Part shown: positions 1 through 64,000 of the stretch, in pieces
Layout: the number at the start of each line of letters is the position of its first letter
Numbering within the stretch: position 1 is the first letter of the stretch
Source of the DNA: an uncultured Holophagaceae bacterium
Lineage (GTDB): Bacteria; Acidobacteriota; Holophagae; Holophagales; Holophagaceae
Direction: 5' to 3'
Length of the DNA stretch: 64,000 bases
NCBI GenBank assembly: GCA_903857495.1
Contig: CAIOFF010000061.1
Span: 1-64,000, forward strand
Notes under the pieces: model-generated
The model's input: only the letters and a program-made list of their open reading frames with translations
The model's database searches: none
What the model was told of the DNA's origin: nothing
Program-made: the position numbers and the translations under genes

Positions 1-3000
1 GCAACCGCGGCTGTGGGCGTCACCCTGCAGTCGGCTGGCGTGGCCGCCATCAGCCCCGCCGCCCCGACCATGACCGTCAGCACCAGCACCACCTTCTCCA
101 GTTCCGTCTCGGGTGCGTCGAATACAGGCCTCACCTGGTCGGCCACCGCCGGCACCATCAACGCCTCGACCGGTGCCTTCACGGCCCCGGCCTCGCCAGG
201 TAGCGTGACCATCACCGCCACCAGCCAGGCTGATGCCACCGCCACAGCCACCACCACCGTGACCGTCGTGGCCGCTCCCCTTGCGACCAGCCTCCAGGCC
301 ACGACCAACCCCGTCCCCTACGGCGGTTCGACCAACCTCACCCCCACCTTCTCCGGTGGGACCGGTGCGGTGGACCAAGGCATCGGCGCTGTGACCTCGG
401 GCACGGCGTTCAGCTCAGGCGCCCTGGCAAGCGCCACGACCTTCACCCTGACGGTGACCAACGCCGCCGGCGCCACCGCGACCACCGCTGTCGCCATGAC
501 TGTGCAGACGCCTTCGGTCTCCGCGGTCAGCCCGGCCACCGTAGCCCTCGCCGTGGGGGCCACCCAGACCTTCAGCGCCACGGTCAGCTATACCGTGAAC
601 AGCGCGATCAGCTGGAGTGTGGATAGCATCGCGGGCGGCAACGCCTCCGTAGGCACCATCACATCGGGGGGTGTCTACACCGCCGGAACCACGGCCGGTG
701 CCCACACCATCAAGGCCACCGCCGCCGCAGATGGCACGACCTATTCGACGGCCACCGCCACGGTGTCTGCCGTGCCCACAAACCTGACCTACAGCACCAG
801 CCCAGCGGTCTACACCAAGGGCGCGGCCATCACCGCCAACACCCCCAGCAACAGCGGCGGCGCGGTGGTCTCCTATGCCATCAGCGCGAACCTCCCCACA
901 GGACTCAGCTTCAGCACCACCACCGGCGTCATCAGTGGAACGCCCACAGCCATCACCTCCAGTGCCAGCTTCACCATCACGGCCACCAACGCCAACGGCA
1001 ATTGCCAGGTCAGCCTGAGCATCACCGTCAACGATGCGATCCCCACAAGCCTGACCTACAGCACGAGCCCGGCGGTCTACACCAAGGGCGTGGTCATAGA
1101 CGCCAACAACCCGAGCCACGGGGGAGGCACGGTGGTCTCCTACTCCATCAGCCCGGTTCTGCCCACGGGGCTTAGCTTCAGCACTACCACCGGCGTCATC
1201 AATGGAACGCCCACCGTCATCGCCTCTAGCGCCAGCTATACCATCACGGCCACCAACACCGGTGGTTCGGCTACAAAGAGCCTCACCCTCACCGTCAATG
1301 ATGCGATCCCCACAAGCCTGACCTACGGCACCAGCCCGGCGGTCTACACGAAGGATGTGGCCATCGCGCCGAACACCCCCGGCAACTCGGGTGGCGTGGT
1401 CACCTCCTACAGCGTGAGCCCTTCCCTGCCGGCGGGCCTCGCCCTGGATGTCACCACCGGCGTCATCAGCGGCACCCCCACGGCCGTCTCGCCCGCAGGT
1501 AGCTATGTCATCACCGCCTCCAATACCGGTGGCAGCACGCCGGTGACGCTGAGCATCACCATCGATGATGCAATCCCCACAAGCCTGACCTACGCCACCA
1601 ACCCGGCGACCTACAACAATCGCGCCGCCATTACCGCCAACAACCCGAGCCACGGGGGCGGCACCGTAGTCTCCTACGCCATCAGCCCGGCCCTTTCGGC
1701 GGGCCTCACCCTCAACTCCGACACGGGTGTGCTCAGTGGCACCCCCACCGTCGCGCAAACCAGCACCGCGTACACCGTCACCGCCACCAACAGCGGTGGC
1801 TACACCACGGTCACCCTGACCATCATCGTCAGCGAAGTGGCCCCGGCGGGCCTAACCTACAGCACCAACCCCGCGATCTACACCCAGAATGCGGTCATCA
1901 CCGCCAACACACCCGCCAGCACCGGGGGTGCAGTGGCGTCCTATGCCATCAGCCCAGCCTTGCCCACGGGCCTGGCCTTGAACACCACCACCGGCGTAAT
2001 CAGTGGAACGCCCACAGTCATCACCGCCAGTGCCCACTACACCGTGACCGCCACGAACGCCATCAGCAGCACCACTGCCGACCTGGTCCTATCGGTCTCG
2101 GCCCCGGTGGGCATCATCGGCAACCTCTCCGGAACGGGAGCTGCCGTTTCTCCGACCCTGCGTTCCCCAAAGGGAGATGAACCCGAGGAAGCCCTGTCAG
2201 GAGCGGCACCTCCCAGCCCCTCCGCCGCGCTGGGTGCAGGCATCACCGTCAACCTCATCCAGATCGATAGCAGCGGCGTGCAGGTGGGCAGCACCATTGC
2301 CACCGCCACCACGGATATCAACGGGAACTACAGCCTGTCTGCTCCTGCGAACTTCGTGTTCGGCCCCAGCTATGTGGTCCGGGCCGTGGAACCCACCACT
2401 GGCGTGACCATCTCGAACTTCGTCACCGGCGCCACCGCCAACATCGATCCCTACACCCAGGCTTCGGTGGCCCTCATCACGGGCTCCCTGACGACGGGAT
2501 CAGCCAGCATCTCCACCCTCAGCTCCGCCAATGTCCTGGCCATCCAGGGGACCGTCTACAGCAACATGGGCAACGTCCCCACCTCAGCCACCACAACCTC
2601 AGCCATGCTGGAGGCCCTCAGTACCGCTATGACGCAGGATGAGGAATCAAAAAATACCGTTACCAACCTGGCGGCCCCCTTCGGCATTACCGGCACCGTG
2701 AAGAACCTGGCAGGGGAGCCCTTGGCGGGCATCGGCATCGGGGCCTGCAGCTTCGGCGGCCTCACCCTCATGGGCGTGACGCACACGGCTGCAGACGGCA
2801 CCTATACCGTCCACGTGCCCACCGGGGACTATGTCATCGGAGCCATGAACATGACCACCACCAGCTTCGCCGCCAGCGGCTGGTGGACCAGCACTGGCCC
2901 CGTCTCCAGCCAGTTCAAGGCCGGTAAAGTCACGGTGAGCGATGCCCTGATTACCAAGGACTTCACCTTGATCGCGGGCGGACGCTTATCCGGTGGCCTC

Positions 3001-4191
3001 ATGGGGGTGGCCACTCCAACAGACGTGCCCCTCCCGGGCATGCAGGTCGCCCTTTGTGACTTCGCCTCAGGTCAGACCCTGACCTCTGCCAGCACCGGCC
3101 CCGATGGCAAGTTCGTCTTCAATGTGGCCCCTGGCGAATACTACGTGAGCGTCCGCAACAAGACCCGCTATATGCCTTACGGCAGCGCCAATTACAACGG
3201 TGCAGTCACGGGCGGCGGGAAGAACATGACCCAGGCCAGCAAGGTCTCAGTGACTGCCAATGCAACCCTGACCGGCAATATGGTCCTGACAACCGGCCAC
3301 CAGATCTCCGGTACGGTCAAGACGGACAGCGATGCCAATTCCGGAGTAGCGGTGGTCGGCATGCCCGTCCGCTTCCAGGACGCAGGCGCAGGTAACGCCG
3401 GAGCCGAGAGCACCCGGACCGATGTGGATGGTCAATACCGTCTGTGGGTCCAGCCTGGCAACTACAACGTCCTCTGTCGGGGCCAGCAGGCGACCAACCT
3501 AAATGCAAGTGCCACCGACGTGGTTCAGGACTTCAAGGCCCCCGTGGGCAAGGTCACCATGAAGCTGGTGGACTCCAGCACGAGCCCCATCAGCCAGGCC
3601 CAGGGCAATCTCTATTACTGGAACAGCAACACCAGCTCCATGACCGGACTGGGCCAGGAGATTTCCAATTCTGAAGGCATGCTGGAGCTCTACACGACTG
3701 GGACTCTGCCTGCGAACACAACATTGAAGTTGGGGTTTTCGATTTATACCAACGAGCTCTTCGGTTCCTCCACCCTAGGGTGGGATGGAACAAAATATAC
3801 CGCCGGCGGTGGGAACCCCATCAAGAACTCCAGGGAGGTCCCCTTTCCCCTCGCCGGTGCCAACACCCCGCTGGGGAGCATCGCCCTCCCCGCTGGGGTG
3901 ATCCTGAGGGGGTTCGTTCTTAACTCGAGCACGGATCAAGGACGCTCCAACGTCACCGTCCAAATCAGGAAGGGGGGCACCGATGGCTCCTTCCAGATGG
4001 TCAACGTCCGCACCAAATCTGATGGCTCCTACACGGTCACCCTCCCCACCGGGATGGTAATCAATCAGATCGTAGCCAACCCTACAAATGGAGGCGCCAA
4101 TTGGAGTTGGTCGACGGGGGCCCCCAACCCCGCTCCTCCTGCGATAGGCGCCGCCGGATCGGGGCCCGTCGAACTCACCATTTCCTACTGA
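1..4191 (+). CDS. Giant Ig-like repeat surface/secreted protein, 5' truncated by the window
   Basis: The reading frame is open from base 1, so the true start and any signal peptide lie upstream; the GTG at 13 is only the first in-frame start. About 1,396 residues are visible. The N-terminal part has bacterial Ig-like (Big_2-type) modules. Five near-identical 89-residue He_PIG-type modules follow (motifs such as LPTGLSFSTTTGVISGTPT). The C-terminal half (about 2680-4190) holds carboxypeptidase-regulatory/CnaB-like beta-sandwiches (GTVKNLAGEPLAGIGIG and similar). The composition is Thr/Ser/Ala/Gly rich with almost no Cys, as in adhesins and exported scaffolds. The protein ends in VELTISY, with no LPXTG, PEP-CTERM or autotransporter barrel visible. 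Family assignment is firm; function (adhesion or matrix) is inferred. An out-of-character segment interrupts the first regulatory domain at about 2140-2240. Confidence 0.85.
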   Translation, partial: ATAAVGVTLQSAGVAAISPAAPTMTVSTSTTFSSSVSGASNTGLTWSATAGTINASTGAFTAPASPGSVTITATSQADATATATTTVTVVAAPLATSLQATTNPVPYGGSTNLTPTFSGGTGAVDQGIGAVTSGTAFSSGALASATTFTLTVTNAAGATATTAVAMTVQTPSVSAVSPATVALAVGATQTFSATVSYTVNSAISWSVDSIAGGNASVGTITSGGVYTAGTTAGAHTIKATAAADGTTYSTATATVSAVPTNLTYSTSPAVYTKGAAITANTPSNSGGAVVSYAISANLPTGLSFSTTTGVISGTPTAITSSASFTITATNANGNCQVSLSITVNDAIPTSLTYSTSPAVYTKGVVIDANNPSHGGGTVVSYSISPVLPTGLSFSTTTGVINGTPTVIASSASYTITATNTGGSATKSLTLTVNDAIPTSLTYGTSPAVYTKDVAIAPNTPGNSGGVVTSYSVSPSLPAGLALDVTTGVISGTPTAVSPAGSYVITASNTGGSTPVTLSITIDDAIPTSLTYATNPATYNNRAAITANNPSHGGGTVVSYAISPALSAGLTLNSDTGVLSGTPTVAQTSTAYTVTATNSGGYTTVTLTIIVSEVAPAGLTYSTNPAIYTQNAVITANTPASTGGAVASYAISPALPTGLALNTTTGVISGTPTVITASAHYTVTATNAISSTTADLVLSVSAPVGIIGNLSGTGAAVSPTLRSPKGDEPEEALSGAAPPSPSAALGAGITVNLIQIDSSGVQVGSTIATATTDINGNYSLSAPANFVFGPSYVVRAVEPTTGVTISNFVTGATANIDPYTQASVALITGSLTTGSASISTLSSANVLAIQGTVYSNMGNVPTSATTTSAMLEALSTAMTQDEESKNTVTNLAAPFGITGTVKNLAGEPLAGIGIGACSFGGLTLMGVTHTAADGTYTVHVPTGDYVIGAMNMTTTSFAASGWWTSTGPVSSQFKAGKVTVSDALITKDFTLIAGGRLSGGLMGVATPTDVPLPGMQVALCDFASGQTLTSASTGPDGKFVFNVAPGEYYVSVRNKTRYMPYGSANYNGAVTGGGKNMTQASKVSVTANATLTGNMVLTTGHQISGTVKTDSDANSGVAVVGMPVRFQDAGAGNAGAESTRTDVDGQYRLWVQPGNYNVLCRGQQATNLNASATDVVQDFKAPVGKVTMKLVDSSTSPISQAQGNLYYWNSNTSSMTGLGQEISNSEGMLELYTTGTLPANTTLKLGFSIYTNELFGSSTLGWDGTKYTAGGGNPIKNSREVPFPLAGANTPLGSIALPAGVILRGFVLNSSTDQGRSNVTVQIRKGGTDGSFQMVNVRTKSDGSYTVTLPTGMVINQIVANPTNGGANWSWSTGAPNPAPPAIGAAGSGPVELTISY
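772..2106 (+). repeat. Five intragenic 267-bp tandem repeats (He_PIG modules)
   Basis: The phrase encoding NLTYSTSP/SLTYSTSP recurs at 784, 1051, 1318, 1585 and 1852, exactly 267 bp apart, so five 89-codon units lie in tandem. Some stretches are nearly identical at nucleotide level (for example the cggcgtcatcagtggaac-type phrase). This points to recent unit duplication or recombination, which can change the length of the protein between strains. Confidence 0.9.
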
Positions 4192-4212
4192 TTCCGCGCG
4201 ATAAACCTCTGC

Positions 4213-4250
4213 GAGCCCCAGTCCCTCCTCGGAGGTGCTGGGGCTCTTTT
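4213..4250 (+). terminator. Rho-independent terminator of the Ig-repeat gene
   Basis: Stem gagccccag (4213-4221) pairs with ctggggctc (4238-4246), contains a smaller inner cctc/gagg pairing, and is followed by tttt. It lies 22 bp after the stop codon of the Ig-repeat gene and before the convergent cysK stop. Confidence 0.85.
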
Positions 4251-4299
4251 CTGCTCAGGACCGGTGGTTCAGATTCCCGCCCGCCCTGCTCTGCTGCAA

Positions 4300-5265
4300 T
4301 CAGCCCACCGGCCCATCGATCTCGGCGTAGAGGGGGTGGGTGAGGTAGCGCTCGCCGGTGTCGCAGAGGACGGCGACGATGGTCTTGCCGGGGCCCAATT
4401 CCTTGGCCAGCTCCAGGGCGGCGAAGACGATGGCGCCGGTGCTGATGCCGGAGAGCAGGCCCTCTTCCCGGGCCAGGCGGCGGGCGGTGGCGATGGCATC
4501 GTCGTAGTCCACGGGGCGGATGCGCTGGAAGGCCTCGCGGTTCAGGATGCCCGGCACGAAGTTGGGCCCGAGGCCCTGGAGCTTGTGGGGACCGGCCTTG
4601 CCGGCGCTCAGCAGGGGCGAAGCCTCAGGCTCCACGGCCACCACCAGGGTGCCCGGCTTGCGCTCCGCCAGCACCTCGCCCACGCCGGTGATGGTGCCAC
4701 CGGTGCCCACGCCCGCAACGAAGGCGTCCAGCTCCGGTACCTGCTCCAGGATCTCCAGGGCGGTGGTGCGGCGATGCACGGCAGGGTTGGCGGGGTTGTC
4801 GAACTGGCGCACGAGGAAGAAGCGGGGATCGGCGTCCGCCAGCTCCTGGGCCTTGTCCACGGCGGCCTTCATGCCCCCGGAACCCGGCGTCAGCACCAGC
4901 TCCGCGCCGTAGGCCTTGAGCAGCGAACGGCGCTCCTGGGTCATGGTGTCGGGCATCACCAGCGTGATCTTGTAGCCCTTGGTGGCGGCCACGAAGGCCA
5001 GGCCGATGCCCGTGTTGCCGCTGGTGGCTTCCAGCAGGATGGAGCCGGGCTTGAGGGTGCCCCGGGCTTCCGCGTCCTGGATCATGCTCAGGGCGATGCG
5101 GTCCTTGACGCTGCCACCGGGGTTGGCGCTCTCAAGCTTCACGTAGATTCGGGCCGAGCCCTCGGGGACAATGCGGCTGAGGCGCACGACCGGCGTGTAG
5201 CCCACGAGGTCATAGGCATGCTCGACGCGGTTGGGACGAAGGGTGGCTTTCTGGGGCTGGCTCAT
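4300..5265 (-). CDS. cysK: Cysteine synthase A (O-acetylserine sulfhydrylase)
   Basis: A PLP-dependent fold-type II enzyme of 321 residues, the usual CysK length, making L-cysteine from O-acetyl-L-serine and sulfide in the cytoplasm. Visible motifs are the Schiff-base lysine segment NPGGSVKDR, the substrate loop TSGNTGIGLA, the phosphate-binding GVGTGGTITGVGE and the C-terminal GISTGA. The start is set at the ATG giving MSQPQK, which has an AGGAG ribosome-binding site just upstream; a longer open frame to 5370 runs through the promoter and is not used. It is transcribed divergently from an Rrf2-family regulator, the arrangement expected for CymR/IscR-like control of sulfur metabolism. Confidence 0.96.
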   Translation of the reverse strand: MSQPQKATLRPNRVEHAYDLVGYTPVVRLSRIVPEGSARIYVKLESANPGGSVKDRIALSMIQDAEARGTLKPGSILLEATSGNTGIGLAFVAATKGYKITLVMPDTMTQERRSLLKAYGAELVLTPGSGGMKAAVDKAQELADADPRFFLVRQFDNPANPAVHRRTTALEILEQVPELDAFVAGVGTGGTITGVGEVLAERKPGTLVVAVEPEASPLLSAGKAGPHKLQGLGPNFVPGILNREAFQRIRPVDYDDAIATARRLAREEGLLSGISTGAIVFAALELAKELGPGKTIVAVLCDTGERYLTHPLYAEIDGPVG

Positions 5266-5305
5266 GGGTGGGATCTCCTGGGGTCGGGACTGGCCCTGGA
5301 CTCGA

Positions 5306-5333
5306 AGTATGGAAAGAAAAGTTAATTTGTCAA
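5306..5333 (-). promoter_or_regulatory. sigma70-type promoter of cysK
   Basis: On the minus strand TTGACA (5333-5328) and CATACT (5311-5306) are separated by 16 bp in an AT-rich island inside otherwise GC-rich DNA, about 40 bp upstream of the cysK start codon. Confidence 0.75.
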
Positions 5334-5344
5334 GTTTGTTAATT
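5321..5344. promoter_or_regulatory. Candidate Rrf2-regulator operator (direct gttaatt repeats)
   Basis: gttaatt occurs at 5321-5327 and again at 5338-5344, 17 bp apart, overlapping the cysK -35 element between cysK and the divergent Rrf2 gene. Placement over the -35 would suit repression. Binding is inferred, not shown. Confidence 0.45.
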
Positions 5345-5388
5345 GATTTTGTTGCATACTTGGTTATCATGAACGCGGAGGTCCAGAC

Positions 5389-5817
5389 ATGAAGGGTTCA
5401 GCCAAGGGACGCTACGGCCTGCAGTTCATGGTGGAGCTGGCGCTCCAGGCCGGGCGCGGACCGGTGTTGGTCACCACCGTGGCCGAGCGCCAGGACCTGC
5501 CCCCCAAGTTCATCCGCGTGCTGCTCGGCAGCCTGAAGAGCGCCGGGCTGGTCAAGGTCCAGCGCGGCCCCAGCGGCGGCTGCGAGCTGGCGCGGCACCC
5601 GAGCACCATCAGCGCCCTCCAGGTGCTGGAGGCCCTGGAAGGCCGCCTGGGTGCCGGCGAGGCCGAGCCCGGCAGCACCACCGGGGCGCGGGCCGTGCGC
5701 GAGCTCTGGAACCGCAGCACCAGCGCCGCCCGGGCCGTCCTGGGCCGGACCACCCTGGCCGACCTCGCCGCCCGCCAGCAGGACCTGGAAGTGGACACCC
5801 AGGGCTACTCGATCTAG
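5389..5817 (+). CDS. Rrf2-family transcriptional regulator, probable cysteine-metabolism repressor
   Basis: A 142-residue protein with the Rrf2 winged helix at the N-terminus (KGRYGLQFMVELA, LPPKFIRVLLGSLKSAGLV and the wing VQRGPSGGCELAR). It has a single cysteine (in GGC), so the three-Cys cluster of IscR/NsrR is missing and it is unlikely to bind an Fe-S cluster. That fits CymR-like regulators, which respond through the cysteine synthase complex. It is divergent from cysK with a 123-bp shared region. The start ATG follows a gcggagg ribosome-binding site by about 8 bases. The family is certain; the cysK target is inferred from position and the repeated operator-like sequence. Confidence 0.88.
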   Translation: MKGSAKGRYGLQFMVELALQAGRGPVLVTTVAERQDLPPKFIRVLLGSLKSAGLVKVQRGPSGGCELARHPSTISALQVLEALEGRLGAGEAEPGSTTGARAVRELWNRSTSAARAVLGRTTLADLAARQQDLEVDTQGYSI

Positions 5818-5990
5818 GCGGCCGGCCTGAGCTCAGCCCACCAAGGACGCGCCTGAATGCCGCCGCTTGTAGGTAATAAAGCGTAGACTGTGCTTGAGCC
5901 ATGCCTTCTGCCACCGGGAACCCAACGCGGTCATAAGCCTCCTCGGGTTGCCCTTCCGCTTGCCGTGTTCGTGCCAGCCGAGAAGCTCCC

Positions 5991-8900
5991 ATGAGATCCA
6001 ACAGACCCTGGTTGCCCCTCCTGGCGCTGCTGGCGGGGCTGGCGGCCAGCTTCGGGTTCTGGAACCAGACCCGCTCCGTTCACCGGCGCGAGGTGGGTGC
6101 CGCACTGGTGAGGCAGAGCCAGGATGCCCAGGCCCGGATCGAGACCCGGCTGCGGAGCTATGGGCGCTCCCTGCTGGCCACGCGCAGCCACTTCCAGGCG
6201 AGTCCGGTTGTCACCCGGAAGTCCTTTGCCACCTACGTGGCGGGCCTTGATCTGGAGCCGGGCATGCAGGCCATCGGCTTCGCCACGCTCGTGCAGCCGA
6301 GTGAGAAGGACCGGCACCAGCGGGAGCTCCGAGCCCAGGGCTTTCCGAACTACCAGATCCACCCTGGAGGGACCCGGGAGATCTACTGCCCGGTGATCTA
6401 TCTCGAGCCCTTCCGGGACCGCAACCTCCGGGCCCTGGGCTTCGACATGCTGTCTGAGCCCATCCGCCAGGAGGCAGCTTTCCGGTCCCGGGACTCGGGC
6501 CACCTGGGCATGTCGGGCAAGGTGCAGCTGATCCAGGACGCGGGAACCCAGCCGGGGTTCCTGCTCTACATTCCTGTGTATCGCAACGGGGCGCCGACGG
6601 CCACCCCGGAGGACCGACGGAAGAGCCTCTCGGGGTGGCTTTACACCGCGTTCAGGATGGATGACCTGATGGGTGGCGTGCTAGGGAAAGCGGACTCCCA
6701 GCTGGTCGATTTCGAGCTGTTCGACGGCCCCCCGCGACCCGAGGCCCTGCTCTTCGACCGCGACGCCACGCTGCGTTCCCTCACCTACTCGCCCAGCCAA
6801 AGGCTCAGCACGCCCCTGCTGTTCGGGGGCCATGCCTGGACCCTGGTGACCCACCCCCTGCCGGGCCTCCTGGTCGGGCACCGGGACAACTCCACGACCA
6901 TCCTCCTCCTCGGCAGCCTGGTCAGTGTCCTGCTTGGCCTGGTCCTCTACCTGGGTGACCGGCAATTCCAGAAGGTGCGCCAGCTCAACGAGTCCCTGGA
7001 ACACCGGGTGCAGGAGCGGACCCAGGAACTGGCGGAGAGCGAGAGCCTGTTCCGCAGCTACGTGGACAACGCCCCCATCGGCGTCTTTGTCTCGGACGAT
7101 CAGGGCCGCTGCCTGCAGGTGAACCCGGCCGCCTCCGCCATCACCGGCTTCAGTCGCGAGGAGCTGATGGCGGGGAGCCTCCCTGACCTCCTGCCGCCGG
7201 AGTCGCGCGACGAGCTCGCCCGGCTGCTCCAGTCGGTGGCCCGCATGGGCCGGGTCAGCGCCGAGTTCCCCTCCCGGCGCAAGGACGGCAGCCCCTGCAT
7301 CTGGTCCCTGGAGGGGGTCCAGCTGTCCCCCCGGCGCTACATGGGCCTGGTCACGGACATCACCGCCCGCAGGCAGGGCGAAGAGGCCCTGCGCGAGAGC
7401 GAGGAGCGCTTCAACACGGCCTTCCAGTTCACGCCCATGGCCCTGGGGATCACCACCATGGACGAGGGGCGCCTCCTCGTGGTCAACCGGGCCTTCGAGT
7501 CCATCTACGGCTACACCGCTGAGGAGATTGAAGGGCGCATCACCCGCGAGGTCGGCATCTGGTCGAACCCCGCCGACCGCGAGCAGGTGCTGGCCCTGGT
7601 CCGCCAGGGGCTGCCGGTGCGGGACTTCGAAACCGAGATCCTGCGCAAGGACGGCAGCCGCCGCTGGGTCTCCTATTCCGGCCAGCTCGTGACCATGGGC
7701 AGCACGCCCTGCCTGCTCTCGGCGGCGGTGGACATCACGCAGCGGAAGTGGGCGGAGGATGCGCTGCGCGACAGCGAGGCGCGCCTGCGGCGGGCCGAGC
7801 GCGTGGCCCAGGTCGGCAACTGGGAGCTGAACCTGGCCGACCGGAAGATCCGGGCATCAAAAGGTGCCGAGAACCTGTTCGGCATGCAAGGGGTGGAGTG
7901 GACCCTCGCGGAGGTCCAGGCCCTGCCGCTCCCGGAGTATCGGCCGGCGCTGGACGCGGCCCTGGCCGGTCTGATCGAACGCGGCCTGCCCTACAACGTC
8001 AAGTTCCGCATGCGGCGACCCGACAACGGGGAGCTGCACCACATCCACTCGATGGCCGAATATGACGCCGCCCGGGGGGTCGTCTTCGGGGTGATCAGCG
8101 ACATCACCGAGCGGGTCCTGGCCGAGGAGGAGCGGGCCCGGCTCCAGAACCAGCTGCAGCAATCCCAGAAGATGGAGAGCCTCGGTAGCCTCGCGGGAGG
8201 CGTCGCCCACGACATGAACAATGTGCTGGGGGCCATCCTCGGCATGGCCTCCGCCAACATGGAGGCGCAGCCCAAGGGAAGCCCCGCCTACCGCGCCTTT
8301 GACACCATCACCCAGGCGGCGACCCGGGGCGGCAAGATGGTCCGGAGCCTGCTGAGCTTCGCCCGGCAGAGTCCCGTGGAGGAGCGGGTGCTGGACCTGA
8401 ACGCGGTCCTGCGCGACGAGGTCACCATGCTGGAGCGCACCACCCTGGGCAAGGTCCGTCTCGAGCTGGACCTGGCGGAAGAGCTCCGGCCGATCCGTGG
8501 CGATGCCGCCGCCCTGACCCACGCCTTCATGAACTTGTGCGTCAATGCCATGGACGCCATGCCCGAGGGCGGCGCCCTCACGCTGCGGACCCGGAACATC
8601 GACAGCAACTGGATCGAGGTGGAGGTGGAAGACACCGGCACCGGGATGCCCCGGGAGATCCTGGAGAAGGCCATGGATCCCTTCTTCACCACCAAGGCCG
8701 TGGGCAAGGGCACCGGGCTCGGCCTGTCCCTGGTCTACAAGACCGTGAAAGCCCACCGGGGCCAGGTGGAGCTCCGCAGTGAGCCCGGTCAGGGCACCAC
8801 CGTCCGGCTGCGCTTCCCGGCCTGTGGAGCCCCCCTGCAGACCCCGGAGCACCCTGCCCTGCCCCAGCCCAAGCCCTCGCCCCAGGTATTCACGCTGCTG

Positions 8901-9248
8901 GTGGTGGACGATGACGAGCTGATCCAGAGCGCCATGCTCACCATGCTGGAGTTCATGGGACACCAGGCCGTGGGCGTCTCCAGCGGCGAGGAGGCCTTGG
9001 CCCGGCTCGAAGCCGGGCTCGAGCCGGACCTGGTCATCCTGGACATGAACATGCCCGGACTCGGAGGCGCCGGCACCCTGCCGCTGATCCGCGCCCTGCG
9101 GCCGACCTTGCCGATCCTGCTGGCCACGGGCCGTGTCGACCAGTTCGCCTCGGACCTGGCGCGCACCCATCCCCTGGTCACCCTGCTGTCCAAGCCCTAC
9201 GGCATGGAGGACCTCCGGCAGCAGATGGAGAGCCTGCGCCGTGGCTGA
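5991..9248 (+). CDS. CHASE-PAS hybrid sensor histidine kinase with C-terminal receiver
   Basis: A 1,085-residue membrane sensor. A first membrane segment (about residues 5-24) and a second (about 302-323) flank a periplasmic CHASE domain containing [16 protein letters not shown] and [14 protein letters not shown]. Cytoplasmic PAS domains follow from about 350 to 715 ([15 protein letters not shown] and two more). Then come HisKA with phospho-acceptor His740 ([13 protein letters not shown]), HATPase_c (N-box [21 protein letters not shown]) and a receiver with VVDDDE and phospho-acceptor Asp1018 (VILDMNMPG). It therefore carries both autokinase and receiver modules; no output domain and no adjacent partner gene are present. 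It is strongly similar from HisKA onward to the hybrid kinase at 34042-37467. Confidence 0.93.
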
Positions 9249-9302
9249 GGGTCAGGCCGCCTTCGCGGCGCCCTGGAGATCCAGGCAGGGCCTACCCCCT
9301 AG

Positions 9303-9692
9303 CTAGCGGAGACAGACCACCTTCGCCTTGCCCTTCCACTTGAGCCAGGCGCGATCGGTGGTGAGGACCGTGGCCCGCTCCCGCTCGGCCAGGGCCAGAC
9401 AGCAGCGGTCGCCGAGGGAGAGCCCGAGCGGCCGGGTCCTGGCCTCCATCAGGCCAGCCTCCAGGGCGAGGACCTGATCCAGTGGCGCCACCTCAAGCTG
9501 AAGCCCATCCAGCGCGGTCCGGAGTTCGCGGGCCGGCAGTCCGGCGCGCCCCAGGATGCCGACCACCTCGGCCCAGTTCGGGGCTCCGATCAAGGCCTCC
9601 CCGGTCCGCACCGCCTCCCAGACCGGCTCCTGCCCCGGCTCTCCCAGCAGCAGCGCCACCAGGGCGCTGGCATCAAGCACCGTCCTGTTCAC
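9303..9692 (-). CDS. PIN-domain ribonuclease toxin (VapC-like)
   Basis: A 129-residue single PIN domain. The acidic metal-binding residues are at expected places: Asp7 in VLDASALVALL, Glu42 in NWAEVV, Asp95 in LSLGDRCCLALA and Asp113 in LTTDRAW. PIN toxins of this kind cut RNA in the cytoplasm. The GTG start lies inside the 3' end of the antitoxin gene (20-bp overlap), giving the usual translational coupling of antitoxin then toxin. All catalytic acids are present, so it is likely active when released. The RNA target cannot be read from sequence. Confidence 0.9.
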   Translation of the reverse strand: MNRTVLDASALVALLLGEPGQEPVWEAVRTGEALIGAPNWAEVVGILGRAGLPARELRTALDGLQLEVAPLDQVLALEAGLMEARTRPLGLSLGDRCCLALAERERATVLTTDRAWLKWKGKAKVVCLR

Positions 9693-9933
9693 GGCCGTAA
9701 TCCTCCCGACGCTCGGCGACCAGCTGGTCGGACAACAGGCGCCCGTCCTTCGGGCGGTAGGGCGCCAGGAGGGCCTGGGCGCGGCGCAGGGCGACTTCCA
9801 CGGTGACCAGTCGGACCTCCTCGCCCTGGAGCTCCAGGACCAAACGGGACCCAGTCTTCAGCCCGAGGGCCTTCCGGAAGGCCGCTGGCAGGATCACCCG
9901 ACCCGCGCCGTCCACGGTCACAGTCGCAGTCAT
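9673..9933 (-). CDS. AbrB/MazE-type antitoxin (VapB-like)
   Basis: An 86-residue protein with a SpoVT/AbrB swapped-hairpin DNA-binding domain at the N-terminus (TVDGAGRVILPAAFRKALGLK, then GSRLVLELQ). A charged helical C-terminal tail would wrap the toxin. Start ATG follows a strong ggaggggagg ribosome-binding site. It precedes and overlaps the PIN toxin, the classic autoregulated module. The short AT-rich stretch 9950-10005 upstream probably carries the promoter and operator, but I could not single out boxes. Confidence 0.88.
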   Translation of the reverse strand: MTATVTVDGAGRVILPAAFRKALGLKTGSRLVLELQGEEVRLVTVEVALRRAQALLAPYRPKDGRLLSDQLVAERREDYGREQDGA

Positions 9934-10009
9934 GGGCGGACCTCCCCTCCTTCAAGAATAGGGAGAATTCAAAAAAATGCCATTTATCTGAAATGTGGGA
10001 GAGATACCC

Positions 10010-13000
10010 TCAGGGCTGGAAGGCCACCACCATGCCATCAGCGTCGGCGTGGCCCTTCGACTGGGCCTCGGCGCCGCGGTAGAGGGTCCAGCCGGGGAGG
10101 CCTCGGGCCATGCTCTTGGTCATGGCCCACTGCTGGATCCGGCTGTTGGCCAGGATCACCAGGAGCAGCCGCTTGGGATTCCAGGGGTTGGGGAAGGCGG
10201 CCACCAGGCCGTCATCGGCCCGGCCGTAGGTGCGGCCCTGCCACTGGAACCAGCCGGGACCCGCCTTGAGGGGCAGCTTCCCCTCGGCGAGCAGGCGGGC
10301 CATGAGCCCGTTGTCCGCGGGACCGCCCAGGACCACCAGGTCGCTGGCAGCCAGCTCGGCGTCGCTGACCTCGGCGTCGGGCTTCATGGGCAGCAGCACC
10401 TCCGTCATGTTGTCCGCCAGCAGGTCTCGATACTGCAGGGCCAGGGTGCGCTGGGCCTCCACTTCCCGGGCCGTGCCGCAGACCAGCAGGGTGGCGCTCC
10501 AGTCATCCAGCACGTTGCCGGGCACCCAGAAGTCCACCCGAGCCAGGGGTAGGTCCCGCCCGGCGTTGAAGGTCAGGCGCGTGGGCCGGGTCTCGCTGCG
10601 GAAGGTGAACGTGTCCTTGGCGCCGGTCAGGGCAAGGCGCTCCAGGCGGGCGCCCTTCTCGGTCTCCACCGTGACGAAGGCCACCAGGGGATAGGCGAAG
10701 CCCGGCTGCGTGACCTCCAGCCTCACCTCGAAGGCGTCTCCGGCTTTCTCCACCCGCGCCTGGATGACGGGCGCGGGCAGGTCCGCCCGCTTGAGCCAGG
10801 GCTTCAGGATCGGCGCCACGTCCTTCCCCGCCGCCGCGGAGAGAGCCGCCAGCAGGTTGGCCGTGGTGGCAGCCTTGCCCCGGAACTGGGCCGAGACCGC
10901 CTGCATGGCCTTGCCGAAGGCCGCGTTGCCCAGGTGCAGCCGCAGCTGATGCAGCGCGAAGACGCCGCGGATGCGGGGGATCTGGTAGGCGCCGTAGCGG
11001 TCATAGTCCGTGACCGTGACCAGGGGGGCCTTGGCGCCCTCCTTGGCGGCCAGCCACAGGTGGCGCGTGCCCAGGTCGGCCAGGGCGGCGCTCTGGGTCT
11101 CGAAGGCCTTGGCCCCGCTGGCGGCCAGCTGCTTCAGCTGCGTGTGGTAGGCCGCCGACCCGCTGACGAACCAATTGTCGGCATCCGAGGCGGGCCGGAT
11201 CGTGCCCGTCCACAGCCCCTTGGCCTCATAGCTGAAGGCCTCCTTCACGGCGGCCGTGTCCGGGACCGGAGCAGCCTTCAGAGGCTTTTCCTGCCTCCAG
11301 GCTGCGCGAGCAGCCTGGAGCCTGCTCGAGATCCAGACCGGGCTGAACGTCGTATACCCATGGGTGAGGTGCGGCGTGGCCAGGGGCAGGTCCGCGATCC
11401 AGCGGCCGCCTACCAGCTTTTCCCGCTGGGTGGTCTTGCCCTGGTGGGCGATGAAGACCAGGGCCTCGGCCATCTCGGCGGTGGTCAGCTTGGCGTCGCA
11501 GGCGTGGGGCCGGTTGATGGGGCTGCTGGCCAGCATGCGCGTGGCGGCGTCGATGTCGAAGCCACCCTTGCCGCTGGCGCGGAAGGCCTCCTGGAAGGCG
11601 ATGTCGCGGTTCCAGGTGTTGAAGGCCAGATCCACGGGCGCGCCATCGGGGTTGGCGCCGTACTCGCCGCGCACCTCGAGGTCGCGGTTGTTGTTGTTGG
11701 CCCAGATGAAGCCCAGGTGGTTGGCGGGCGTGTCCGCGGGCTTGCCCTTGCTGCCCGTGCGCCAGAGCCTCGTCTTGTCGGTGCCCAGCAGGAAGCAGGC
11801 GCCCTCGTCGGTCTTGGTGTCGGCCATGGTCCAGTCGTTGGTGTAGAGGCCGTTGTTCTGCTTGAAGAGGATCGCCGCCGCCTCGTCGATACCCGCGGCA
11901 TACTGGGCGGCCTTCCGGATGCGGTTGCTCTGGGGCGTGCCATCGGGATTGAAGGGAGTCTGTCCCACGGTGGTCTCGCCCATGACCAGGCCCGAGGCGT
12001 TCAGGTACCAGTCCGTGCCGCTGTGGATGCCGCCCGCGAAGGTCTGCAGCACCAGGCGGTGGCCCTTCTCGGGCACGATGTCGAGCATCACGTTCCACTC
12101 GGTGCCGGTGTAGCCGCCCCACATGAAGACCTGGCCGAAGATGAAGCGGCCGCTCCGGGTGGCTTCCTTGGTGGCCACGAAGGACGAGCAGTGGTCCCCC
12201 TGCCCGCCCTTGGCCACCTCGTCATCGGCGGACATGAACGTGCGACCACTTAAGGAATTCGTCGTATTTGGAAGTGCGGAATGGAGATAGCTTTCATCGA
12301 CGTCACTGTTCAGCGTGACAATGTCCAGCAGGTCCAGGTCCCGGCCCTTGAACTTCACCCCGGCCTTCACGGCGCCGTCAGCGATGCCCTTCATCTCCTC
12401 CAGGTATTCCATGTCGTATTTGCGGAGGAACAGGGCGTCCGCCAGGTGGCGCTTGTCGGTCCAGCCCCGGGCGGCGTCGGCGGCGTCCTTCTGGAGGCCC
12501 AGCTTGGTCATGAACCGCACGATCTCCTCGGCCATGAGCTCGCCGTGCTGGCGGCCCCGGGCGTAGGGGGCGCCCTCGATGTGCAGGAAGGTCCAGCCGC
12601 CCATCTCGTAGCGGAAGCCCTTCCCGGCCCAGCGCACGGTCTCCAGGGGCACGAAGGCGGTGACGTCCTCCACCTTCTCCAGCTGCAGGTCGCTGAAGCT
12701 GGCTGCGCCCGTGGCCTGGCCGTTGCGGCCCAGGTGCAGCTGCGCGCGGTCCGTGGGGCTGGTGGCCAGGAACAGCACCGAGAGGCGGCGCTCGGCGGTG
12801 CCCGCGGCACTCTGGGAGGCGTTCGTGAAGGGGAAGCTTTGCATGGACAGGCAGGCGCCCAGGGCGGTGGGATACCGCGCCAGCGCATCCACCTTGACGC
12901 CCTCGGTCCGGACCGTGGCGCTCAGCCGGTAGAGCTCGCCGACCTTCAGCGTCACCGGCGCGGACACCAGGGTGCCCTCGGCCCCCCCGGCCGCGTCCAG

Positions 13001-13123
13001 GCGCAGGCCCGCAGCCTTGGCGGTGGAGCCCGGCTTGAGGCTCCAGCCCCCGAGAGACAGGTCCGCCGCCGAGGCGAAGACCGCCAGCACCAGCACCAGC
13101 AGGGCACGGAAAAATCGGCTCAT
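10010..13123 (-). CDS. Secreted C45/phospholipase B-like Ntn hydrolase with degenerate M1-peptidase-like tail
   Basis: About 1,037 residues. Start ATG (MSRFFRALL) has GGAGG 4 bases upstream; the earlier ATG at 13138 is disfavoured. A signal peptide (FFRALLVLVLAVFASAADL) is followed by a beta-sandwich-like region to about 150. The core (about 165-600) resembles the phospholipase B-like/acyl-CoA:6-APA acyltransferase (C45) family: ARGRQHGELM, LDIVTLNSDVDE, and GDHCSSFVATKEA with Cys312 as the likely N-terminal nucleophile after self-cleavage. Residues about 640-870 resemble the C-terminal side of M1 aminopeptidases (VFALHQLRLHLG, TTANLLAALSAAAGKD, ILKPWLKRADLP) but contain no HExxH zinc motif. 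The substrate is unknown; an amide or acyl bond in periplasm or medium is inferred. Confidence 0.8.
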   Translation of the reverse strand: MSRFFRALLVLVLAVFASAADLSLGGWSLKPGSTAKAAGLRLDAAGGAEGTLVSAPVTLKVGELYRLSATVRTEGVKVDALARYPTALGACLSMQSFPFTNASQSAAGTAERRLSVLFLATSPTDRAQLHLGRNGQATGAASFSDLQLEKVEDVTAFVPLETVRWAGKGFRYEMGGWTFLHIEGAPYARGRQHGELMAEEIVRFMTKLGLQKDAADAARGWTDKRHLADALFLRKYDMEYLEEMKGIADGAVKAGVKFKGRDLDLLDIVTLNSDVDESYLHSALPNTTNSLSGRTFMSADDEVAKGGQGDHCSSFVATKEATRSGRFIFGQVFMWGGYTGTEWNVMLDIVPEKGHRLVLQTFAGGIHSGTDWYLNASGLVMGETTVGQTPFNPDGTPQSNRIRKAAQYAAGIDEAAAILFKQNNGLYTNDWTMADTKTDEGACFLLGTDKTRLWRTGSKGKPADTPANHLGFIWANNNNRDLEVRGEYGANPDGAPVDLAFNTWNRDIAFQEAFRASGKGGFDIDAATRMLASSPINRPHACDAKLTTAEMAEALVFIAHQGKTTQREKLVGGRWIADLPLATPHLTHGYTTFSPVWISSRLQAARAAWRQEKPLKAAPVPDTAAVKEAFSYEAKGLWTGTIRPASDADNWFVSGSAAYHTQLKQLAASGAKAFETQSAALADLGTRHLWLAAKEGAKAPLVTVTDYDRYGAYQIPRIRGVFALHQLRLHLGNAAFGKAMQAVSAQFRGKAATTANLLAALSAAAGKDVAPILKPWLKRADLPAPVIQARVEKAGDAFEVRLEVTQPGFAYPLVAFVTVETEKGARLERLALTGAKDTFTFRSETRPTRLTFNAGRDLPLARVDFWVPGNVLDDWSATLLVCGTAREVEAQRTLALQYRDLLADNMTEVLLPMKPDAEVSDAELAASDLVVLGGPADNGLMARLLAEGKLPLKAGPGWFQWQGRTYGRADDGLVAAFPNPWNPKRLLLVILANSRIQQWAMTKSMARGLPGWTLYRGAEAQSKGHADADGMVVAFQP

Positions 13124-13198
13124 GGAACCTCCATCCACCTAGTCTGCCAAAGCCTCGCAGGGATTGCCTCGTTTATTGAGGCCAAGGAATGCCCAGGG

Positions 13199-14833
13199 TC
13201 AGCTCCGCCGCAGCATGAGCAGGGTCCGGTCATCCAGGTAGGGCGCACCCTGGGTGAAGCGATCCAGCTCCCCCAGCAGGGCCGCGTCCAGGGCTGGCAG
13301 CGACTCGTGGCGGCGGGCTGCCACCAGGGCTGTGAGGGCCTCACTGCCGAACTCCTCCTCCGCGGCATTCGAGGCCTCGGTGATGCCGTCGGTGTAGACC
13401 ACGAGGAGGTCGCCCGGCACCAGGCTCAGCGTGGCCTCGCCGTAGGGCTGGCCGGGCAGCATGGCCAGGGGCAGGCCCTGGGCCTCCAGCTCCTGGACCG
13501 GCTCGGCCCCGCGCAGGAGAAGGGCCGGGTTGTGGCCCGCATTGGTGTAGGTCAGCGTACCCGTGGCCGGATCCAGCAGGGCCAGGAAGGCGGTCACGAA
13601 GCGGCGTCCGTCCGTGTGGCGGGCCAGGTTCCTCGACAGCTGGAAAGCCAGCTCCGAGGTGCTGAGGTCCCGCTCGGTCCAGGCCTCGAGGGTGGCCTGG
13701 AGCGAGGCCATGAGGAGGCCCGGGCCCAGGCCCTTGCCGCTCACGTCCGCCAAGCAGAAGAGCCACTTGCCATCGCTGCGGAGCCACCAGCCGAAGAGGT
13801 CGCCGGAGACCTGGCGGCTGGGCAGGTTGTTGCCGTAAAGCTCGAAGCCTGGAATGTCCGGCGGGAAGCCCGGAAGCAGATCCTGCTGGATGCGGCGGGC
13901 CAGGTCCAGCTCCTGATCCACCTTCTTCCGGGCCAGGGCCTCCTCGCGCAGGCGGGCCTGCTCCAGCTTGGCCGTGGCCAGGTGGGCGAAGGTGCTGGCC
14001 AGGCGCAGATCCTCCTCGTGGAAGGGCTTCCGAGGCGGGCGGGAATCCAGGTAGAGCAGGCCCTTCACCACGCCCTGGTGCTCCAGGGGCGTCACCATGG
14101 CCGAGGTCACGCCGCTCTGCATGAGCGAAGGGGAAGCCAGCCCCGGGTCCTCCCCGACGTCGTTGAAGAGGACCGACTCCTTGCGCTCCAGGGCTGCGTC
14201 CACCAGGCTGCGGGCCAAGACGATGGGCTGATCGCCCTCGGGTCCGCGGGAGGCCACGGTGTGCAGCCCGGTCCGGTCCTGGATCAGCACCGCGGCGCGC
14301 CAGGGCTTCAGCAGAGTCCAGAGCCGGTCCAGGAGGTGGGCCAGCAGCTGCTCCGGCGGACTGTCCTCCAGCAGCTCCAGGGAGAGGGCCTGGATCTCGC
14401 GGATCACCTCCCGGAGGTGCAGCGTCTCCGGGGCCTCCCGGCGCCGCTCCGGGGCCGCGCGCAGCCGCTCCAGGGGCAGCACGAGGGAGCCTGCGGAGGA
14501 GGAGTCGCCCGTGTCTGCGCCGATGCGGACCCTTGGCCCCCGGGCGAGCGGGCCCAGCCAGAGGGACACCTGACCCAGCTGGAGCTCGTCACCCTCGCCC
14601 AGGGGATGGGGCACCGTGATCCGCTCACCGTTGAGGGTGGTGCCATTGAGGGAGCCCAGATCCTCAAGGGAGAGCGCACCGGCTTCCAGGCTGATGCGGG
14701 CGTGGAAGCGGCTGAGGCTCGCGTCGGGGATGGTCAGATCGTTCAGAGAGGAGCGACCCAGGGTCCAGACCCGGTCCTCGCCCTCCAGAGGCAGGGGTGG
14801 TCGGCCGGGGATATGCAACATCAGGGTCTTCAT
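13199..14833 (-). CDS. FHA-GAF-PP2C (SpoIIE-type) protein phosphatase
   Basis: A 544-residue cytoplasmic protein. An FHA phosphothreonine-binding domain lies at about 18-90 (TLGRSSLNDL, LSRFHARIS, DLGSLNGTTLNG). A GAF domain is at about 150-300. After a linker helix (LDLARRIQQDLLP), a SpoIIE-family PP2C phosphatase fills 310-543. Its metal-binding acids are seen in VSGDLFGW, LADVSGKGLG and YTDGITEASN. The gene is divergent from a Ser/Thr kinase with a 79-bp shared upstream region. A kinase facing a phosphatase that binds phospho-Thr through FHA suggests a reversible switch. Targets are unknown; a downstream anti-sigma/antagonist partner is the usual role of such phosphatases. Confidence 0.9.
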   Translation of the reverse strand: MKTLMLHIPGRPPLPLEGEDRVWTLGRSSLNDLTIPDASLSRFHARISLEAGALSLEDLGSLNGTTLNGERITVPHPLGEGDELQLGQVSLWLGPLARGPRVRIGADTGDSSSAGSLVLPLERLRAAPERRREAPETLHLREVIREIQALSLELLEDSPPEQLLAHLLDRLWTLLKPWRAAVLIQDRTGLHTVASRGPEGDQPIVLARSLVDAALERKESVLFNDVGEDPGLASPSLMQSGVTSAMVTPLEHQGVVKGLLYLDSRPPRKPFHEEDLRLASTFAHLATAKLEQARLREEALARKKVDQELDLARRIQQDLLPGFPPDIPGFELYGNNLPSRQVSGDLFGWWLRSDGKWLFCLADVSGKGLGPGLLMASLQATLEAWTERDLSTSELAFQLSRNLARHTDGRRFVTAFLALLDPATGTLTYTNAGHNPALLLRGAEPVQELEAQGLPLAMLPGQPYGEATLSLVPGDLLVVYTDGITEASNAAEEEFGSEALTALVAARRHESLPALDAALLGELDRFTQGAPYLDDRTLLMLRRS

Positions 14834-14912
14834 AGGGCCTTCAAGAATCTGTTTGGCACGAGCACGAAGGTGGTTAATTTAAGTCAATGTATACCATTTT
14901 ACGTAACAATGC

Positions 14913-17900
14913 TTGACCGATGACCGGACGCCTCGAAGCGCGCCCGATCAGACCCGACGAGGCCGCGATGGCACCACGCAGGATGCACCCGTGAAGCCCC
15001 TCGAGTCCCAGGCCGACACCCTGGCCGGAGCTGCCTCGGCCATCGGGGCCGGGGAGCCTGGTCGCCGCGCCGTGCCGGACTTCCCCGTGAAGGACTGGGA
15101 CCGCTACGAGTTCCTGGGCTTCCTGGGCCAGGGCGGCATGGGGATGGTGTTCCTGGCTCGGGACCGAAAGCTCGGCCGCGAGGTGGCCATCAAGTTCGTG
15201 CGCCTGGAGGACGAGCGGCACCTCCAGCGCTTCCTGGTCGAGGCCCGGGCCCAGGCCCGGGTGGACCACGAGCACGTCTGCAAGGTGTTCGAGGTCGGTG
15301 AGGTGGAGGGCCGGGTCTTCATCACCATGCAGCACATCGCCGGCGGCTCCCTGGAGCAGGCGGCCCCGACGCTGAGCCTGGAGCAGAAGGTCATCGTGCT
15401 GCGCGATGCGGCCCTGGGCGTGCAGGAGGCCCACAAGGTAGGCATCATCCACCGGGACCTGAAGCCCGCCAACATTATGGTGGAGCGGGCTGAGGACGGC
15501 GCCCTGCGCAGCTTCGTCATGGACTTCGGCCTGGCCCGGGAGTGGAACCAGGACGTCACGGAGACGGGCTCGGTGCTGGGCACCCCGGCCTTCATGTCGC
15601 CGGAGCAGGCCCGGGGCGAGCTCCACCTGCTGGACCGGCGCACGGATGTCTACAGCCTGGGCGCCACCCTCTACCTGGTGGCCACGGGCCACCCGCCCAT
15701 CCCGGGCAGCAACGCCCTGGAGGTCCTCAGCGCCATCGGCTCCCACGAGGTGCAGCCCATGCGCCTCCACGGCTCGGGCATCCCCCGGGACCTGGAGGCC
15801 ATCACCCTCAAGTGCCTGGAGAAGGATCCCTCCCGGCGCTACGACTCGGCCCGCGCCTTCGCCGAGGACCTGGACCGCTTCCTGGCGGGGGAGCCCGTGC
15901 TGGCCCGGCCCACGGGCCTGCTCTACCGCCTGCAGCGGAAGCTCCGCCGCCATCGCCAGCTCTCCACGGTGGCCGCCCTGGCCCTCCTCCTGGTATTGGG
16001 CGCCCTGGGCACCACCCTCAAGACCCGCCGGGACGCCAGCCGCCGCGAACACCTGGCCCAGCAGTTCACCGAGTCCATGGGCCGCATCGAGTCCCTGGCC
16101 CGCTACTCGGCCCTGGCGCCCCTGCATGACATCCGCCCGGACCTGCAGGCGGTGCGGGCCCACCTGGACCTGCTGCAGGCAGACATGCGCGCGGCGGGCA
16201 GCCTGGCCAACGGGCCCGGCCACTACGCCCTGGGCCGGGGCTACTGGACCCTGGATGACGCCGAGCAGGCCCGGGAGCACCTGCAGATGGCCTGGGACGC
16301 GGGCTACCGCGAGCCCCGGGTGGCCTTCGCCCTGGCCCTGGTGCTGGGCCGCCAGTACCAGGAGCAGCTGCTGGAGGCGGAGCGCATTTCTGCGCGGGAC
16401 CAGCGGGAGGCCCGGCGGCGGCGCATCGAGGTCCAGCTGCGGGCCCCGGCCCTGGCCTTCCTCCGCAAGGCCCGCGGCGCAGACGTGACCTCCCCCGCCT
16501 ATGTCGAGGCTCTCCAGGCCTTCTACGAGGGGCGCCTGGATGCGGCCCTGGAACACCTCAAGGTCCTGGCGGGCGAGCAGCCCTGGTTCTTCGAGGCCCC
16601 CCTGCTGCGGGGCTCGCTCCTACAGGCCCGGGCCTGGTCCTGGTGGAACCAGGGACAGCCCGAGAAGGCCCAGGCTGACTTCGAGGCCGGCCGCCAGGAC
16701 CTGGCCCTCGCCGCCGCCAGCGGGCGCAGCGCCCCTGCGGTCTACGCGGCCCTGGCGCAGCTGGAGCTGAACGCCCTGACCATGGAGAAGTACAGCCAGG
16801 GTCAGGTAAAGCCCGCCTTCGAGCGGGGCCTGGCGGCGGTGCAGCTGGCCCTCCAGGCCCAGGCGGACCACGCGCCCTCCCTTATCCTCCAGGCGGCCCT
16901 GCTGGGTCAGTACGCGGATGTGCTGACCGGCCGCGGCGAGCACCCGGACGCCCTGGTCCAGGAGGCCGTGGCCGCGGCCCTGAAGGCCCAGGCGGCCGGA
17001 CCCACCCGGGCCGATGCCTGGGCGGCCCTGGGCAAGGCCTACTACCAGTGGGGCAACGAGCGCCTCGACCACAATCTGGATCCCACGGAGCAACTGGCCC
17101 AGGGGCTCCGGACCCTGGAGTCCCTGGCGGCTCCGAAGCGCGACTACCCGGTGGAGAACCACCTGGGCCTCATCCATCAGACCTGGTCCGAATATGACCT
17201 CCAGCAGGGGCTGGATCCACGGCCCCACCTGGACGGGGCCATCGCGGCCTACGAGCGGGCCACGGCCATGGAGCCCCAGTCCCTGCCCGCCTGGATCAAC
17301 CTGGGCACCTGCCTCCAGCAGCGGGCCGTGCTGCCGGGCACCGCAGATCCCGAAGCGGACCTCCAGCGGGCCCTGCAGGTGCTGGACCGGGCCCACACCC
17401 TCAACCCCCGCCACTTCGTCCCCTGTTTCGTGCAGGGCAAGGTGCTCTACAGCCAGGCGCTGCGCAAGCAGGAGCGGGGCGAGGATCCCAGCGCCGACCT
17501 GCAAGCCTCCCTGGAGGCCAACCGCCGGGGGCTGGCCATCAATGCCGAGGTGCCGCACCTGCACAACGGGGTCGGCGTGGCCCAGCAGCAGGTGGCCCGC
17601 GCCGCCTGGGAGCGGGGTCAGGATCCCCTGCCCGCCCTGGCCGCCGCGGAGCAGGCCTTCCGCCGGGCCATGGCCGTAGCCCCGGGCCAGGTGCTGGGCT
17701 ACCTGAACCTGGCAGACCTGCTCATCTGGAAGGCGCGGCGCGGGCTGGACGCTCGCGCGGCAGGCAGCATCCAGGTCCTCGAGACGCTGGTGCGCCGGAG
17801 CCTGGCGACCGCCCCCGGAGATCCGGGCGCCCTCGCCACGCAGGGGCGCCTGGCGGCCCTGCGCCTGGAGCAGCTGCAGAGCCGCCCCGGGGACTTCCGG

Positions 17901-18422
17901 TCCATCCTGGCCGCGGGGGAGACGGCCCTGGCCGCCGTGCTCGACCGCCAGCCCCGGCACCGGGACGCCCTGCTCTACCTGGGCGAGCTGCGCAGCGCCG
18001 TGGCCCGCCTGAAGGCCCAGCGCGGCCAGGCTGCCCCCGAGGACTTCGAGGCGGCCGACCAGGCCCTGGCCAGGGCCCTGCAGGCACCGCCCGAGTCCCA
18101 GGAAGCCCTGCTGGACCGGGCCGCCCTGGCCCATGATCGGGCGCTCTGGGAACAGGCCCGGGGGCAGGCTCCCGTCCGCCAGCTGGCCCTAGGCGAGGCC
18201 ACGCTGAACCAGCTCGCCAAGCTGCACCCAGGCATGGGCGAGGCTCTGGCCCTGCGGGGCGCCCTGAAGCTGGCGGAGGCCCAGTCAGGGGGCTCCGCCG
18301 AGCGCACTGGCAAGGCCCGCGAGGCCCACCGGGCCTTCCAGGAGGCCTTCACCCGCAACCGCCACCTGGAGCCCACCTGGCGCGCCGCCGACCAGCAGGC
18401 CCGGGCCCTGGCTCAGCCCTAG
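14913..18422 (+). CDS. Transmembrane Ser/Thr protein kinase with long TPR tail
   Basis: A Hanks-type kinase domain covers about residues 65-330: glycine loop LGQGGMGMVFLARD, VAIKFV lysine, catalytic IIHRDLKPANIM (His181 of HRD), DFGLARE and GTPAFMSPEQA. One membrane segment (about 351-369, VAALALLLVLGALG) places the C-terminal 800 residues outside the cytoplasm. Those residues are Ala/Leu/Gln-rich helical repeats of TPR/SEL1 character. The longest frame starts at a TTG (14913) without a clear ribosome-binding site; a GTG at 14991 (27 codons later) is an equally likely start and keeps all domains. This architecture is common in Acidobacteriota and Planctomycetes. Pairing with the divergent FHA-PP2C phosphatase is inferred. 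Confidence 0.92.
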   Translation: MTDDRTPRSAPDQTRRGRDGTTQDAPVKPLESQADTLAGAASAIGAGEPGRRAVPDFPVKDWDRYEFLGFLGQGGMGMVFLARDRKLGREVAIKFVRLEDERHLQRFLVEARAQARVDHEHVCKVFEVGEVEGRVFITMQHIAGGSLEQAAPTLSLEQKVIVLRDAALGVQEAHKVGIIHRDLKPANIMVERAEDGALRSFVMDFGLAREWNQDVTETGSVLGTPAFMSPEQARGELHLLDRRTDVYSLGATLYLVATGHPPIPGSNALEVLSAIGSHEVQPMRLHGSGIPRDLEAITLKCLEKDPSRRYDSARAFAEDLDRFLAGEPVLARPTGLLYRLQRKLRRHRQLSTVAALALLLVLGALGTTLKTRRDASRREHLAQQFTESMGRIESLARYSALAPLHDIRPDLQAVRAHLDLLQADMRAAGSLANGPGHYALGRGYWTLDDAEQAREHLQMAWDAGYREPRVAFALALVLGRQYQEQLLEAERISARDQREARRRRIEVQLRAPALAFLRKARGADVTSPAYVEALQAFYEGRLDAALEHLKVLAGEQPWFFEAPLLRGSLLQARAWSWWNQGQPEKAQADFEAGRQDLALAAASGRSAPAVYAALAQLELNALTMEKYSQGQVKPAFERGLAAVQLALQAQADHAPSLILQAALLGQYADVLTGRGEHPDALVQEAVAAALKAQAAGPTRADAWAALGKAYYQWGNERLDHNLDPTEQLAQGLRTLESLAAPKRDYPVENHLGLIHQTWSEYDLQQGLDPRPHLDGAIAAYERATAMEPQSLPAWINLGTCLQQRAVLPGTADPEADLQRALQVLDRAHTLNPRHFVPCFVQGKVLYSQALRKQERGEDPSADLQASLEANRRGLAINAEVPHLHNGVGVAQQQVARAAWERGQDPLPALAAAEQAFRRAMAVAPGQVLGYLNLADLLIWKARRGLDARAAGSIQVLETLVRRSLATAPGDPGALATQGRLAALRLEQLQSRPGDFRSILAAGETALAAVLDRQPRHRDALLYLGELRSAVARLKAQRGQAAPEDFEAADQALARALQAPPESQEALLDRAALAHDRALWEQARGQAPVRQLALGEATLNQLAKLHPGMGEALALRGALKLAEAQSGGSAERTGKAREAHRAFQEAFTRNRHLEPTWRAADQQARALAQP

Positions 18423-18460
18423 GAGCTGGGATCACCGGCTGAAACTCAAAAAAAATCAGC

Positions 18461-18614
18461 CGCCGATGAACACCGATGAACACCGATGAACACCGATGAA
18501 CACCGATGAACACCGATGAACACCGATGAAGGCATGATAAAAAGAAAATAAATATTTATTTAATTCTTTATTTATCAGCTTTTAATCAGCATTTATCGGT
18601 GTTCATCGGTGGTT
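18461..18614. repeat. R1: 10-bp-unit inverted array (caccgatgaa family)
   Basis: Seven tandem 10-bp units (cgccgatgaa once, then caccgatgaa six times; 18461-18530) are followed by an AT-rich spacer beginning ggcatgataaaaa. The spacer includes tttatcagcttttaatcagc, and then an inverted arm ttatcggtgttcatcggtgg ends near 18612. The arms would pair into a hairpin. The spacer start and the cagctttt segment recur in R2 (45672-45890), so R1 is a copy of a dispersed element. It lies between the kinase stop and the convergent small ORF. No protein is encoded. Confidence 0.9.
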
Positions 18615-18647
18615 AATTTTGATCTTTTTCCGTAACCGGCAAGCGGC

Positions 18648-18788
18648 TCAGCCTGAAACCTTGATGGTGCCCGTGCCGCCAATGCCTTGGGCGGTGCTGG
18701 CCTCGGCGGCCAGGTTCTCAGCCTGGTTCTCCTCGGTGCCTTCGGGCGCGGCGCCGTCCGGCTCTTCGCTGTTGGCTTTGGGAATCAT
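18648..18788 (-). CDS. Small acidic peptide gene with Gly-rich C-terminus (46 aa), unrecognised
   Basis: Forty-six codons starting at an ATG placed 4 bases after a perfect AGGAGGT ribosome-binding site (18793-18799). The product begins MIPKANSEEPDG, is rich in Glu, Asn, Ala and Gln in its first 33 residues, and ends in GIGGTGTIKVSG. There is no signal peptide, membrane segment or Cys. A charged leader with a short Gly/Thr/Ser end resembles a precursor-peptide layout, but no maturase, transporter or protease lies next to it. The GIGGTG hexapeptide also occurs in some exported DUF5666/FecR-type proteins as I recall. Its translation signal is better than those of many genes here, so I regard it as real; function is unknown. 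Confidence 0.6.
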   Translation of the reverse strand: MIPKANSEEPDGAAPEGTEENQAENLAAEASTAQGIGGTGTIKVSG

Positions 18789-18869
18789 GGGGACCTCCTG
18801 AAATGGGGTTGAGGGCTGGCCCAGGATCTTGAGACTCAGAACCTGGAACCCTGAAATATGGAGCCAAGC

Positions 18870-18947
18870 CTAGTCCCCTGCCAGCACGAACTGAAGGTTT
18901 TTCTTCGGATCCTCTCGGATTTTATCGACCCAGTCCTTCTCCGCCAC
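18870..18947 (-). pseudogene. Possible 3' remnant or tiny ORF ending KNLQFVLAGD
   Basis: An open frame on the minus strand ends at a TAG (18870-18872) and reads protein-like: AEKDWVDKIREDPKKN then LQFVLAGD. The only usable start inside it is a GTG at 18947 without a convincing ribosome-binding site. Open frame continues upstream (RATTLAERAEKAG) without an ATG. It may be the tail of a gene lost by rearrangement in this repeat-containing strip, or simply chance. Confidence 0.25.
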
Positions 18948-19031
18948 CCCTGCCTTCTCCGCGCGCTCTGCGAGAGTGGTTGCCCTACCGCTTTTTCGCA
19001 GTCCAGCGCCAAGCCCCCGTAAGCTGGAACC

Positions 19032-19901
19032 ATGGCGCTGAGCAAATGGACCTTCACCGTGACACCCGAGGACGCGGAGCTGCGCCTGGATCAGCTCATC
19101 GCCAAGCGCACGGAGCTGTCCCGGCGCTCGGCCCGGGAGGCCCTCAAGCTGGGCGGCGTCCAGGTGGACCGCAAGCGGGTGAAGGTGGCGGGCAAGCTGG
19201 TGAAGGCGGGTCTGGAGATCCGCGTCGCCTTTGATCCGGACCTGCCAGCGGTACCCACCATGCCCATCCCCATCGTCTTCGAGGACGCCTGGCTCATCGC
19301 CGTGGACAAGCCCGCGGGCATCGCCACCCAGGGCACCTGGGCCACGGATCGCCATGACCTGCTGGCCCTGCTGAAGGCCCAGCGCCCGGACCTGCAGACC
19401 TTCCTGCACCACCGCCTGGACCAGGGCACCTCGGGCCTGCTGGTGCTGGCCAAGGATCCCAAGGCGAACAAGGGCCTGGCCGAGGCCTTCGCCTCCCGGG
19501 ACCTGGTGAAGCTCTACCTGGCGCGGCTCTCAGAGCCCCTGGAGGCCTGCACGGTCAAGGTCCCCATCGGCCGCCTGCGGGGCGCGGATCCCGGCCGCTT
19601 CGGCTGCGAGGGAGACCTCAGGGACCCCAAGTCCGCCCACACGGACTTCCGCCCGGCCACCGCCGAAGAGACCGCAGGCCTGGTGCCCGGCCACTGGGTC
19701 GTGGCGCGCATCCACACGGGCCGCACCCACCAGATCCGCGTGCACCTCGTCCACCTGGGCCACCCCATTCTGGGCGACGGCCTCTACGGCGGCGCCCCCT
19801 CGGACCGCCTCTGGCTCCACGCCTGGCGCCTGGGCCTCAACCACCCCGTCACCGGCGAGCCCCTGCTGCTGGAGGCCCCGCCGGTCCGGTTCCGGGCATG
19901 A
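19032..19901 (+). CDS. RluA-family 23S rRNA/tRNA pseudouridine synthase
   Basis: A 289-residue protein with an N-terminal S4 RNA-binding domain (LRLDQLIAKR, SRRSAREALKLGGVQVD) and an RluA catalytic domain. The catalytic aspartate sits in HHRLDQGTSGLLVLAK; the C-terminal IHTGRTHQIRVHL, LGHPILGDGLYG are typical. It converts specific uridines of structured RNA to pseudouridine. Which site (RluC/RluD-like or tRNA) cannot be decided from motifs alone. Its stop overlaps the start of the next gene (ATGA), so the two are translationally coupled. Confidence 0.93.
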   Translation: MALSKWTFTVTPEDAELRLDQLIAKRTELSRRSAREALKLGGVQVDRKRVKVAGKLVKAGLEIRVAFDPDLPAVPTMPIPIVFEDAWLIAVDKPAGIATQGTWATDRHDLLALLKAQRPDLQTFLHHRLDQGTSGLLVLAKDPKANKGLAEAFASRDLVKLYLARLSEPLEACTVKVPIGRLRGADPGRFGCEGDLRDPKSAHTDFRPATAEETAGLVPGHWVVARIHTGRTHQIRVHLVHLGHPILGDGLYGGAPSDRLWLHAWRLGLNHPVTGEPLLLEAPPVRFRA

Positions 19902-20863
19902 CCGGAAGCTCCCGGCGCGCCGCCAGGCACCTCTGGCCGAGGAGCCTGGGCATTGCCCTCCTGGCTTGGGGCACGGTGGCTGGGACTGCCGCGGAAGACT
20001 CGATCGATCGGGTCGCAACCCTCTCCGTCACCCCCATCGCTGTCGAGCGCTTCACCCGACCCGGTCCCCTGGCGGGCGTGGTGGCGCGGATCAACCTCCG
20101 GGATCCCCGGGTCGCCGTGAAGGTCCTCATGGCGGACGGCCTCGGCCCCGGCGGTGGGAAGGACTGTGCGGGGCGCCTCGAGGTACCCAGCGCCCTGGCC
20201 CGCAAGCACGACCTCGCCGTGGCCCTGAACGCCAGCTACTTCCGGGCCGAGCCCAAGGCGGGCGCAGCGCCGCCCGTGACCTACTTCGTCGGCAACTGCG
20301 GCACGCCCGTGGGCTGGCACGTCGCCGAGGGGCAGGTGCGCACCCGCCCCGTCGAAGCCCGCTTCGAGGCCGCCTTCGTGGTCCATGCCTCCGGTCGCGC
20401 CACCCTGCATGCCCGCCTCCACGAGCTGCCAGCGGATGCGCGCTTTGCGGTCAGCGGCAGCGCCCTGGTGCTGGAGGAGGGCCGCGTGCTCACCCACCGC
20501 AAGGACACCGTCCGCCACCCCCGCAGCGCCGTGGGCCTTAGCGCCGACAGCGGGACCCTATTCCTCGTGGCGGTGGACGGCCGCCAGGAGGGCCACAGCC
20601 GCGGGGCCACCCTGGCCGAGTTGGGCGAGCTGATGAAGGCCTTCGGCGCCGCAGACGCCCTCAACCTGGACGGCGGCGGCAGCACCGCGCTGGTCGTCAA
20701 GGACCGCGCCACTGGGGTCTTCACGGTGGCGAACCGCCCCTCCGGACTGGCCTCGGACCTTCCGGGCCTGCCCGTGGAACGCCCCGTGGTGGATGTCCTG
20801 GGTGTGGTGCTGCGGGAGGCGCCAGCCCCTCGGCAGAAGCCCGCGGAAGCTCCAGGTGGCTGA
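19898..20863 (+). CDS. Exported phosphodiester glycosidase-family (NAGPA-like) protein
   Basis: About 321 residues with a signal peptide (LGIALLAWGTVAGTAAED) and the NAGPA/DUF2233 fold. Diagnostic segments are ALNASYF near 115, HPRSAVGLS, and ALNLDGGGSTALVV near 265, followed by a conserved VANRPS. Characterised members remove sugar-1-phosphate caps from polysaccharides, or GlcNAc from mannose-6-phosphate in animals. A periplasmic role in glycan or teichoic/exopolysaccharide processing is inferred. The ATG overlaps the TGA of the pseudouridine synthase gene. Confidence 0.88.
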   Translation: MTGSSRRAARHLWPRSLGIALLAWGTVAGTAAEDSIDRVATLSVTPIAVERFTRPGPLAGVVARINLRDPRVAVKVLMADGLGPGGGKDCAGRLEVPSALARKHDLAVALNASYFRAEPKAGAAPPVTYFVGNCGTPVGWHVAEGQVRTRPVEARFEAAFVVHASGRATLHARLHELPADARFAVSGSALVLEEGRVLTHRKDTVRHPRSAVGLSADSGTLFLVAVDGRQEGHSRGATLAELGELMKAFGAADALNLDGGGSTALVVKDRATGVFTVANRPSGLASDLPGLPVERPVVDVLGVVLREAPAPRQKPAEAPGG

Positions 20864-20878
20864 AGAAACCCAGGCGGG

Positions 20879-21307
20879 TCAGGCCTGCGGGAAGAGCTGG
20901 CGGAACGCCTCGGGCACCTTGGCCTTCTTGCGGGCCTGGTAGTCGAAGAACACGATGCCGGTCTTGCCGCGGGCCACCTCCCGGCCGGATTCCCGCTCAG
21001 CCAGCCGCCAGATGAAATCGCAGCCGTAGTCGTGGAAGTCCTCCACGCCCATCTCGACCACCATGACTTCGCCATGGAAGGCCTCTGAGCGGTACTGCAC
21101 GGCGGCATCCCGGGCGATGATGCCCCGTCCCGCCACATCGAGCTCCGAGTAGCCCAGGGACTTGAGGTAGCGCAGGCGGGCCTCGGACACCAGGCCCAGC
21201 ACCTGGGCGTTGTCGAGATGGTTGCCGTAGTTGATGTGCCCGATCAGCAGCGGGATCTCGGTGGCAAACGGGAACTGGGCAGGCAGCTCAATGCGGATAC
21301 GGGCCAT
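20879..21307 (-). CDS. Hotdog-fold acyl-CoA thioesterase (4HBT family)
   Basis: A 142-residue single hotdog domain (FPFATEIPLLIGHINYGNHL, then LRYLKSLGYSELDVAGRGII and EAFHGEVMVVEMGVEDF). It probably hydrolyses acyl-CoA thioesters in the cytoplasm; the substrate is not predictable. The ATG giving MARIRIELP has GGAGG upstream at 9 bases; an upstream extension to 21376 is unlikely. It is convergent with the NAGPA-like gene, separated by only 15 bp. Confidence 0.88.
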   Translation of the reverse strand: MARIRIELPAQFPFATEIPLLIGHINYGNHLDNAQVLGLVSEARLRYLKSLGYSELDVAGRGIIARDAAVQYRSEAFHGEVMVVEMGVEDFHDYGCDFIWRLAERESGREVARGKTGIVFFDYQARKKAKVPEAFRQLFPQA

Positions 21308-21407
21308 GGGTGAGGGCCTCCAGGCAGCAGGCGCGGGCCGATGCCAGGGGCGAACATAGCATGGTCGCCGGCACACTCCTGGCGGCGCGAAGGCCAGTGC
21401 TTCCGCC

Positions 21408-21605
21408 TCAGACCGCCTGCGCCCGGCTGTGCAGCGCCTCGAGGACTTCGGGCTTGTGGTCCAGCAGCAGCTTCATCAACGCCAGCGGCGGTGCGGGAGT
21501 CGCTTTGATCATGATCTTGCCTGGGACGGGCGACAGGGCGACGACCACCCCCATGCGGCCAGCCAAGTCCAGGATCTCGGTCGCGGCCATGGTGTCAATG
21601 GACAT
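21408..21605 (-). CDS. Stand-alone TubC_N-docking-domain-like small protein
   Basis: Sixty-five codons with a gggagga ribosome-binding site. The sequence ILDLAGRMGVVVALSPVPGK, then LMKLLLDHKPEVLEALHSR matches the layout of TubC N-terminal docking domains (helix, beta-hairpin, helix with a HKPELL-type motif). In NRPS/PKS systems that domain mediates subunit docking. Free-standing copies are also found in mobile or accessory regions with unknown roles. No NRPS or PKS gene is in the window. The family assignment rests on motif memory. Confidence 0.6.
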   Translation of the reverse strand: MSIDTMAATEILDLAGRMGVVVALSPVPGKIMIKATPAPPLALMKLLLDHKPEVLEALHSRAQAV

Positions 21606-21783
21606 TGGTCCTCCCTCTTATCCTTCCATTCCTTGTTGCTAGGCGATGTCACTGGGAACTGGCGCGGTGCGGTTAGATCAACCTACCTCCCCGGAGCAGG
21701 GATCTCCATACGCTCGATTACGTGTTGAGAGGGGTTTCTTAGAGGTTCATCCGGGTTTTCTGGGAGAGGAGGCTACAAAGGCG

Positions 21784-22017
21784 CTCCACGAAGAACACGA
21801 AGACGCCCTGCGGGCGCAGGAAGCACACGAATGCGCCCGGACTCACCCCGGGCATCCCCAAGGGGGCGGCGGCTGGCTGCGGCCCCAAAAAGCCGTTCCA
21901 GCCGCCGCCCCCTTGGCCGGTCGCACGCGACCGGGGGCCCCCGGCCCGGATGCCCTGTCGGCGCGATGACCGCGCCTTCGTGCCCCTTCGGGTCTGTGCT
22001 TCGTGTCCTTTGTGGAG
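21784..22017. repeat. R5: 234-nt nested inverted repeat with cacgaag arms
   Basis: The outer arms are ctccacgaagaacacgaag (21784-21802) and cttcgtgtcctttgtggag (21999-22017), pairing 17 of 19. Inside lie ccaagggggcggcggctgg (21858-21876) with its perfect 19-bp complement (21898-21916), and a tight 8-bp stem ccggtcgc/gcgaccgg (21917-21934). The arms belong to the same family as the acaaagaac arrays at 46762 and 53974. This fills most of the 528-bp gap between 21606 and 22133; nothing else was recognised in that gap. The G+C and nesting suggest a folded nucleic acid, but no known RNA family was identified. Confidence 0.8.
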
Positions 22018-22133
22018 ATTCTTGCAAGCCTAATTTGGCGGAGCAAGGCCGATAACCAGGTTCAGCGAGACCCGGACATGCCGTTGGGGCGCCCCTGTCC
22101 CCGGATTGCCACCACCCCGGCTATGCTCGGCTC

Positions 22134-23081
22134 ATGCAGCTGCCGATCCTCTTCAACCCCGCCTCGGGCACCTCGCCCAAGGACCCGGACACGCTGCTGC
22201 GGCCCCTGCCGAAGGAGCTGCGGGACCGGGTGGAGGCGCTGCCCTTCGGACCGCCCTGGGACTTCGACGCGCCCATCGCGCAGGCGGTCGCGGCCGGGGG
22301 ACCGCTCTTCGTCTGGGGCGGGGACGGGACCGTGCACCACGCGGCCCAGGCCCTGGTGGACCGGGGCTGTCCCGTGCCCCTGGCGGCCCTTCCCGGCGGC
22401 AGCGGCAACGGACTGGTCCACGGCCTCCGCACGCCCCTGGAGCCCTCGGGCGCCCTGCAGCGGCTGCTGGAAGGCCGGGAGCTCAGGATGGACCTGCCCC
22501 GCCTGGATGGGGTCTGTTTCCTGAACATCTGCGGCACCGGGTTCGAGGCTGCCGTGGCCCACCGCTTCGACAGCCTGCCCGGGCGGGGGTTCAGCACCTA
22601 CGCCCAGGCCTGCTGGCAGCTCTGGCGCACCTGGCAGGAGGCGGGGCTCACCTGGGACGCCGAGCCGCTGCCCACGCCACCGACCTCTGGGCGCCTCGAG
22701 CGCATCCGCGCCGCCCTTCACGCGACCCCGCCCGTCCTGCCGACGACCGCCTGGAGCCTCAGCTTCGCCAACCTGCCGACCTTCGGCAATGGCCTCTGGA
22801 TCGCCCCCGGGGCCGACCCCACGGACGGGATTCTGCAGTGGGCCACCCTGGCGCGGCCGGGCTGGCTGGCGCTGGCCTCGGAGGTGCCCCAGCTCTTCCG
22901 GGAGGGGGGCACCACGCCGCTCCGGCGGGAAGGCCGAGTGCGTAGCGCCCTGCTGCGCCTGGAGCGTCCCCTGCCCTGGCACCTGGACGGCGAGCCCGCC
23001 CCCGAGCGCGACCGCGCCGAGCTCAGCGTCGAGCCCCGCGCCTTCCGCATGCAGGTGACGGACGCTTGTCCCTGGACCTGA
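22134..23081 (+). CDS. Diacylglycerol/sphingosine-kinase-family lipid kinase (YegS/DgkB-like)
   Basis: A 315-residue protein with the NTP-binding motifs FNPASGTSPK, FVWGGDGTVHHAAQAL and ALPGGSGNGLVHGL of the DAGK catalytic domain. The C-terminal half shows the beta-rich domain (FLNICGTGFEAAVA, FGNGLWIAPGADPTDG). It phosphorylates a lipid, probably diacylglycerol or a related membrane lipid, using ATP at the inner membrane face. It is monocistronic, ending at a strong bidirectional terminator shared with the convergent gene. Confidence 0.9.
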   Translation: MQLPILFNPASGTSPKDPDTLLRPLPKELRDRVEALPFGPPWDFDAPIAQAVAAGGPLFVWGGDGTVHHAAQALVDRGCPVPLAALPGGSGNGLVHGLRTPLEPSGALQRLLEGRELRMDLPRLDGVCFLNICGTGFEAAVAHRFDSLPGRGFSTYAQACWQLWRTWQEAGLTWDAEPLPTPPTSGRLERIRAALHATPPVLPTTAWSLSFANLPTFGNGLWIAPGADPTDGILQWATLARPGWLALASEVPQLFREGGTTPLRREGRVRSALLRLERPLPWHLDGEPAPERDRAELSVEPRAFRMQVTDACPWT

Positions 23082-23114
23082 CACAGAAACGGCCCCGTCG
23101 GGGCCGTTTCTGTG
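23082..23114. terminator. Bidirectional terminator between convergent genes
   Basis: A perfect 15-bp stem cacagaaacggcccc / ggggccgtttctgtg with a 3-nt loop gtc starts at the last base of the lipid-kinase stop codon region. The convergent gene stops at 23133. A G-rich rather than T-rich tail follows on the plus strand. Confidence 0.8.
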
Positions 23115-23132
23115 ATGGGGAAAGACGGGGGA

Positions 23133-23987
23133 TCAGTGCGGGAAGACCGCCGGGCCGGTCAGGCTGCGGCCGCGGAACTCGGCGCTGACGCTGGGGGTGG
23201 CGCCCCACAGGCCCACGACCATCTTCACCTGGCTGAGGTCCACGGAGCTGGGGTTCCAGTCCCGGCGCACCATCAGGGTGTAGGGGTATTTAGCGTCGGA
23301 CCACCAGGCGGGATCATCGACGATGACGTAGACCGCCGTCGCCTCCTTCCCCGGGTTCTTGTAGGTCAGGAGCACCGGCTGGTGGGCGATGGAGCCCTGC
23401 AGCATGCCGGGGCCGGGCTGGCCCCACTTGTCCACCATCATCAGCCGGAACCAGCCCAGCTTCTCGTGCTGCACCTCCACCTGCACGGTGCCGCCGGCGG
23501 GCACGGCCAGGCCGTAGGCGCGCCAGCCCGCGGGGGTCTGGACGAAATCGGTGAGGGCATCCACGCCGTCCCCGAGGGGGGTCACAGGAATGAAGCCACG
23601 CCGGGAGAGCCACTGGATCTCGGCCATGAGGTCCCGGTGCCGCCAGTAGCCCATGTCAGGCAGGACACCGCAGCGCTTCCAGGCTGGCGGGATCACCACC
23701 TGGGTGCCCCCGATGAGCCCCACGTTCGACAACCGGATCCCTCCGGTGGGCCGCCGCTGGTCCACGGTCCGCTGGGCCGGGCGGGGGTGGCCTACGCGGC
23801 CTTCGGTCCCCATGGACCGGGTCGGTGCGGCGGACGCGGGGGGTGGCGCCGGCGGGGCATCCCGGGCGGGCTGGGGCTGCGGACGCTGCACTCTGCCCTC
23901 CTGTGGCGAAGCGCCACAGATGGCCGAGGCCAGAGCCAGGATCATAACGACGCTCATCACACGATGTTGAGTTCCTCGAGTCTGCAT
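23133..23987 (-). CDS. Secreted hypothetical protein
   Basis: About 284 residues from an ATG (MQTRGTQHR) preceded by gagaggtg. A signal peptide ([20 protein letters not shown]) leads to a Pro/Ala-rich linker (about 30-75). A globular part follows with [19 protein letters not shown], a beta-rich segment [23 protein letters not shown] and [18 protein letters not shown] do not recognise a family. The beta-rich part around a polar-surface VDDPAWW suggests a carbohydrate-binding or PEGA/discoidin-like fold, but that is a guess. It is divergent from murC and convergent with the lipid kinase. Confidence 0.7.
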
Positions 23988-24047
23988 CGCACACCTCTCT
24001 CGGTTGGTTCGACAGTCCATGTTGCCAGACCCATGCCATGAACGATC

Positions 24048-24069
24048 GATAAGGTATCCTGGCCTTATC
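24048..24069. promoter_or_regulatory. Inverted repeat gataagg/ccttatc upstream of murC
   Basis: Seven-base arms gataagg (24048-24054) and ccttatc (24063-24069) with an 8-base loop lie 19 bp before the murC GTG start, in the region divergent from the secreted hypothetical. It could be an operator or a short 5' leader hairpin close to the ribosome-binding site. Confidence 0.35.
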
Positions 24070-24087
24070 AAACATGGGAGTCGCCAC

Positions 24088-25455
24088 GTGTTCGGCAAGA
24101 TCCAGCGCATCCATTTCGTGGGCATCGGCGGCATCGGCATGTCCGGCATCGCCGAGGTGCTCGCCAACCTGGGCTACCAGGTCTCCGGCTCGGACCTGAA
24201 GGAGAGCGCCGTCACCCAGCGCCTCCGCGGGCTCGGCATCATCGTCCACCTGGGTCACCAGGGCAGCGCCATCGAAGGCGCGCAGGTCGTGGTCATCAGC
24301 TCCGCCGTGAAGGGGGACAACCCCGAGGTCGTGGCGGCCCATGCGGCGAAGGTGCCGGTGATTCCGCGCGGCGAGATGCTGGCGGAGCTCATGCGCATGA
24401 AATACGGTATCGCCGTGGCGGGTTCCCACGGCAAGACCACCACCACCAGCATGGTGGCGCAGGTGCTCAGCCAGGGCGGCATCGACCCCACCATCGTCAT
24501 CGGCGGCAAGCTCGGCACCATCGGCAGCAACGCCAAGCTGGGCAAGGGCCCCTTCCTGGTGGCCGAGGCCGACGAGAGCGACGGCAGCTTCCTCATGCTG
24601 AACCCCACCCTGGCCGTCATCACCAACATCGACCGGGAGCACCTGGACCACTACAAGGACCTGGAGGAGATCCAGGAGGCCTTCGTGACCTTCGCCAACA
24701 AGGTGCCGTTCTACGGGTCGGTCTTCCTGTGCATGGACGATCCCAACGCCGCCGCGGTGCGCCCCCGCCTGAAGCGCCGGGTCTACACCTACGGCACCCA
24801 CCCCCAGGTGGACATCCGCGCCCGGGAGATCCGCCAGGAGGGCTTCCGCACCCACTTCAAGCTGAAAGCCCACGGCAAGGATCTGGGCGCCTTCAGCCTC
24901 GGCGTGCCGGGCCACCACATGGTGCTGAACGCCCTGGCGGCCATCGGCATCGCCCTGGAGCTCGACGTCGACCCCGAGGTCATCCGGGCCAGCCTGGCCA
25001 GCTTCACCGGCGCCGACCGGCGCTTCCACCTCAAAGGCGAGCGGGACGGTGTGCTGGTGGTGGACGACTACGGCCACCATCCCACGGAGATTGCCGCCAC
25101 CCTGGCCGCGGCCCGGGCGGGCTTCCCCGAGCGCCGCCTTGTGGCAGCCTTCCAGCCCCACCGCTACAGCCGCACCAAGGCGCTGCTGGACGAGTTCGGC
25201 ACGGCCTTCTTCGAGGCGGACGTGGTGGTGGTCACGGACATCTACCCCGCCGGCGAGCAGCCCATCCAGGGCATCACGGGCGCCGTCGTGGCTGAGACCC
25301 TGCGCTCCCACGGCCAGAAGGAGGTCCACCTGGTGGGCCGGGTGGAGGACCTGCCCCAGGCCCTCCAGAGCCTCACCACCAGCGGAGACCTGCTCATCAC
25401 CTTCGGCGCGGGCTCCATCACCACGGTCGGTCCGGCCTTCCTGGATCTGGCCTGA
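24088..25455 (+). CDS. murC: UDP-N-acetylmuramate--L-alanine ligase
   Basis: 455 residues, the normal MurC length, adding L-Ala to UDP-MurNAc with ATP in the cytoplasm. Seen are the N-terminal [17 protein letters not shown], the ATP loop [14 protein letters not shown] (near 112), [19 protein letters not shown] and [16 protein letters not shown], then FQPHRYSRT. The GTG giving [10 protein letters not shown] has gggag 7 bases upstream; the longer frame from 24004 is not used. The gene is outside a dcw/mur cluster here. The next gene starts 2 bases after its stop. Confidence 0.95.
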
Positions 25456-25457
25456 GC

Positions 25458-28076
25458 ATGGCGCTGCGGCCCCTGCCTGCCCTCGTCGCCCTGCTCGTCG
25501 CCGCGCCCCTGGCCGCGAGCCTGCCCGCAGGGCTGCTGCCCGCCTCGGACCCCCGGCCTGACGTACCCCCGCCCAGCCTCGGCGCCCGCTACACACCGCA
25601 GGACGAGCTGCTGGCCTACGTCCGCGCCCTGGCCGCCGCGGCCCCGGACCGGGTGAAGCTGACCACGCTGAACCGCACCGAGGAAGGCCGGGAGCAGCCC
25701 TTCCTGGTGATCACGTCCCCCGCGAACCTGCGGCGCCTCGACGAGCTGGTGGCCCTCAACGCCAAGCTGGCGGACCCCCGGACCTGCACCGAGGACGAGG
25801 CCAAGCGCATCACCGAGACCAACCCCGTCTTCGTGTGGCTCGGCTACTCCGTCCACGGGGCCGAGGCCTCTGGCTCCGAGGCGGCCCTGGCCGTGGCCTA
25901 CCACTTTGCCGCGGCCCGCTCGCCGGAAGTGCTTGGGCAGCTCGACCGGGTGGTGCTGCTGCTGGACCTGACCCAGAACCCGGACGGCCGGGCGCGCCAT
26001 CTCCAGGCCGTGACCGAGGCCACCACGCCCTTCAACGTCAGCGATCCCCAGGACGCGCAGAACACGGCCCGCTGGCCCGGGGGCCGCTTCAACCACCGCC
26101 TCTTCGACCTCAACCGCGACTGGGCCTGGCAGACCCAGGGCGAGTCCCGCGCCAAGACCGCCGCGTTCCTGCGCTGGCGGCCCCAGGTGGTGGCGGATGT
26201 CCACGAGATGTGGCCCGAGACCACCTACTACTTCCCGCCCACCATGCAGCCCATCCACGAGGCGCTGCCCGGGGCCGCGTCCAACCACTGGCAGGCCGCC
26301 TTCGGCACGGGTCTGGCCAAGGCCTTCGACGCCCGGGGCTGGGCCTACTTCCGCCGGGATGTGTTCGACCTGTTCTATCCCGGCTACGGCGACAGCTGGC
26401 CAACCTTCCACGGGGCCGTGGGCATGACCTTCGAAGCGGCGGGGCAGTCCGGCCTGGCCTACAAGCGCCTGGATGGCGAGACCACCACCCTGGAGAGCCG
26501 CCTGCACCGCCACACCACCGCCAGCCTGGCCACGGTGGCCACCGCCGCCGCCGAGCGTCAGGCCCTGCTCTGGGACTTCCAGCGCGCCCGACGCGAGCGC
26601 GTCGCCCAGGGGGACCGGGCCGGCGCCTTTCTGCTGGCCGAGGGGGAAGATCCAGGCCGCACCCGCGCCCTGGTGGCCCTGCTGGAGCGCAACGGCCTCG
26701 AGGTGCAGCGCACCGCCACCGACCTGTCCACGGAAGGGCTCGAGCCCATCGGCCTGGCCCGCGCCGCCACCCTGCCCGCCGGCAGCTACCTGGTGGCCCT
26801 GGACCAGCCCAGCGGCGGTCTCGCCCAGGCCCTCCTGGAAGGCGAAGCCAAGATGGGCCCCAAGCCCACCTACGACCTCTCGGCCTGGAGCCTGCCCCTG
26901 GCCTTCCACGTGCCCGCCTGGCGCGCCAAGACGAAGCCCAAGGTCGCCGCGGCCAGCCCTGCCCCTCCCGCGACCGCGGACCTGCCCGAGGCCACCTGGG
27001 GCTACCTGCTGCCCGCAGGCCTGGAAGGCACCGAGCGGACCCTCGCCACGCTGCTGGAGGAGGGATTCAAGGCCACGGCCCTGGCCGAGCCCGCCCTGCT
27101 GCGCGGTCAGACCCTGGGCGCCGGCACCCTCATCCTGCCCCTGCGCACCAATGCGGCCAACCTGCGGGCGCGGCTGCAGGAGCTCTCCCGCCGGAACGGT
27201 CACCCGGTGCTGGCCACGGACACGGCCATGATGGCCTCGGGCCCGGACCTGGGCTCCAATCGAACCTTGCTCCTGAAGGCGCCGCGCATCGCCGTGCTCA
27301 TGGACCGGCCCGCCAACCCCATGGCCTTCGGCGCCGTGGCGCACACCCTCATCGAAGCGGGCCTGCCCTTTGTGCAGCTCCGCGCGGACCGCCTGGGCGG
27401 CACCGCCCTGGCCCGGTTCACCCACGTGGTCCTGGTGGACGACGGGGCCCAGGGCAAGGGCTGGCAGCGCAGCCTCGGCGAGGGCGGCGCGGCCAAGCTG
27501 AAGGCCTGGCTCCAGGAGGGCGGCAGCCTGCTGGCCTTCCAGGGCGGAGCGGCCTACGCCTCCCGGGCGGGCCTCACCGCCACGGGCTTCCACCTGCTGG
27601 GCAAGGAGGCCGAGGAGGCCCGCCTGAAGGAGAAGGATCCCAAGCGCGAGACTCCCAAGGCGGATCCCGCGGAGCTGGTGCAGCCCTGGGACAAGCGGGA
27701 CGACCGCGCCCTGGCCGAGAGCATCCCCGGCACCTACCTGAAGGCCCGGGTGGATGGCAGCCACCCCCTGGCCTGGGGCCTCCACGCCGGCCAGGGCGCC
27801 GCGGTGCTGGATGTCAACGACCCCATCCTCGAGCTGAGCGCTGGCGGCGAGAACCCGCTCCACTACGCCAAGGAGGACCTCAAGGTCTCGGGCCTGCTGC
27901 CCAAGGCCCTGGAGGCGCGCCTGCAGCAGAGCGCCTACGCCCTGCGCGAGCACTCCGGCCAGGGTGCGGTCATCCTGGTGGCGGGCGACCCGGTCTTCCG
28001 GGCCCAGGCACCTTTCACCCGGCGCCTGTTCTTCAACGCCATCTTCTTCGGCGCCTACCGTCCCACCCCGGAGTAG
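25458..28076 (+). CDS. Secreted M14-family zinc metallocarboxypeptidase
   Basis: 872 residues with a signal peptide (ALVALLVAAPLAASLPAG). The M14 catalytic domain covers about 45-340. Zinc ligands are seen as His133 and Glu136 (YSVHGAEASGSEAA) and His249 (VVADVHEMWPE); LTQNPDGRARH and LFDLNRDWAWQ are typical of the bacterial subfamily. The remaining 500 residues carry an amidotransferase/ThuA-like segment (RIAVLMDRPANPM and LKAWLQEGGSLLAFQGG). It probably trims peptides in the periplasm or medium. It lies directly behind murC, possibly co-transcribed, so a link to peptidoglycan peptides is conceivable but unproven. Confidence 0.88.
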   Translation: MALRPLPALVALLVAAPLAASLPAGLLPASDPRPDVPPPSLGARYTPQDELLAYVRALAAAAPDRVKLTTLNRTEEGREQPFLVITSPANLRRLDELVALNAKLADPRTCTEDEAKRITETNPVFVWLGYSVHGAEASGSEAALAVAYHFAAARSPEVLGQLDRVVLLLDLTQNPDGRARHLQAVTEATTPFNVSDPQDAQNTARWPGGRFNHRLFDLNRDWAWQTQGESRAKTAAFLRWRPQVVADVHEMWPETTYYFPPTMQPIHEALPGAASNHWQAAFGTGLAKAFDARGWAYFRRDVFDLFYPGYGDSWPTFHGAVGMTFEAAGQSGLAYKRLDGETTTLESRLHRHTTASLATVATAAAERQALLWDFQRARRERVAQGDRAGAFLLAEGEDPGRTRALVALLERNGLEVQRTATDLSTEGLEPIGLARAATLPAGSYLVALDQPSGGLAQALLEGEAKMGPKPTYDLSAWSLPLAFHVPAWRAKTKPKVAAASPAPPATADLPEATWGYLLPAGLEGTERTLATLLEEGFKATALAEPALLRGQTLGAGTLILPLRTNAANLRARLQELSRRNGHPVLATDTAMMASGPDLGSNRTLLLKAPRIAVLMDRPANPMAFGAVAHTLIEAGLPFVQLRADRLGGTALARFTHVVLVDDGAQGKGWQRSLGEGGAAKLKAWLQEGGSLLAFQGGAAYASRAGLTATGFHLLGKEAEEARLKEKDPKRETPKADPAELVQPWDKRDDRALAESIPGTYLKARVDGSHPLAWGLHAGQGAAVLDVNDPILELSAGGENPLHYAKEDLKVSGLLPKALEARLQQSAYALREHSGQGAVILVAGDPVFRAQAPFTRRLFFNAIFFGAYRPTPE

Positions 28077-28083
28077 AACCCCC

Positions 28084-28653
28084 ATGGGCCTGAGCACCAC
28101 CCTCGCCATCACCGGAGCCTCAGGCTCGGCCTTCGGCGTGGCCGTGCTGAAGCGCCTCTCGGCGAGTCCCGAGGTGGCGCGCATCGCGCTGCTGCTGTCG
28201 CCCACCGGGAAGCGCTGTCTCTCCGACGAGACGGGCCTGACGCCGAAGGATCTCGCCGCCCTGCCCAAGGTGGAGCTGCGGGACGAGCGGGACCTGGGCG
28301 CCGACATCGCCTCGGGCTCCTTCCGCCAGGACGGCATGGTGCTGCTCCCCTGCAGCGCCGGAGCCCTGGGCCGCATCGCCGCGGGCACCAGCGAGACCCT
28401 GGTGAGCCGCGCCGCGGACGTCTGCCTCAAGGAGCGCCGCCCCCTGGTGCTCTGCCTGCGCGAGACCCCCCTGAACCGCATCCACCTGGAGAACATGCTG
28501 CGGGTCCACGACGCGGGCGCCATCGTCATGCCCCTCATGCCTGGCTATTACAGCGGCCCCAAGACCATCGACGACCTCTGCGACACCTTCGCCACCCGCG
28601 TCCTCGATCAGCTGGGCGTCCGCGAAGACGATCCCCGTCGCTGGAAGGGCTGA
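28084..28653 (+). CDS. ubiX: Flavin prenyltransferase UbiX
   Basis: 189 residues, the standard UbiX/Pad1 size. Motifs are AITGASGSAFGVAVL at the N-terminus, LLPCSAGALGRIAAG, RRPLVLCLRETPLNRIHLEN and MPGYYSGPKTIDDLC. It prenylates FMN with dimethylallyl phosphate to make prFMN for UbiD-type decarboxylases. No ubiD lies in the window. Start ATG is 8 bases after the M14 gene stop, with GGAG in the end of that gene, so the two are likely coupled. Confidence 0.94.
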   Translation: MGLSTTLAITGASGSAFGVAVLKRLSASPEVARIALLLSPTGKRCLSDETGLTPKDLAALPKVELRDERDLGADIASGSFRQDGMVLLPCSAGALGRIAAGTSETLVSRAADVCLKERRPLVLCLRETPLNRIHLENMLRVHDAGAIVMPLMPGYYSGPKTIDDLCDTFATRVLDQLGVREDDPRRWKG

Positions 28654-28741
28654 AATCAGGTTCTTCCGGGTCGTCCTTTCTCTGCGAGAGTTGTTTTCTT
28701 TTCTCTTTACCCCTGGGACAGGCGCAGCAGGACTGAATGGC

Positions 28742-29671
28742 CTACCCCACGCCCTCCATCAGCGCCTGTTCTTCGCGCTGGGCCTTGCGGGTGGACCAGA
28801 AGGCCCAGAGGGCGCCGAGGGCGCCAGTGGCGGCGCCGACGAAGGCCAGCAGGAGCATGCTGCCCCAGGAGAAGAAGCCCAGCCGGGCCAGCTCGACCAG
28901 CATGGGGGAGAGGCCGCCCATGCCGCGGGAGACCGGCAGCCAGAAGCTGAACAGGCCCAGCAGCGCCAGCAGGCTGCCGCTCAGGCCCAGGAAGGCGCCC
29001 TCCAGCAGCAGCGGGGTGAGGATGAAGGCCTCGGAGGCCCCCACCAGCCGCATGATCGTGATCTCTTCCTCGCGGGCCAGGAGGCTCATGCGGATCACGT
29101 TGCCGGTGGCAAAGCCCGCCGCGAGCAGGAGGATCACGCCGAGGGTCGCCAGGGCCGAACGCAGCATGCGGGCCATGCGGTGGAGGCTCTCCATGCGCTC
29201 CTGGTCCACCAGCACATCGCCCACGCCGGGCAGGCCCCGGAGGCTGGCGCCCACTTCCACCCCCCGCCCGCCCGTGGCCAGATCCGGGCGCAGAGTCAGC
29301 TCCAGGCTCTCGGGCAGGGCATCCTGGCCCGCGCTCTCCAGCAGCAGACCGGCTTCCCGCGTGGCCGCCATGAAGCGCTTGCGGTTCTCCACGGCGCTGA
29401 CACGGTGCACCTCGCGGAAGCGGGGGTCCCGCTTCAGCCGCAGCTCGGCCTCATCGAGGGACTTCCCCTCGGCGGCGTAGGCCACCACCTTGGCCATGCC
29501 TTCCAGGCGGTTGACGAAGCGGTCGAGGCTCTCCACCGCCAGCAGGCCCCCACCCGCCAGCAGCAGACCCGAGCCGAGCGTGAGCACCGCCAGGAGATAC
29601 TGGCCGCGGTGCCGGTAGAGGTCGCGGAACACATCCTGGAGCAGCAGCCCCAGCAGGCGGAAGAGCGTCAC
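28742..29671 (-). CDS. ftsX: Cell-division permease-like protein FtsX
   Basis: About 309 residues with the FtsX layout. One N-terminal membrane helix (YLLAVLTLGSGLLLAGGGLL) is followed by a periplasmic loop of about 120 residues (LTLRPDLATGG, GVGDVLVDQERM). Three C-terminal helices follow (LATLGVILLLAAGFATGN, LGLSGSLLALLGLFSFWL, SMLLLAFVGAATGAL), with the EEEITIMRLVGAS coupling helix that contacts FtsE. FtsX signals to periplasmic peptidoglycan hydrolase activators. The GTG start overlaps the stop of the upstream lipoprotein gene by 4 bases (GTGA), which indicates coupling. The expected upstream ftsE is not present. Confidence 0.9.
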   Translation of the reverse strand: MTLFRLLGLLLQDVFRDLYRHRGQYLLAVLTLGSGLLLAGGGLLAVESLDRFVNRLEGMAKVVAYAAEGKSLDEAELRLKRDPRFREVHRVSAVENRKRFMAATREAGLLLESAGQDALPESLELTLRPDLATGGRGVEVGASLRGLPGVGDVLVDQERMESLHRMARMLRSALATLGVILLLAAGFATGNVIRMSLLAREEEITIMRLVGASEAFILTPLLLEGAFLGLSGSLLALLGLFSFWLPVSRGMGGLSPMLVELARLGFFSWGSMLLLAFVGAATGALGALWAFWSTRKAQREEQALMEGVG

Positions 29672-30753
29672 GAAGCGTTTCCGTCGATGGCGATCCCCTT
29701 CAGCACGGAGGTGGTGGGGGACACCGAGATGATCTTGGCCGCCGTGCCACCCATGGGGGACTTCCACAGGAAGACGGTGCTGGAGCCCACGGTGCCGGTG
29801 CTGCGCAGGCCCGCCAGCCAGTCCTTGCTGCCCGCGTGGGCGAGGACCCGGAGATCCGCCTGGTCCGTGGTGCTGCCCAGGGTGGTGGTGGGGGCGAGGT
29901 TGTAGGCCTGGCCGAAGGCGCCGGTGGTGAAGACCTGGATCGGCGCGGTGGTGGCGCTGGCATCGGTGTTGTGCCGGGCCACGAAGAGGTAGCCATTCCC
30001 GGTGTCCAGGGCCAGGGAACCATACTTGCCGATCAGCGTGGCGGGACCGATGAGGGTGTTCGCGTCCGTGAAGGCCGAGGCGGTGCCCTTGCGGAGCCGG
30101 GCTCCGGTGTAGGTCACGAGGCTGCCCACGGTGTCGCCGCTGAGCAGGAAGGCGTAGACCGAGCCCGAGGCCGCCGCCACACCCGTCCCCCCGGTATCAC
30201 CTGCGGCGTGCAGGGCCTGGAGGACCACGCTGGCGCTCTGGGCCTGGCTGCTGGCATTGTTCACGACCCAGATCTGGGTGCTGCTGCTGCCATTCTCGGT
30301 GATGAAGAGCCGGTCGTTCTGGGGATCCACGGCAACCTGGCCGAAGGTCGAGGAGGAGAGCCGCCCGGTGTCGGAGAGGCTGAAGGAGACCACGTCATAG
30401 CTGGCGACGGCGCCGCTCTGGGAGCGGATGTTGCCCACCCGGACGATGCTCCCCGTGTCGGAGACCAGGTAGAGGTAGCCGTGCAGGCTGTCGAGGCAGA
30501 CGCCCCCCCAGGCCAGGCTGGTGATCTTGCTGCTGAAGACGGAGGACGTGATCTGCTTGGTCGGCGCCACCGTGGTGGTGGTGCTGGTGTAGAGGGCGCT
30601 GAGGTCCGTCCAGACCAGGATGGCTGAGCTGGTGCTGTCGTAGGCGTAGAGCGCGGCCCCGGAGGTGCCACCGGAGGAGCCTTCGGGCTCCTTGCACCCT
30701 GTGAGCAGGATCAATATCGAGGCCGCGAGGCCGAGCAGGGAACGCAGTTTCAT
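29668..30753 (-). CDS. Lipoprotein with beta-propeller-like repeats
   Basis: 361 residues starting with a lipoprotein signal (LGLAASILILLTGC, Cys in the lipobox). The rest is Ser/Thr/Ala-rich with recurrent strands separated by YLYLVSDTGSIVRVGNI, RLFITENGSSS, SVYAFLLSGDTVGS and YLFVARHNTD, typical of propeller blades. No catalytic motif is recognised. Translational coupling to ftsX (4-base overlap) suggests the two act together in the envelope, perhaps as a division-site accessory; that is inference. Start ATG is 10 bases upstream of the DUF4388 gene's stop side and the two genes likely share a transcript. Confidence 0.75.
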   Translation of the reverse strand: MKLRSLLGLAASILILLTGCKEPEGSSGGTSGAALYAYDSTSSAILVWTDLSALYTSTTTTVAPTKQITSSVFSSKITSLAWGGVCLDSLHGYLYLVSDTGSIVRVGNIRSQSGAVASYDVVSFSLSDTGRLSSSTFGQVAVDPQNDRLFITENGSSSTQIWVVNNASSQAQSASVVLQALHAAGDTGGTGVAAASGSVYAFLLSGDTVGSLVTYTGARLRKGTASAFTDANTLIGPATLIGKYGSLALDTGNGYLFVARHNTDASATTAPIQVFTTGAFGQAYNLAPTTTLGSTTDQADLRVLAHAGSKDWLAGLRSTGTVGSSTVFLWKSPMGGTAAKIISVSPTTSVLKGIAIDGNAS

Positions 30754-30763
30754 GGGCAGCGAC

Positions 30764-31780
30764 CTATCGAGTGGTGAAGAGTGCCTTCAGTTGGGTGTTG
30801 AGGGAGCGCACGAGGTTCCCATCACAGCCAGCTTCCACGGCGGCGCGGCTGACGGCGAGGGCGAGTCCCTTGACCGCGTCGGGGCCCTCGCCGGCGAGGA
30901 TCTGCTGGGCGGCTCTCGCCTGCAGGCCGTTCACCAGCTCGTGGTGCTGCTCGGGCAGCACCTGCTTGGAAGCCTGGGCGATGCGCTGGGTGAAGTTCAT
31001 GAGCTTGACCAGGCGCTGGGAGTCTTCCAGCGCCGGGGGACCTGGCTTCGGTGGCGCTGTGGCGGCGTCGGCTTCCGAAGCGGGCTCCTGGGGCTCGGGG
31101 GGCACCTGGCTGGCCGTCTCCTGCAGAACCTCAGGCGCAGCCGAGGCCTCTGCGGCCTTGGCCAGCATCACCGAGACGGGCGTCAGCTCCTGGAGCGATT
31201 TTTCGGGAGCCTCGAGCTTCCGGGGACGGCCCGAGCGCAGGCCCTTGAGCGCCACGTGGCCCGCCAGGACCAGGCCGTAGAGATCCTTGGCCACGGCCAA
31301 CACCGGCTTCTCCGCCAGCTCGGCCAGTTCCGCCACGGTGTAGTAGCCCGTGCACAGGCCCAACAGCTTGGCCTCGCGGGCATTCACGCCCTTGGGCGCC
31401 TCACCGGGCAGCAGGGTGGAGGCCGGGTGGAGCTCCACCGAAGGCACCTTCTGGCGGATGACCCGCCACTCGTCCATGCGTCGCCCCAGCTCCATCAGGA
31501 TGGAGGCATTGGGCTTGTTGATCGTGACGGGAACCTCGACCGGCCCTTCCTCGAAGTGGTAGCCACCCTCCAGCCAGAGCGCCACTTCCATGAGTGCCTC
31601 GAGGCCTTCGTTCGCGGGCGTCACGGCGTGGATGATCCGGCCCTCCCGCAGGTAGATGCGGGCCTTGGCAGCTTCCTGGTGGACATGGAAGCACCCGGAT
31701 TTTCCCCCCTGGCTCACGAGCTGGATGATGTCAGGCAGGGGGGCTTCGCGCATGGAGCCTTGGATCACACCCTGGGACAT
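30764..31780 (-). CDS. DUF4388 domain protein
   Basis: 338 residues from an ATG (MSQGVIQGSMREAPL) with gagg upstream. The N-terminal 100 residues form a DUF4388 domain (LPDIIQLVSQGGKSGCFHV, IYLREGRIIHAVT, ALMEVALWLEGGYHFEEG), named PATAN-type in some response regulators. A winged-helix-like middle section (YYTVAELAELAEKPVLAVA) and a Pro/Ala/Glu-rich linker follow. The C-terminal helical part (MNFTQRIAQASKQVLPEQ) is unassigned. DUF4388 proteins occur with gliding or type IV pilus signalling; role here unknown. It is the first gene of the leftward group toward the lipoprotein and ftsX. Confidence 0.82.
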   Translation of the reverse strand: MSQGVIQGSMREAPLPDIIQLVSQGGKSGCFHVHQEAAKARIYLREGRIIHAVTPANEGLEALMEVALWLEGGYHFEEGPVEVPVTINKPNASILMELGRRMDEWRVIRQKVPSVELHPASTLLPGEAPKGVNAREAKLLGLCTGYYTVAELAELAEKPVLAVAKDLYGLVLAGHVALKGLRSGRPRKLEAPEKSLQELTPVSVMLAKAAEASAAPEVLQETASQVPPEPQEPASEADAATAPPKPGPPALEDSQRLVKLMNFTQRIAQASKQVLPEQHHELVNGLQARAAQQILAGEGPDAVKGLALAVSRAAVEAGCDGNLVRSLNTQLKALFTTR

Positions 31781-31873
31781 GGACCGATCCTCTCTTGAAG
31801 AAGGAAGATGCCCAACCTTACCACGGAGTGCGCCCTTCCCCCCGGCGCCCTCCTGAGCGATGCTGGGAGTCCT

Positions 31874-32992
31874 ATGCGTGACCGTCCAGACTCTCCCTTC
31901 GCCAGCATCGAAGCCGCCATCGAGGCCATCCGCCAGCGGCAGATGGTGGTGGTGGTGGATGACGAGGACCGCGAGAACGAGGGCGACCTCACGCTGGCCG
32001 CCGAGCACGTCACGCCCGAGGCCATCGCCTTCATGGCCACGCACGGCCGGGGCCTGATCTGCGCGGCCCTGGAGGGTCCCCTGCTGGACCGCCTGCAGAT
32101 CCCGCTCATGGTCCGCGACAACACCAGCCCCTTCGAGACGGCCTTCTGTGTCTCGGTCGAGGCCCGGGAAGGCACCACCACGGGCATCAGCGCCCAGGAC
32201 CGGTCCCGGACGATCCAGGCCCTCATCGCGCCCGAGTCCCGGCCCCAGCACTTCGTCAAGCCCGGCCATGTGTTCCCCCTGCGCGCCCGCCCCGGCGGGG
32301 TCCTCACCCGCACCGGCCAGACCGAGGCCAGCGTCGATCTGGCCCGTCTTGCCGGGCTGCATCCCAGTGGTGTCATCTGCGAGATCATGAAGGACGACGG
32401 GACCATGGCCCGGGTGCCGGACCTGGTGCCCTTCTGCCGCCAGCACGGCCTGCTCCTGGTCACGGTGGCGGACCTGGTGGCCTACCGGCTCCGCCAGGAG
32501 CCCCTGGTCAAGCTCCTCGAGGTGCGGGCCATGGCCAGCGAGTGGGGCCAGCTGCAGGTGCACCGCTTCCAGAGCCTGCTGGACGGCGGCAGCCATCTCG
32601 CCTTCGTGCTCGGGGACCTGGCCAAGGTCGAGGCCCCCCTGGTGCGCGTCCACGTGGAGACCCTGCCGGACGACCTGCACGGCTTCGAGAGTGGCCTCTT
32701 CCAGAAGGCCATGGGCGCGCTGGCCAAGGAGGGCTGCGGCGCCCTCGTCTACCTGCGCCGGCACGCCCACACCCCGGGCGTGGCGGAGGAAGGACAGGCC
32801 CTGCCGCAGACCATGAGCGACCGGGATTTCGGCGTGGGCGCCCAGATCCTGCGGCAGCTGGGCATCGGGAAAATGCGCCTCCTCAGCCGCCATGAAACGA
32901 AGTACATTGGGCTCCGTGGTTTCGGACTCGACCTCTGTGCCCACGTGCCCCTGGAACCCCCTGCGCCCCATCCCTCCCCGGATCCGCGTTGA
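31874..32992 (+). CDS. ribB: 3,4-dihydroxy-2-butanone-4-phosphate synthase with degenerate GTP cyclohydrolase II half (RibBX-type)
   Basis: About 372 residues. The N-terminal RibB domain is intact: VVVVDDEDRENEGDLTLAAE, THGRGLICAAL, REGTTTGISAQDRSRT, GGVLTRTGQTEAS and GLHPSGVICEIM. It makes the four-carbon riboflavin precursor from ribulose 5-phosphate. The RibA-like half (about 205-372) has lost the Zn-binding CxC region: where RibA has a Cys-rich RCDCG, this reads DDLHGFESGL, and the RQEGRGIGL loop reads LRRHAHTPG. It therefore should not hydrolyse GTP, a state known as RibBX. The ATG at 31874 follows gggag; an upstream ATG at 31808 is less likely. Confidence 0.88.
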   Translation: MRDRPDSPFASIEAAIEAIRQRQMVVVVDDEDRENEGDLTLAAEHVTPEAIAFMATHGRGLICAALEGPLLDRLQIPLMVRDNTSPFETAFCVSVEAREGTTTGISAQDRSRTIQALIAPESRPQHFVKPGHVFPLRARPGGVLTRTGQTEASVDLARLAGLHPSGVICEIMKDDGTMARVPDLVPFCRQHGLLLVTVADLVAYRLRQEPLVKLLEVRAMASEWGQLQVHRFQSLLDGGSHLAFVLGDLAKVEAPLVRVHVETLPDDLHGFESGLFQKAMGALAKEGCGALVYLRRHAHTPGVAEEGQALPQTMSDRDFGVGAQILRQLGIGKMRLLSRHETKYIGLRGFGLDLCAHVPLEPPAPHPSPDPR

Positions 32993-33483
32993 CCGACGCC
33001 GCCTTCCTGACCCAGTCGCCCCTGTTCAGGAACCTGGACGAGGCGGAGCGTGCCCAGGTGCTGATCATCGGGCAGGTGCGGTGCGCCCCCACCGGCGAGG
33101 TGCTCTTCCGCGAAGGGGACAGCGGCGATGGCCTCTACATCCTGCTCCAGGGCTCGGTGCGCATCTCGAAGCAGACCGCTTCTGGCGAGGAAGCCCTGGC
33201 GGTGCTGGAACCCCCCGCCTACTTCGGCGAGATGGCCCTCATCGACGACTCCCCTCGGGCCGCGGACGCCATCGTCAACGAGGAGGCCGCGCTGTTCTTC
33301 CTGCCCATGGAGCAGTTGCAGGGCCTCATCGAGTCCCAGCCCCGCACGGCCCTGAAGATCCTGTACGCGCTCTGCCAGGTGCTCTCCCAGCGGTTGCGGG
33401 AGACCAACGAGCGCTACATGAGCCTGTTCACCATCGCCCAATGGGGGAGCGCCAACTCAGGCGATCCCCTGCCCTTCCCCTGA
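32989..33483 (+). CDS. Cyclic-nucleotide-binding-domain protein without HTH
   Basis: 164 residues made almost entirely of one CNB (CRP-like) domain: LFREGDSGDGLYILLQGSVRI, YFGEMALIDDSPRAADAIV (the phosphate-binding cassette with Glu and Arg), then a C-helix. The DNA-binding helix-turn-helix of CRP/FNR is absent, so it is not a classical transcription factor; a protein-partner regulator is possible. Its TTG start overlaps the ribB stop by 4 bases, and trxA follows 17 bases later. A functional link among the three is unclear. Confidence 0.85.
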   Translation: MTDAAFLTQSPLFRNLDEAERAQVLIIGQVRCAPTGEVLFREGDSGDGLYILLQGSVRISKQTASGEEALAVLEPPAYFGEMALIDDSPRAADAIVNEEAALFFLPMEQLQGLIESQPRTALKILYALCQVLSQRLRETNERYMSLFTIAQWGSANSGDPLPFP

Positions 33484-33500
33484 ACTTGAAAGGAGTTCCC

Positions 33501-33821
33501 ATGTCCGACCTCGTCGCGCATATCACCGACGCCCAGTTCCCCGAGGCTGTTGCCCAGGGTGTCACCCTCGTGGATTTCTGGGCCCCCTGGTGCGGCCCCT
33601 GCAAAATGATCGCCCCCGTCCTTGACGAGCTCGCCGCGGAGATGGCAGGCAAGGCCAAGTTCATCAAGATGAACGTGGATGAGAACCCCGAAGTGGCCGG
33701 GAAGTTCGGCATCATGAGCATCCCCACCCTGATCGTCTTCAAGGACGGCAAGCCCGTGAACAAGCTCATCGGCGGCCAGCCCAAGCCCCAGCTGAAGGCG
33801 TTCGTGGAGTCGGCTTTCTAG
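33501..33821 (+). CDS. trxA: Thioredoxin
   Basis: 106 residues with the canonical active site FWAPWCGPCKMIAP and the cis-proline segment GIMSIPTLIVFKDG; length is that of E. coli Trx1. It reduces disulfides in cytoplasmic proteins, recharged by thioredoxin reductase. The ATG is 7 bases after an AAAGGAG ribosome-binding site. Confidence 0.96.
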   Translation: MSDLVAHITDAQFPEAVAQGVTLVDFWAPWCGPCKMIAPVLDELAAEMAGKAKFIKMNVDENPEVAGKFGIMSIPTLIVFKDGKPVNKLIGGQPKPQLKAFVESAF

Positions 33822-33823
33822 GG

Positions 33824-34036
33824 GCTATCGGCTGTCAGCTGTCAGCGATCAAATGCAGCGCCGGGGCGACCCGGCGCTTGCTCTAGCTGGAGGCGCTGCT
33901 GGCTGTCGGCTGTCAGCTCTCAGCTCCCGGTGAAAGAAGGGCCTGGCTGGGTCCTTAGGGCCGTTCCGAGACCTGCAGTTGAAAGCCGATAACTGAGAGC
34001 TGACAGCCGAGAGTCGAGCGCCGACAGCTGACAGCC
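33824..34036. repeat. R6: heptamer inverted array downstream of hybrid kinase
   Basis: A left block of four 7-bp units (33824-33851) is followed after about 50 bp by four more (33902-33929: gctgtcg, gctgtca, gctctca, gctcccg). Then comes a 50-nt spacer (33930-33979) starting gtgaaagaagggcctggctg. Eight units of the inverted type (tgacagc and variants, period exactly 7) run 33980-34035. The 50-nt spacer matches that of R7 at 37551-37600 in 44 of 50 positions, in the same orientation. It fills the gap between trxA and the convergent kinase stop. Confidence 0.9.
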
Positions 34037-34041
34037 GTGCC

Positions 34042-37000
34042 TCACCCCAGCCCAATGCTTTCGAGGTGGGACTGGAGTTCCCGGAGCCCGAAGGGTTTGG
34101 ACAGCAGGGTGACACCCGGGTGAGCCGAGGCGAGGGTGAGCGCCGTCTGGTCGGCTCGTCCCGTTGAGAGCAGGACCGGCACCGCTGGACACAACACGCG
34201 CAGGCGAGGCAGGGTTCCGGCCCCGCCAAGTCCGGGCATGTTCATGTCCAGGATGACGAGATCGGGCTCAAGCCCGGCCTCCAGCGCAGCCAGAGCTTCC
34301 TCCCCGCTTGGGGCAGTCGTTACCGCCGTGTGGCCCATGACTTCCAGGAGCGCCTGGATGGAGCGCTGGATCAGGTCGTCGTCATCCACCAGCAACACCT
34401 TCAGGGATCGGAGGAGGGAAACTCTGGCGGCGGAAGCACCACCTTCTGCCGCGTGGGCTGCCTTCTCGCAGACTGGGAAGAGCAGCCTGACGCGGGTGCC
34501 CTTGCCTGGCTCGCTCTCAAGGGTCATCCGGCCCCGATGCGCCACCACGGTGCTGTAGACCATGGACAGGCCCAGCCCCGTGCCTTTGCCGACCCCCTTG
34601 GTGGTGAAGAAGGGATCCATGGCCTTCTCCAGCACCTCTCTGGGCATGCCCGTCCCGTTGTCTTCGACCACCACCTCAATCCACCCGGGGTCGATGTTGC
34701 GGGTGTGCAGGGTGAGGGTTCCGTTTTCCGGCATGGCGTCCACGGCATTGACGCAGAGGTTCATGAAGGCGTGGGTCAGGGCGCTCGCGTCACCGAGGGT
34801 GGGGTGCAGCCCCGCTTCCAGATCCATCTGCAGGTTGATCTTCGCCAGGGTTGTTCGTTCAAGCAGGCTGATCTGCTCCCTGAGAAGGGCGTTCAGATCG
34901 AGCTTGCTTTCCTCCGCCGGGCTCTGACGGGCAAAGCTCAGCAGGCTCTTGACCATCTTGCCGCCGCGTTCGGTGGCCTTAATGATGGTGTCGAGGGCCT
35001 GGTGGAGGGGGCTGCCGTAGGGCTGGGTGCCGATATGGGCCGTCGCCAGGCCGAGGATGGCTCCCAGCACGTTGTTCATGTCGTGGGCGACCCCGCCCGC
35101 CAGGGTTCCCAGGCTTTCCATTTTCTGGGACTGCTGCAGCTGGGTCTGGAGTCTGAGGTGGTCCTCTTCAGCTTGTCTGCGCTCCGTGATGTCCTGGTGG
35201 AAGGCCAGGTAGTAGGCCTGATCTCCGAGGTCGATCAGGCTTGTGGTGACGCTGAGCGGGAAGACATGCCCATCCTTGTGGTAGTGGGCGACCTCGAAGC
35301 GGACGACTTCGCCTTCCTGCATGCGGCGGATGAAGTCGCTGCGGTCTTCCATCGCGCGCTCATTGCGGACATCGAGCGCCTGGATATCGAATCCAATCAT
35401 CTCTTCCACGCTGTATCCGTGCATCTCCGCGAAGGCCCGGTTGACCTCAGAGAGCTGCCCCTCCCTCGTCATGATCAAGAGGCCTTCGTTTGCCTGGTCA
35501 AAGAGGTCGCGGTAGTGCCGGACGTTGTCCCTGAGTGCAGCTTCGGCCCTCTTTCGCTCGATGATCTCCTTCTCGAGCTCAGCGCCGTGGGCCTGACTTG
35601 CCTCATACAGCTGGCCGTTCGAGATGGCTATGGCGGCCACGTTGGCCAGCGTCTGGCAGAAGACCTGGTCCGCTTCGGAGACCACCTGTGGCTCTCCGAC
35701 GGAACTTGCGATGAGCACGCCCAGGGCGTTCGCCCCCGCAATGAGCGGCAGATACAGGATCGAGCGGAGCCCCCGCGCCTCGGAGACCGCGCGTTCAGCC
35801 GGCGTCAGGTCGGTGCAAAGGGTGTCCAGCAGGAAGACCTGCCTGCGGGTCGTCAGCGCTTTGAGGATGTGCGGATGGTCCGCGAGCGGCGCCAGGCGCA
35901 GCTCCTCCGGGAACTGCGGAGGCAGGGGAGGCGTGCCGGCCCCCATGCGCAGCATCTCCCCGGACAACAGATAGACGGCGGCGGTCTTCAGGTCCGTGAG
36001 CTCCGCGATCCGGTTGGTCGCGGCCTGCAGAATGGCATTGAGGTCGAGGGTCGCGGAGAGGCTCCTGCTTACCTCAAGCAAGGTGGCAAGCTCCCCGGTG
36101 CGTTGACCGAGCGCCTCTTCCATCCGCCGGCGCTCGGTGACATCCCGCCAGACACAGTGGTAGGTGCTCACGCCCCTGGTGCGGATGTACTGGGCCGTGA
36201 CATGGATGTTCCGGATCACGCCTTGCTTGGTCCGCTGAAGGGTTTCAAAGTCGTCGTGACCTTTGGTCATCACGCCTCTGATGCGCGCTGAGGTCTCCTG
36301 GGCCGTTTCCATGGCCTCGATGTCGGCCATGGTCAGGTTGGCGAATTCCTCTCTCGTGTAACCCAATTGCCGGCAAGCCTGATCATTGAAAGCCAGGGGG
36401 CGCCGGGTGGCAGGGTCCAGCACCACGATGCCATCGGGTCCGTGCATGAAGAAGGCTCGGTAGCGCGCCTCACTTTCCTCCACGGCCTCCATTCCCCTGG
36501 AAAGCTCCTGGGTTCGCAGCTTGACCTGCCGTCGGAGGGTCCTGTTCCAGATCAGGACCGTGCAGACCAGGACCAGAAGAACCAGGAGGACGATCCCTGC
36601 AGCGAGCCAGAACCGCCCATCGGTGAAGAGACTCGTGGCGCTGGCACTGATCCAGCGGTTGCGAATCTCCGCGCGCTCGGTCGGCGTGATCGCCTGGAGT
36701 CCCTTCTCAAGGATCTGCAGCAACTGTGGCTGACTTCTCGGAGTGGCCATCGAGAGCTGCATCCCTCGGCCCGTCTCACCCGCCATCCGAAGGTTGGTGA
36801 TGCCGTTCTTGTGAATCAGGTAGGAAGCCGTGGCGAGGTCGAAGACCCCCGCGTCCGAATGCCCGAAGGAGACGTTGAGAATCCCGGTCAGATCGTCGGG
36901 GACCAGGTCCGGCACCAGGCCCATGGGCTTGTCCGTGAGGCGCTCGGTCGTGGCAAAGCCGCGAACCAGCGAGACCCGGAGCCCCCTGAGGTCCTCCTCA

Positions 37001-37467
37001 TGCAGGGTTCCAGGACGGTCCTTGCGCACGAGGATGACATTCGGCAGGGAGAGGAACGGCTTGGTGAAGGAGAGGAATTCCGCTCTCCAGGGTGTCTCCA
37101 TGACGGCATTCACGACCTGGAGCTGACCGCTTCGCGCCTGCTCCAGGAGCTCGTCCAAGGTCGAGAAGGGTCTTCGCTGGAAGCGGACTCCGAGCTTCGC
37201 TTCGAGCAGGACCAGGTGGTCGTGGGCGAGGCCCGCAGGCTGGCCCTGGGGATCCAGGAAGACCAGAGGGGCGGAGTTTGTCTCGACGCCGAGCACGATC
37301 CGCCCCTGGTTTTCCGTGAGCCAGCGGCGTTCCTCGGGGCTCAGGAGGTCCCTGGAGACGCCCTTCCCACAGCCTGCCAGGGCGCTCACCAGCAGCAGGA
37401 CCCCGGCCAGGGTCGCCAAGCCGACCGATCTGAACCCGCCTGCCATGGCCCGTAGCTTGGTCCTCAA
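34042..37467 (-). CDS. Hybrid sensor kinase with periplasmic solute-binding sensor, PAS, GAF and receiver domains
   Basis: About 1,141 residues. An N-terminal signal/lipobox-like segment (LLLVSALAGCGKG) leads to a bacterial solute-binding family 3 domain (about 55-265: GRIVLGVETNSAPLVFLD). A membrane helix lies near 285-310. Then follow PAS (YRAFFMHGPDGIVVL), GAF (about 470-620), PAS (YRDLFDQANEGLLIM), HisKA with His795 ([13 protein letters not shown]), HATPase_c (NLCVNAVDAMPENG) and a receiver with Asp1074 (VILDMNMPG). It probably senses an amino-acid-like or other small ligand in the periplasm. Start is TTG at 37467 or ATG at 37446. From HisKA on it is close to the kinase at 5991-9248. The gene is bracketed by repeats R6 and R7. 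Confidence 0.92.
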   Translation of the reverse strand: MRTKLRAMAGGFRSVGLATLAGVLLLVSALAGCGKGVSRDLLSPEERRWLTENQGRIVLGVETNSAPLVFLDPQGQPAGLAHDHLVLLEAKLGVRFQRRPFSTLDELLEQARSGQLQVVNAVMETPWRAEFLSFTKPFLSLPNVILVRKDRPGTLHEEDLRGLRVSLVRGFATTERLTDKPMGLVPDLVPDDLTGILNVSFGHSDAGVFDLATASYLIHKNGITNLRMAGETGRGMQLSMATPRSQPQLLQILEKGLQAITPTERAEIRNRWISASATSLFTDGRFWLAAGIVLLVLLVLVCTVLIWNRTLRRQVKLRTQELSRGMEAVEESEARYRAFFMHGPDGIVVLDPATRRPLAFNDQACRQLGYTREEFANLTMADIEAMETAQETSARIRGVMTKGHDDFETLQRTKQGVIRNIHVTAQYIRTRGVSTYHCVWRDVTERRRMEEALGQRTGELATLLEVSRSLSATLDLNAILQAATNRIAELTDLKTAAVYLLSGEMLRMGAGTPPLPPQFPEELRLAPLADHPHILKALTTRRQVFLLDTLCTDLTPAERAVSEARGLRSILYLPLIAGANALGVLIASSVGEPQVVSEADQVFCQTLANVAAIAISNGQLYEASQAHGAELEKEIIERKRAEAALRDNVRHYRDLFDQANEGLLIMTREGQLSEVNRAFAEMHGYSVEEMIGFDIQALDVRNERAMEDRSDFIRRMQEGEVVRFEVAHYHKDGHVFPLSVTTSLIDLGDQAYYLAFHQDITERRQAEEDHLRLQTQLQQSQKMESLGTLAGGVAHDMNNVLGAILGLATAHIGTQPYGSPLHQALDTIIKATERGGKMVKSLLSFARQSPAEESKLDLNALLREQISLLERTTLAKINLQMDLEAGLHPTLGDASALTHAFMNLCVNAVDAMPENGTLTLHTRNIDPGWIEVVVEDNGTGMPREVLEKAMDPFFTTKGVGKGTGLGLSMVYSTVVAHRGRMTLESEPGKGTRVRLLFPVCEKAAHAAEGGASAARVSLLRSLKVLLVDDDDLIQRSIQALLEVMGHTAVTTAPSGEEALAALEAGLEPDLVILDMNMPGLGGAGTLPRLRVLCPAVPVLLSTGRADQTALTLASAHPGVTLLSKPFGLRELQSHLESIGLG

Positions 37468-37522
37468 TGAATCCCCATCCCTTCACCACCATCGTCTAGG
37501 AGGAGCTTGTACATGATTCTCG

Positions 37523-37636
37523 GCTTTCAGCTGTCGGCTGTCAGCTATCGGTGAAAGAAGGGCCTGGCTGGGTCTTAAGGGCCACGCCGAGCCCTGCAGT
37601 TGATAGCTGAGAGCTGACAGCTGACAGCTGACAGCC
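37523..37636. repeat. R7: heptamer inverted array upstream of hybrid kinase
   Basis: Four 7-bp units (gctttca, gctgtcg, gctgtca, gctatcg; 37523-37550), a 50-nt spacer (37551-37600) and five inverted units (tgatagc, tgagagc, then tgacagc three times; 37601-37635). The arms can pair over about 28 bp. Spacer and orientation match R6 on the other side of the kinase gene. It lies between the kinase start and the stop of the REC-HATPase gene, so it may also end transcription of neither or both. Confidence 0.9.
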
Positions 37637-37641
37637 AGATG

Positions 37642-38553
37642 CTACTTCTTCCTCAGCACCATCCGGATCTGGTTGCCCTTCTCGTTGAAGTGGACTTCGT
37701 CCATGACCAGGAGGATGAGGGGCAGGCCGCGGCCGAAGTGCGGGGCCATGTCGGAGTCGCCAGGCAGGGGGGACAGGCGGCTGGCATCGAAGCCCTTGCC
37801 TTCGTCGCTGATCTCCAGCTCGAAGCGCTCGGTGTCCAGGGCGAGCCGCACCTCGATGAGCCGGCCCGCGTAGACCGGATCCGCCATGCGGGCCGCACGC
37901 AGCTTGAGGTAGGGGTCCTCGTCCATGAAGAGATCGCCCTTCATTCGGGACTCCATCTCCAGGTTGCCGTGGTCGAGGGCATTCACCAGCGCCTCGTGGA
38001 CGGCCATGGCGATGACGTCCGCGTTGTTGGAGGAGGCGAAGCCCATGGGCACCAGCCGGTCCGTGAGGTGGCGCACGAGGCTGGACACTTCCACCTCGTC
38101 CGAGCGGAACAGGAAGTGCCGCCGCTCGTTCACCAGCCCGTGCAGGCCACTGTCCGCCATGCGGATGTCCCGGTGCAGGTCCACCAGGTGGAAGACGCTC
38201 TGCACCATGTCCCGGAGGGCGATGGGCTTCATGAAGAGGTTCGAGGCGCCCATGCGCATGGCCCGGATGGCGTAGTCCACGGAGGCCTGCCCCGTCATCA
38301 GCACCACCGGCAGGTGCGGCTGCGTGGTCTTCACCTTGTCGATGACCTCGAAGCCGTCGATGCCCTCCATGTTGATGTCGCTGATGACCAGGTCGAACTC
38401 CGGGGCCGAGGGATTCTGCAGCAGCTCCAGGGCCTGGGCCGCATCCGGGTAGGAGTGCACCTCCATGCCGAAGTGGGCCAGGGCCGCCTGCACCATGTCC
38501 AGGACTGCCGGATCATCGTCGATCAGCAGGATCTGCGGCGCGCGTCGGATCAT
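37642..38553 (-). CDS. Response regulator with C-terminal RsbW-like HATPase domain
   Basis: 303 residues. An N-terminal receiver has ILLIDDDPAVLDM and phospho-acceptor Asp59 (LVISDINMEG), then LMTG and MKPI. The C-terminal domain (about 155-300) is of the HATPase_c_2 (anti-sigma factor serine kinase, RsbW/SpoIIAB) type: VHEALVNALDHGN, ISDEGKGFD and FGRGLPLILLVMDEV. A phosphorylation-controlled anti-sigma or anti-anti-sigma switch is the expected role. No STAS-domain antagonist or sigma factor lies next to it. The SpoIIE-type phosphatase at 13199 is a candidate partner elsewhere in the window. Confidence 0.9.
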   Translation of the reverse strand: MIRRAPQILLIDDDPAVLDMVQAALAHFGMEVHSYPDAAQALELLQNPSAPEFDLVISDINMEGIDGFEVIDKVKTTQPHLPVVLMTGQASVDYAIRAMRMGASNLFMKPIALRDMVQSVFHLVDLHRDIRMADSGLHGLVNERRHFLFRSDEVEVSSLVRHLTDRLVPMGFASSNNADVIAMAVHEALVNALDHGNLEMESRMKGDLFMDEDPYLKLRAARMADPVYAGRLIEVRLALDTERFELEISDEGKGFDASRLSPLPGDSDMAPHFGRGLPLILLVMDEVHFNEKGNQIRMVLRKK

Positions 38554-38576
38554 GGGGGGCTCCGTTGAAGGAGAGT

Positions 38577-39827
38577 CTACCCAGCGGGGGGCAGCAGCGG
38601 TGCGATGAGGTTCCAGGTGCGGTCCAGGGCGCCCCGGAGGGCCTCCGGCAGCGGTACCGGGGGACCGGGCCGCAGGCTGGCCCGATCCAGGGCCGCCCGC
38701 AGCCGCTCGGCGAGCTGCCCGGCGGCCACCGGCTCCACCTGCCCCGAGGCCACCAGCGGCGGCACCAGGTCCTGGAAGTTCGCGAAGCCGGGCCCGACCA
38801 GGGTCGGCACCCCGGCCCGGACCGGCTCCAGGGGGTTGTGGCCCCCCTCGGCAGCCCAGCCCCCGGCCACCAGGGCCACGGTCCCCTCGGCGTAGGCGGC
38901 GGGCAGCTCGCCCAGGGTGTCCAGCAGCAGCACGTCCACGTCACACCAGACGCGGGCCTCGTCCCAGGGCGCGGAGGCCCGGTGGAAGGCCAGGCGCCGG
39001 GCGGCGAAGGCCGCCGCCACGGCCTCGAAGCGCCGGGGCTGCCGGGGCGCGAGGATCAGCCGGAGGCCCGGCAGCTGGGCCCGGGCCGCAGACCAGGCCG
39101 CCAGGATGAGGTCTTCCTCCCCCTCCACGGTGTTCCCCGCCACCACGATGGGGGCGTCCGCCCAGCCCGCCCGGAGCCGGTCCCAGCCGCTGTGCAGGGG
39201 CCGCGGCGGCGGCAGGTCGGCCTTCAGATTGCCGCCCAGGGCCACCGTGGGCGCCCCCAACCTGCGGAAGGCGTCGGCGCTGGCCTCGTCCCGGGCCGCC
39301 ACCAGCGAGAGCCGGGCCGCCGCACGGCGGAGCCAGGGCCCGCCCCGCGCCAGGGAACGCTCGGTGAGGCGGCCATTGACCACGAGGCGCGGGATGCCCC
39401 GGGTTGCCAGGGCCTCCAGCAGCCCCGGCCACAGCTCGGTCTCCAGCGCGATGAAGGCTCCGGGTGGGCGCTGCAGGAAGGACTCGAGGCCCGCAGGATC
39501 GTCCAGGGGGAAGGCGCCGCCGCTGACGCGCCCGGTGCCATCGTCCCAGCCCGGGAGGCGGCGGGTCAGCAGCTCTAGACCCGCGGGTGTGCCGGTGCTC
39601 AGGTGCACCCGGTGCCCGGCATCGCGCAGGCGGCCCACCAGCCCGTCCGCCAGCAGCAGCTCGCCCATGCTCACCGCGTGCAGCCAGACCCAGCGCCCCG
39701 CCGGCAGATCCGGGACCTCTGCCTCCAGCCGCAGCCGCCAGCCCGCGGGCAGCCCCCGGGCGCAGGCCCGGGCCGCGGCGCCGGCCAGGGACACGGCCAG
39801 GCGGTAGCTGAGGTCGAGGGTGTCCAC
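38577..39827 (-). CDS. waaA: 3-deoxy-D-manno-octulosonic acid (KDO) transferase
   Basis: 416 residues of the KdtA/WaaA GT30 family that attaches KDO to lipid A precursor at the inner membrane. Visible are WVWLHAVSMGELLLADGLV near 50, FIALETELWPGLLEAL (the conserved ETE-WP motif with acceptor-site Glu), LGGNLKADLP, and the C-terminal VAGGWAAEGGHNPLEP nucleotide-sugar segment. An N-terminal hydrophobic helix is short. It starts at ATG 39827. It follows a 23-bp gap downstream of which the REC-HATPase gene reads the same way. Confidence 0.93.
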   Translation of the reverse strand: MDTLDLSYRLAVSLAGAAARACARGLPAGWRLRLEAEVPDLPAGRWVWLHAVSMGELLLADGLVGRLRDAGHRVHLSTGTPAGLELLTRRLPGWDDGTGRVSGGAFPLDDPAGLESFLQRPPGAFIALETELWPGLLEALATRGIPRLVVNGRLTERSLARGGPWLRRAAARLSLVAARDEASADAFRRLGAPTVALGGNLKADLPPPRPLHSGWDRLRAGWADAPIVVAGNTVEGEEDLILAAWSAARAQLPGLRLILAPRQPRRFEAVAAAFAARRLAFHRASAPWDEARVWCDVDVLLLDTLGELPAAYAEGTVALVAGGWAAEGGHNPLEPVRAGVPTLVGPGFANFQDLVPPLVASGQVEPVAAGQLAERLRAALDRASLRPGPPVPLPEALRGALDRTWNLIAPLLPPAG

Positions 39828-40030
39828 CCCACCACGCTCTCATAAATCCAGGTCGGGGCGGTAGCAATCGGGACCGCCCGCAGCCACCGCAGCCTGCGCC
39901 ACGCGTTTCGGCAGGGGCCCGGGCGGCGGAATAGGTGGTCAGGGCTGAGGATCTCCGTTAGCCTGGGCCACACGCCCGGCCAAAGCTGTTGCGACACTCA
40001 AAAAAACCATCTTTCAAGGAAGGGGACTCG

Positions 40031-40345
40031 ATGACCACCCCAAACGAAGCAACTGCTGAGGCGGTCATCGTCACACAGCCCCACACCACGTCCTTCGGCA
40101 CCGCCGCCCTGGTGCTCGGCATCCTCGGGACCCTGCTCTGCATCGTCCCTTACGTCGGCCTTCCCTTCTCCATCGCCGCCGTGGTCCTGTCGAGGCGCCA
40201 GAAGACCCGGGATCGTGAAGCCGGCGAGGCCGTCCTGACGAAGACCGCCGCGGCCAGCATCATGGGCATCCTCGGCATCGTCCTGAGTGTCATGGTGGGC
40301 CTGGTTCTGGTCTTTCTGGGCTGGGCCACCGCGTCCTGGGCGTGA
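40031..40345 (+). CDS. Small two-helix membrane protein (DUF4190-like)
   Basis: 104 residues from an ATG with an AAGGA-type ribosome-binding site. Two membrane helices (TAALVLGILGTLLCIVPYVG with an adjacent LPFSIAAVVLS; and ASIMGILGIVLSVMVGLVLV) are joined by a charged loop SRRQKTRDREAGE. The GILG-xxL pattern is that of DUF4190 proteins. Function unknown. It stands alone between waaA (divergent) and the CobW-like gene, after a 203-bp gap in which I see no other feature. Confidence 0.75.
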   Translation: MTTPNEATAEAVIVTQPHTTSFGTAALVLGILGTLLCIVPYVGLPFSIAAVVLSRRQKTRDREAGEAVLTKTAAASIMGILGIVLSVMVGLVLVFLGWATASWA

Positions 40346-40430
40346 GCGGAATCGCGGGCTTCGCTCCAAGCACTGTGCTTGCCCCCAATCAATGTTGGAG
40401 CCCCGCCCGACCGCCCGTCATCATGGAGGG

Positions 40431-41441
40431 ATGTCCATCTCCCCACTCGTCGAAGTCCTCATCGTCACGGGCCCCCTGGGCGCGGGGAAGACCACGGCCG
40501 TGAACCGGCTGCTCAAGGCCGAGGTGGCTGCGGGGCGGCGGGTGGCGGTGCTCATCAACGAGTTCGGCGCCATCAGCGTGGACGGCACCCTGGTGGACGC
40601 CGAACGGCCTGAGCTGGCGGGGGTGGAGAACCTGGTGAACGGCTGCGCCTGCTGCAGCCTGCGCGATGACGTGGTGGCCACCTTGAAGGCCTGGTGTGAC
40701 CAGCCCGAGGGCATCGGCCCCCAGCGGGTGGTGCTGGAGACCACGGGCCTGGCCGACCCCACGGACCTGCTGGACCTGGAGCTGGAGCCGGAGCTGCTTG
40801 GCCGTCTGCGGCTGGCGGGGCTGCTGACGGTCCTCTCGAGCCTCTCTCCCGTGGACCACCTGCGGACCAAGCCCCTGGTGCACCGGCAGGCGGCCCTGGC
40901 CAGCCTGATCCAGCTCAGCAAGGGCGACCTCGACCCCTCTGCGGCGGTGGCCTGGGAGAGCGAGCTGCGCGCGGCCTTCAAGCACATCCCCCTGGTGGCC
41001 ACCCGGCAGGGCTTGGCCCCCGAGGGCAGCCCGGATCCCTGGCTGGGCGACGTGCGGCCCCTGCCCGAGGGCTGGGCTCCCACCCTGGGCGCCAGCTTCG
41101 CCGAGGCCCGGTCGCTCACCCTGCACTGGGACCACCCCCTGGACCCCGCGGCCCTGGAGACCCTGCTGCTCGCCCCTCCGGCCAGCGGCGAGCTGCTGCG
41201 CGCCAAGGGCGTCTGCGCCTTCGCGGGCTGGGCCCTGCGGGCCGATGGCAGCGACCGCTGGGCCTTCCAGCTGGCGGACGGCCGCCTGGAGATCTCCCCG
41301 CTCCCGCTGGGCACGGATGGCAGCGCTGCGGCCTGCGCAGCCGTGGTCATCGGCACGGGGCTCGACCGGGACCACTGGCAGAGAGCCCTGCGGGCACTGG
41401 AGCAGGCACCCCCAGGTGCGTGCCGGAAAGTGGTCCTGTAG
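40431..41441 (+). CDS. CobW/ZNG1-family metal-related GTPase
   Basis: About 336 residues of G3E GTPase type: P-loop VTGPLGAGKTTAVNRLL, the INEFGAISVD switch, the metal-binding GCACCSLRDD (CxCC), and ETTGLADPTDLL. The family moves or delivers metal such as Zn, or inserts Co into cobalamin; which metal is not clear here, since no cobalamin or zinc genes adjoin. Its ATG is only one base behind GGAGG, an unusually short spacing, and an in-frame ATG at 40392 is the alternative start. A C-terminal CobW_C-like region is diverged. Confidence 0.85.
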   Translation: MSISPLVEVLIVTGPLGAGKTTAVNRLLKAEVAAGRRVAVLINEFGAISVDGTLVDAERPELAGVENLVNGCACCSLRDDVVATLKAWCDQPEGIGPQRVVLETTGLADPTDLLDLELEPELLGRLRLAGLLTVLSSLSPVDHLRTKPLVHRQAALASLIQLSKGDLDPSAAVAWESELRAAFKHIPLVATRQGLAPEGSPDPWLGDVRPLPEGWAPTLGASFAEARSLTLHWDHPLDPAALETLLLAPPASGELLRAKGVCAFAGWALRADGSDRWAFQLADGRLEISPLPLGTDGSAAACAAVVIGTGLDRDHWQRALRALEQAPPGACRKVVL

Positions 41442-41517
41442 TTCCCTCGGGAGCCAGATCACCGCCAGCTTGGTATCATCCCCTTTTCCCCCGACCTGGG
41501 GGCAGCAAGGAGCAGGT

Positions 41518-44133
41518 GTGGATCAAGTGCTCGACCTCATGGCCCGGGAGCTCAAACTCCCCCGCGCTGGCGTCGCCGCCATCGTGGCACTGCTGGAGGA
41601 GGGCAACACCGTGCCCTTCATCGCCCGCTACCGAAAAGAGGCCACCGGTTCCCTCGACGAAGTGGCCATCCGGGCCGTGGAGGACCGGCACGCCTACTAC
41701 AAGGACCTGCTGGACCGCCGCAAGACGGTGCTCAAGACCATCGCCGAGCAGGAGAAGCTGACGCCCGAGCTGCAGGCCAAGATCGAGCGCACCTGGGTGA
41801 AAGCCGAGCTGGAAGACCTCTACCTGCCCTACAAGCCCAAGAAGCGGACCAAGGCCACCGCGGCCAGGGAGCGGGGCCTCGAGCCCCTGCTGGACTCGCT
41901 GCTAACTGATGGCAGCGGTGCCGATCCCTTCCTGATCGCCGAGCCCTTCATCAAGGACGAGGACGGCCTGCGCGCCCCCTCCGAGTGCATGGAAGGCGCC
42001 GGCCACATCCTCGCCGAACGCCTCGCCGAGGACGCGGCCATCCGCGCCTGGCTGCGGCTCGAGTTCCACGACCACGGTGTGCTGAAGTCCGTGATCCGCG
42101 AGGAGCGGAAGGCCGACCAGGCCGCCCTGCGCTTCCGGCCCTACTTCGACTTCTCCGAGCCCATCCGCAAGATTCCCAGCCACCGCCTGCTCGCCCTGCG
42201 CCGGGGCGAGAAGGAGGACGTGCTGACCGTGAAGCTGCTCGTGGACCGCGAGGTCTACGTCACGCAGCTGGTCGCCAAGATCCAGGTGGACCCCGGCAGC
42301 GGCTACCGCCGCTTCCTGCATGACGTCGCGGGCGATGCCTACGACCGCCTGCTGGCGCCCGCCATCGAGTCCGAGGTCCGCTACGAGGCCAAGAAGAAGG
42401 CCGACAGCGAGGCCATCAAGGTCTTCCAGCTCAACCTGGACCACCTGCTGCTGGCGCCCCCCGCGGGCCAGCTCTGCACCCTGGGCGTGGACCCGGGCAT
42501 CCGCACCGGCTGCAAGCTGGTGGTGATCAACCGCCTGGGCCAGCTGGTCCAGAACAGCGTGATCTATCCCCTGGAGCCCAAGCGCGACCTGGACGGCAGC
42601 CGCGCCATCCTGGAGAAGCTCTGCGCCGAGACCCCCGTGGAAGCCATCGCCATCGGCAACGGCACCGGCGGCCGCGAGGTGGAGACCTTCCTCCGCGAGT
42701 GGCTGAAGGAGACCGGCCGCGAGGGCCTCATCTGCGTCACCGTGAGCGAGGCCGGCGCCTCGGTCTACTCCGCCAGCGACATCGCCCGGGAGGAGTTTCC
42801 GGAGCACGACGTCACCGTGCGCGGTGCCGTGAGCATCGCCCGCCGCTTCCAGGATCCTCTGGCGGAACTGGTGAAGGTCGATCCCAAGAGCATCGGCGTG
42901 GGCCAGTATCAGCACGATGTGAACCAGACCTCCCTCAAGAAGGGCCTGGACGACGTGGTGGAGAGCTGCGTGAACCGGGTGGGCGTGGACCTGAACAGCG
43001 CCTCCTACAAGCTGCTGGCCTACGTGGCTGGCATCGGTGAGAGCCTGGCCAAGGGCATCGTCGCCCACCGCTTCGAGCACGGCGCCTTCAAGCGCCGCGA
43101 GCAGCTCCTGGAGATCAGCCGCTTCGGCGCCAAGGCCTTTCAGCAGGCCGCGGGCTTCCTGCGCATCCGCGAGGGCGAGGATCCCCTGGACGCCTCGGCG
43201 GTGCATCCGGAGAGCTACCCCGTGGTGCAGCGCATCTGCCAGCTGACCGGCAAGACCGTGACCGAACTGCTCGGCAATGACGCAGTCCTGAACACCCTGG
43301 ATCCCAAGCTGCTGGTGGACGAGCACTCCGGCCTGGAGACTGTGAAGGACATCCTGGACGAGCTGAAGAAGCCGGGCCGCGATCCCCGCCAGCGCTTCGA
43401 AGTGGTGGCCTTCCGCGAGGGCGTCAACAAGCCCAGCGACCTGGAGCTCGGCATGGAGCTGCAGGGCATCGTCACCAACGTGACCGACTTCGGCGCGTTC
43501 GTGGATGTGGGTGTCCACCAGGACGGCCTGGTGCACCTCTCCGAGATCGCCCACCGCTACGTGAAGAACCCCGCAGACGCCCTCAGCGTGGGCCAGGCCG
43601 TGAAGGTGAAGGTGCTGGCCGTGGACCTGGAGGCCAAGCGCATCGCGCTGTCCATCAAGGCCCTGCTGCCCGCTCCGGAAGGGGCCGACCAGCCCCAGCC
43701 GCGCCACCATCGCCGCGGCCCGGGCCGGCCCGAGGGCGGCCAGCCCCGCCCCGAAGGCGCCCGGCCCCAGGGCCCGCGCCCGCCCCGTCCCGAGGGGCCC
43801 CGGCCGCCCCGGCCCGAGGGCTCCCGTCCGCCCCGACCGGAGGGTCCCCGGCCTCCTCGCCCTGAGGGTCCTCGGCCTCCCCGTCCTGAAGGCGCCCGGC
43901 CGCCGCGGCCCGAGGGCTCCCGCCCCCCGCGGCCTGAAGGTTCTCGGCCGCCCCGCCCCGAAGGCGCCCGTCCGCCCCGGCCCGAAGGTCCTCGGCCCTC
44001 CCGGCCCCAGGAAGCCCGCCCGCCCCGCCCTGAGCGCGAAGCCGTCCCGGCCCCGCCCCCGGGTCCGGTGCTGCCGGCCTCCAGCGACTCCATCTCCGAG
44101 TTAATGGCCCGGTTCAACAAGGGACATCGCTGA
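41518..44133 (+). CDS. tex: Tex-family RNA-binding protein with Pro/Arg-rich repeat tail
   Basis: 871 residues. Tex core: N-terminal helices (LELKLPRAGVAAIVALL, VPFIARYRKEATGSLDE), a YqgF/RNase H-like domain (LGVDPGIRTGCKLVVI), helix-hairpin-helix modules (SAS YKLLAYVAGIGESLAKG), and an S1 domain at about 642-716 (GIVTNVTDFGAFVDVG). The core normally ends near 720-770. Here a tail of about 140 residues rich in Arg, Pro and Glu follows, then a conserved-looking helix DSISELMARFNKGHR. Tex binds nucleic acid and influences transcription. Start GTG has AAGGAGC upstream. Its stop overlaps the next gene (TGATG). Confidence 0.92.
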   Translation: MDQVLDLMARELKLPRAGVAAIVALLEEGNTVPFIARYRKEATGSLDEVAIRAVEDRHAYYKDLLDRRKTVLKTIAEQEKLTPELQAKIERTWVKAELEDLYLPYKPKKRTKATAARERGLEPLLDSLLTDGSGADPFLIAEPFIKDEDGLRAPSECMEGAGHILAERLAEDAAIRAWLRLEFHDHGVLKSVIREERKADQAALRFRPYFDFSEPIRKIPSHRLLALRRGEKEDVLTVKLLVDREVYVTQLVAKIQVDPGSGYRRFLHDVAGDAYDRLLAPAIESEVRYEAKKKADSEAIKVFQLNLDHLLLAPPAGQLCTLGVDPGIRTGCKLVVINRLGQLVQNSVIYPLEPKRDLDGSRAILEKLCAETPVEAIAIGNGTGGREVETFLREWLKETGREGLICVTVSEAGASVYSASDIAREEFPEHDVTVRGAVSIARRFQDPLAELVKVDPKSIGVGQYQHDVNQTSLKKGLDDVVESCVNRVGVDLNSASYKLLAYVAGIGESLAKGIVAHRFEHGAFKRREQLLEISRFGAKAFQQAAGFLRIREGEDPLDASAVHPESYPVVQRICQLTGKTVTELLGNDAVLNTLDPKLLVDEHSGLETVKDILDELKKPGRDPRQRFEVVAFREGVNKPSDLELGMELQGIVTNVTDFGAFVDVGVHQDGLVHLSEIAHRYVKNPADALSVGQAVKVKVLAVDLEAKRIALSIKALLPAPEGADQPQPRHHRRGPGRPEGGQPRPEGARPQGPRPPRPEGPRPPRPEGSRPPRPEGPRPPRPEGPRPPRPEGARPPRPEGSRPPRPEGSRPPRPEGARPPRPEGPRPSRPQEARPPRPEREAVPAPPPGPVLPASSDSISELMARFNKGHR
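43777..44016 (+). repeat. Nine 24-bp minisatellite units in the tex tail
   Basis: Nine consecutive 24-bp units (43777-43992) each encode RPPRPEGx with x = P, S or A, followed by one degenerate unit to 44016. Units differ mainly at third codon positions, so the array is old enough to have diverged or selected for the peptide while the period is kept. Confidence 0.9.
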
Positions 44134-44735
44134 TGCTCTGCACCTGGAAGCTCCTGGCGCCCGCGGCGCTGCTGCTGGTCCTGGCCTGCCAGCCCCGCTC
44201 CGCTGAGCCGCTCTACGCCCCCTGGGAGGAGGGCCTCACCCTCGCCTTCGAGGATCCCTCGCAGCCGCCGACCCAGCGCTTCAGCAACCGGATCCAGGTG
44301 CGCGTGGCCAAGTCCACCCTGGCCCCCGGCACCCCCCCGCAGGTGCAGCTCGACCTGGCCAGCGTCCGGGGCCAGCTGAGCCTCTACCTGCGTCCGCAGG
44401 ACGGTGGCGTCACCCTGGTGGCCGAGGGCGGCCGGGTCCTGGGCCAGCTGCTGCCCCCGGGCTTTCCCGCCACCACAACCTGGACCGAGAGCGGCGTCGA
44501 GTATCACGTGATCGGTCGCGCGGCCTGGTCCGGCGCCGCCCTGCTGCCCGCCACCGCAGACCCCATCGGTGTCTGGGTGGAGGCGCGCCTGCCTGGCGGC
44601 GGCCGCCGTCGCACCCTCTTCCTCCCCAATCACGGGGAGGTGGAAGTCCAGGAGCTGCGCGGCACCGAGTGGGTCACCGTGAACCGCCTGGTCTCGCGCG
44701 GCTTTACGGACTTCCCCGCCTTCAAGCGCCTCTGA
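44133..44735 (+). CDS. Hypothetical lipoprotein
   Basis: 200 residues with a lipoprotein signal (LAPAALLLVLACQPR, lipobox LVLAC). The mature part is beta-rich (LTLAFEDPSQPPTQRF, VQLDLASVRGQLSLYL, GVEYHVIGRAAW) with no known catalytic motif. The start ATG overlaps the Tex stop by one base (TGATG), and lepB follows 22 bases after it, so the three genes are probably co-transcribed. No family recognised. Confidence 0.75.
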   Translation: MLCTWKLLAPAALLLVLACQPRSAEPLYAPWEEGLTLAFEDPSQPPTQRFSNRIQVRVAKSTLAPGTPPQVQLDLASVRGQLSLYLRPQDGGVTLVAEGGRVLGQLLPPGFPATTTWTESGVEYHVIGRAAWSGAALLPATADPIGVWVEARLPGGGRRRTLFLPNHGEVEVQELRGTEWVTVNRLVSRGFTDFPAFKRL

Positions 44736-44757
44736 ACGCGCCTCGCCCGGAGCCGAC

Positions 44758-45627
44758 ATGGCCGAACTGACCACCGCCGAAGACCTTGAGCCGACCCTGC
44801 CCCCGGGCGCGGAGAAGGGCATGGTCCGGGACAACCTGGAAGTGATCTGCTTCGCCATGGTGCTGATCCTGTTCTTCAAGGCCTTCGTGGGCCAGCAGTT
44901 CAAGATCCCCTCTGCCTCCATGCGCAACACGCTGATGATTGGGGACCACCTGCTGGCCAACAAGTTCATCTACGCCCAGCCCCAGTGGGCCTGGGAAGAG
45001 GCCTTCTTCCCCATGCGCGGGGTGCGGCGCGGCGACATCATCGTCTTTCGCTACCCCATCGACCGCGACCAAGACTATGTGAAGCGCTGCGTGGCCCTGC
45101 CCGGGGACACGGTGGAGATGCGCGAGAAACGGCTCTACGTGAATGGCAAGCAGGCCACCGGCGCCTTCGAGCACCAGTTCGGGCGTGGCGCCGAGGGACC
45201 GGTGCCGGGGCCCTGGCCACCCGCGCGCTATGCCGGCGAGGCTGAGCGGCCCCAGGGCCTCTGGCGCCACGCGGACGCCGAGGTGCTCTCGCTGCACACC
45301 CGCAACCAGATGCAGGGCATGAACAGCCTCATCCAGGACGGCTTCAAGGACCGGCTGGGCCCTGTCACCGTGCCCCCGGGCCATGTCTTCGCCATGGGTG
45401 ACAACCGCGACAACAGCATGGACAGCCGCTACTGGGGCTTCCTGCCCCTGGACCACCTGCGCGGCCGTCCCTTCATCGTCTGGTGGAGCTTCCGCGAGGG
45501 CGCCACCGACAACGACAACGGCCATGTGCCCGAAGGCCCCGGTGATGTGGCCGGGGACTTCGTTGACGCCGCCCGCCACTTCTTCACCCGCACCCGCTGG
45601 GACCGCTCCGGGACCATTCCCGAGTAG
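44758..45627 (+). CDS. lepB: Signal peptidase I
   Basis: 289 residues. An N-terminal membrane segment (LEVICFAMVLILFFKAFV) precedes the catalytic Ser54 (KIPSASMRNTL). The general-base Lys109 is in DQDYVKRCVALPGD. Box E MGDNRDNSMDSRYWG is intact. It removes Sec/Tat signal peptides at the outer face of the inner membrane. An inserted loop of about 75 residues (around 145-205) between boxes D and E makes it longer than minimal enzymes, as in E. coli LepB. Confidence 0.94.
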   Translation: MAELTTAEDLEPTLPPGAEKGMVRDNLEVICFAMVLILFFKAFVGQQFKIPSASMRNTLMIGDHLLANKFIYAQPQWAWEEAFFPMRGVRRGDIIVFRYPIDRDQDYVKRCVALPGDTVEMREKRLYVNGKQATGAFEHQFGRGAEGPVPGPWPPARYAGEAERPQGLWRHADAEVLSLHTRNQMQGMNSLIQDGFKDRLGPVTVPPGHVFAMGDNRDNSMDSRYWGFLPLDHLRGRPFIVWWSFREGATDNDNGHVPEGPGDVAGDFVDAARHFFTRTRWDRSGTIPE

Positions 45628-45671
45628 GTGCATCCAGCCGGTTTAGCGTTTTGCCTATTTCCTACTTTGAT

Positions 45672-45869
45672 CCACCGATAATTACCAAATAATATTATCA
45701 GTAAATTATTATTGTTTTTATCATGCCTTTATCGGTGTTCATCGGTGTTCATCGGTGGATAATATTTTGTTTTTTCAAATTGATACTCAACCCAATTCGG
45801 TATGGAACAATCACGAAAAAAAGAAAAAAGCCTTTTTTAACCACCGATGAACACCGATGAACACCGATC
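45672..45869. repeat. R2: paired 10-bp-unit arrays (accgatgaac family)
   Basis: atcggtgttc atcggtgttc atcggtgg (45731-45758) and its perfect 28-base complement (45841-45868) form an inverted pair with an 82-base gap. A single unit ccaccgat at 45672-45679 closes a second, smaller hairpin. On the minus strand the segment after the array reads aaaggcatgataaaaa as in R1. The plus-strand array at 45841 is followed by aaaagctgataaagaat, matching the complement of the R1 spacer. The 300-bp gap between lepB and the nuclease gene holds nothing else I can name. Confidence 0.9.
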
Positions 45870-45927
45870 AAAAGCTGATAAAGAATAAAGATATGGAAAA
45901 TGACTTAATGAACGGGGGGGATCCCTT

Positions 45928-46737
45928 TTGAAAGCCATCCTCTTGTTGCTCATGGCCGCGCTGCCTCTGGAGGCCTGGGGGGACCAGGGGCACCGGGCGG
46001 TGTCGACGCTGTCGCTCACGGCGCTGCCGCCGGGGCCCCGGGCCTGGTTCGCGGGCCAGGAGGCCTTCATGGCGGGCCATGCCTCGGACCCGGATCACTG
46101 GAAGTCCGATCCCAAGGAGCGCCCCCGCCACTACATGAACCTGGAGGCCTTCGGCGGCCCGGGCCACCTGCCCCGCACTCAGGAAGCCGCGCGGGAGCAG
46201 GCCGGTGGCGGCTTCACCCGCAACGGGGTGGTGCCCTGGGTCATCCAGGACCGGTGGCAGGACCTGGTGGCGGCCTTTCAGACTGGTGACCCCGCCAAGG
46301 TGGCCGAGGCGGCCGCGATCGTGGGCCACTACATCGGCGACGCCCACGTGCCCCTGCACACCTCCCTGGACCACGACGGCAAGACCACGGACCAGCGGGG
46401 CGTCCACAGCCGCTGGGAGAGCGGCCTCCTGGGTCGGATGCAGGGCCTGGACACGCTGCCCATTCCACCCGCCAAGGTTGATCCCGGCTTCCTCCAGCGC
46501 CCCTGGACCTGGCTGGAGCAGGCCCACAGCCTGGTGCCCCAGCTGCTGGCCGACGACCTCGCCGCGGACCGCACCACCCCCCGCAGCACGCGGGGCAAGG
46601 CCCGCGGTCCCGCCTACTGGGCGCTGTTCAAGGAGACCGAGGGCCCCGTCGCCCGGCAGCAGCTCACCCTCGCCGCCCAGCACCTCGCCGACGCCATCCT
46701 CAACGCCTGGATCGCGGCGGGGAAGCCAACCCGGTAG
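45928..46737 (+). CDS. S1/P1-family zinc nuclease, secreted
   Basis: 269 residues. After a signal peptide (ILLLLMAALPLEA) the mature protein begins WGDQGHRAV, in which the N-terminal Trp binds zinc in this family. Further ligands are DPDHWKSD, RHYMNLE, AAIVGHYIGDAHVPLHTSLDHDG and VHSRWES. S1/P1 nucleases cleave single-stranded DNA/RNA and 3' nucleotides; a nucleotide-scavenging role in the periplasm or medium is likely. A TTG start follows a G-rich ribosome-binding site; no in-frame ATG is nearby. Confidence 0.9.
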   Translation: MKAILLLLMAALPLEAWGDQGHRAVSTLSLTALPPGPRAWFAGQEAFMAGHASDPDHWKSDPKERPRHYMNLEAFGGPGHLPRTQEAAREQAGGGFTRNGVVPWVIQDRWQDLVAAFQTGDPAKVAEAAAIVGHYIGDAHVPLHTSLDHDGKTTDQRGVHSRWESGLLGRMQGLDTLPIPPAKVDPGFLQRPWTWLEQAHSLVPQLLADDLAADRTTPRSTRGKARGPAYWALFKETEGPVARQQLTLAAQHLADAILNAWIAAGKPTR

Positions 46738-46761
46738 CCAGGGAATCACCGCAAAGAATTT

Positions 46762-46847
46762 TTAACCACAAAGAACACAAAGAACACAAAAAGGGCGAAC
46801 CTGCCTTTCTTTGTGTCCTTTGTGTCCTTTGTGTTCTTTGTGGTTAA
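46762..46847. repeat. R3: 9-bp-unit inverted array (acaaagaac family)
   Basis: Left arm ttaaccacaaagaacacaaagaacacaaa (46762-46790; written in parts, ttaaccacaaagaac then acaaagaacacaaa) and right arm 46819-46847 pair in 28 of 29 positions. The unit is 9 bp. It sits between the nuclease stop and the convergent small-protein stop, a possible terminator position. The same arm family recurs at 53974-54041. Confidence 0.9.
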
Positions 46848-46915
46848 TTTTCTTTTCCGCTTTTCTTCGTGGTCTTAGTGGTGAGCCCTTTTTTCTTCCC
46901 CAGCCCACCCAGGAC

Positions 46916-47380
46916 TCACTTGGGGTCTTCCCACCGCTTGCGGTCGAGCCAGACCTGCTCGGTCTTGCCTCTGGGGTCTTTGCCGACCCAGTGCAGCTTC
47001 TGCGGCCCGATGGCGTCCTTCTTGGTGACGCTGACGCCAGGGCCTTCGCCGGTGCGCAGGAGGTGCAGCAGGGCTTCCACGCTGGGCGTCTGGGGCAGAA
47101 AGGGCAAGGGCAGGCCGGCCAGGGTGGCGGCGCGCTGATCCAGCTTCTGCCGGGGCGCCAGCAGGTGGTAGCCCGCGGCCCGGTCGCCTTCCAGCAGCAC
47201 CAGGCGCTCGCCCTGGGCGTGCAGCTCCAGGATGAGGCGACCGCTCTTGGGTTCCATGAGCAGGCTCAGGGTGCCGACGCCTTCCCCATCGGGGCCCGAG
47301 TAGCCCCAGCCGTACATGGCACGGACCGGAGCCTTGGCAGGCGCGGCTTCGGTCATGGCCGGAGGGACCTGGAGGAGCAT
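46916..47380 (-). CDS. Small hypothetical protein, possibly LolB-like
   Basis: 154 residues. The start ATG overlaps the stop of the TPR gene by one base, so it is coupled to it. The sequence VRAMYGWGYSGPDGEGVGTL, RLILELHAQGERLVLLEG and ATLAGLPLPFLPQTPS is beta-strand-rich, like the lipoprotein-carrier fold (LolA/LolB), but there is no signal peptide or lipobox. An outer-membrane lipoprotein role is therefore weak. No motif-based function assigned. Confidence 0.6.
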   Translation of the reverse strand: MLLQVPPAMTEAAPAKAPVRAMYGWGYSGPDGEGVGTLSLLMEPKSGRLILELHAQGERLVLLEGDRAAGYHLLAPRQKLDQRAATLAGLPLPFLPQTPSVEALLHLLRTGEGPGVSVTKKDAIGPQKLHWVGKDPRGKTEQVWLDRKRWEDPK

Positions 47381-49242
47381 CAGTCTTCCTCCTCGTCCTC
47401 GTCCGGCACGGCGGCTTTCGGCGCGGTCTCGGAGGCCGCCGCCTCCCGCTTGGCCGCAGCCTCCTTGGCGAGGCGCACGCGCAGCTCGCCCAGGCGCTTT
47501 TCGAGCCCGACCCGCTCCGGGAAGACGAAGGCCAGGGCGCGCTCCCACTGCTCGGCGGCCTCGGCCAGCTTGCCCTGCTTCACCAGGACTTCGCCGAGGT
47601 GCTTGCGGACCTCGGGACTGAAGGGGCTCAGGTCCACGGCCCGCCGCAGGGTGGCTTCCGCCTCGGCGATCCGGCCCAGCTTGAACTGCGCCCAGCCCAG
47701 GCTGTCGACCACGTTGCCGTTGTCGGGTGTCGCCTTGGCGCTGGCCTCGATGAGGGCTGCGGCCTCCTCGAGCTGGACGTCCTGCTCCAGGAGCAGGTAG
47801 CCGAGGTTGTTCTGGACCAGGGAGTTGGCGGGCTCCAGGGCCTGGGCCTCGCGCAGCACGGCCATGGCTTCCGCGTGCCGGTCGAGCTGGTCCAGGGCCT
47901 GGCTTTGCGTGATGAGGCTGTCCACGCTGCGGGTGGGCACCAGTCGGCGGGCCCGCTCCAGGGCCTCCAGGCACTTGTCCCAGCGCGAGAACTCCTGCCA
48001 GAGCGCTGCCATGCCCTCGAGGTGCAGATTCTCCACGGCCGCACGGGCATCCTTCCGGGAGAAGAAATTGTATTCGAGATAGTTCGACGGCAGCTTGGCC
48101 GCCTGCTTGAAGAAGGGCAGGAGCGGGAAGCGGGCGACCCCCTCCCGGAGGGCGGCCAGGGCGCTCGGCCAGTCGTTCTGGCTGACGTGGGCCTGGACCT
48201 TGAAGACCTGCGCCTCGCCGTCGGTGCGCGGCCGGGGCGGTCGGTTCTGGAGGAAGGTCAGCAGCACCTTGCCCTTGCCCTGCAGCAGCAGGGCCTCGGC
48301 ATAGAGCATGTGGGCGCCGTCGCCGATCCAGTCCGCCTCGATGGGCTGCGCCACCAGCACGCTCAGGCGGGCCTCGGCCTCGGCGAAGCGGCCCAGGTTC
48401 ATGAGGGCCCGCGCGGTGTGGAAGGTGAGGTTCGGACTGCCCTTGATGGCTTCGGCCTTGGCCAGCGTCTCGAGCGCCTCCGCAAACCGCGCGGTCTGCA
48501 TGCGGATGAGGGACACGTTCTCCCAGAGTCCCGCTTCCTGGGGCAGGTGCCGGGCCAGCAGGAGGAAGCTCTCTTCGGCGTGAGCCAGGTAGCCCAGCTT
48601 GATCTGCTCCCGGGCCAGCTCTTCCAGCAGGCGCAGGTGCCGGTCCTCGGCGCCGCGGGCGTTGAGGGCCAGCAGGGCTTCCCGCTTGCCTTCATAGCTC
48701 TGGGTGGCCCGCGCGTGGATCAGGGCCCGCTCCCAGGCGGGGCTGAAGCCGGGCCGCATGCGGCCCAGGCGCAGCCAGGCCTTGAGCGCACCCTCGCCGT
48801 CCTTGAGCTGCTCGGAGACCTCGCCCAGGCGCGCCCACAGCTCGGGGTCCAGGGGCAGGCGCTGGGCCGCGGCCCGTAGCTCCTTCGCGGCCTGGGGTCC
48901 CAGGGAGGGGTCCTTCTGCATGCGCTGGTACTGCAGCAGGGCCAGGTGGGCCTGGGCCTCGGCATTCTGGGGGGCGAGCTCCACGGCGCGCCTGGCGGGG
49001 GCCACGGCGGCATCCGGTTCATCTGCCTCCTGGAGGGCCTCGGACAACCGGAGGTTCGCCTCGGCGCTCTCCGGCACCTGGGCGAGCACGCGGCGGTAGA
49101 GCGCCGCAGCAGCCTTGGGATCCTCCCCCCCGCCCCGCAGCTGGAGCGCCCGGGCCTGGAGCATGAGCGCCCGCACATCCTCGGCGGAGGCAGGCGCCGC
49201 TGCCAGGAACAGGGCGAGAAGGGGGGACCGGAGGTCAGGCAC
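47380..49242 (-). CDS. Exported TPR-repeat protein
   Basis: 620 residues. An N-terminal signal peptide (SPLLALFLAAAPASAED) is followed by about 15 tetratricopeptide-like helices from 25 to 590 (SAEANLRLSEALQEADEPDA; AEAQAHLALLQYQRM; NSLVQNNLGYLLLEQ; GNVVDSLGWAQFKLGRIAEA). The tail is acidic (PDEDEEED). It is probably periplasmic or outer-membrane-associated and scaffolds a protein complex. The GTG start overlaps the aroB stop by 8 bases. It is the third gene of the M28-aroB-TPR-small protein operon. Confidence 0.85.
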   Translation of the reverse strand: MPDLRSPLLALFLAAAPASAEDVRALMLQARALQLRGGGEDPKAAAALYRRVLAQVPESAEANLRLSEALQEADEPDAAVAPARRAVELAPQNAEAQAHLALLQYQRMQKDPSLGPQAAKELRAAAQRLPLDPELWARLGEVSEQLKDGEGALKAWLRLGRMRPGFSPAWERALIHARATQSYEGKREALLALNARGAEDRHLRLLEELAREQIKLGYLAHAEESFLLLARHLPQEAGLWENVSLIRMQTARFAEALETLAKAEAIKGSPNLTFHTARALMNLGRFAEAEARLSVLVAQPIEADWIGDGAHMLYAEALLLQGKGKVLLTFLQNRPPRPRTDGEAQVFKVQAHVSQNDWPSALAALREGVARFPLLPFFKQAAKLPSNYLEYNFFSRKDARAAVENLHLEGMAALWQEFSRWDKCLEALERARRLVPTRSVDSLITQSQALDQLDRHAEAMAVLREAQALEPANSLVQNNLGYLLLEQDVQLEEAAALIEASAKATPDNGNVVDSLGWAQFKLGRIAEAEATLRRAVDLSPFSPEVRKHLGEVLVKQGKLAEAAEQWERALAFVFPERVGLEKRLGELRVRLAKEAAAKREAAASETAPKAAVPDEDEEED

Positions 49243-50299
49243 GGGGGAACTCCTGGCGGAGCAGGGACAGCATGCGGGCGTGGGCGGATTCCCAGACGCT
49301 CGGTGGCAGCAGGCGCTGGATGGCCGGCTCGGCGGGGCGCGGCAGGATGCAGTAGATCTCGATCACCGAGGCGGCGTCCGCGGGCTCGGCGGCGCGCCGG
49401 GCCTTCTTGTCCCGCGCCAGCAGCGGCAGACAGGCCGACCAGGGCGCCACCAGGGGCGCCAGCGGCGCCAGGCGCTGGGCCATGGCGTCCAGCAGCGGCG
49501 CCGGGAAGGGCTTGAGGTTCTGCTCTTCCGCCAGGAGGCAGGTACCCAGCAGGCCCAGGCCCACGGACTCGCCGTGCAGCAGCTGGTAGCCCGAAGCCGC
49601 CTCCAGGGCGTGGCCCAGGGTATGGCCCAGGTTCAGCAGGCGCCGCTCGCCGGATTCCCGGGGGTCGCGGTGGACCACACCAGCCTTGAAAGCCAGCGCC
49701 CGCTCCACCCAGGAGAACTTGACGGGACCGTCCTGGAGCATCTCCTCCGCCCAGGCCATCTCGCCCAGGATGAGGGCGGTCTTGATCAGCTCCCAGCGGC
49801 CGTTCTCGACGTGCCGCTCGGGGAGGGAGGCCAGAAAGTCCGTGCAGGCCACCAGCCTCCGGGGGGCGTGGAAGGCGCCCACCAGGTTCTTGCCGGCCTC
49901 CAGGTCGGCACCGGTCTTCCCTCCCAGGGCCGCATCAGCCATGGCCAGCAGCGTGGTCGGCCACACCTGCCACGCCACGCCACGCAGGTAGAGCGAGGCC
50001 GCGAGGCCCGTGAGATCCGACAGGACGCCGCCGCCGAGGGCCACCACCGTGAGGTCCCGGTGGAAGGGCGCCCGGGCCCAGTGCTCCAGCCAGGGCAGGA
50101 TGGTGCGGAGGTTCTTGTCCTCCTCCGGCACGGAGACCCAAAGGGCCTGGGGCGGCTCCGGCATGCCGGCGCCGAGCCAGGCTTCGCGGAGGGCCTGATC
50201 GCCCACCAGGGTCCAGGGGCCCTCGGGCAGCAGGTCGCGCTCCGGAGCCTCCAGAAGGAAGACCTCGGTGGCGAACCCGGAGGGCGTGGCCAGTCTCAC
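49235..50299 (-). CDS. aroB: 3-dehydroquinate synthase
   Basis: 354 residues, slightly shorter than usual. The NAD/substrate motifs ALGGGVLSDLTGLAASLYLRG, WPTTLLAMADAALGGKTGAD, VKNGRW-like VENGRWELIKTALI, RRLLNLGHTLGHALEAASGY and LLHGESVGLG are all present. It cyclises DAHP to 3-dehydroquinate, second step of the shikimate pathway. Its GTG start shares a base with the M28 gene stop. The usual partner aroK is not adjacent but is fused to thiE at 54160. Confidence 0.93.
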   Translation of the reverse strand: MRLATPSGFATEVFLLEAPERDLLPEGPWTLVGDQALREAWLGAGMPEPPQALWVSVPEEDKNLRTILPWLEHWARAPFHRDLTVVALGGGVLSDLTGLAASLYLRGVAWQVWPTTLLAMADAALGGKTGADLEAGKNLVGAFHAPRRLVACTDFLASLPERHVENGRWELIKTALILGEMAWAEEMLQDGPVKFSWVERALAFKAGVVHRDPRESGERRLLNLGHTLGHALEAASGYQLLHGESVGLGLLGTCLLAEEQNLKPFPAPLLDAMAQRLAPLAPLVAPWSACLPLLARDKKARRAAEPADAASVIEIYCILPRPAEPAIQRLLPPSVWESAHARMLSLLRQEFPRA

Positions 50300-52056
50300 T
50301 AGCGGCCCTTCAGGGTTGCTTCGGCCTTCATGAGCTGGTCGCCGCGCAGCCACTGGATGACTGCCTTGTCGCCGGGCTTGTAGCTGCCCAGGACGCCCAT
50401 GTAGTCGTAGATGCTCTTGATGGGCTTGTCCCCGAACTGCACCATGATGTCGCCCGCCTGCATGCCGATGGTCTCGGCGGTGGAGCCCTTGCTCACGCCG
50501 TTGATGCGGAAGCCCTTGGCGTTGTCCGCGTAGTCCGGCAGGGTGCCGAAGGCGATGCGCATGGGGCCGCCGTCGCCCTTCATGGGAATCTTGGCCGTCT
50601 CGGCGTCCCAGGCCGGCAGCATATCCGCATTGGCGAGGTCCAGCGTCACCGCCTTGCCGAAGACGGCGAGGCGCGCCATGCCCGCGAAGTTGATGAGGTC
50701 CGCCGTGTCCGTGGGCCGGTGGTATTCCCCGTGGATGCCTGTGAAGAAGAAGAAGGTCGGGATCTTGGCCTGGGAGAAGGTCATGTGGTCCGAGCCACCC
50801 ACGCTGGCGCCGACATCGGCGCTCACGGAGAAGTCCTTGGGCACGAACTTCTGCGCGGCCTCCACGGCGGACTTCGGCGCGCCGAGGCCGCCCATCATGA
50901 GCTTGGGCGCCTTCAGGTCCAGCCGACCCACCATGTCGAAGTTGAGCATGAACTTCACGGACTCCAGCGGCTGGGTGGGGTGCTGCACCCAGTACTGGGA
51001 GCCCAGGAGGCCCTCCTCTTCCCCGCCGAAGTGCAGCACGAGGATCGAGCGCTTCGGCTTGGCCTGCTTCAGCTGCCGGGCCAGCTCCACGACCATGGCC
51101 GTGCCGGAGGCGTTGTCGTCGGCCCCGGGGTGGACCTGCCCGCGGCCCTCGGCGCCCGCCATGCTGTGGCGCTCGCCCATGCCGAGGTGGTCCATGTGCG
51201 CGCCGATAGCGATGAACTCCTTCTTCAGCTTGGGATCCCGGCCGGGAATGACGGCCACGACGTTGGGCACCTGGGCCTCGGCACGGCTCAGCTTCAGGTC
51301 AAGGTTGAGGGCCGTCCAGGGCGCCAGCACGAAGTCCTGGCTGGCGGGCTTGCCCGTCTCCTTGATGGTCTTCAGCCGGGCCACCAGGTCGCCGCAGTTG
51401 GCGGCGAGGGCCTCGGCGGTGATGCCAACCACGGGGATCTCCAGCTTCACCGGACCCTCTTCGCGCAGCAGGGAGCGCACGCCGTTCTCCTCGAGCACGA
51501 TGACGCCCGCCACCTTGGCGGCTTCCAGGCGCTTCAGCCGGGCCAGCAGGCTGCGATCCATGCGCGGCAGGTGGGCGAAGATGTCGAGGTCGGGCACCGT
51601 GCGGGCGATGACCGCCACGTGGCCCTTCAGGTCGATGCCCGCGAAGTCATCGTAGCCCCCGGGGATCTGGACGCCGTAGCCGAGGAAGGCCAGGGGACGG
51701 TTCCGGAAACCCGCGTCGGCGCTGAGCCCCAGGGCCTCGATGTCCTTGCCCCACACCAGGGGCCGGAGGCTGTCGCCGTGGACCAGGGCCGCATCCTGGC
51801 TCTCCCGGACCACCTTGGCGATGAAGGGGAAGTGCTGGAGCTGCGTCTTCAGGCCCAGGGCCTTGAGCTGCTTCTCGATGCGCCGGGCGGCCTGTTCCAG
51901 CTCGGGATAGCCGTTGCCACGCCCCTTCAGCTCCGGAGCCGCGAGGAAGGTCACGTCCTTCCGGAGCCGGGCCTCCGTGGCCTTGTCCAGGCTGGCCTGA
52001 GCCGGCGCCTGGGCGACAAGGCTGGTGGCGATGAGAAAGAGGGTCCAAGGGCGCAT
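50299..52056 (-). CDS. Secreted M28 aminopeptidase with PA insert and C-terminal PDZ domain
   Basis: 585 residues. Signal peptide (LFLIATSLVAQAPAQA), a PA-type insert (about 95-215: HVAVIARTVPDLDIF), then an M28 core with the zinc ligands AHMDHLG, GADDNASGTA, FGGEEEGLLG, NFDMVGR and EYHRPTDTAD. A PDZ domain (about 490-570: KGFRINGVSKGSTAETIG, GDIMVQFGDKPIKS) ends the protein. Bi-zinc exopeptidase of the periplasm or outside; PDZ may bind C-termini or partners. It is the first gene of a tightly overlapping operon into aroB. Confidence 0.92.
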   Translation of the reverse strand: MRPWTLFLIATSLVAQAPAQASLDKATEARLRKDVTFLAAPELKGRGNGYPELEQAARRIEKQLKALGLKTQLQHFPFIAKVVRESQDAALVHGDSLRPLVWGKDIEALGLSADAGFRNRPLAFLGYGVQIPGGYDDFAGIDLKGHVAVIARTVPDLDIFAHLPRMDRSLLARLKRLEAAKVAGVIVLEENGVRSLLREEGPVKLEIPVVGITAEALAANCGDLVARLKTIKETGKPASQDFVLAPWTALNLDLKLSRAEAQVPNVVAVIPGRDPKLKKEFIAIGAHMDHLGMGERHSMAGAEGRGQVHPGADDNASGTAMVVELARQLKQAKPKRSILVLHFGGEEEGLLGSQYWVQHPTQPLESVKFMLNFDMVGRLDLKAPKLMMGGLGAPKSAVEAAQKFVPKDFSVSADVGASVGGSDHMTFSQAKIPTFFFFTGIHGEYHRPTDTADLINFAGMARLAVFGKAVTLDLANADMLPAWDAETAKIPMKGDGGPMRIAFGTLPDYADNAKGFRINGVSKGSTAETIGMQAGDIMVQFGDKPIKSIYDYMGVLGSYKPGDKAVIQWLRGDQLMKAEATLKGR

Positions 52057-52147
52057 GGGGTCTCCAACGGAAGCTCCAGTTTACAGGTCGCGCCCCGTTC
52101 CGGCGAGGCGCCACCGTACCGGGCACCAGGTGTGGGAGAATGGGCTC

Positions 52148-53935
52148 ATGTCTGAACAGGGAGCCTTCTTCCGGTCCGATCAGGTGGACCAGCGACCCAT
52201 GCGCCACGCGCTGCTGTGGCGCCTGGCAGGCTACCTGCGCCCCCAGTGGGCCTCCCTGCTGGCCCTGCTGGTGCTCATGGCCCTGGGCGCCTTCCTGGAG
52301 GTGCTGCCCTCGGAGCTGACGCTGCGCCTCATCAACCGCTTCATGGGCCAGGGCAGCCTCCGGGGCGCCGCGCCCTTGATCGCGGGCTTCTTCGGCATCC
52401 TCGTCGCCGGTTTCCTGGTCAGCTTCGCCCGCTACTTCCTGCTGGCCCGGGTGGGTCAGCGGGCCATGCTCGACCTCCGGGTGCAGCTCTTCGCCCACCT
52501 GATGGGGCGCAGCACCGACTTCTTCCACCGCAACCCCGTGGGCCGCCTCATGACGCGGGTCACCAGCGATGTCCAGAACCTCAACGAGATGTTCGCCTCG
52601 GGCTTCGTGGCCATCGTGGGGGATGCCCTGTCCCTGCTGGCCATCGTGGGCTGGATGTTCTGGACCCACGCGGGCATGGCCCTGGTGGCCCTGGGCATCC
52701 TGCCCTTCCTCCTGATCGCCACGGAGGTCTTCCGGCGCCGGGCGGGGGACGCCTTCCGCGAGACCCAGCGGCGCTACGCGGCCATCAACGCCTTCCTCCA
52801 GGAGCAGATCTCCGGCATGGGCCTGGTACAGGTCAATGCCCAGGAGGCCCGCAGCGCCCAGCAGTTCCAGACCATCAACGAGGACTACTTCCAGGCCTTC
52901 CTCCGCACCATCTTCGCCTACGCGGTGTTCTTCCCGGTGGTGGAGTTCATCACCTCCGGCACCCTGGCGGCCCTGATCTTCTACGCGGGCTTCAAGCTCC
53001 AGGCCGGGGCCATCACCTGGGGCCTGCTCCTGGCCTTCATCCAGCAGTCCAGCCGCTTCTTCCGGCCCATCCGCGAGCTGGCCGAGCGCTACAACGTCAT
53101 GCAGACCGCCCTGGCCTCCAGCGAGCGCATCTTCAAGCTGCTGGACAACCAGGAGGCGATCCCCGAGGACCCGGCGGCCGAGTCTGCGGCCTTCAATCGC
53201 GAGATCCGCTTCGAGGACGTCACCTTCGCCTACGAGGAGGGCGGCCGGAAGGTCGTCCGCAGCCTCAGCGGCGTCATCCCCCGGGGCCGCCGCGTGGCCG
53301 TGGTGGGCCACACCGGCGCGGGCAAGAGCACCCTCATCAACCTGCTCATGCGCTTCTACGACGTGCACGCGGGACGCATCACCGTGGACGGCGCCGACGT
53401 GCGTCGGCTGAAGGTCCGCGAGTTGCGCGCCCTCTTCGGCCTGGTGCTGCAGGACGTGTTCGTCTTCTCAGGCAGCCTCCGCGACAACATCGTGCTGGAC
53501 CGGCCCCTGGACCTGGCCCGCCTGGACTCGGTGCTGGAGCAGAGCCAGCTCAAGGATCTGGTCGAGCGCCTGCCGCTGGGCCTGGACACCCAGGTTGGCG
53601 AGCGCGGCCAGAAGCTCAGCGCCGGTGAGCGCCAGCTGCTGGCCTTCGCCCGCATGCTCTACCTGGAGCCGGCAGTGCTGCTGCTCGACGAGGCCACCGC
53701 CAACATCGACTCCGAGACCGAGGCCAAGATCCAGAAGGTCATCGAGCGCGTGAGCCACCGCCTCACCACCTTCACCATCGCCCACCGGCTCTCCACCATC
53801 CGGGACGCCGACGAGATCTGGGTGCTGGACCAGGGCGCCCTCGTCGAGCGCGGCACCCACGACAGCCTCATCGCCCAGGACGGCGTCTACGCCAAGCTCG
53901 TCCGCCTCCAGTTCGCCGAGGGCGAGGCCGCGTAG
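52148..53935 (+). CDS. ABC exporter, MsbA-like half transporter
   Basis: 595 residues. Six membrane helices (about 30-330) are followed by an ATPase with Walker A VVGHTGAGKST (near 388), LQDVFVFSGSL Q-loop, signature LSAGERQLLA (LSGGQ variant), Walker B AVLLLDEATANID and the IAHRLST His. The homodimer exports lipids or drugs; lipid A-core (MsbA) is plausible given waaA in the window, but it could be any type I exporter. Start ATG is at 52148. It is divergent from the M28 gene with about 90 bp between. Confidence 0.9.
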   Translation: MSEQGAFFRSDQVDQRPMRHALLWRLAGYLRPQWASLLALLVLMALGAFLEVLPSELTLRLINRFMGQGSLRGAAPLIAGFFGILVAGFLVSFARYFLLARVGQRAMLDLRVQLFAHLMGRSTDFFHRNPVGRLMTRVTSDVQNLNEMFASGFVAIVGDALSLLAIVGWMFWTHAGMALVALGILPFLLIATEVFRRRAGDAFRETQRRYAAINAFLQEQISGMGLVQVNAQEARSAQQFQTINEDYFQAFLRTIFAYAVFFPVVEFITSGTLAALIFYAGFKLQAGAITWGLLLAFIQQSSRFFRPIRELAERYNVMQTALASSERIFKLLDNQEAIPEDPAAESAAFNREIRFEDVTFAYEEGGRKVVRSLSGVIPRGRRVAVVGHTGAGKSTLINLLMRFYDVHAGRITVDGADVRRLKVRELRALFGLVLQDVFVFSGSLRDNIVLDRPLDLARLDSVLEQSQLKDLVERLPLGLDTQVGERGQKLSAGERQLLAFARMLYLEPAVLLLDEATANIDSETEAKIQKVIERVSHRLTTFTIAHRLSTIRDADEIWVLDQGALVERGTHDSLIAQDGVYAKLVRLQFAEGEAA

Positions 53936-53973
53936 GGCCGGAAGCCGAACAGCTGACCACAGAGAACAGCGGT

Positions 53974-54041
53974 TTAACCACAAAGAACACAAAAAAACCA
54001 AGCCCTCCTTCCTTTGTGCCCTTTGTGTTCTTTGTGGTTAA
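53974..54041. repeat. R4: 9-bp-unit inverted array (acaaagaac family)
   Basis: ttaaccacaaagaacacaaa (53974-53993) and its perfect 20-base complement (54022-54041) with a 28-base gap, downstream of the exporter stop. Additional half-arm ccacagagaac precedes it at about 53957. Same family as R3. The 224-bp gap 53936-54159 otherwise shows nothing; no thiamine (TPP) riboswitch core was found before the ThiE fusion gene. Confidence 0.88.
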
Positions 54042-54159
54042 AAATTCATTTTCAAGGATCCCTTCCCTTCTCTTGAGGGCCTGTCTTCGCCGTGGATCTG
54101 TGGTTTTTCTCTTCCGTGTTCTGTTCTGAGGCTGGGAGTCCGGGCTGTAAGCTGGTGGG

Positions 54160-55308
54160 ATGCTGTCCCTGCCGCCGCTCTATCCGATCACCGACGCCAC
54201 CCGGGCAGAGTCTCTGTCGGCGCAGGTGCGGCGCTTGGGTGAGGCGGGATTTCCTCTGGTGCAGTTCCGGGGCAAGCCGCTGGACGGTCGGGCCCAGTGG
54301 GTGGAGTTGCGGGCGGCGCTGGCGGAGGCCTCGGCCAACGGCGGCTGGCCCCAGATCTGCGTCAATGACCGGGCGGACCTGGCGATGCTGGCGGCCCGGG
54401 AGGGGCTGGCACCCTGGGGCCTGCACCTGGGCCAGGGCGACCTGCCTGCCACCGAGGCGGCACAGCTGCCAGGCCTGGGCCGCTGCCACTTCGGCGCTTC
54501 GACCCATGCGCCCGCCGAGTGGGAGGCGTCCGAGGCCGGCTGCGACCATGCCGGCGTCGGTCCCTTCCGGGGCACGGCCACCAAGGCGGACCACGCGGAG
54601 CCCATCGGCCTGGAAGGCCTGCGGGCGGGTTGCACGGCCCTGCGGTCCCGGGACCTCGCGCCCATCGCCATCGGCGGCCTCACCGCCGCCGATGCGCTCG
54701 ACTGCTTCGCGGCCGGTGCCGAGGCCCTGGCCATGGTGGGCGAGCTGCACCGGGGCGGGGACCTCGCGGCGCTGGGCTGGGCGGTCCAGCGGCAGCGCTG
54801 GCAGGTGCGTCCCCCGTTCCGAGCCGGACAGGGCGTCGTCCTCCTGGGCGGCAGCGGCGCCGGGAAGACCACCGTGGCCAAGGAGCTGGCCCAGCGGACG
54901 AACCTGCCCTTCCACGACCTGGACGCGGTCATCGAACAGCGGCAGGGCCAGCCCATCAGCGCCATCTTCGCCGCGGCCGGGGAGCCGGCCTTCCGGGCCC
55001 TCGAGGCAGAACACCTGGCCTCCCTGCTGGGGAGCCCGGCCATCGTGGCCCTGGGTGGCGGCGCCTGGGAGGCTCCGGCCAACCGGGCCACCGTGGCCGC
55101 CAGCGGCTTCGCGGCCCTGTGGCTGGCCGAATCGCCCCTGCGCGCCTGGGCCCGGGTGGGCCGGGATCCAAACCGGCCCCTCGCCCAGGACCGCGCGGCC
55201 TTCATGGCCCGCTGGGCGGCGCGGGTGCCTGCTTGGTCCCTGGCCCCCATGGCCATCCCATTTGGTCACAGTTCCCGGGAGTTGGCCTCCGCCTTGCTAG
55301 ACTGTTAG
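54160..55308 (+). CDS. Thiamine-phosphate synthase - shikimate kinase fusion (ThiE-AroK)
   Basis: 382 residues, two complete enzymes in one chain. Residues 1-215 are ThiE-like: LVQFRGKPLDG, CVNDRADLAM, GLHLGQGDLPATEA, GASTHAPAEWEAS, HAGVGPFRGTATKAD and PIAIGGLTAADA. From about 225 a shikimate kinase follows: VVLLGGSGAGKTTVAKELA (Walker A), FHDLDAVIEQRQG (Asp substrate contact), ISAIFAAAGEPAFRALEAEHL, IVALGGGAWE, lid GRDPNRPLA. The two activities are thiazole-P plus HMP-PP coupling, and shikimate phosphorylation. They are in different pathways; the fusion fits a supply need for chorismate precursors only loosely. No stop or frameshift separates them. Confidence 0.9.
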   Translation: MLSLPPLYPITDATRAESLSAQVRRLGEAGFPLVQFRGKPLDGRAQWVELRAALAEASANGGWPQICVNDRADLAMLAAREGLAPWGLHLGQGDLPATEAAQLPGLGRCHFGASTHAPAEWEASEAGCDHAGVGPFRGTATKADHAEPIGLEGLRAGCTALRSRDLAPIAIGGLTAADALDCFAAGAEALAMVGELHRGGDLAALGWAVQRQRWQVRPPFRAGQGVVLLGGSGAGKTTVAKELAQRTNLPFHDLDAVIEQRQGQPISAIFAAAGEPAFRALEAEHLASLLGSPAIVALGGGAWEAPANRATVAASGFAALWLAESPLRAWARVGRDPNRPLAQDRAAFMARWAARVPAWSLAPMAIPFGHSSRELASALLDC

Positions 55309-55326
55309 CCAAACCCCAGGCACCCC

Positions 55327-56067
55327 GTGGACCTGATCCTTTCCGATCTGCATTCGAACCTGCACGCACTCCGCGCCGTGCTCCGGTTCACCCGCAGGCG
55401 GGCGATCCACCGGTTCGTGATCCTCGGGGACCTGGTGGGCTACGGCGCCCACCCCAATCAGCTGCTGGACAAGATCCGTGAGCTGCGCCCCCGGTTCCTG
55501 GTGCGCGGCAACCACGACAAGGTCTGCGCGGGCCTCGAGCCCGACAACACCTTCAGCCTCCCGGCTAGGCAGGCCGCGGACTGGACCCGGGAGCGGCTGC
55601 GCCAGGACAACTGGCGGCTGCTGGCCGAGGCGCCCACAGGACCCGTCTGGGTGGGGGACGACTACCTCATCGCCCACGGGGCGCCCATGGACGAGGACGC
55701 CTACCTGCTCCACATCCGGGAGGTCAGCCAGGCCTTCGACGCCTTCCAGGGCCAGCTCTGCTTCTTCGGCCACACCCACGTGCCCGGCTGCTTCGAGCTG
55801 GACGAGAGCCGGAACCAGCTGAACTGGATCTCCCTGGAACCTGGGGAGTGGTTCCAACTGCAGCCCCACTGCCGCTACCTGGTGAACCCGGGCTCCGTGG
55901 GGCAACCCCGGGACCGCGATCCCCGCGCCTCCTTCATGACCTACGACCCCAAGCACCACCGGCTGAGGCTTCACCGCCTCGACTACGACGTGAAGGGCGC
56001 AGCCAAAGCCATCCTGGCCGCTGGGCTGCATCCCAACCTGGCCCACCGGCTGAGCCAGGGCATCTGA
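55327..56067 (+). CDS. Calcineurin-like metallophosphoesterase (YfcE/MJ0936-like)
   Basis: 246 residues with all metal-site motifs: LILSDLHSNLHAL, VILGDLVGYGAHP, LVRGNHDKVC, LIAHGAP, CFFGHTHVPGCF and LVNPGSVGQPRD. It hydrolyses phosphodiesters in the cytoplasm; substrate open. GTG start at 55327. It is 18 bases behind the ThiE-AroK fusion stop and 14 bases before the PilZ gene, so all three are likely in one operon. Confidence 0.9.
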   Translation: MDLILSDLHSNLHALRAVLRFTRRRAIHRFVILGDLVGYGAHPNQLLDKIRELRPRFLVRGNHDKVCAGLEPDNTFSLPARQAADWTRERLRQDNWRLLAEAPTGPVWVGDDYLIAHGAPMDEDAYLLHIREVSQAFDAFQGQLCFFGHTHVPGCFELDESRNQLNWISLEPGEWFQLQPHCRYLVNPGSVGQPRDRDPRASFMTYDPKHHRLRLHRLDYDVKGAAKAILAAGLHPNLAHRLSQGI

Positions 56068-56081
56068 AAGGCAGTCATTCC

Positions 56082-56777
56082 ATGGTCAATGTTTCCTTCC
56101 TCTCCGCCCACGTGCTCGAGCAGTTCCTCATCCAGGCCCGGCTCACCCGGGCGGTGGCCAGCCTCCGCCTGCAGAAGGCCAACTCCCGGCTGCTGGGCGA
56201 TCTGCGGATCCACAGCTTCCGCGCGGGTGCGACGCTCGAGCTGTCCGGCCTCCACGCCCGGGACCTGGTGCCCGTGGAAGGCACGCCGGTGACCCTCACC
56301 GTCCTCCTGGGCGACGAGGTGCTGAGCCTGGAGTCCGAGCTGCTGGCGCCCATCCAGGACGAGGAGGGGCACACCCTGCTCCACCTCCGCTGGCCCCACG
56401 AGCCCGCCCACCTGCACCGCCGCCGCGACATGCGGGTGGCCGGGCCCGATCAGTCGCCCCTGAAGGTCCAGGTGACCCTGGGGGACCGCAAGCTGGAGGC
56501 CCTCCTGGTGAACCTCACGGAGACCGGCGTGGGCCTCGCCTTCGAGGAGGCCGTGATGGTGGACCTCCACGCCGCCGTGGAGATCGACGCGGAGCTGCCG
56601 GACGGCGCCATCCTGCACTGCCCCGGTGAGGTGCGGCACCTGAACTTCCTCGAGGGCCAGGACTATCCCACCCGCCTGGGCATCGTGCTCCATCCGCTGC
56701 CGGGCACCGACCTCGAGCCCATCCACCGCTTCATCCAGGCCCGCCGCACGGATCGCTCCCACTCAACCGCACGCTAG
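56082..56777 (+). CDS. PilZ-domain c-di-GMP receptor
   Basis: 231 residues. An N-terminal YcgR-like flap (about 30-110) is followed by a PilZ domain from about 112: the RxxxR c-di-GMP motif is RRRDMRV, and the second motif NLTETGVGLAF corresponds to D/N-x-S-x-x-G with Thr in place of Ser. It couples cyclic di-GMP to motility or exopolysaccharide output. Its stop codon TAG overlaps the stop of the convergent gene on the other strand. Confidence 0.85.
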   Translation: MVNVSFLSAHVLEQFLIQARLTRAVASLRLQKANSRLLGDLRIHSFRAGATLELSGLHARDLVPVEGTPVTLTVLLGDEVLSLESELLAPIQDEEGHTLLHLRWPHEPAHLHRRRDMRVAGPDQSPLKVQVTLGDRKLEALLVNLTETGVGLAFEEAVMVDLHAAVEIDAELPDGAILHCPGEVRHLNFLEGQDYPTRLGIVLHPLPGTDLEPIHRFIQARRTDRSHSTAR

Positions 56778-57175
56778 TTGGTGCCGGGGATCTCCTCTGC
56801 CGACGCCGCCAGGGTGCGCTTGATGGGCAGGAAGCAGACACCATCCGGGCCCTCGGTGCAGGGCTGGTAGGTCACGAGCAGCCGGACCGGGTCCTCCAGC
56901 TTGCGGCCCGCCAGCGCGAGGCGCACGGTGCCGCGCAGGATCGGGTCACCGGCGTCGTCGATCTCGCTGGTGGCGGGCAGGGGGGCGCAGGTGAGGGAAC
57001 CCCTGGAGACCAGGGCCACCTTGAAGCTGCGGGCCTTGAGGTGCACGTTGTCCGGCAGCCTCAGGAACAGCGCGCCCCCGGCCACGCTGAGCGCGACATC
57101 CTTGGCAGGGTCGAAGCCTGCGGCGGAAAGGGCCTGCGCGGCCACCATCAGGAAGGGGATCAGGACACGTCGCAT
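56774..57175 (-). CDS. DsbD-alpha-like periplasmic redox protein
   Basis: 133 residues with a signal peptide (FLMVAAQALSAAGFDP). The mature part is beta-rich. Two cysteines near the end, Cys106 and Cys114, sit in TYQPCTEGPDGVCFLPIKR, matching the DsbD alpha domain (YQGCAD..CYPP). It could relay electrons to a periplasmic thioredoxin-like protein such as the TlpA fusion upstream in the same operon. A full DsbD transmembrane partner is not in the window. It begins 4 bases after apbE ends. Confidence 0.72.
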   Translation of the reverse strand: MRRVLIPFLMVAAQALSAAGFDPAKDVALSVAGGALFLRLPDNVHLKARSFKVALVSRGSLTCAPLPATSEIDDAGDPILRGTVRLALAGRKLEDPVRLLVTYQPCTEGPDGVCFLPIKRTLAASAEEIPGTN

Positions 57176-57179
57176 GGCC

Positions 57180-58142
57180 TCAGGCTCCAGCAGGAAGGTC
57201 GGAAATCCGGGCCATGCCCGAGGTGGCCAGGAGCTCCCCGGCCTCGGTAATCAGGGCGCCTTCCACAGAGGGCGTCGCTTCCAGCAGCTGCAGGCCACAC
57301 TCCGGCCCCAGCAGGAAGGACGCGGTGGCGAGCCGCCCGGCCTCGGCGGCCGTGGGCGCCACCACCGTGGTGGAGGCGAGGCCTCGGGCGGGCCAGCCTG
57401 TGGTTGCATTGAGCAGGTGGTGGTAGCGCACGCCGTCCACCTCGAAGCCGCGCTCGTAGTCCCCGGAGGTGGCCACCCCGCAGTCGGCTTGGGCGCGGAT
57501 CGCGAAGCGGCAGCGGGCGCGGTCCCGGGGATCCTGCACACCGATGAGCCAGGGCGCGCCATCGCCCCGCCGCCCCACGGTGCGCACATCCCCCAGCAGG
57601 TTCACCATGGCCGATTCCACGCCCCGGGCCTTGAGCAGCTCGGCCACGCGGTCCGCGGCGTACTCCTTGCCGACGCCGCCCAGGTCCAGCTCCATGCCCT
57701 CCCGGGCCAAGCGGACCGTGCCGTGGCTCAGCTCCACGGCCCGGTGGTCCACGCGGGTCAGCAGGGCCTGGATGGCCGCCTCCGCGGGCACCTCGGCCCG
57801 CTTGAAGTCCCAGACCTGGCGCAGCACCCCCACGGTGGGGTCGAAGCGGCCCCCAGTCAGACGCGCCAGCTCCAGGGCACTTCGCACCAGGGCCTCGGTC
57901 TCGTCGTCCACCGCCAGCGGGGCGCCGCCGGCCTCGTCGTTGAGCTGGCCCACCACACTGGTGGCGCGGTAGCGGCTGAACTTCTGCTCGATGCGCCGAG
58001 CCTCGGCCACCGCCTCGCGGCCCAGGCGGGTGGCGGCAGCTTCGCCGCGGTCGTCCACGAACTTCAGCAGCGCGTCGCCCCCCATGAGCGGGAAGCGCAC
58101 GGTGTAGAGGGTCCGCTCCAAGGCGGGGGTCAGTACTTCCAC
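57180..58142 (-). CDS. apbE: FAD:protein FMN transferase
   Basis: About 320 residues. ApbE motifs are present: FSRYRATSVVGQLN, DPTVGVLRQVWDFKR, LDLGGVGKEYAADRVAELL, VNLLGDVRTVG, ATSGDYERGF, YHHLLNATTGWPA and the C-terminal Mg-binding TVVAPTAAEAGRLAT. It moves FMN onto Thr of extracytoplasmic redox proteins. A GTG (58142) overlaps the DUF3570 gene end; an ATG at 58085 is an alternative start without the first 19 residues. No signal peptide is seen, so the exported state or membrane localisation is uncertain. Confidence 0.9.
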   Translation of the reverse strand: MEVLTPALERTLYTVRFPLMGGDALLKFVDDRGEAAATRLGREAVAEARRIEQKFSRYRATSVVGQLNDEAGGAPLAVDDETEALVRSALELARLTGGRFDPTVGVLRQVWDFKRAEVPAEAAIQALLTRVDHRAVELSHGTVRLAREGMELDLGGVGKEYAADRVAELLKARGVESAMVNLLGDVRTVGRRGDGAPWLIGVQDPRDRARCRFAIRAQADCGVATSGDYERGFEVDGVRYHHLLNATTGWPARGLASTTVVAPTAAEAGRLATASFLLGPECGLQLLEATPSVEGALITEAGELLATSGMARISDLPAGA

Positions 58143-59356
58143 TTCAGGCCCAGGGTGACGGTGGTGGCGTTGACATCCGCTGCGGAGGTGGCGGGGCCCG
58201 CATAGATCGCCGGGAGGCTGCCGCTGCCCGCGGTCTTGAGCGGTGTCACCTGGTCCCGCCCCGACTGGAGCTGGTAGGAGGCTCCGAGGCTTAAGGTGAG
58301 CCCTGGCTTGAGGTCCACGGCGACGGCACAGCCCAGGAGGAGGCTGCTGAAGGCCGACAGCCGGTAGTCCGCCGACATGAAGGGCTGGGCCGCATCGAAG
58401 CGGGCGCCGTAGAAGGAGGCTGCGCGCTGGCTGTAGGCCCGCAGGCGCGGCGTCAGGATCCAGCCTTCGTCCAGGTGCTGGTCGTAGGTGAAGTCCAGGG
58501 TGTGCGCCTTGATGCCCCAGTCGTCCGTGTAGTAGCGGTAGGAGGTCTTGAGGGCCCCGTCCCATTCGAAGTAGTGGGCGTGCTTGACCAGGAAGGCATC
58601 CCGGACGCGGGTGTCCGGCCGGTGCTCGCCCTGGGTGAGGCTGCCCACGGTCACGATGAGGTAGGGTTCATCCAGGTAGCCGCTCAGGTTCATGCGGGAG
58701 GCGCTGAAGTCGATCAGGTCCTCGGCGCCCAGAATCCAGGTCCAGCCCAGGGCGTAGCCCCGGGTCTTCTTGGGCAGGCGCAGGGTGCTGGTCACCGGGG
58801 CCACGGTGTCGTTGGCCAGGGACAGTCCGTAGTGGAGGGTGCCGCGCCCCTGAGCCATGGTCCAGGCATCCGAGAGCCCGAAGCCCTGGGAGGTGTAGTC
58901 CTTCTCCACGGAGTGGGAGATGTCCACCGTGGGGAGGTGGGCCCCGATGCGGCGGCCCCAGGTGAAGCCCTGGGCATTGCGTTCGTCCATGTACTGGACC
59001 ATGGGGATCTTGCCCGCGGCGTTGGTGGTCCGGTTGCCCGAGGCCGAGGTGGTGGTCGTGACGCTGAGGGTGGGATAGCCGCCCGTGGGCGAGGCCCCGG
59101 AGACGCTGTCGTGGGCGAGCAGCAGATCAATCTGCCCAAGGGCCTCGCTCAGCTCGTGGTGCAGCAGCAGCGTGGGGCTCTTCACCTGGGTGCGGCCATC
59201 GGTCTCGTTGTAGAAGAGGTAGCGCAGCTCCACAGCGGACTGGGCCAGGGCCACCCGGCCCGTGAGGATGCCCATGCCGGCCACCATCCAGGGCAGGCCC
59301 TGGAGCGCCAGACGACCCCGCCGCCGGACCTTGCGCGCGCGCTCAGTTGCAGCCAC
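58130..59356 (-). CDS. DUF3570 outer-membrane protein
   Basis: About 408 residues. A signal peptide (GLPWMVAGMGILTGRVALAQ) precedes a beta-barrel-type protein rich in aromatic and alternating residues (ELRYLFYNETDGR; RGYALGWTWILGAE; VTLGLKWKY), ending in an aromatic residue as in outer-membrane barrels. The GTG at 59356 has GGGAGG 6 bases upstream; an ATG at 59407 would overlap the previous gene more. DUF3570 proteins regularly neighbour DUF4266, TlpA and ApbE. Role unknown; a redox or metal-linked envelope role is inferred. Confidence 0.85.
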   Translation of the reverse strand: MAATERARKVRRRGRLALQGLPWMVAGMGILTGRVALAQSAVELRYLFYNETDGRTQVKSPTLLLHHELSEALGQIDLLLAHDSVSGASPTGGYPTLSVTTTTSASGNRTTNAAGKIPMVQYMDERNAQGFTWGRRIGAHLPTVDISHSVEKDYTSQGFGLSDAWTMAQGRGTLHYGLSLANDTVAPVTSTLRLPKKTRGYALGWTWILGAEDLIDFSASRMNLSGYLDEPYLIVTVGSLTQGEHRPDTRVRDAFLVKHAHYFEWDGALKTSYRYYTDDWGIKAHTLDFTYDQHLDEGWILTPRLRAYSQRAASFYGARFDAAQPFMSADYRLSAFSSLLLGCAVAVDLKPGLTLSLGASYQLQSGRDQVTPLKTAGSGSLPAIYAGPATSAADVNATTVTLGLKWKY

Positions 59357-60065
59357 AGCCACCTCCCGCCGCGCCGCCATTGCCCGCGGCCCCTTCCTTG
59401 CTGGCATGGATGTGCTCCCGGAAGAAGCCCGTGAGGGTGTCCCCGTCGAGGCTCATGATGGGATCCGCCAGGTGGCCCCGGCGCCAAGCCTTCAGGCTGC
59501 CTGTGGCCTGCAGCCCTGAAGCGACGCGGACCTCCTTCGGCGCCGGGCTGCCGGCCAGCAGGGCCGCCACGGCCGTGGCCTCTTCCTGGACATGCGCCCC
59601 GCCCTCAAAGCGGGCTGCGATGCGGCCCTCACGGTCGATGAGGAAGGTGGTGGGCATGGCCACCACCGAGAAGGCCTCCCCGGTGCGGCCCGTGGCATCC
59701 TGCAGGATCGTGAACTGCACCGGGACCTGCTCCAGGAAGGCACTGACCGCGGCCGTCTCTTCGTCCAGCGAGATGCCCACCACCTTCACGCCCTGGCCCG
59801 CGAACCGGCTCTGGAGCTTGTCCAGCTCGGGCATGCTCTTGCGGCAGGGGCCGCACCAGGAGGCCCAGAAGTCCACGACCACCACCTGGCCCTTGAGCGC
59901 CGCCAGGGAGAAGGCCTTGCCCTTCGAGTCCTTCAGCTGCACCTCCGGCGCCGGGTCGCCCTTGCCGGCAGCAGACAGGCTGGACCCCGCCAGGAAGAGG
60001 GCCGCGCTTAGCGCCAGCCAGGCCAGGCGGCCGGGAAATCGGGGGGATGGGTGCAGTGCGAGCAT
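59343..60065 (-). CDS. TlpA-like thioredoxin fused to DUF4266
   Basis: 240 residues from an ATG with AGGAG. Signal peptide (LAWLALSAALFLAGSSLSAA), a TlpA/ResA thioredoxin domain with Cys71 and Cys74 (FWASWCGPCRKS) and cis-Pro AMPTTFLID, to about 170. Residues about 187-240 are DUF4266: AWRRGHLADPIMSLDGDTL, FREHIHASKEG and the Cys-rich end GGGCGCN. Elsewhere DUF4266 is usually a separate small lipoprotein; here it has no lipobox of its own. The stop overlaps the DUF3570 start by 14 bases. First gene of the four-gene operon. Confidence 0.88.
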   Translation of the reverse strand: MLALHPSPRFPGRLAWLALSAALFLAGSSLSAAGKGDPAPEVQLKDSKGKAFSLAALKGQVVVVDFWASWCGPCRKSMPELDKLQSRFAGQGVKVVGISLDEETAAVSAFLEQVPVQFTILQDATGRTGEAFSVVAMPTTFLIDREGRIAARFEGGAHVQEEATAVAALLAGSPAPKEVRVASGLQATGSLKAWRRGHLADPIMSLDGDTLTGFFREHIHASKEGAAGNGGAAGGGCGCN

Positions 60066-60165
60066 GGGTCTCCTGAGAGCCCAGGGCCCGGCGCTGGAAG
60101 CCTCCGGACCCTGGGCTGATAATGCGTGTTCCTACATCTATGCTGCCACCGAACGAAAGGATCCC

Positions 60166-60180
60166 GGAGAATTAATCTCC
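60166..60180. promoter_or_regulatory. Inverted repeat ggaga-n5-tctcc upstream of the TlpA-DUF4266 operon
   Basis: ggagaattaatctcc (60166-60180) lies about 100 bp before the operon start, in a 156-bp gap that is unusually AT-rich. It could be an operator; no factor identified. Confidence 0.35.
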
Positions 60181-60221
60181 AGAGATTTCAGCCTTTTCGG
60201 GCCAGCCGCTCCGGAACCGCC

Positions 60222-60530
60222 CTACCCCCCACCCCGCTGGAACCCCCGGTGGAAGCGGGCCATGAAGGCTGCCACCTGCGCCTCGGAGTGGCCCTCGAAG
60301 GTCAATTCCACCCGGTGCCTGACCAGCGACAGGCGCCCGAGCCGCAGGGGCTCCAGGGGCTGGAGCGCCAGCGACCAGCGCCGCACACCCTCTGTGTGCC
60401 GGAAGACCCCATCTGCCCCCGCCTGCGGCGTGAGGCCCACGGCCTCGGGCAGCAGGCGCAGGAAGTCCTCCCGGCTGATGGTCATCTCCAGGCTCAGCCG
60501 CTGGTCCCGGGGAGCCTCGTCCCTAGCCAC
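60222..60530 (-). CDS. Hypothetical protein of the AOR operon
   Basis: 102 residues from an ATG overlapping the MoaD-like gene end by 8 bases. The sequence has a helical N-terminus (SREDFLRLLPEAVGLTPQAG) and a beta-rich end (WSLALQPLEPLRLGRLSLVRH, VELTFEG). No motif recognised; coupling to MoaD and AOR suggests involvement in tungstopterin cofactor or enzyme maturation, which is inference. Confidence 0.65.
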   Translation of the reverse strand: MARDEAPRDQRLSLEMTISREDFLRLLPEAVGLTPQAGADGVFRHTEGVRRWSLALQPLEPLRLGRLSLVRHRVELTFEGHSEAQVAAFMARFHRGFQRGGG

Positions 60531-60777
60531 CGGCGACGGGGGGCCAGATGGCCAGGGCCTGGCCCGCTTCCAGCACCTTCGTGGCCCGGTCGCCTACGGC
60601 CACCCACACCCCATCCACCAGCACGATGGCGCACTCCCCCGACTGCAGGCCCATGAGCTGGATCACCGCCAGGACCGTGGTGCCGGGCTCGAGGTCCAGC
60701 TGCAGGCAGTGGCTGGACCGCGCCTCCGCCGGGAGGCGGATGCTGAGGGACGCGAACAGCTTGAGCGTGATCTTCAT
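60523..60777 (-). CDS. MoaD/ThiS-family sulfur carrier
   Basis: 84 residues with the ubiquitin-like fold (MKITLKLFASLSIRLP, DLEPGTTVLAVIQLMGL, VLVDGVWVAVGD) and the C-terminal Gly-Gly (PPVAGG) that is adenylated and thiocarboxylated in MoaD. Placed directly behind an AOR-type oxidoreductase operon, it is likely a dedicated sulfur carrier for the tungsten pterin cofactor. The ATG overlaps the stop of the FAD reductase gene (ATGA). Confidence 0.85.
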   Translation of the reverse strand: MKITLKLFASLSIRLPAEARSSHCLQLDLEPGTTVLAVIQLMGLQSGECAIVLVDGVWVAVGDRATKVLEAGQALAIWPPVAGG

Positions 60778-62018
60778 GCCAGGCGATGCGCCGCCGCGAG
60801 GTAGGCCGGCATGACCAGCGTGGGGTCGTCCAGCAGGCGCTGCTTCCAGGGGCCCAGCCGCAGCTTGCCTTCGATGAGCCCGCGCAGGGCGCCGACGTGA
60901 TCGGTGAAGCCCACGGTGTTGGCGCCGACCAGGCGGTCGCCGTCGAACTGCAGGTTCATGTAGCGGTAGCGGGCCTCGTCCAGCAGCTCGGTGGACTCCC
61001 CACCGGGCACGCCCTCCCACTCGCCGAAAGACGAGGAAACGAGGCCAAGGGTGGTGAGTACGTTGAAGACCAGGCTCCCCTGGAAGGCCGTGGGCTTGCC
61101 GGCCATGTTCAGTGCCGCGATGCGCCCCTGCTCCACGGCGTTGGGCTGGATGGCGTTGACCTGACGCTTGCCGCTAAGGCAGTCCACGGACTCGGCCACA
61201 TCCCCGGCGGCGTAGATGCCGGGCACGCTGCTCTGAAGGTTTGCGTCCACCACGATGCCCTGGTTGATCTCGATGCCGCTGCCGGCCAGGAACTCCAGGT
61301 TCGGGTCCACGCCCACGGCGCTGAGGTAGACATCGGCGGGCAGCACCCGCCCCTCGCCCAGGTCCACCTGGAGGACGCCGTCCTTCTGGCTCAGGCCCTT
61401 GGGCTGGGTGCGGGTCAGGATCTTCACGCCCTTGGCCTCGCACCAGCGCCGCAGCATGTTGCTGGCGGCGGGGTTCATCATGCGGCGGACCATGTAGCCG
61501 CTGCGCACCAGGATCGTCAGGTCCACGCCCTTGGAGAGCAGGCCCTCCATGATGATGCAGCCCACGAAGCCCGCGCCCATCTGGACGACGCGGGTGCCCG
61601 GCTTGGCCTTGGCCAGGATGGCGCGGGCGTCGGCGAGGGTCCAGCAGGCCTGGACCCCGGGCAGGTCGATGCCCGGGATCTTCTCCAGGCTGGGCCGGGA
61701 GCCGGTGGCGATGAGCAGGCGGTCGTAGGCCAGGAGACTGCCCTCGCCCAGGTCCACGGTGCGGGCGGCGGTATTGACGGCGTGGGCGCGGGCCTGGACC
61801 AGACCGATGCGCAGGCGCTGGAAGTGGTCCGAAGTCTTTCGGAGGTGAGTGCCCTCCTCGCCGATGTCCCCCCGGAGCAGGTAGGGGATGGCCATGCGGG
61901 AGTAGGGCGCCTCCCCTTCGCCGCAGAGCATGAATATCTCTGCGGCGGGGTCGGCCTTGCGCAGGGTCTCCGCGGCAACCACCCCCGCGGGACCGCTTCC
62001 GATGATGACGTGTCGCAT
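60774..62018 (-). CDS. FAD/NAD(P)-dependent oxidoreductase of the AOR operon
   Basis: 414 residues of the pyridine nucleotide-disulfide oxidoreductase type: FAD site HVIIGSGPAGVVAAETL, NAD site VVQMGAGFVGCIIMEGL, and GIYAAGDVAES. There is no CxxxxC disulfide; the Cys in IFMLCGEGEAPYSR is near the position of the NADH-oxidase redox Cys. It likely transfers electrons between NAD(P)H and the ferredoxin/AOR system. The start is the ATG giving MRHVIIGSG. It follows aor by 17 bases. Confidence 0.88.
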   Translation of the reverse strand: MRHVIIGSGPAGVVAAETLRKADPAAEIFMLCGEGEAPYSRMAIPYLLRGDIGEEGTHLRKTSDHFQRLRIGLVQARAHAVNTAARTVDLGEGSLLAYDRLLIATGSRPSLEKIPGIDLPGVQACWTLADARAILAKAKPGTRVVQMGAGFVGCIIMEGLLSKGVDLTILVRSGYMVRRMMNPAASNMLRRWCEAKGVKILTRTQPKGLSQKDGVLQVDLGEGRVLPADVYLSAVGVDPNLEFLAGSGIEINQGIVVDANLQSSVPGIYAAGDVAESVDCLSGKRQVNAIQPNAVEQGRIAALNMAGKPTAFQGSLVFNVLTTLGLVSSSFGEWEGVPGGESTELLDEARYRYMNLQFDGDRLVGANTVGFTDHVGALRGLIEGKLRLGPWKQRLLDDPTLVMPAYLAAAHRLA

Positions 62019-62035
62019 GAGGATCCTGGGCTGGG

Positions 62036-63886
62036 TCAGAGGCTGAGACGGGTGCGGGTGGCGGCGGTCGGAACGCCCTCGGCGCTCCACCCGCGGACCT
62101 CATAGTACTCCGGCAGCATCTTGTCCAGGTGGCACACGGCGCCCTTCTGGGGGCCGGTCTTGATGGCCTCCGTCAGCAGGCGGGGCGGCAGGGTGTCATC
62201 CTTCTTGCTGAGGCCCGCGCCCAGGTTGAACTCGCGCTCCAGGTTCCAGATGCGCTCGCCGACCAGGAGCAGCCGCTCCTCGGACCAGTCGCCCTCGCAG
62301 GCGGCCTGGATCTGGGGCTGGATGTCCTGCAGGCCCCACGCGAAGGTGGTGAAGAGGCAGATGCCGGCGGAATCCACCACGGCGGTGAGGTCCTGGAAGG
62401 CCTTCAGCATGGCGGGCTTGCCCTCGGTGGCCTGGGGCTCCATCTTCACGGGGATGCCCAGCACCTCGGGGGAGACCATGTAGCCGCGGACGTGGCAGGC
62501 GCCGCGGTTGCTGGTGGCGTATTCCAGGCCCATGCCCTGCAGGCCGCGGCCATCGTAGGCCGGGAACTCCTGGCCTTTGACGGTCATGGACAGCTCGGGA
62601 CGGCCATACTTGGCGCAGAGCCGCTTGGAGCCGAGGCCGATGATCTTGCCGAAGCCTTCGCCGACGGCGGTCCACTCCGCGAGCTTGACCAGGGCCTCCG
62701 CGGAGCCCCAGGTCAGCTTGAGGCCCACCTCGGCCTCGGTGAGGATGCCCAGGTCGTAGAGCTCCATGGCCGCGCCCACGGTGGCCCCGAAGGAGATGGG
62801 GTCGTAGCCGTCCTCGTTGCAGAGGAAGTTGGCGTAGGTGAGGGCTTCCAGGTCCGACACGCCATTGGCGGCGCCCAGGGCCCAGGCGGCCTCGTACTCC
62901 ACGCCGCCGGAGGCGCCGTGGTACTGGGGCTTGTCCTTCACGCTGAAGTGGTTCGGATCCATGCGGGAGATGCGGCCGCAGGCGATGGTGCAGCCGAAGC
63001 AGGCGCCGTTCTTCACCAGGTTGGGCTTGCCGTCCGTGGGCCGCTTCTCGTGCATGGCCTCGCCGCCGATGGCGTTGGCGCCCTCGAACTGCGCCTCGCG
63101 GTGGTTGTAGCTGGGCAGCGCGCCCAGCTCGTTGATGATGTTCATGAGCACCTGGGTGCCGTAGGTGGGCAGGCCCACGCCGGTCACGCCGTTGGCCGCC
63201 AGCACGGCCTTGCCCGCGTCCACGGCCGTGAAGAAGGCCTCGGGATTGGCCACCTGGTAGGCATCGGTGAGCGTGCCGCGCACGGCCACGGCCTTGAGGT
63301 TCTTGGAGCCCATGACCGCACCCACGCCGGACCGCCCCGCGGCGCGGTGCAGGTCGTTGACGATGGCGGCGTACATGACGCCCGACTCACCGGCGCGGCC
63401 GATGGAGGCCACGCGGATCTGGGGATCCTGGTGCGCCTTCTTGATGGTCTCCTCGGTGTGCCAGGTGGTCTTGCCCCACAGGTGGGAGGCGTCCAGCAGC
63501 TCAGCCTTGCCATCGATGATGAGCAGGTAGACCGGCTTCGCGGAGCGGCCCTCGAAGATGACCATGTCCCAGCCCGCGAACTTCAGCTCGGCGCCGAAGT
63601 AGCCGCCGGAGTTGGAGCAGGCGATGGCGCCCGTGAGGGGCCCCTTGGTCACCACGGAGTAGCGGCCGCCCGTGGCGGCCATGGTGCCCGTGAGAGGACC
63701 GGTCACGAAGATGAGCTTGTTCCCTTCTGCCAGGGGATCGACCTTGGGATCGATCTCCGAGCAGAGGTACTTGGTGGCCAGACCCCGCTGGCCCAGGTAG
63801 TCCTGGGCCCACTGCTGGTTCAGCGGCTCGGTGGTGCAGGTGCCCGCCGTGAGGTTGACGCGAAGAACCTTCTTAGTCCATGCCAT
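62036..63886 (-). CDS. aor: Tungsten-dependent aldehyde:ferredoxin oxidoreductase
   Basis: 616 residues of the AOR family. The N-terminal beta domain is typical (VLRVNLTAGTCTTEPLNQQW, RYSVVTKGPLTG). Four cysteines for the [4Fe-4S] cluster are Cys296, Cys299, Cys303 (NGACFGCTIACGR) and Cys510 (DSAGICLFTTFA). The segment MGSKNLKAVAVRG and the DGYDPISFG region bind the bis-pterin tungsten cofactor. It oxidises aldehydes to carboxylates (or reduces acids) with ferredoxin. The gene lies between a ferredoxin-like gene and the FAD reductase, so electrons probably pass to NAD(P). Confidence 0.93.
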   Translation of the reverse strand: MAWTKKVLRVNLTAGTCTTEPLNQQWAQDYLGQRGLATKYLCSEIDPKVDPLAEGNKLIFVTGPLTGTMAATGGRYSVVTKGPLTGAIACSNSGGYFGAELKFAGWDMVIFEGRSAKPVYLLIIDGKAELLDASHLWGKTTWHTEETIKKAHQDPQIRVASIGRAGESGVMYAAIVNDLHRAAGRSGVGAVMGSKNLKAVAVRGTLTDAYQVANPEAFFTAVDAGKAVLAANGVTGVGLPTYGTQVLMNIINELGALPSYNHREAQFEGANAIGGEAMHEKRPTDGKPNLVKNGACFGCTIACGRISRMDPNHFSVKDKPQYHGASGGVEYEAAWALGAANGVSDLEALTYANFLCNEDGYDPISFGATVGAAMELYDLGILTEAEVGLKLTWGSAEALVKLAEWTAVGEGFGKIIGLGSKRLCAKYGRPELSMTVKGQEFPAYDGRGLQGMGLEYATSNRGACHVRGYMVSPEVLGIPVKMEPQATEGKPAMLKAFQDLTAVVDSAGICLFTTFAWGLQDIQPQIQAACEGDWSEERLLLVGERIWNLEREFNLGAGLSKKDDTLPPRLLTEAIKTGPQKGAVCHLDKMLPEYYEVRGWSAEGVPTAATRTRLSL

Positions 63887-63898
63887 GGCAGTCGCTCC

Positions 63899-64000
63899 TC
63901 ACACCGTTGCCGGGTTGGTGTCGGTCTTGTCAGCCCACTGGCGCATCTTTTCCAGTCCCGTCCAGTCGGCATCCACGAAGGTGATGGCGCCCGTGGGGCA
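63899..64000 (-). CDS. C-terminal end of a 4Fe-4S ferredoxin subunit (partial)
   Basis: Thirty-three codons to a TGA at 63899, running off the window edge. The visible end starts CPTGAITFVDADWT, the last Cys-Pro cluster ligand motif of a ferredoxin. It stops 12 bases before the aor start and is the probable electron partner of AOR. Confidence 0.75.
   Translation of the reverse strand, partial: CPTGAITFVDADWTGLEKMRQWADKTDTNPATV

Follow-up and report, generated by a model that had tools for sequence, protein, structure and literature searches.

The locus examined here raises the question of whether a 46-codon open reading frame lying tail to tail with a Ser/Thr protein kinase gene is a gene at all and, if so, what its product does. 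We analyzed this frame, ORF46, in the whole 64,000-nucleotide stretch of contig CAIOFF010000061.1 (the window), which comes from a 3.7-Mb assembly of 70 contigs. ORF46 is present at positions 18648–18788, as a preliminary description of this DNA had reported; the strand, which that description left unstated, is the minus strand. Read from 18788 down to 18648, the product comprises 46 residues (MIPKANSEEPDGAAPEGTEENQAENLAAEASTAQGIGGTGTIKVSG). Its acidic character (net charge −6) and its C-terminus both agree with what had been described, as does an AGGAGGT ribosome-binding site at 18793–18799 (minus strand), four bases ahead of the ATG. GGAG-type sites also occur upstream of the relatives of ORF46. 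The last ten codons (GGTGTIKVSG) and the stop, at 18648–18680 of the minus strand, constitute the conserved tail, delimited by conservation, a tail pattern, and selection. The frame had been placed between a kinase gene and a repeat. The repeat is indeed nearby, at 18453–18620, where a 10-nt GATGAACACC-type unit is repeated seven times in register and followed by an inverted copy, and it could form a long hairpin. The order is different: the repeat separates the kinase stop from the ORF46 stop, so that ORF46 is flanked by the repeat and by a divergent gene for an RluA-type pseudouridine synthase. Rfam matches at 18400–19100 lay mostly on the inverted repeat, all scored far below the gathering scores, and were rejected.

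Relatives of ORF46 were sought in 77 genomes of the family Holophagaceae. Eight of these, its own genome included, carry a relative covering at least 39 of the 46 residues with an E value of 0.0017 or lower; full-length relatives in other genomes have E values from 5e-22 to 6e-4. The C-terminal pattern was found at one site per genome in 10 of the 77 genomes, all belonging to one genus, and the reversed pattern, used as a control, gave no site in the 77. Among named records, eight of the nine showing the tail pattern are from Holophagaceae/Geothrix (Geothrix sp. and Holophagaceae MAGs), and we therefore treat the window as Geothrix-type DNA. The ninth (L067, Clostridia) is a lysin-like protein with GW instead of a stop at this end, and was dropped. 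No additional ORF with the tail was detected in the window or in the fetched loci, including the second kinases. The single occurrence of the tail in each genome speaks against a general sorting tag or a degron, and these functions, like that of a Pup-like tag, were set aside. Selection was estimated on nine short sequences (G000, G040, G017, G048, G041, G046, G018, G022, and G029). Over the 36 pairs, the last ten codons have a dN/dS of about 0.10, compared with about 0.75 in the remainder of the gene and about 0.59 across its full length; the five closest sequences give about 0.14 for the last ten codons versus about 0.42 for the rest. Silent changes outnumber amino-acid changes among the relatives, most strongly in the tail. 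The low tail value compared with the rest indicates that selection holds the tail and that the N-terminal part is loosely held. Homologues under purifying selection, which the preliminary description had proposed to look for, thus exist in other genomes. Judged from its sequence, ORF46 is a real gene, far beyond what chance would produce.

The neighboring kinase gene (14913–18422, plus strand) encodes a Ser/Thr protein kinase with one transmembrane segment (about residues 350–368) and C-terminal TPRs, and without a cyclase domain. Its C-terminal half has a match in 21 of the 77 genomes at an E value of 1e-30 or better. In all 21 kinase-bearing genomes, a small gene whose product ends in G-[ST]-[IV]-x-V-[TSN]-[GR] lies on the opposite strand beside the kinase stop. 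This convergent kinase is the sole neighbor common to the 21 places. On its outer side, the small gene is bordered by rluA in five genomes, a cyclophilin gene in seven, an FHA-GAF-SpoIIE phosphatase gene in three, another gene in three, and an unidentified one in three. Among the 56 genomes without a kinase match, none shows the tail pattern, and in 55 neither gene was found with the pattern and the long-form profile. The exception, G059, belongs to another genus and has a match to the long-form profile in a gene cut by the contig end. This joint absence may reflect only linked loss.

The arrangement of the stop codons bears on the meaning of this linkage. An exact 11-nt tail-to-tail overlap is found in seven genomes (L053 and L056–L061), a gap of 8–29 nt in eight, and a gap of 144–255 nt in five; in the remaining genome, G041, the contig with the small gene carries only the 3' end of the kinase gene. 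The pair might have been kept only through a former lock exerted by the 3' overlap, with a small protein working apart from the kinase. An overlap of 11 nt in 7 of the 21 genomes by itself favors retention of the neighbor, and constrains the last codons in those genomes. However, the two genes still adjoin in 13 genomes where they do not overlap (gaps of 8–255 nt, both stops on one stretch), although the outer neighbor changed several times, and the absence of both genes from 55 of the 56 remaining genomes searched (G059 excepted) also argues against such a lock. We consider this explanation unlikely.

The 21 small genes fall into two size classes, 11 coding for long forms (97–118 aa) and 10 for short forms (45–54 aa); most members of both start with M-x-[TP]-K. 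The long forms are encoded at the same place beside the kinase gene and share the tail. No long form was found elsewhere in the 10 genomes with a short form, and when the search was widened to 396 genomes of the phylum, long forms turned up in nine, all of them Holophagaceae. Nine short sequences, 45–48 aa in length, form the main short clade. The tenth, from G047, is Lys-rich with a net charge of +12, so that short forms do not have a conserved N-terminal charge. No accepted family was found for the small proteins in Pfam, NCBIfam, PHROGs, or PADLOC (three short forms only in the case of NCBIfam). ORF46 itself has no Pfam or NCBIfam match, and weak Pfam and PHROGs rows for the long forms (E 0.04–0.2) were below the cut-off and taken as chance. 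No paper on the family was found in the open-access literature searched. ORF46 belongs to an unnamed, lineage-restricted, kinase-linked family.

Structure prediction indicated what the long forms may be. For the compact long form of G006 (97 aa), the best model has a mean pLDDT of 88.9, the other four ranging from 69 to 75, and the tail forms its last strand (residues 90–96). Foldseek gave the cupredoxin-like domain 4hcf_A as the best PDB match of this model (E 3.9e-4). VIA-align also placed cupredoxins on top (Z 9.7, rmsd 2.4, 86 aligned residues), and the 50 matches listed are, by title, cupredoxin-type domains. The long forms are predicted to adopt a cupredoxin-like Greek-key beta-sandwich, which would span residues 1–97 in the compact form. 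Searching the PDB with a sequence profile yielded weak matches only, with E values of 0.65 or worse. The other long type (112 aa, G031) has an extra strand ahead of the tail in its AF2 model, and the tail itself is unstructured there and of low confidence; this model had no Foldseek match below an E value of 0.001. The predicted fold of the compact long forms is like that of single-domain proteins such as 4hcf (Cupredoxin_1), FtrB (8vuk), and the plastocyanins 2gim and 1bxu. Type-1 copper sites are formed by two His, a Cys, and usually a Met. Of these ligands, only Cys53 is invariant in the 11 long forms, with no invariant His and no invariant Met other than the start; by alignment, therefore, they are not type-1 copper proteins. 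Unlike cupredoxins, they also show no hydrophobic signal segment. ORF46 lacks the sandwich and is not itself a cupredoxin: all that it has in common with the long forms is the segment of the last strand.

According to a tree built from all 21 kinases, the nine acidic short forms correspond to one clade (100/100) and G047 lies among the long forms. The well-supported branches require two changes between forms, and none of 200 bootstrap trees has a single one; an AU test did not reject one short-form clade (p-AU 0.154). These sequence comparisons favor loss of the sandwich on two separate occasions.

The short form might be a decaying relic of a cupredoxin-like gene, without a function of its own. 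The fast evolution of its N-terminal part (the dN/dS of about 0.75) would be expected of such a relic, and with the sandwich gone the last strand no longer has its structural role. Decay is difficult to reconcile with an open frame, a GGAG-type ribosome-binding site, and a tail retained in all nine sequences of the main short clade, with lengths that hold at 45–48 aa and silent changes in the tail far exceeding amino-acid changes. We regard a relic as quite improbable. The conservation pattern rather hints, at the sequence level, that the tail is the working part of ORF46.

A precursor peptide was one of the possibilities first raised for ORF46: an acidic leader ending in Gly-Gly would be cut off, and the last eight residues (TGTIKVSG) freed as a signal or modified peptide. 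Some RiPP precursors have double-glycine leaders, and in RiPP precursors the leader is conserved and the core variable. ORF46 resembles them in size and in its acidic leader, and the Gly-Gly precedes the last eight residues in all nine members of the main short clade. However, the order of conservation is reversed, with a variable N-terminus and a conserved end, and the Gly-Gly is missing at this place in 10 of the 11 long forms and in the short form of G047. The neighborhoods have no peptidase, cyclase, or transporter in common, and we saw no maturation or export enzyme among the five neighbors in the window, the kinase, the phosphatase, and the genes compared between neighborhoods. The part that would be freed forms the last strand of the predicted folded domain in the compact long forms of sister genomes, and the sole common neighbor is a kinase without a cyclase domain. 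This comparison does not support the precursor explanation, which we hold to be highly improbable.

Following the numbering of ORF46, residue 41 is Thr in 14 and Ser in 7 of the 21 partners, and nothing else. Residue 43, which in a strand should face the same side as residue 41, varies between Lys, Arg, Gln, Asn, and Thr. The exceptions elsewhere are Ala at residue 39 in two partners, Asn at residue 45 in three, and Arg at residue 46 in one. As the fold is lost while a strand of about eight residues is kept, with residue 41 constant and residue 43 free, we take the tail to be a recognition strand that may include a phosphoacceptor. The suggestion of a small regulator or kinase substrate finds support in its context (a convergent kinase and a Ser or Thr at residue 41, each in 21 of 21), and this residue is compatible with a kinase substrate, no more.

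We propose, with about an even chance of being right, that ORF46 is a cytoplasmic partner dedicated to the kinase-TPR module and the descendant of a sandwich protein, in which the sandwich was lost and the C-terminal strand is under selection. The ancestor would have been a cupredoxin-like beta-sandwich protein of roughly 97–118 residues encoded at the same place. In the lineage of the window the sandwich would have been dropped, leaving a disordered acidic N-terminus, probably mainly a spacer, and the tail, and selection would keep the strand G-[ST]-I-x-V-[ST]-G. None of four small proteins checked has a strong hydrophobic segment, and the kinase has its single transmembrane segment near residue 350. 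This places the small protein probably in the cytoplasm, where the kinase domain would also lie. With a single membrane crossing, the kinase should have its TPRs on the other side from a protein that has no signal peptide, and docking on them would need another topology. The tail would be a short recognition strand that docks on one of two proteins, the kinase, through its kinase domain, or the FHA-GAF-SpoIIE phosphatase. With the Ser/Thr at residue 41 as a possible phosphoacceptor, it would probably act as a substrate or competitor. We infer the contact and the phosphorylation of ORF46, as well as the direction of control between it and the kinase module. The placement of the TPRs, the 11-nt overlap in seven genomes, the incompletely fixed tail, the unconfident tail of the G031 model, a single loss that is not rejected, and the possibility of linked loss count against the partner reading.

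More tentatively, and with some doubt, a whole domain may have been discarded, perhaps twice, and its last beta-strand kept as a free linear motif, recognized by a bacterial Ser/Thr kinase-phosphatase module. If true, a short motif would have arisen from a fold's edge strand, with the ancestral (folded) and derived (peptide) states present in one genus. This genus, with folded and domain-less versions side by side, is a natural setting in which to ask whether a partner can work through its terminal strand only. Few substrates and partners of bacterial Hanks-type kinases are known. This family offers one candidate partner per genome, encoded tail to tail with its kinase and small enough for a synthetic peptide.

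The phosphatase gene (13199–14833, minus strand), recognized by domain matches and neighborhood comparison, is divergent from the kinase gene and encodes FHA, GAF, and SpoIIE (PP2C-type) domains. In the fetched DNA it is linked in 12 of the 21 genomes: directly beside the kinase gene in eight, past a second kinase gene in one, and beside the small gene in three. It was not seen in the DNA fetched for the other nine, at least two of these stretches stopping at contig edges. A motif S-x-[AV]-[EDN]-T ahead of the kinase domain (14913–15090 in the window) is present in the 19 kinases of which the N-terminus was read, and may serve the FHA domain of the phosphatase as a phosphothreonine site.

Kinase- and phosphatase-linked FHA proteins include OdhI/GarA. 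Clusters in which genes for FHA proteins adjoin those for Ser/Thr kinases and phosphatases are mentioned for M. tuberculosis (PMC1262709). The likeness with the locus described here is that a kinase, an FHA-bearing phosphatase, and a small partner are encoded together; the difference is that the FHA domain sits in the phosphatase and ORF46 has none. In SpoIIE/RsbU partner switching, the partner is an anti-anti-sigma protein with a STAS domain. The association of a SpoIIE-type phosphatase, a kinase, and a small protein that may be a phospho-substrate is similar, whereas the kinase here is of the Pkinase (Hanks) type and not an anti-sigma kinase. No STAS match was found in three short forms of the ORF46 family or in four long forms.

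Upstream of ORF46, an inverted repeat (CCAGG...CCTGG; 18821–18846, minus strand) is predicted to form a stem-loop in the 5' leader. Over the 21 leaders the mean z is −1.56 against dinucleotide shuffles, with 19 negative values, for a place picked after inspection and among related genomes; controls at eight other offsets gave means of −0.45 to 0.89. A scan with the sigma-70 consensus found no promoter upstream of ORF46. A putative promoter-like −10 hexamer, TAGGCT (18867–18872, minus strand), lies about 80 bases ahead of the start and at about the same place in 18 of the 21 upstream regions; the other three have the near-variants TAGCCT (G044), TAAGCT (G008), and AAGGCT (G028). PADLOC matches of the kinase (PD-T4-6 and others) cover the kinase domain and were taken as generic. 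In three genomes, a second kinase gene (903–908 aa) lies just upstream of the first (L047, 2403–5114; L048, 2612–5329; L062, 2225–4951), and related kinase matches are also found upstream in L082, L085, and L089.

Follow-up and report, generated by a model that had tools for sequence, protein, structure and literature searches.

What an ApbE flavin transferase modifies, and where the electrons of the modified protein go, is the question raised by a four-gene locus in the window, a stretch of 64,000 nucleotides from an uncultured Holophagaceae bacterium. The functions of DUF3570 and DUF4266, both encoded at this locus, have been an open question since 2021. Here a gene fusion, a structural model and the predicted location of ApbE together give a specific and testable chain.

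The operon and its published relatives

The four reading frames, originally described as overlapping or abutting, are present on the minus strand with overlaps of 14 and 13 nt and a gap of 4 nt (Table 1). Pfam secured three of the gene calls, namely the fusion protein (Redoxin/AhpC-TSA, TlpA-like, 6e-31; DUF4266, 7e-19), DUF3570 (4e-63) and ApbE (2e-77). The fourth protein (133 aa) scored below the threshold for DsbD_N (18.8 bits versus a cut-off of 25); its assignment comes from 46% identity over 112 residues (E 1e-28) to the alpha domain of the full-length DsbD encoded elsewhere in the genome, with a shared CTEG..GVC cysteine pair.

Table 1. Genes of the operon and predicted flavin sites, in window coordinates
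Feature	Position	Strand	Basis and remarks
TlpA-like thioredoxin fused to C-terminal DUF4266	59343..60065	-	Pfam; 240 aa
DUF3570 predicted barrel, putative flavin carrier	58130..59356	-	Pfam; proposed start GTG 59356; longest-ORF start ATG 59407
ApbE flavin transferase	57180..58142	-	Pfam; start GTG 58142; no signal peptide
Lone DsbD alpha domain, signal peptide and CTEGPDGVC redox pair	56774..57175	-	weak Pfam DsbD_N; 46% identity to genomic DsbD alpha
Predicted flavin site 1, SGAS	59090..59101	-	FMN predicted on last Ser, codon 59092-59090
Predicted flavin site 2, TSAS variant	59039..59050	-	FMN predicted on last Ser, codon 59041-59039

The most likely start of DUF3570 is the proposed GTG, which is preceded by a Shine-Dalgarno-like GGGAGG and overlaps the end of the fusion gene by 14 nt; the alternative ATG would lengthen this overlap to 65 nt. 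Many loci of other phyla likewise have the DUF3570 start codon inside the last DUF4266 codons (frame ..RLRMQL..). The ApbE start, 13 nt inside the DUF3570 gene, is supported by relatives, some of which have ATG at the equivalent place, and the DsbD-alpha gene starts 4 nt after ApbE. A consensus search found no promoter or terminator at the operon and is uninformative at this G+C.

The closest named loci belong to uncultured Holophagaceae (97–99% for DUF3570). Chance grouping is excluded since genes for ApbE, DUF3570, thioredoxin and DUF4266 cluster in about 95 loci across many phyla. The original gene calls and the prediction of an envelope redox operon were right. Clusters of these genes, often with DsbD, were described by Meheust et al. 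2021 (PMC8238504). In the window the ApbE gene adjoins the DUF3570 gene, and a thioredoxin-like domain and a DUF4266 with C-terminal CXC are both present, fused in one gene. The operon is thus very probably a DUF3570 flavinylation operon of the published kind. It shares with the published clusters (PMC8238504) the gene set, a predicted pair of DUF3570 sites and the C-terminal CXC of DUF4266, but differs in the thioredoxin–DUF4266 fusion, the absence of the lipid anchor, the reduction of DsbD to a lone alpha domain and a second site that reads TSAS rather than [ST]GA[ST].

Predicted flavin sites, barrel model and ApbE location

That the four proteins hold no obvious flavinylation target, as first reported, proved wrong: DUF3570 carries SGAS and a TSAS variant, and its family is a proven ApbE substrate, the Chlorobium luteolum protein being flavinylated at two such sites (PMC8238504). 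Site 1 stands in the context HDSVSGAS; D-S-V-S-G-A-S at 59110-59090 is one residue off D-G-[IV]-[ST]-G-A-[ST], and SGAS fits [ST]GA[ST] exactly. Site 2, 17 residues further on, occupies a homologous column with a variant that is also common in Bacteroidota. A lone [ST]GA[ST] is weak evidence, arising in 11% of shuffles of the window DUF3570 (0.8% with D three residues before), and the case for the sites therefore rests on column conservation. In an alignment of 65 homologues, of which 62 rows were scored at the site columns, 56 have A[ST] at site 1, 53 have it at site 2 and 49 have it at both. The homologous columns follow the pattern D-x-x-[ST]-x-A-[ST], then shortly after [ST]-x-A-[ST]; the relative L110 has TGAS at site 2, and in Bacteroidota copies both sites read [ST]SAS. 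By these sequence criteria the window DUF3570 is a predicted ApbE flavinylation target with one or two sites.

DUF3570 had been thought to resemble an outer-membrane barrel, and a confident AlphaFold model (65 sequences; pLDDT 87, pTM 0.84) agrees, predicting a closed 16-strand outer-membrane barrel; the C-terminus is aromatic, ending ..LGLKWKY. The best structural matches of the model are 16-strand outer-membrane barrels (BamA, Z 22.4; PelB, 21.5; PgaA, 20.7; BcsC, 18.8), and a search by sequence found no relative of solved structure. The loops after odd strands measure 5, 36, 2, 8, 22, 4, 25 and 28 residues and the turns after even strands 3, 8, 4, 4, 4, 2 and 2, indicating the orientation of known outer-membrane proteins, with the odd strands directed outward. 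The two flavin sites are Ser51 and Ser68 when the mature protein is numbered from the Gln at 59242, and they fall in the 36-residue loop between strands 3 and 4. Judged by strand order, there may be an FMN pocket at the outward mouth of the barrel; the flavin loop has a low pLDDT of ~40 in the model and could reach down into the lumen. The 23 residues that are invariant or nearly so, among them R88, D115, R236, Y238, D240, D241, R268 and Q272, are all found in the outer half or outer loops, which hold 238 of the 370 residues overall (p 3e-5).

The operon ApbE begins MEVLTPALERTLYTVRFPLMGG from its GTG, leaving no room for a signal peptide, and has no lipobox. Signal peptides are likewise missing from 75 of 86 cluster ApbEs by a simple and crude hydrophobicity rule, many of the 86 being close Flavobacterium relatives; inspection by eye adds about three exported ones. 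The exported ApbEs come from the Thiohalobacter/Thiogranum group, large-genome Holophagae relatives (L118-L122) and one Nitrospirota locus. The missing signal peptide, here and in most relatives, suggests that the flavin is attached before DUF3570 export. In its main text the published survey applies a signal-peptide filter and leaves ApbEs without one undiscussed (PMC8238504). In its co-expression experiments, proteins without signal peptides were produced in the E. coli cytosol, and DUF3570 was mostly in the pellet yet flavinylated (PMC8238504), indicating that modification of the unexported chain is possible. The flavinylated chain would presumably then be exported by Sec; Tat export was considered as an explanation for a cytosolic ApbE and set aside, as the DUF3570 signal peptides show no consistent twin-arginine motif. 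A cytosolic ApbE, also without signal peptide, serves Klebsiella fumarate reductase (review PMC12052999), but that substrate is cytosolic whereas DUF3570 is predicted to be an exported outer-membrane protein.

The genome has just one other ApbE (contig C1); it carries a signal peptide, and its neighbours include a barrel-like protein and the only FMN_bind protein of the genome. With an FMN_bind gene beside the second ApbE, the operon ApbE is, on gene neighbourhood, most simply the dedicated partner of DUF3570. ApbE targets elsewhere had been named as the observation that would count against the original hypothesis; a check of this point turned up the second ApbE, with its own FMN_bind gene nearby. 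That second flavinylation cluster (L132, G000:C1, 4308-7543, minus strand) comprises the exported ApbE, a barrel-like BBP2 protein, a weak FMN_bind match and an integral membrane protein without Pfam match.

The thioredoxin–DUF4266 fusion and the DsbD alpha domain

The fusion protein has a signal peptide without lipobox, a WCGPC motif encoded from 59858 and the C-terminus GGGCGCN (CGCN at 59357-59346). DUF4266 ends in C-G-C plus one residue in 89 of the 91 loci scored, which matches the idea, raised at the outset, of a small Cys-containing redox factor. In loci outside Acidobacteriota, DUF4266 is a lipoprotein encoded by a gene of its own, mostly next to that of the thioredoxin; within Acidobacteriota the fused form occurs in Holophagaceae and under six further family codes. 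On the DUF3570 tree the fused loci fall into two groups, one consisting of Holophagaceae and four other family codes, the other (f26, f6) sitting among separate-gene lines of Gammaproteobacteria and Acidobacteriota. Two label changes account for this distribution, a single origin appeared in 0% of bootstrap trees, and a tree with one fused clade was rejected (p-AU 0.003); the tree being that of the neighbouring gene, these figures exclude, under the model, one fusion inherited together with DUF3570. By this phylogenetic reading the TlpA–DUF4266 fusion arose at least twice in Acidobacteriota. No DUF4266 lipobox was seen in either fused group. New here, together with the barrel model, the ApbE without signal peptide and the lone DsbD-alpha, is that the fusion, twice and each time without the DUF4266 lipid anchor, ties thioredoxin to a C-terminal Cys-Gly-Cys tail.

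In the model of the fusion protein the thioredoxin domain is confident, and the pLDDT of the DUF4266 part drops from ~55 to 32 toward its CGC end. A flexible arm would be expected to look like this, although a low pLDDT can also come from sparse data. In yeast Erv2, electrons reach the flavin by way of a C-terminal CXC arm (PMC4019985). Erv2/ALR sulfhydryl oxidases resemble the proposed DUF4266 tail in placing a flexible terminal cysteine pair near a flavin, but are not homologous, bind FAD non-covalently in a helical domain and pass electrons from thiols to oxygen.

In a gammaproteobacterial MAG the cluster thioredoxin reads WASWRGPC and lacks one active-site Cys (L041:7103-7594, plus strand), and one acidobacteriotal cluster (L161, G374:C9) has two adjacent DUF4266-like ORFs, the second partial. 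A read-through ORF at L040, considered as a natural DUF4266–DUF3570 fusion, is unconvincing, as the frame slips just before the CGC codons.

Elsewhere the genome encodes two PF02683 proteins, a canonical DsbD of 590 aa (contig C5) and, next to a thioredoxin, a CcdA-like protein (contig C20). The DsbD transmembrane domain PF02683 is absent from the window operon, which has the alpha domain alone; the published survey includes 316 clusters without DsbD (PMC8238504). In the Sulfurimonas and Magnetococcales loci a full-length DsbD directly follows ApbE, a position that in the window is thus held by the alpha domain by itself. The lone DsbD-alpha occurs in all nine of nine DUF3570-bearing genomes and otherwise, across 25 congeneric genomes, only in G011. 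There (L163, G011:C9 39000-46000; 3401-4140, minus strand) a TlpA without DUF4266 tail runs into a DsbD-alpha fragment, and DUF3570 and ApbE are gone; judged by its gene content, the locus is an operon remnant.

A candidate electron path and its alternatives

The path that we favour, with moderate confidence, would start with cytosolic ApbE attaching FMN to one or two DUF3570 serines, probably before export and folding. DUF3570 would then insert in the outer membrane, its FMN loop at, or folding into, the outer end of the barrel. Electrons from inner-membrane DsbD (contig C5), with the operon DsbD-alpha as adaptor, would reduce the WCGPC pair of TlpA in the periplasm and pass to the terminal Cys-Gly-Cys of the flexible DUF4266 tail that TlpA carries. 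This arm would hand them to the DUF3570 FMN, from which they would leave for an acceptor that lies outside or within the barrel; ferric iron as this acceptor is guesswork. Inference supplies the sequence of carriers and the direction of flow, the timing of flavinylation ahead of export, the CGC–FMN contact and the acceptor. The evidence drawn from sequence or model consists of the operon, motifs, fusion, fold, signal-peptide-less ApbE and co-occurrence, with flavinylation of a homologue taken from PMC8238504. The twice-arisen fusion points to which two proteins work together, the model to where the flavins may sit, and the missing ApbE signal peptide to attachment before export. Taken together, these suggest that thiols and flavins may have at the outer membrane the role that multiheme cytochromes play in other systems.

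Several features speak against this path. A periplasmic arm must cross the barrel if the flavins face outward; the low-confidence flavin loop may fold back into the lumen; the operon has no full DsbD gene; site 2 has Ser in place of Gly, the known flavinylated form being [ST]GA[ST]; and the window ApbE has Asn for Asp, so that its activity is not assured. A bolder version is unlikely: a heme-free outer-membrane route in which cytosolic ApbE flavinylates the barrel before export and electrons travel through the barrel to surface flavins on a swinging CGC arm that belongs to a periplasmic thioredoxin. Mtr-type porin-cytochrome conduits (MtrCAB) have a barrel, MtrB, that is larger than 16 strands. 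The likeness is one of analogy: in both cases an outer-membrane barrel is thought to let periplasmic electrons out, but DUF3570 has 16 strands and no heme, with thiol/disulfide chemistry and covalent FMN instead.

If the flavin loop folds inward, as its low confidence allows, the flavins would face the lumen or periplasm and, with no electrons leaving the cell, serve periplasmic reduction of a metal or cofactor, for example in iron uptake, which would be in keeping with the VIT1 iron transporter found in 25 clusters (PMC8238504). We regard this as rather unlikely: both sites follow an odd strand on the long-loop side, the most conserved residues all lie in the outer half, and the genes directly flanking the operon showed no obvious iron transporter.

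A further alternative has the same parts work in the opposite direction. The flavinylated barrel would then take electrons from periplasmic thiols for disposal in the manner of a sulfhydryl oxidase, oxidising TlpA or supporting disulfide formation, and no outside acceptor would be reduced. Against this, TlpA/ResA proteins and DsbD act as reductants, and DsbD or its alpha domain recurs in or beside the cluster. In its favour, Erv2, the closest mechanistic analogue of a CXC arm beside a flavin, is an oxidase (PMC4019985), sequences do not fix the direction, and Meheust et al. say that reversal is possible in flavinylated systems (PMC8238504). On balance this reverse flow appears unlikely, and we retain the outward path from DsbD.

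A third possibility is that the operon is decaying in this genome. The ApbE motif is usually written H-x-x-D-P-x-T-G; the window ApbE reads HHLLNATTG, with Asn where its three nearest relatives have Asp (HHLLD). DUF3570 was found in only 12 of 37 congeneric genomes searched, and the G011 remnant has already lost the middle genes, keeping a tail-less TlpA and the DsbD-alpha fragment. However, all four frames are intact with conserved starts and overlaps, and the same Asn occurs in the L116 ApbE and in Bdellovibrio-type ApbEs (HHIINPLTG), which makes decay improbable. The original hypothesis of a small Cys factor that is exported by DUF3570 or modified by the operon is very improbable: DUF4266 does have the small size and the Cys end, and its gene nearly always neighbours that of the barrel, but DUF4266 is an ordinary lipoprotein in most lineages and the tail of a folded thioredoxin in two, this one included, and it has no [ST]GA[ST], whereas DUF3570 has one and DUF3570 flavinylation has been shown (PMC8238504).

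Just upstream of the operon (60222-63886, minus strand) lie genes for aldehyde ferredoxin oxidoreductase, a pyridine-nucleotide oxidoreductase and a MoaD/ThiS-like protein and a 102-aa ORF without Pfam match. The aldehyde ferredoxin oxidoreductase genes were considered as operon members and rejected, their position being kept only in the closest relatives. On the plus strand, at 54160-55308, a 382-aa ORF joins thiamine-phosphate synthase (PF02581) to shikimate kinase (PF01202), an unusual pairing; 3-dehydroquinate synthase is encoded at 49235-50353 on the minus strand.
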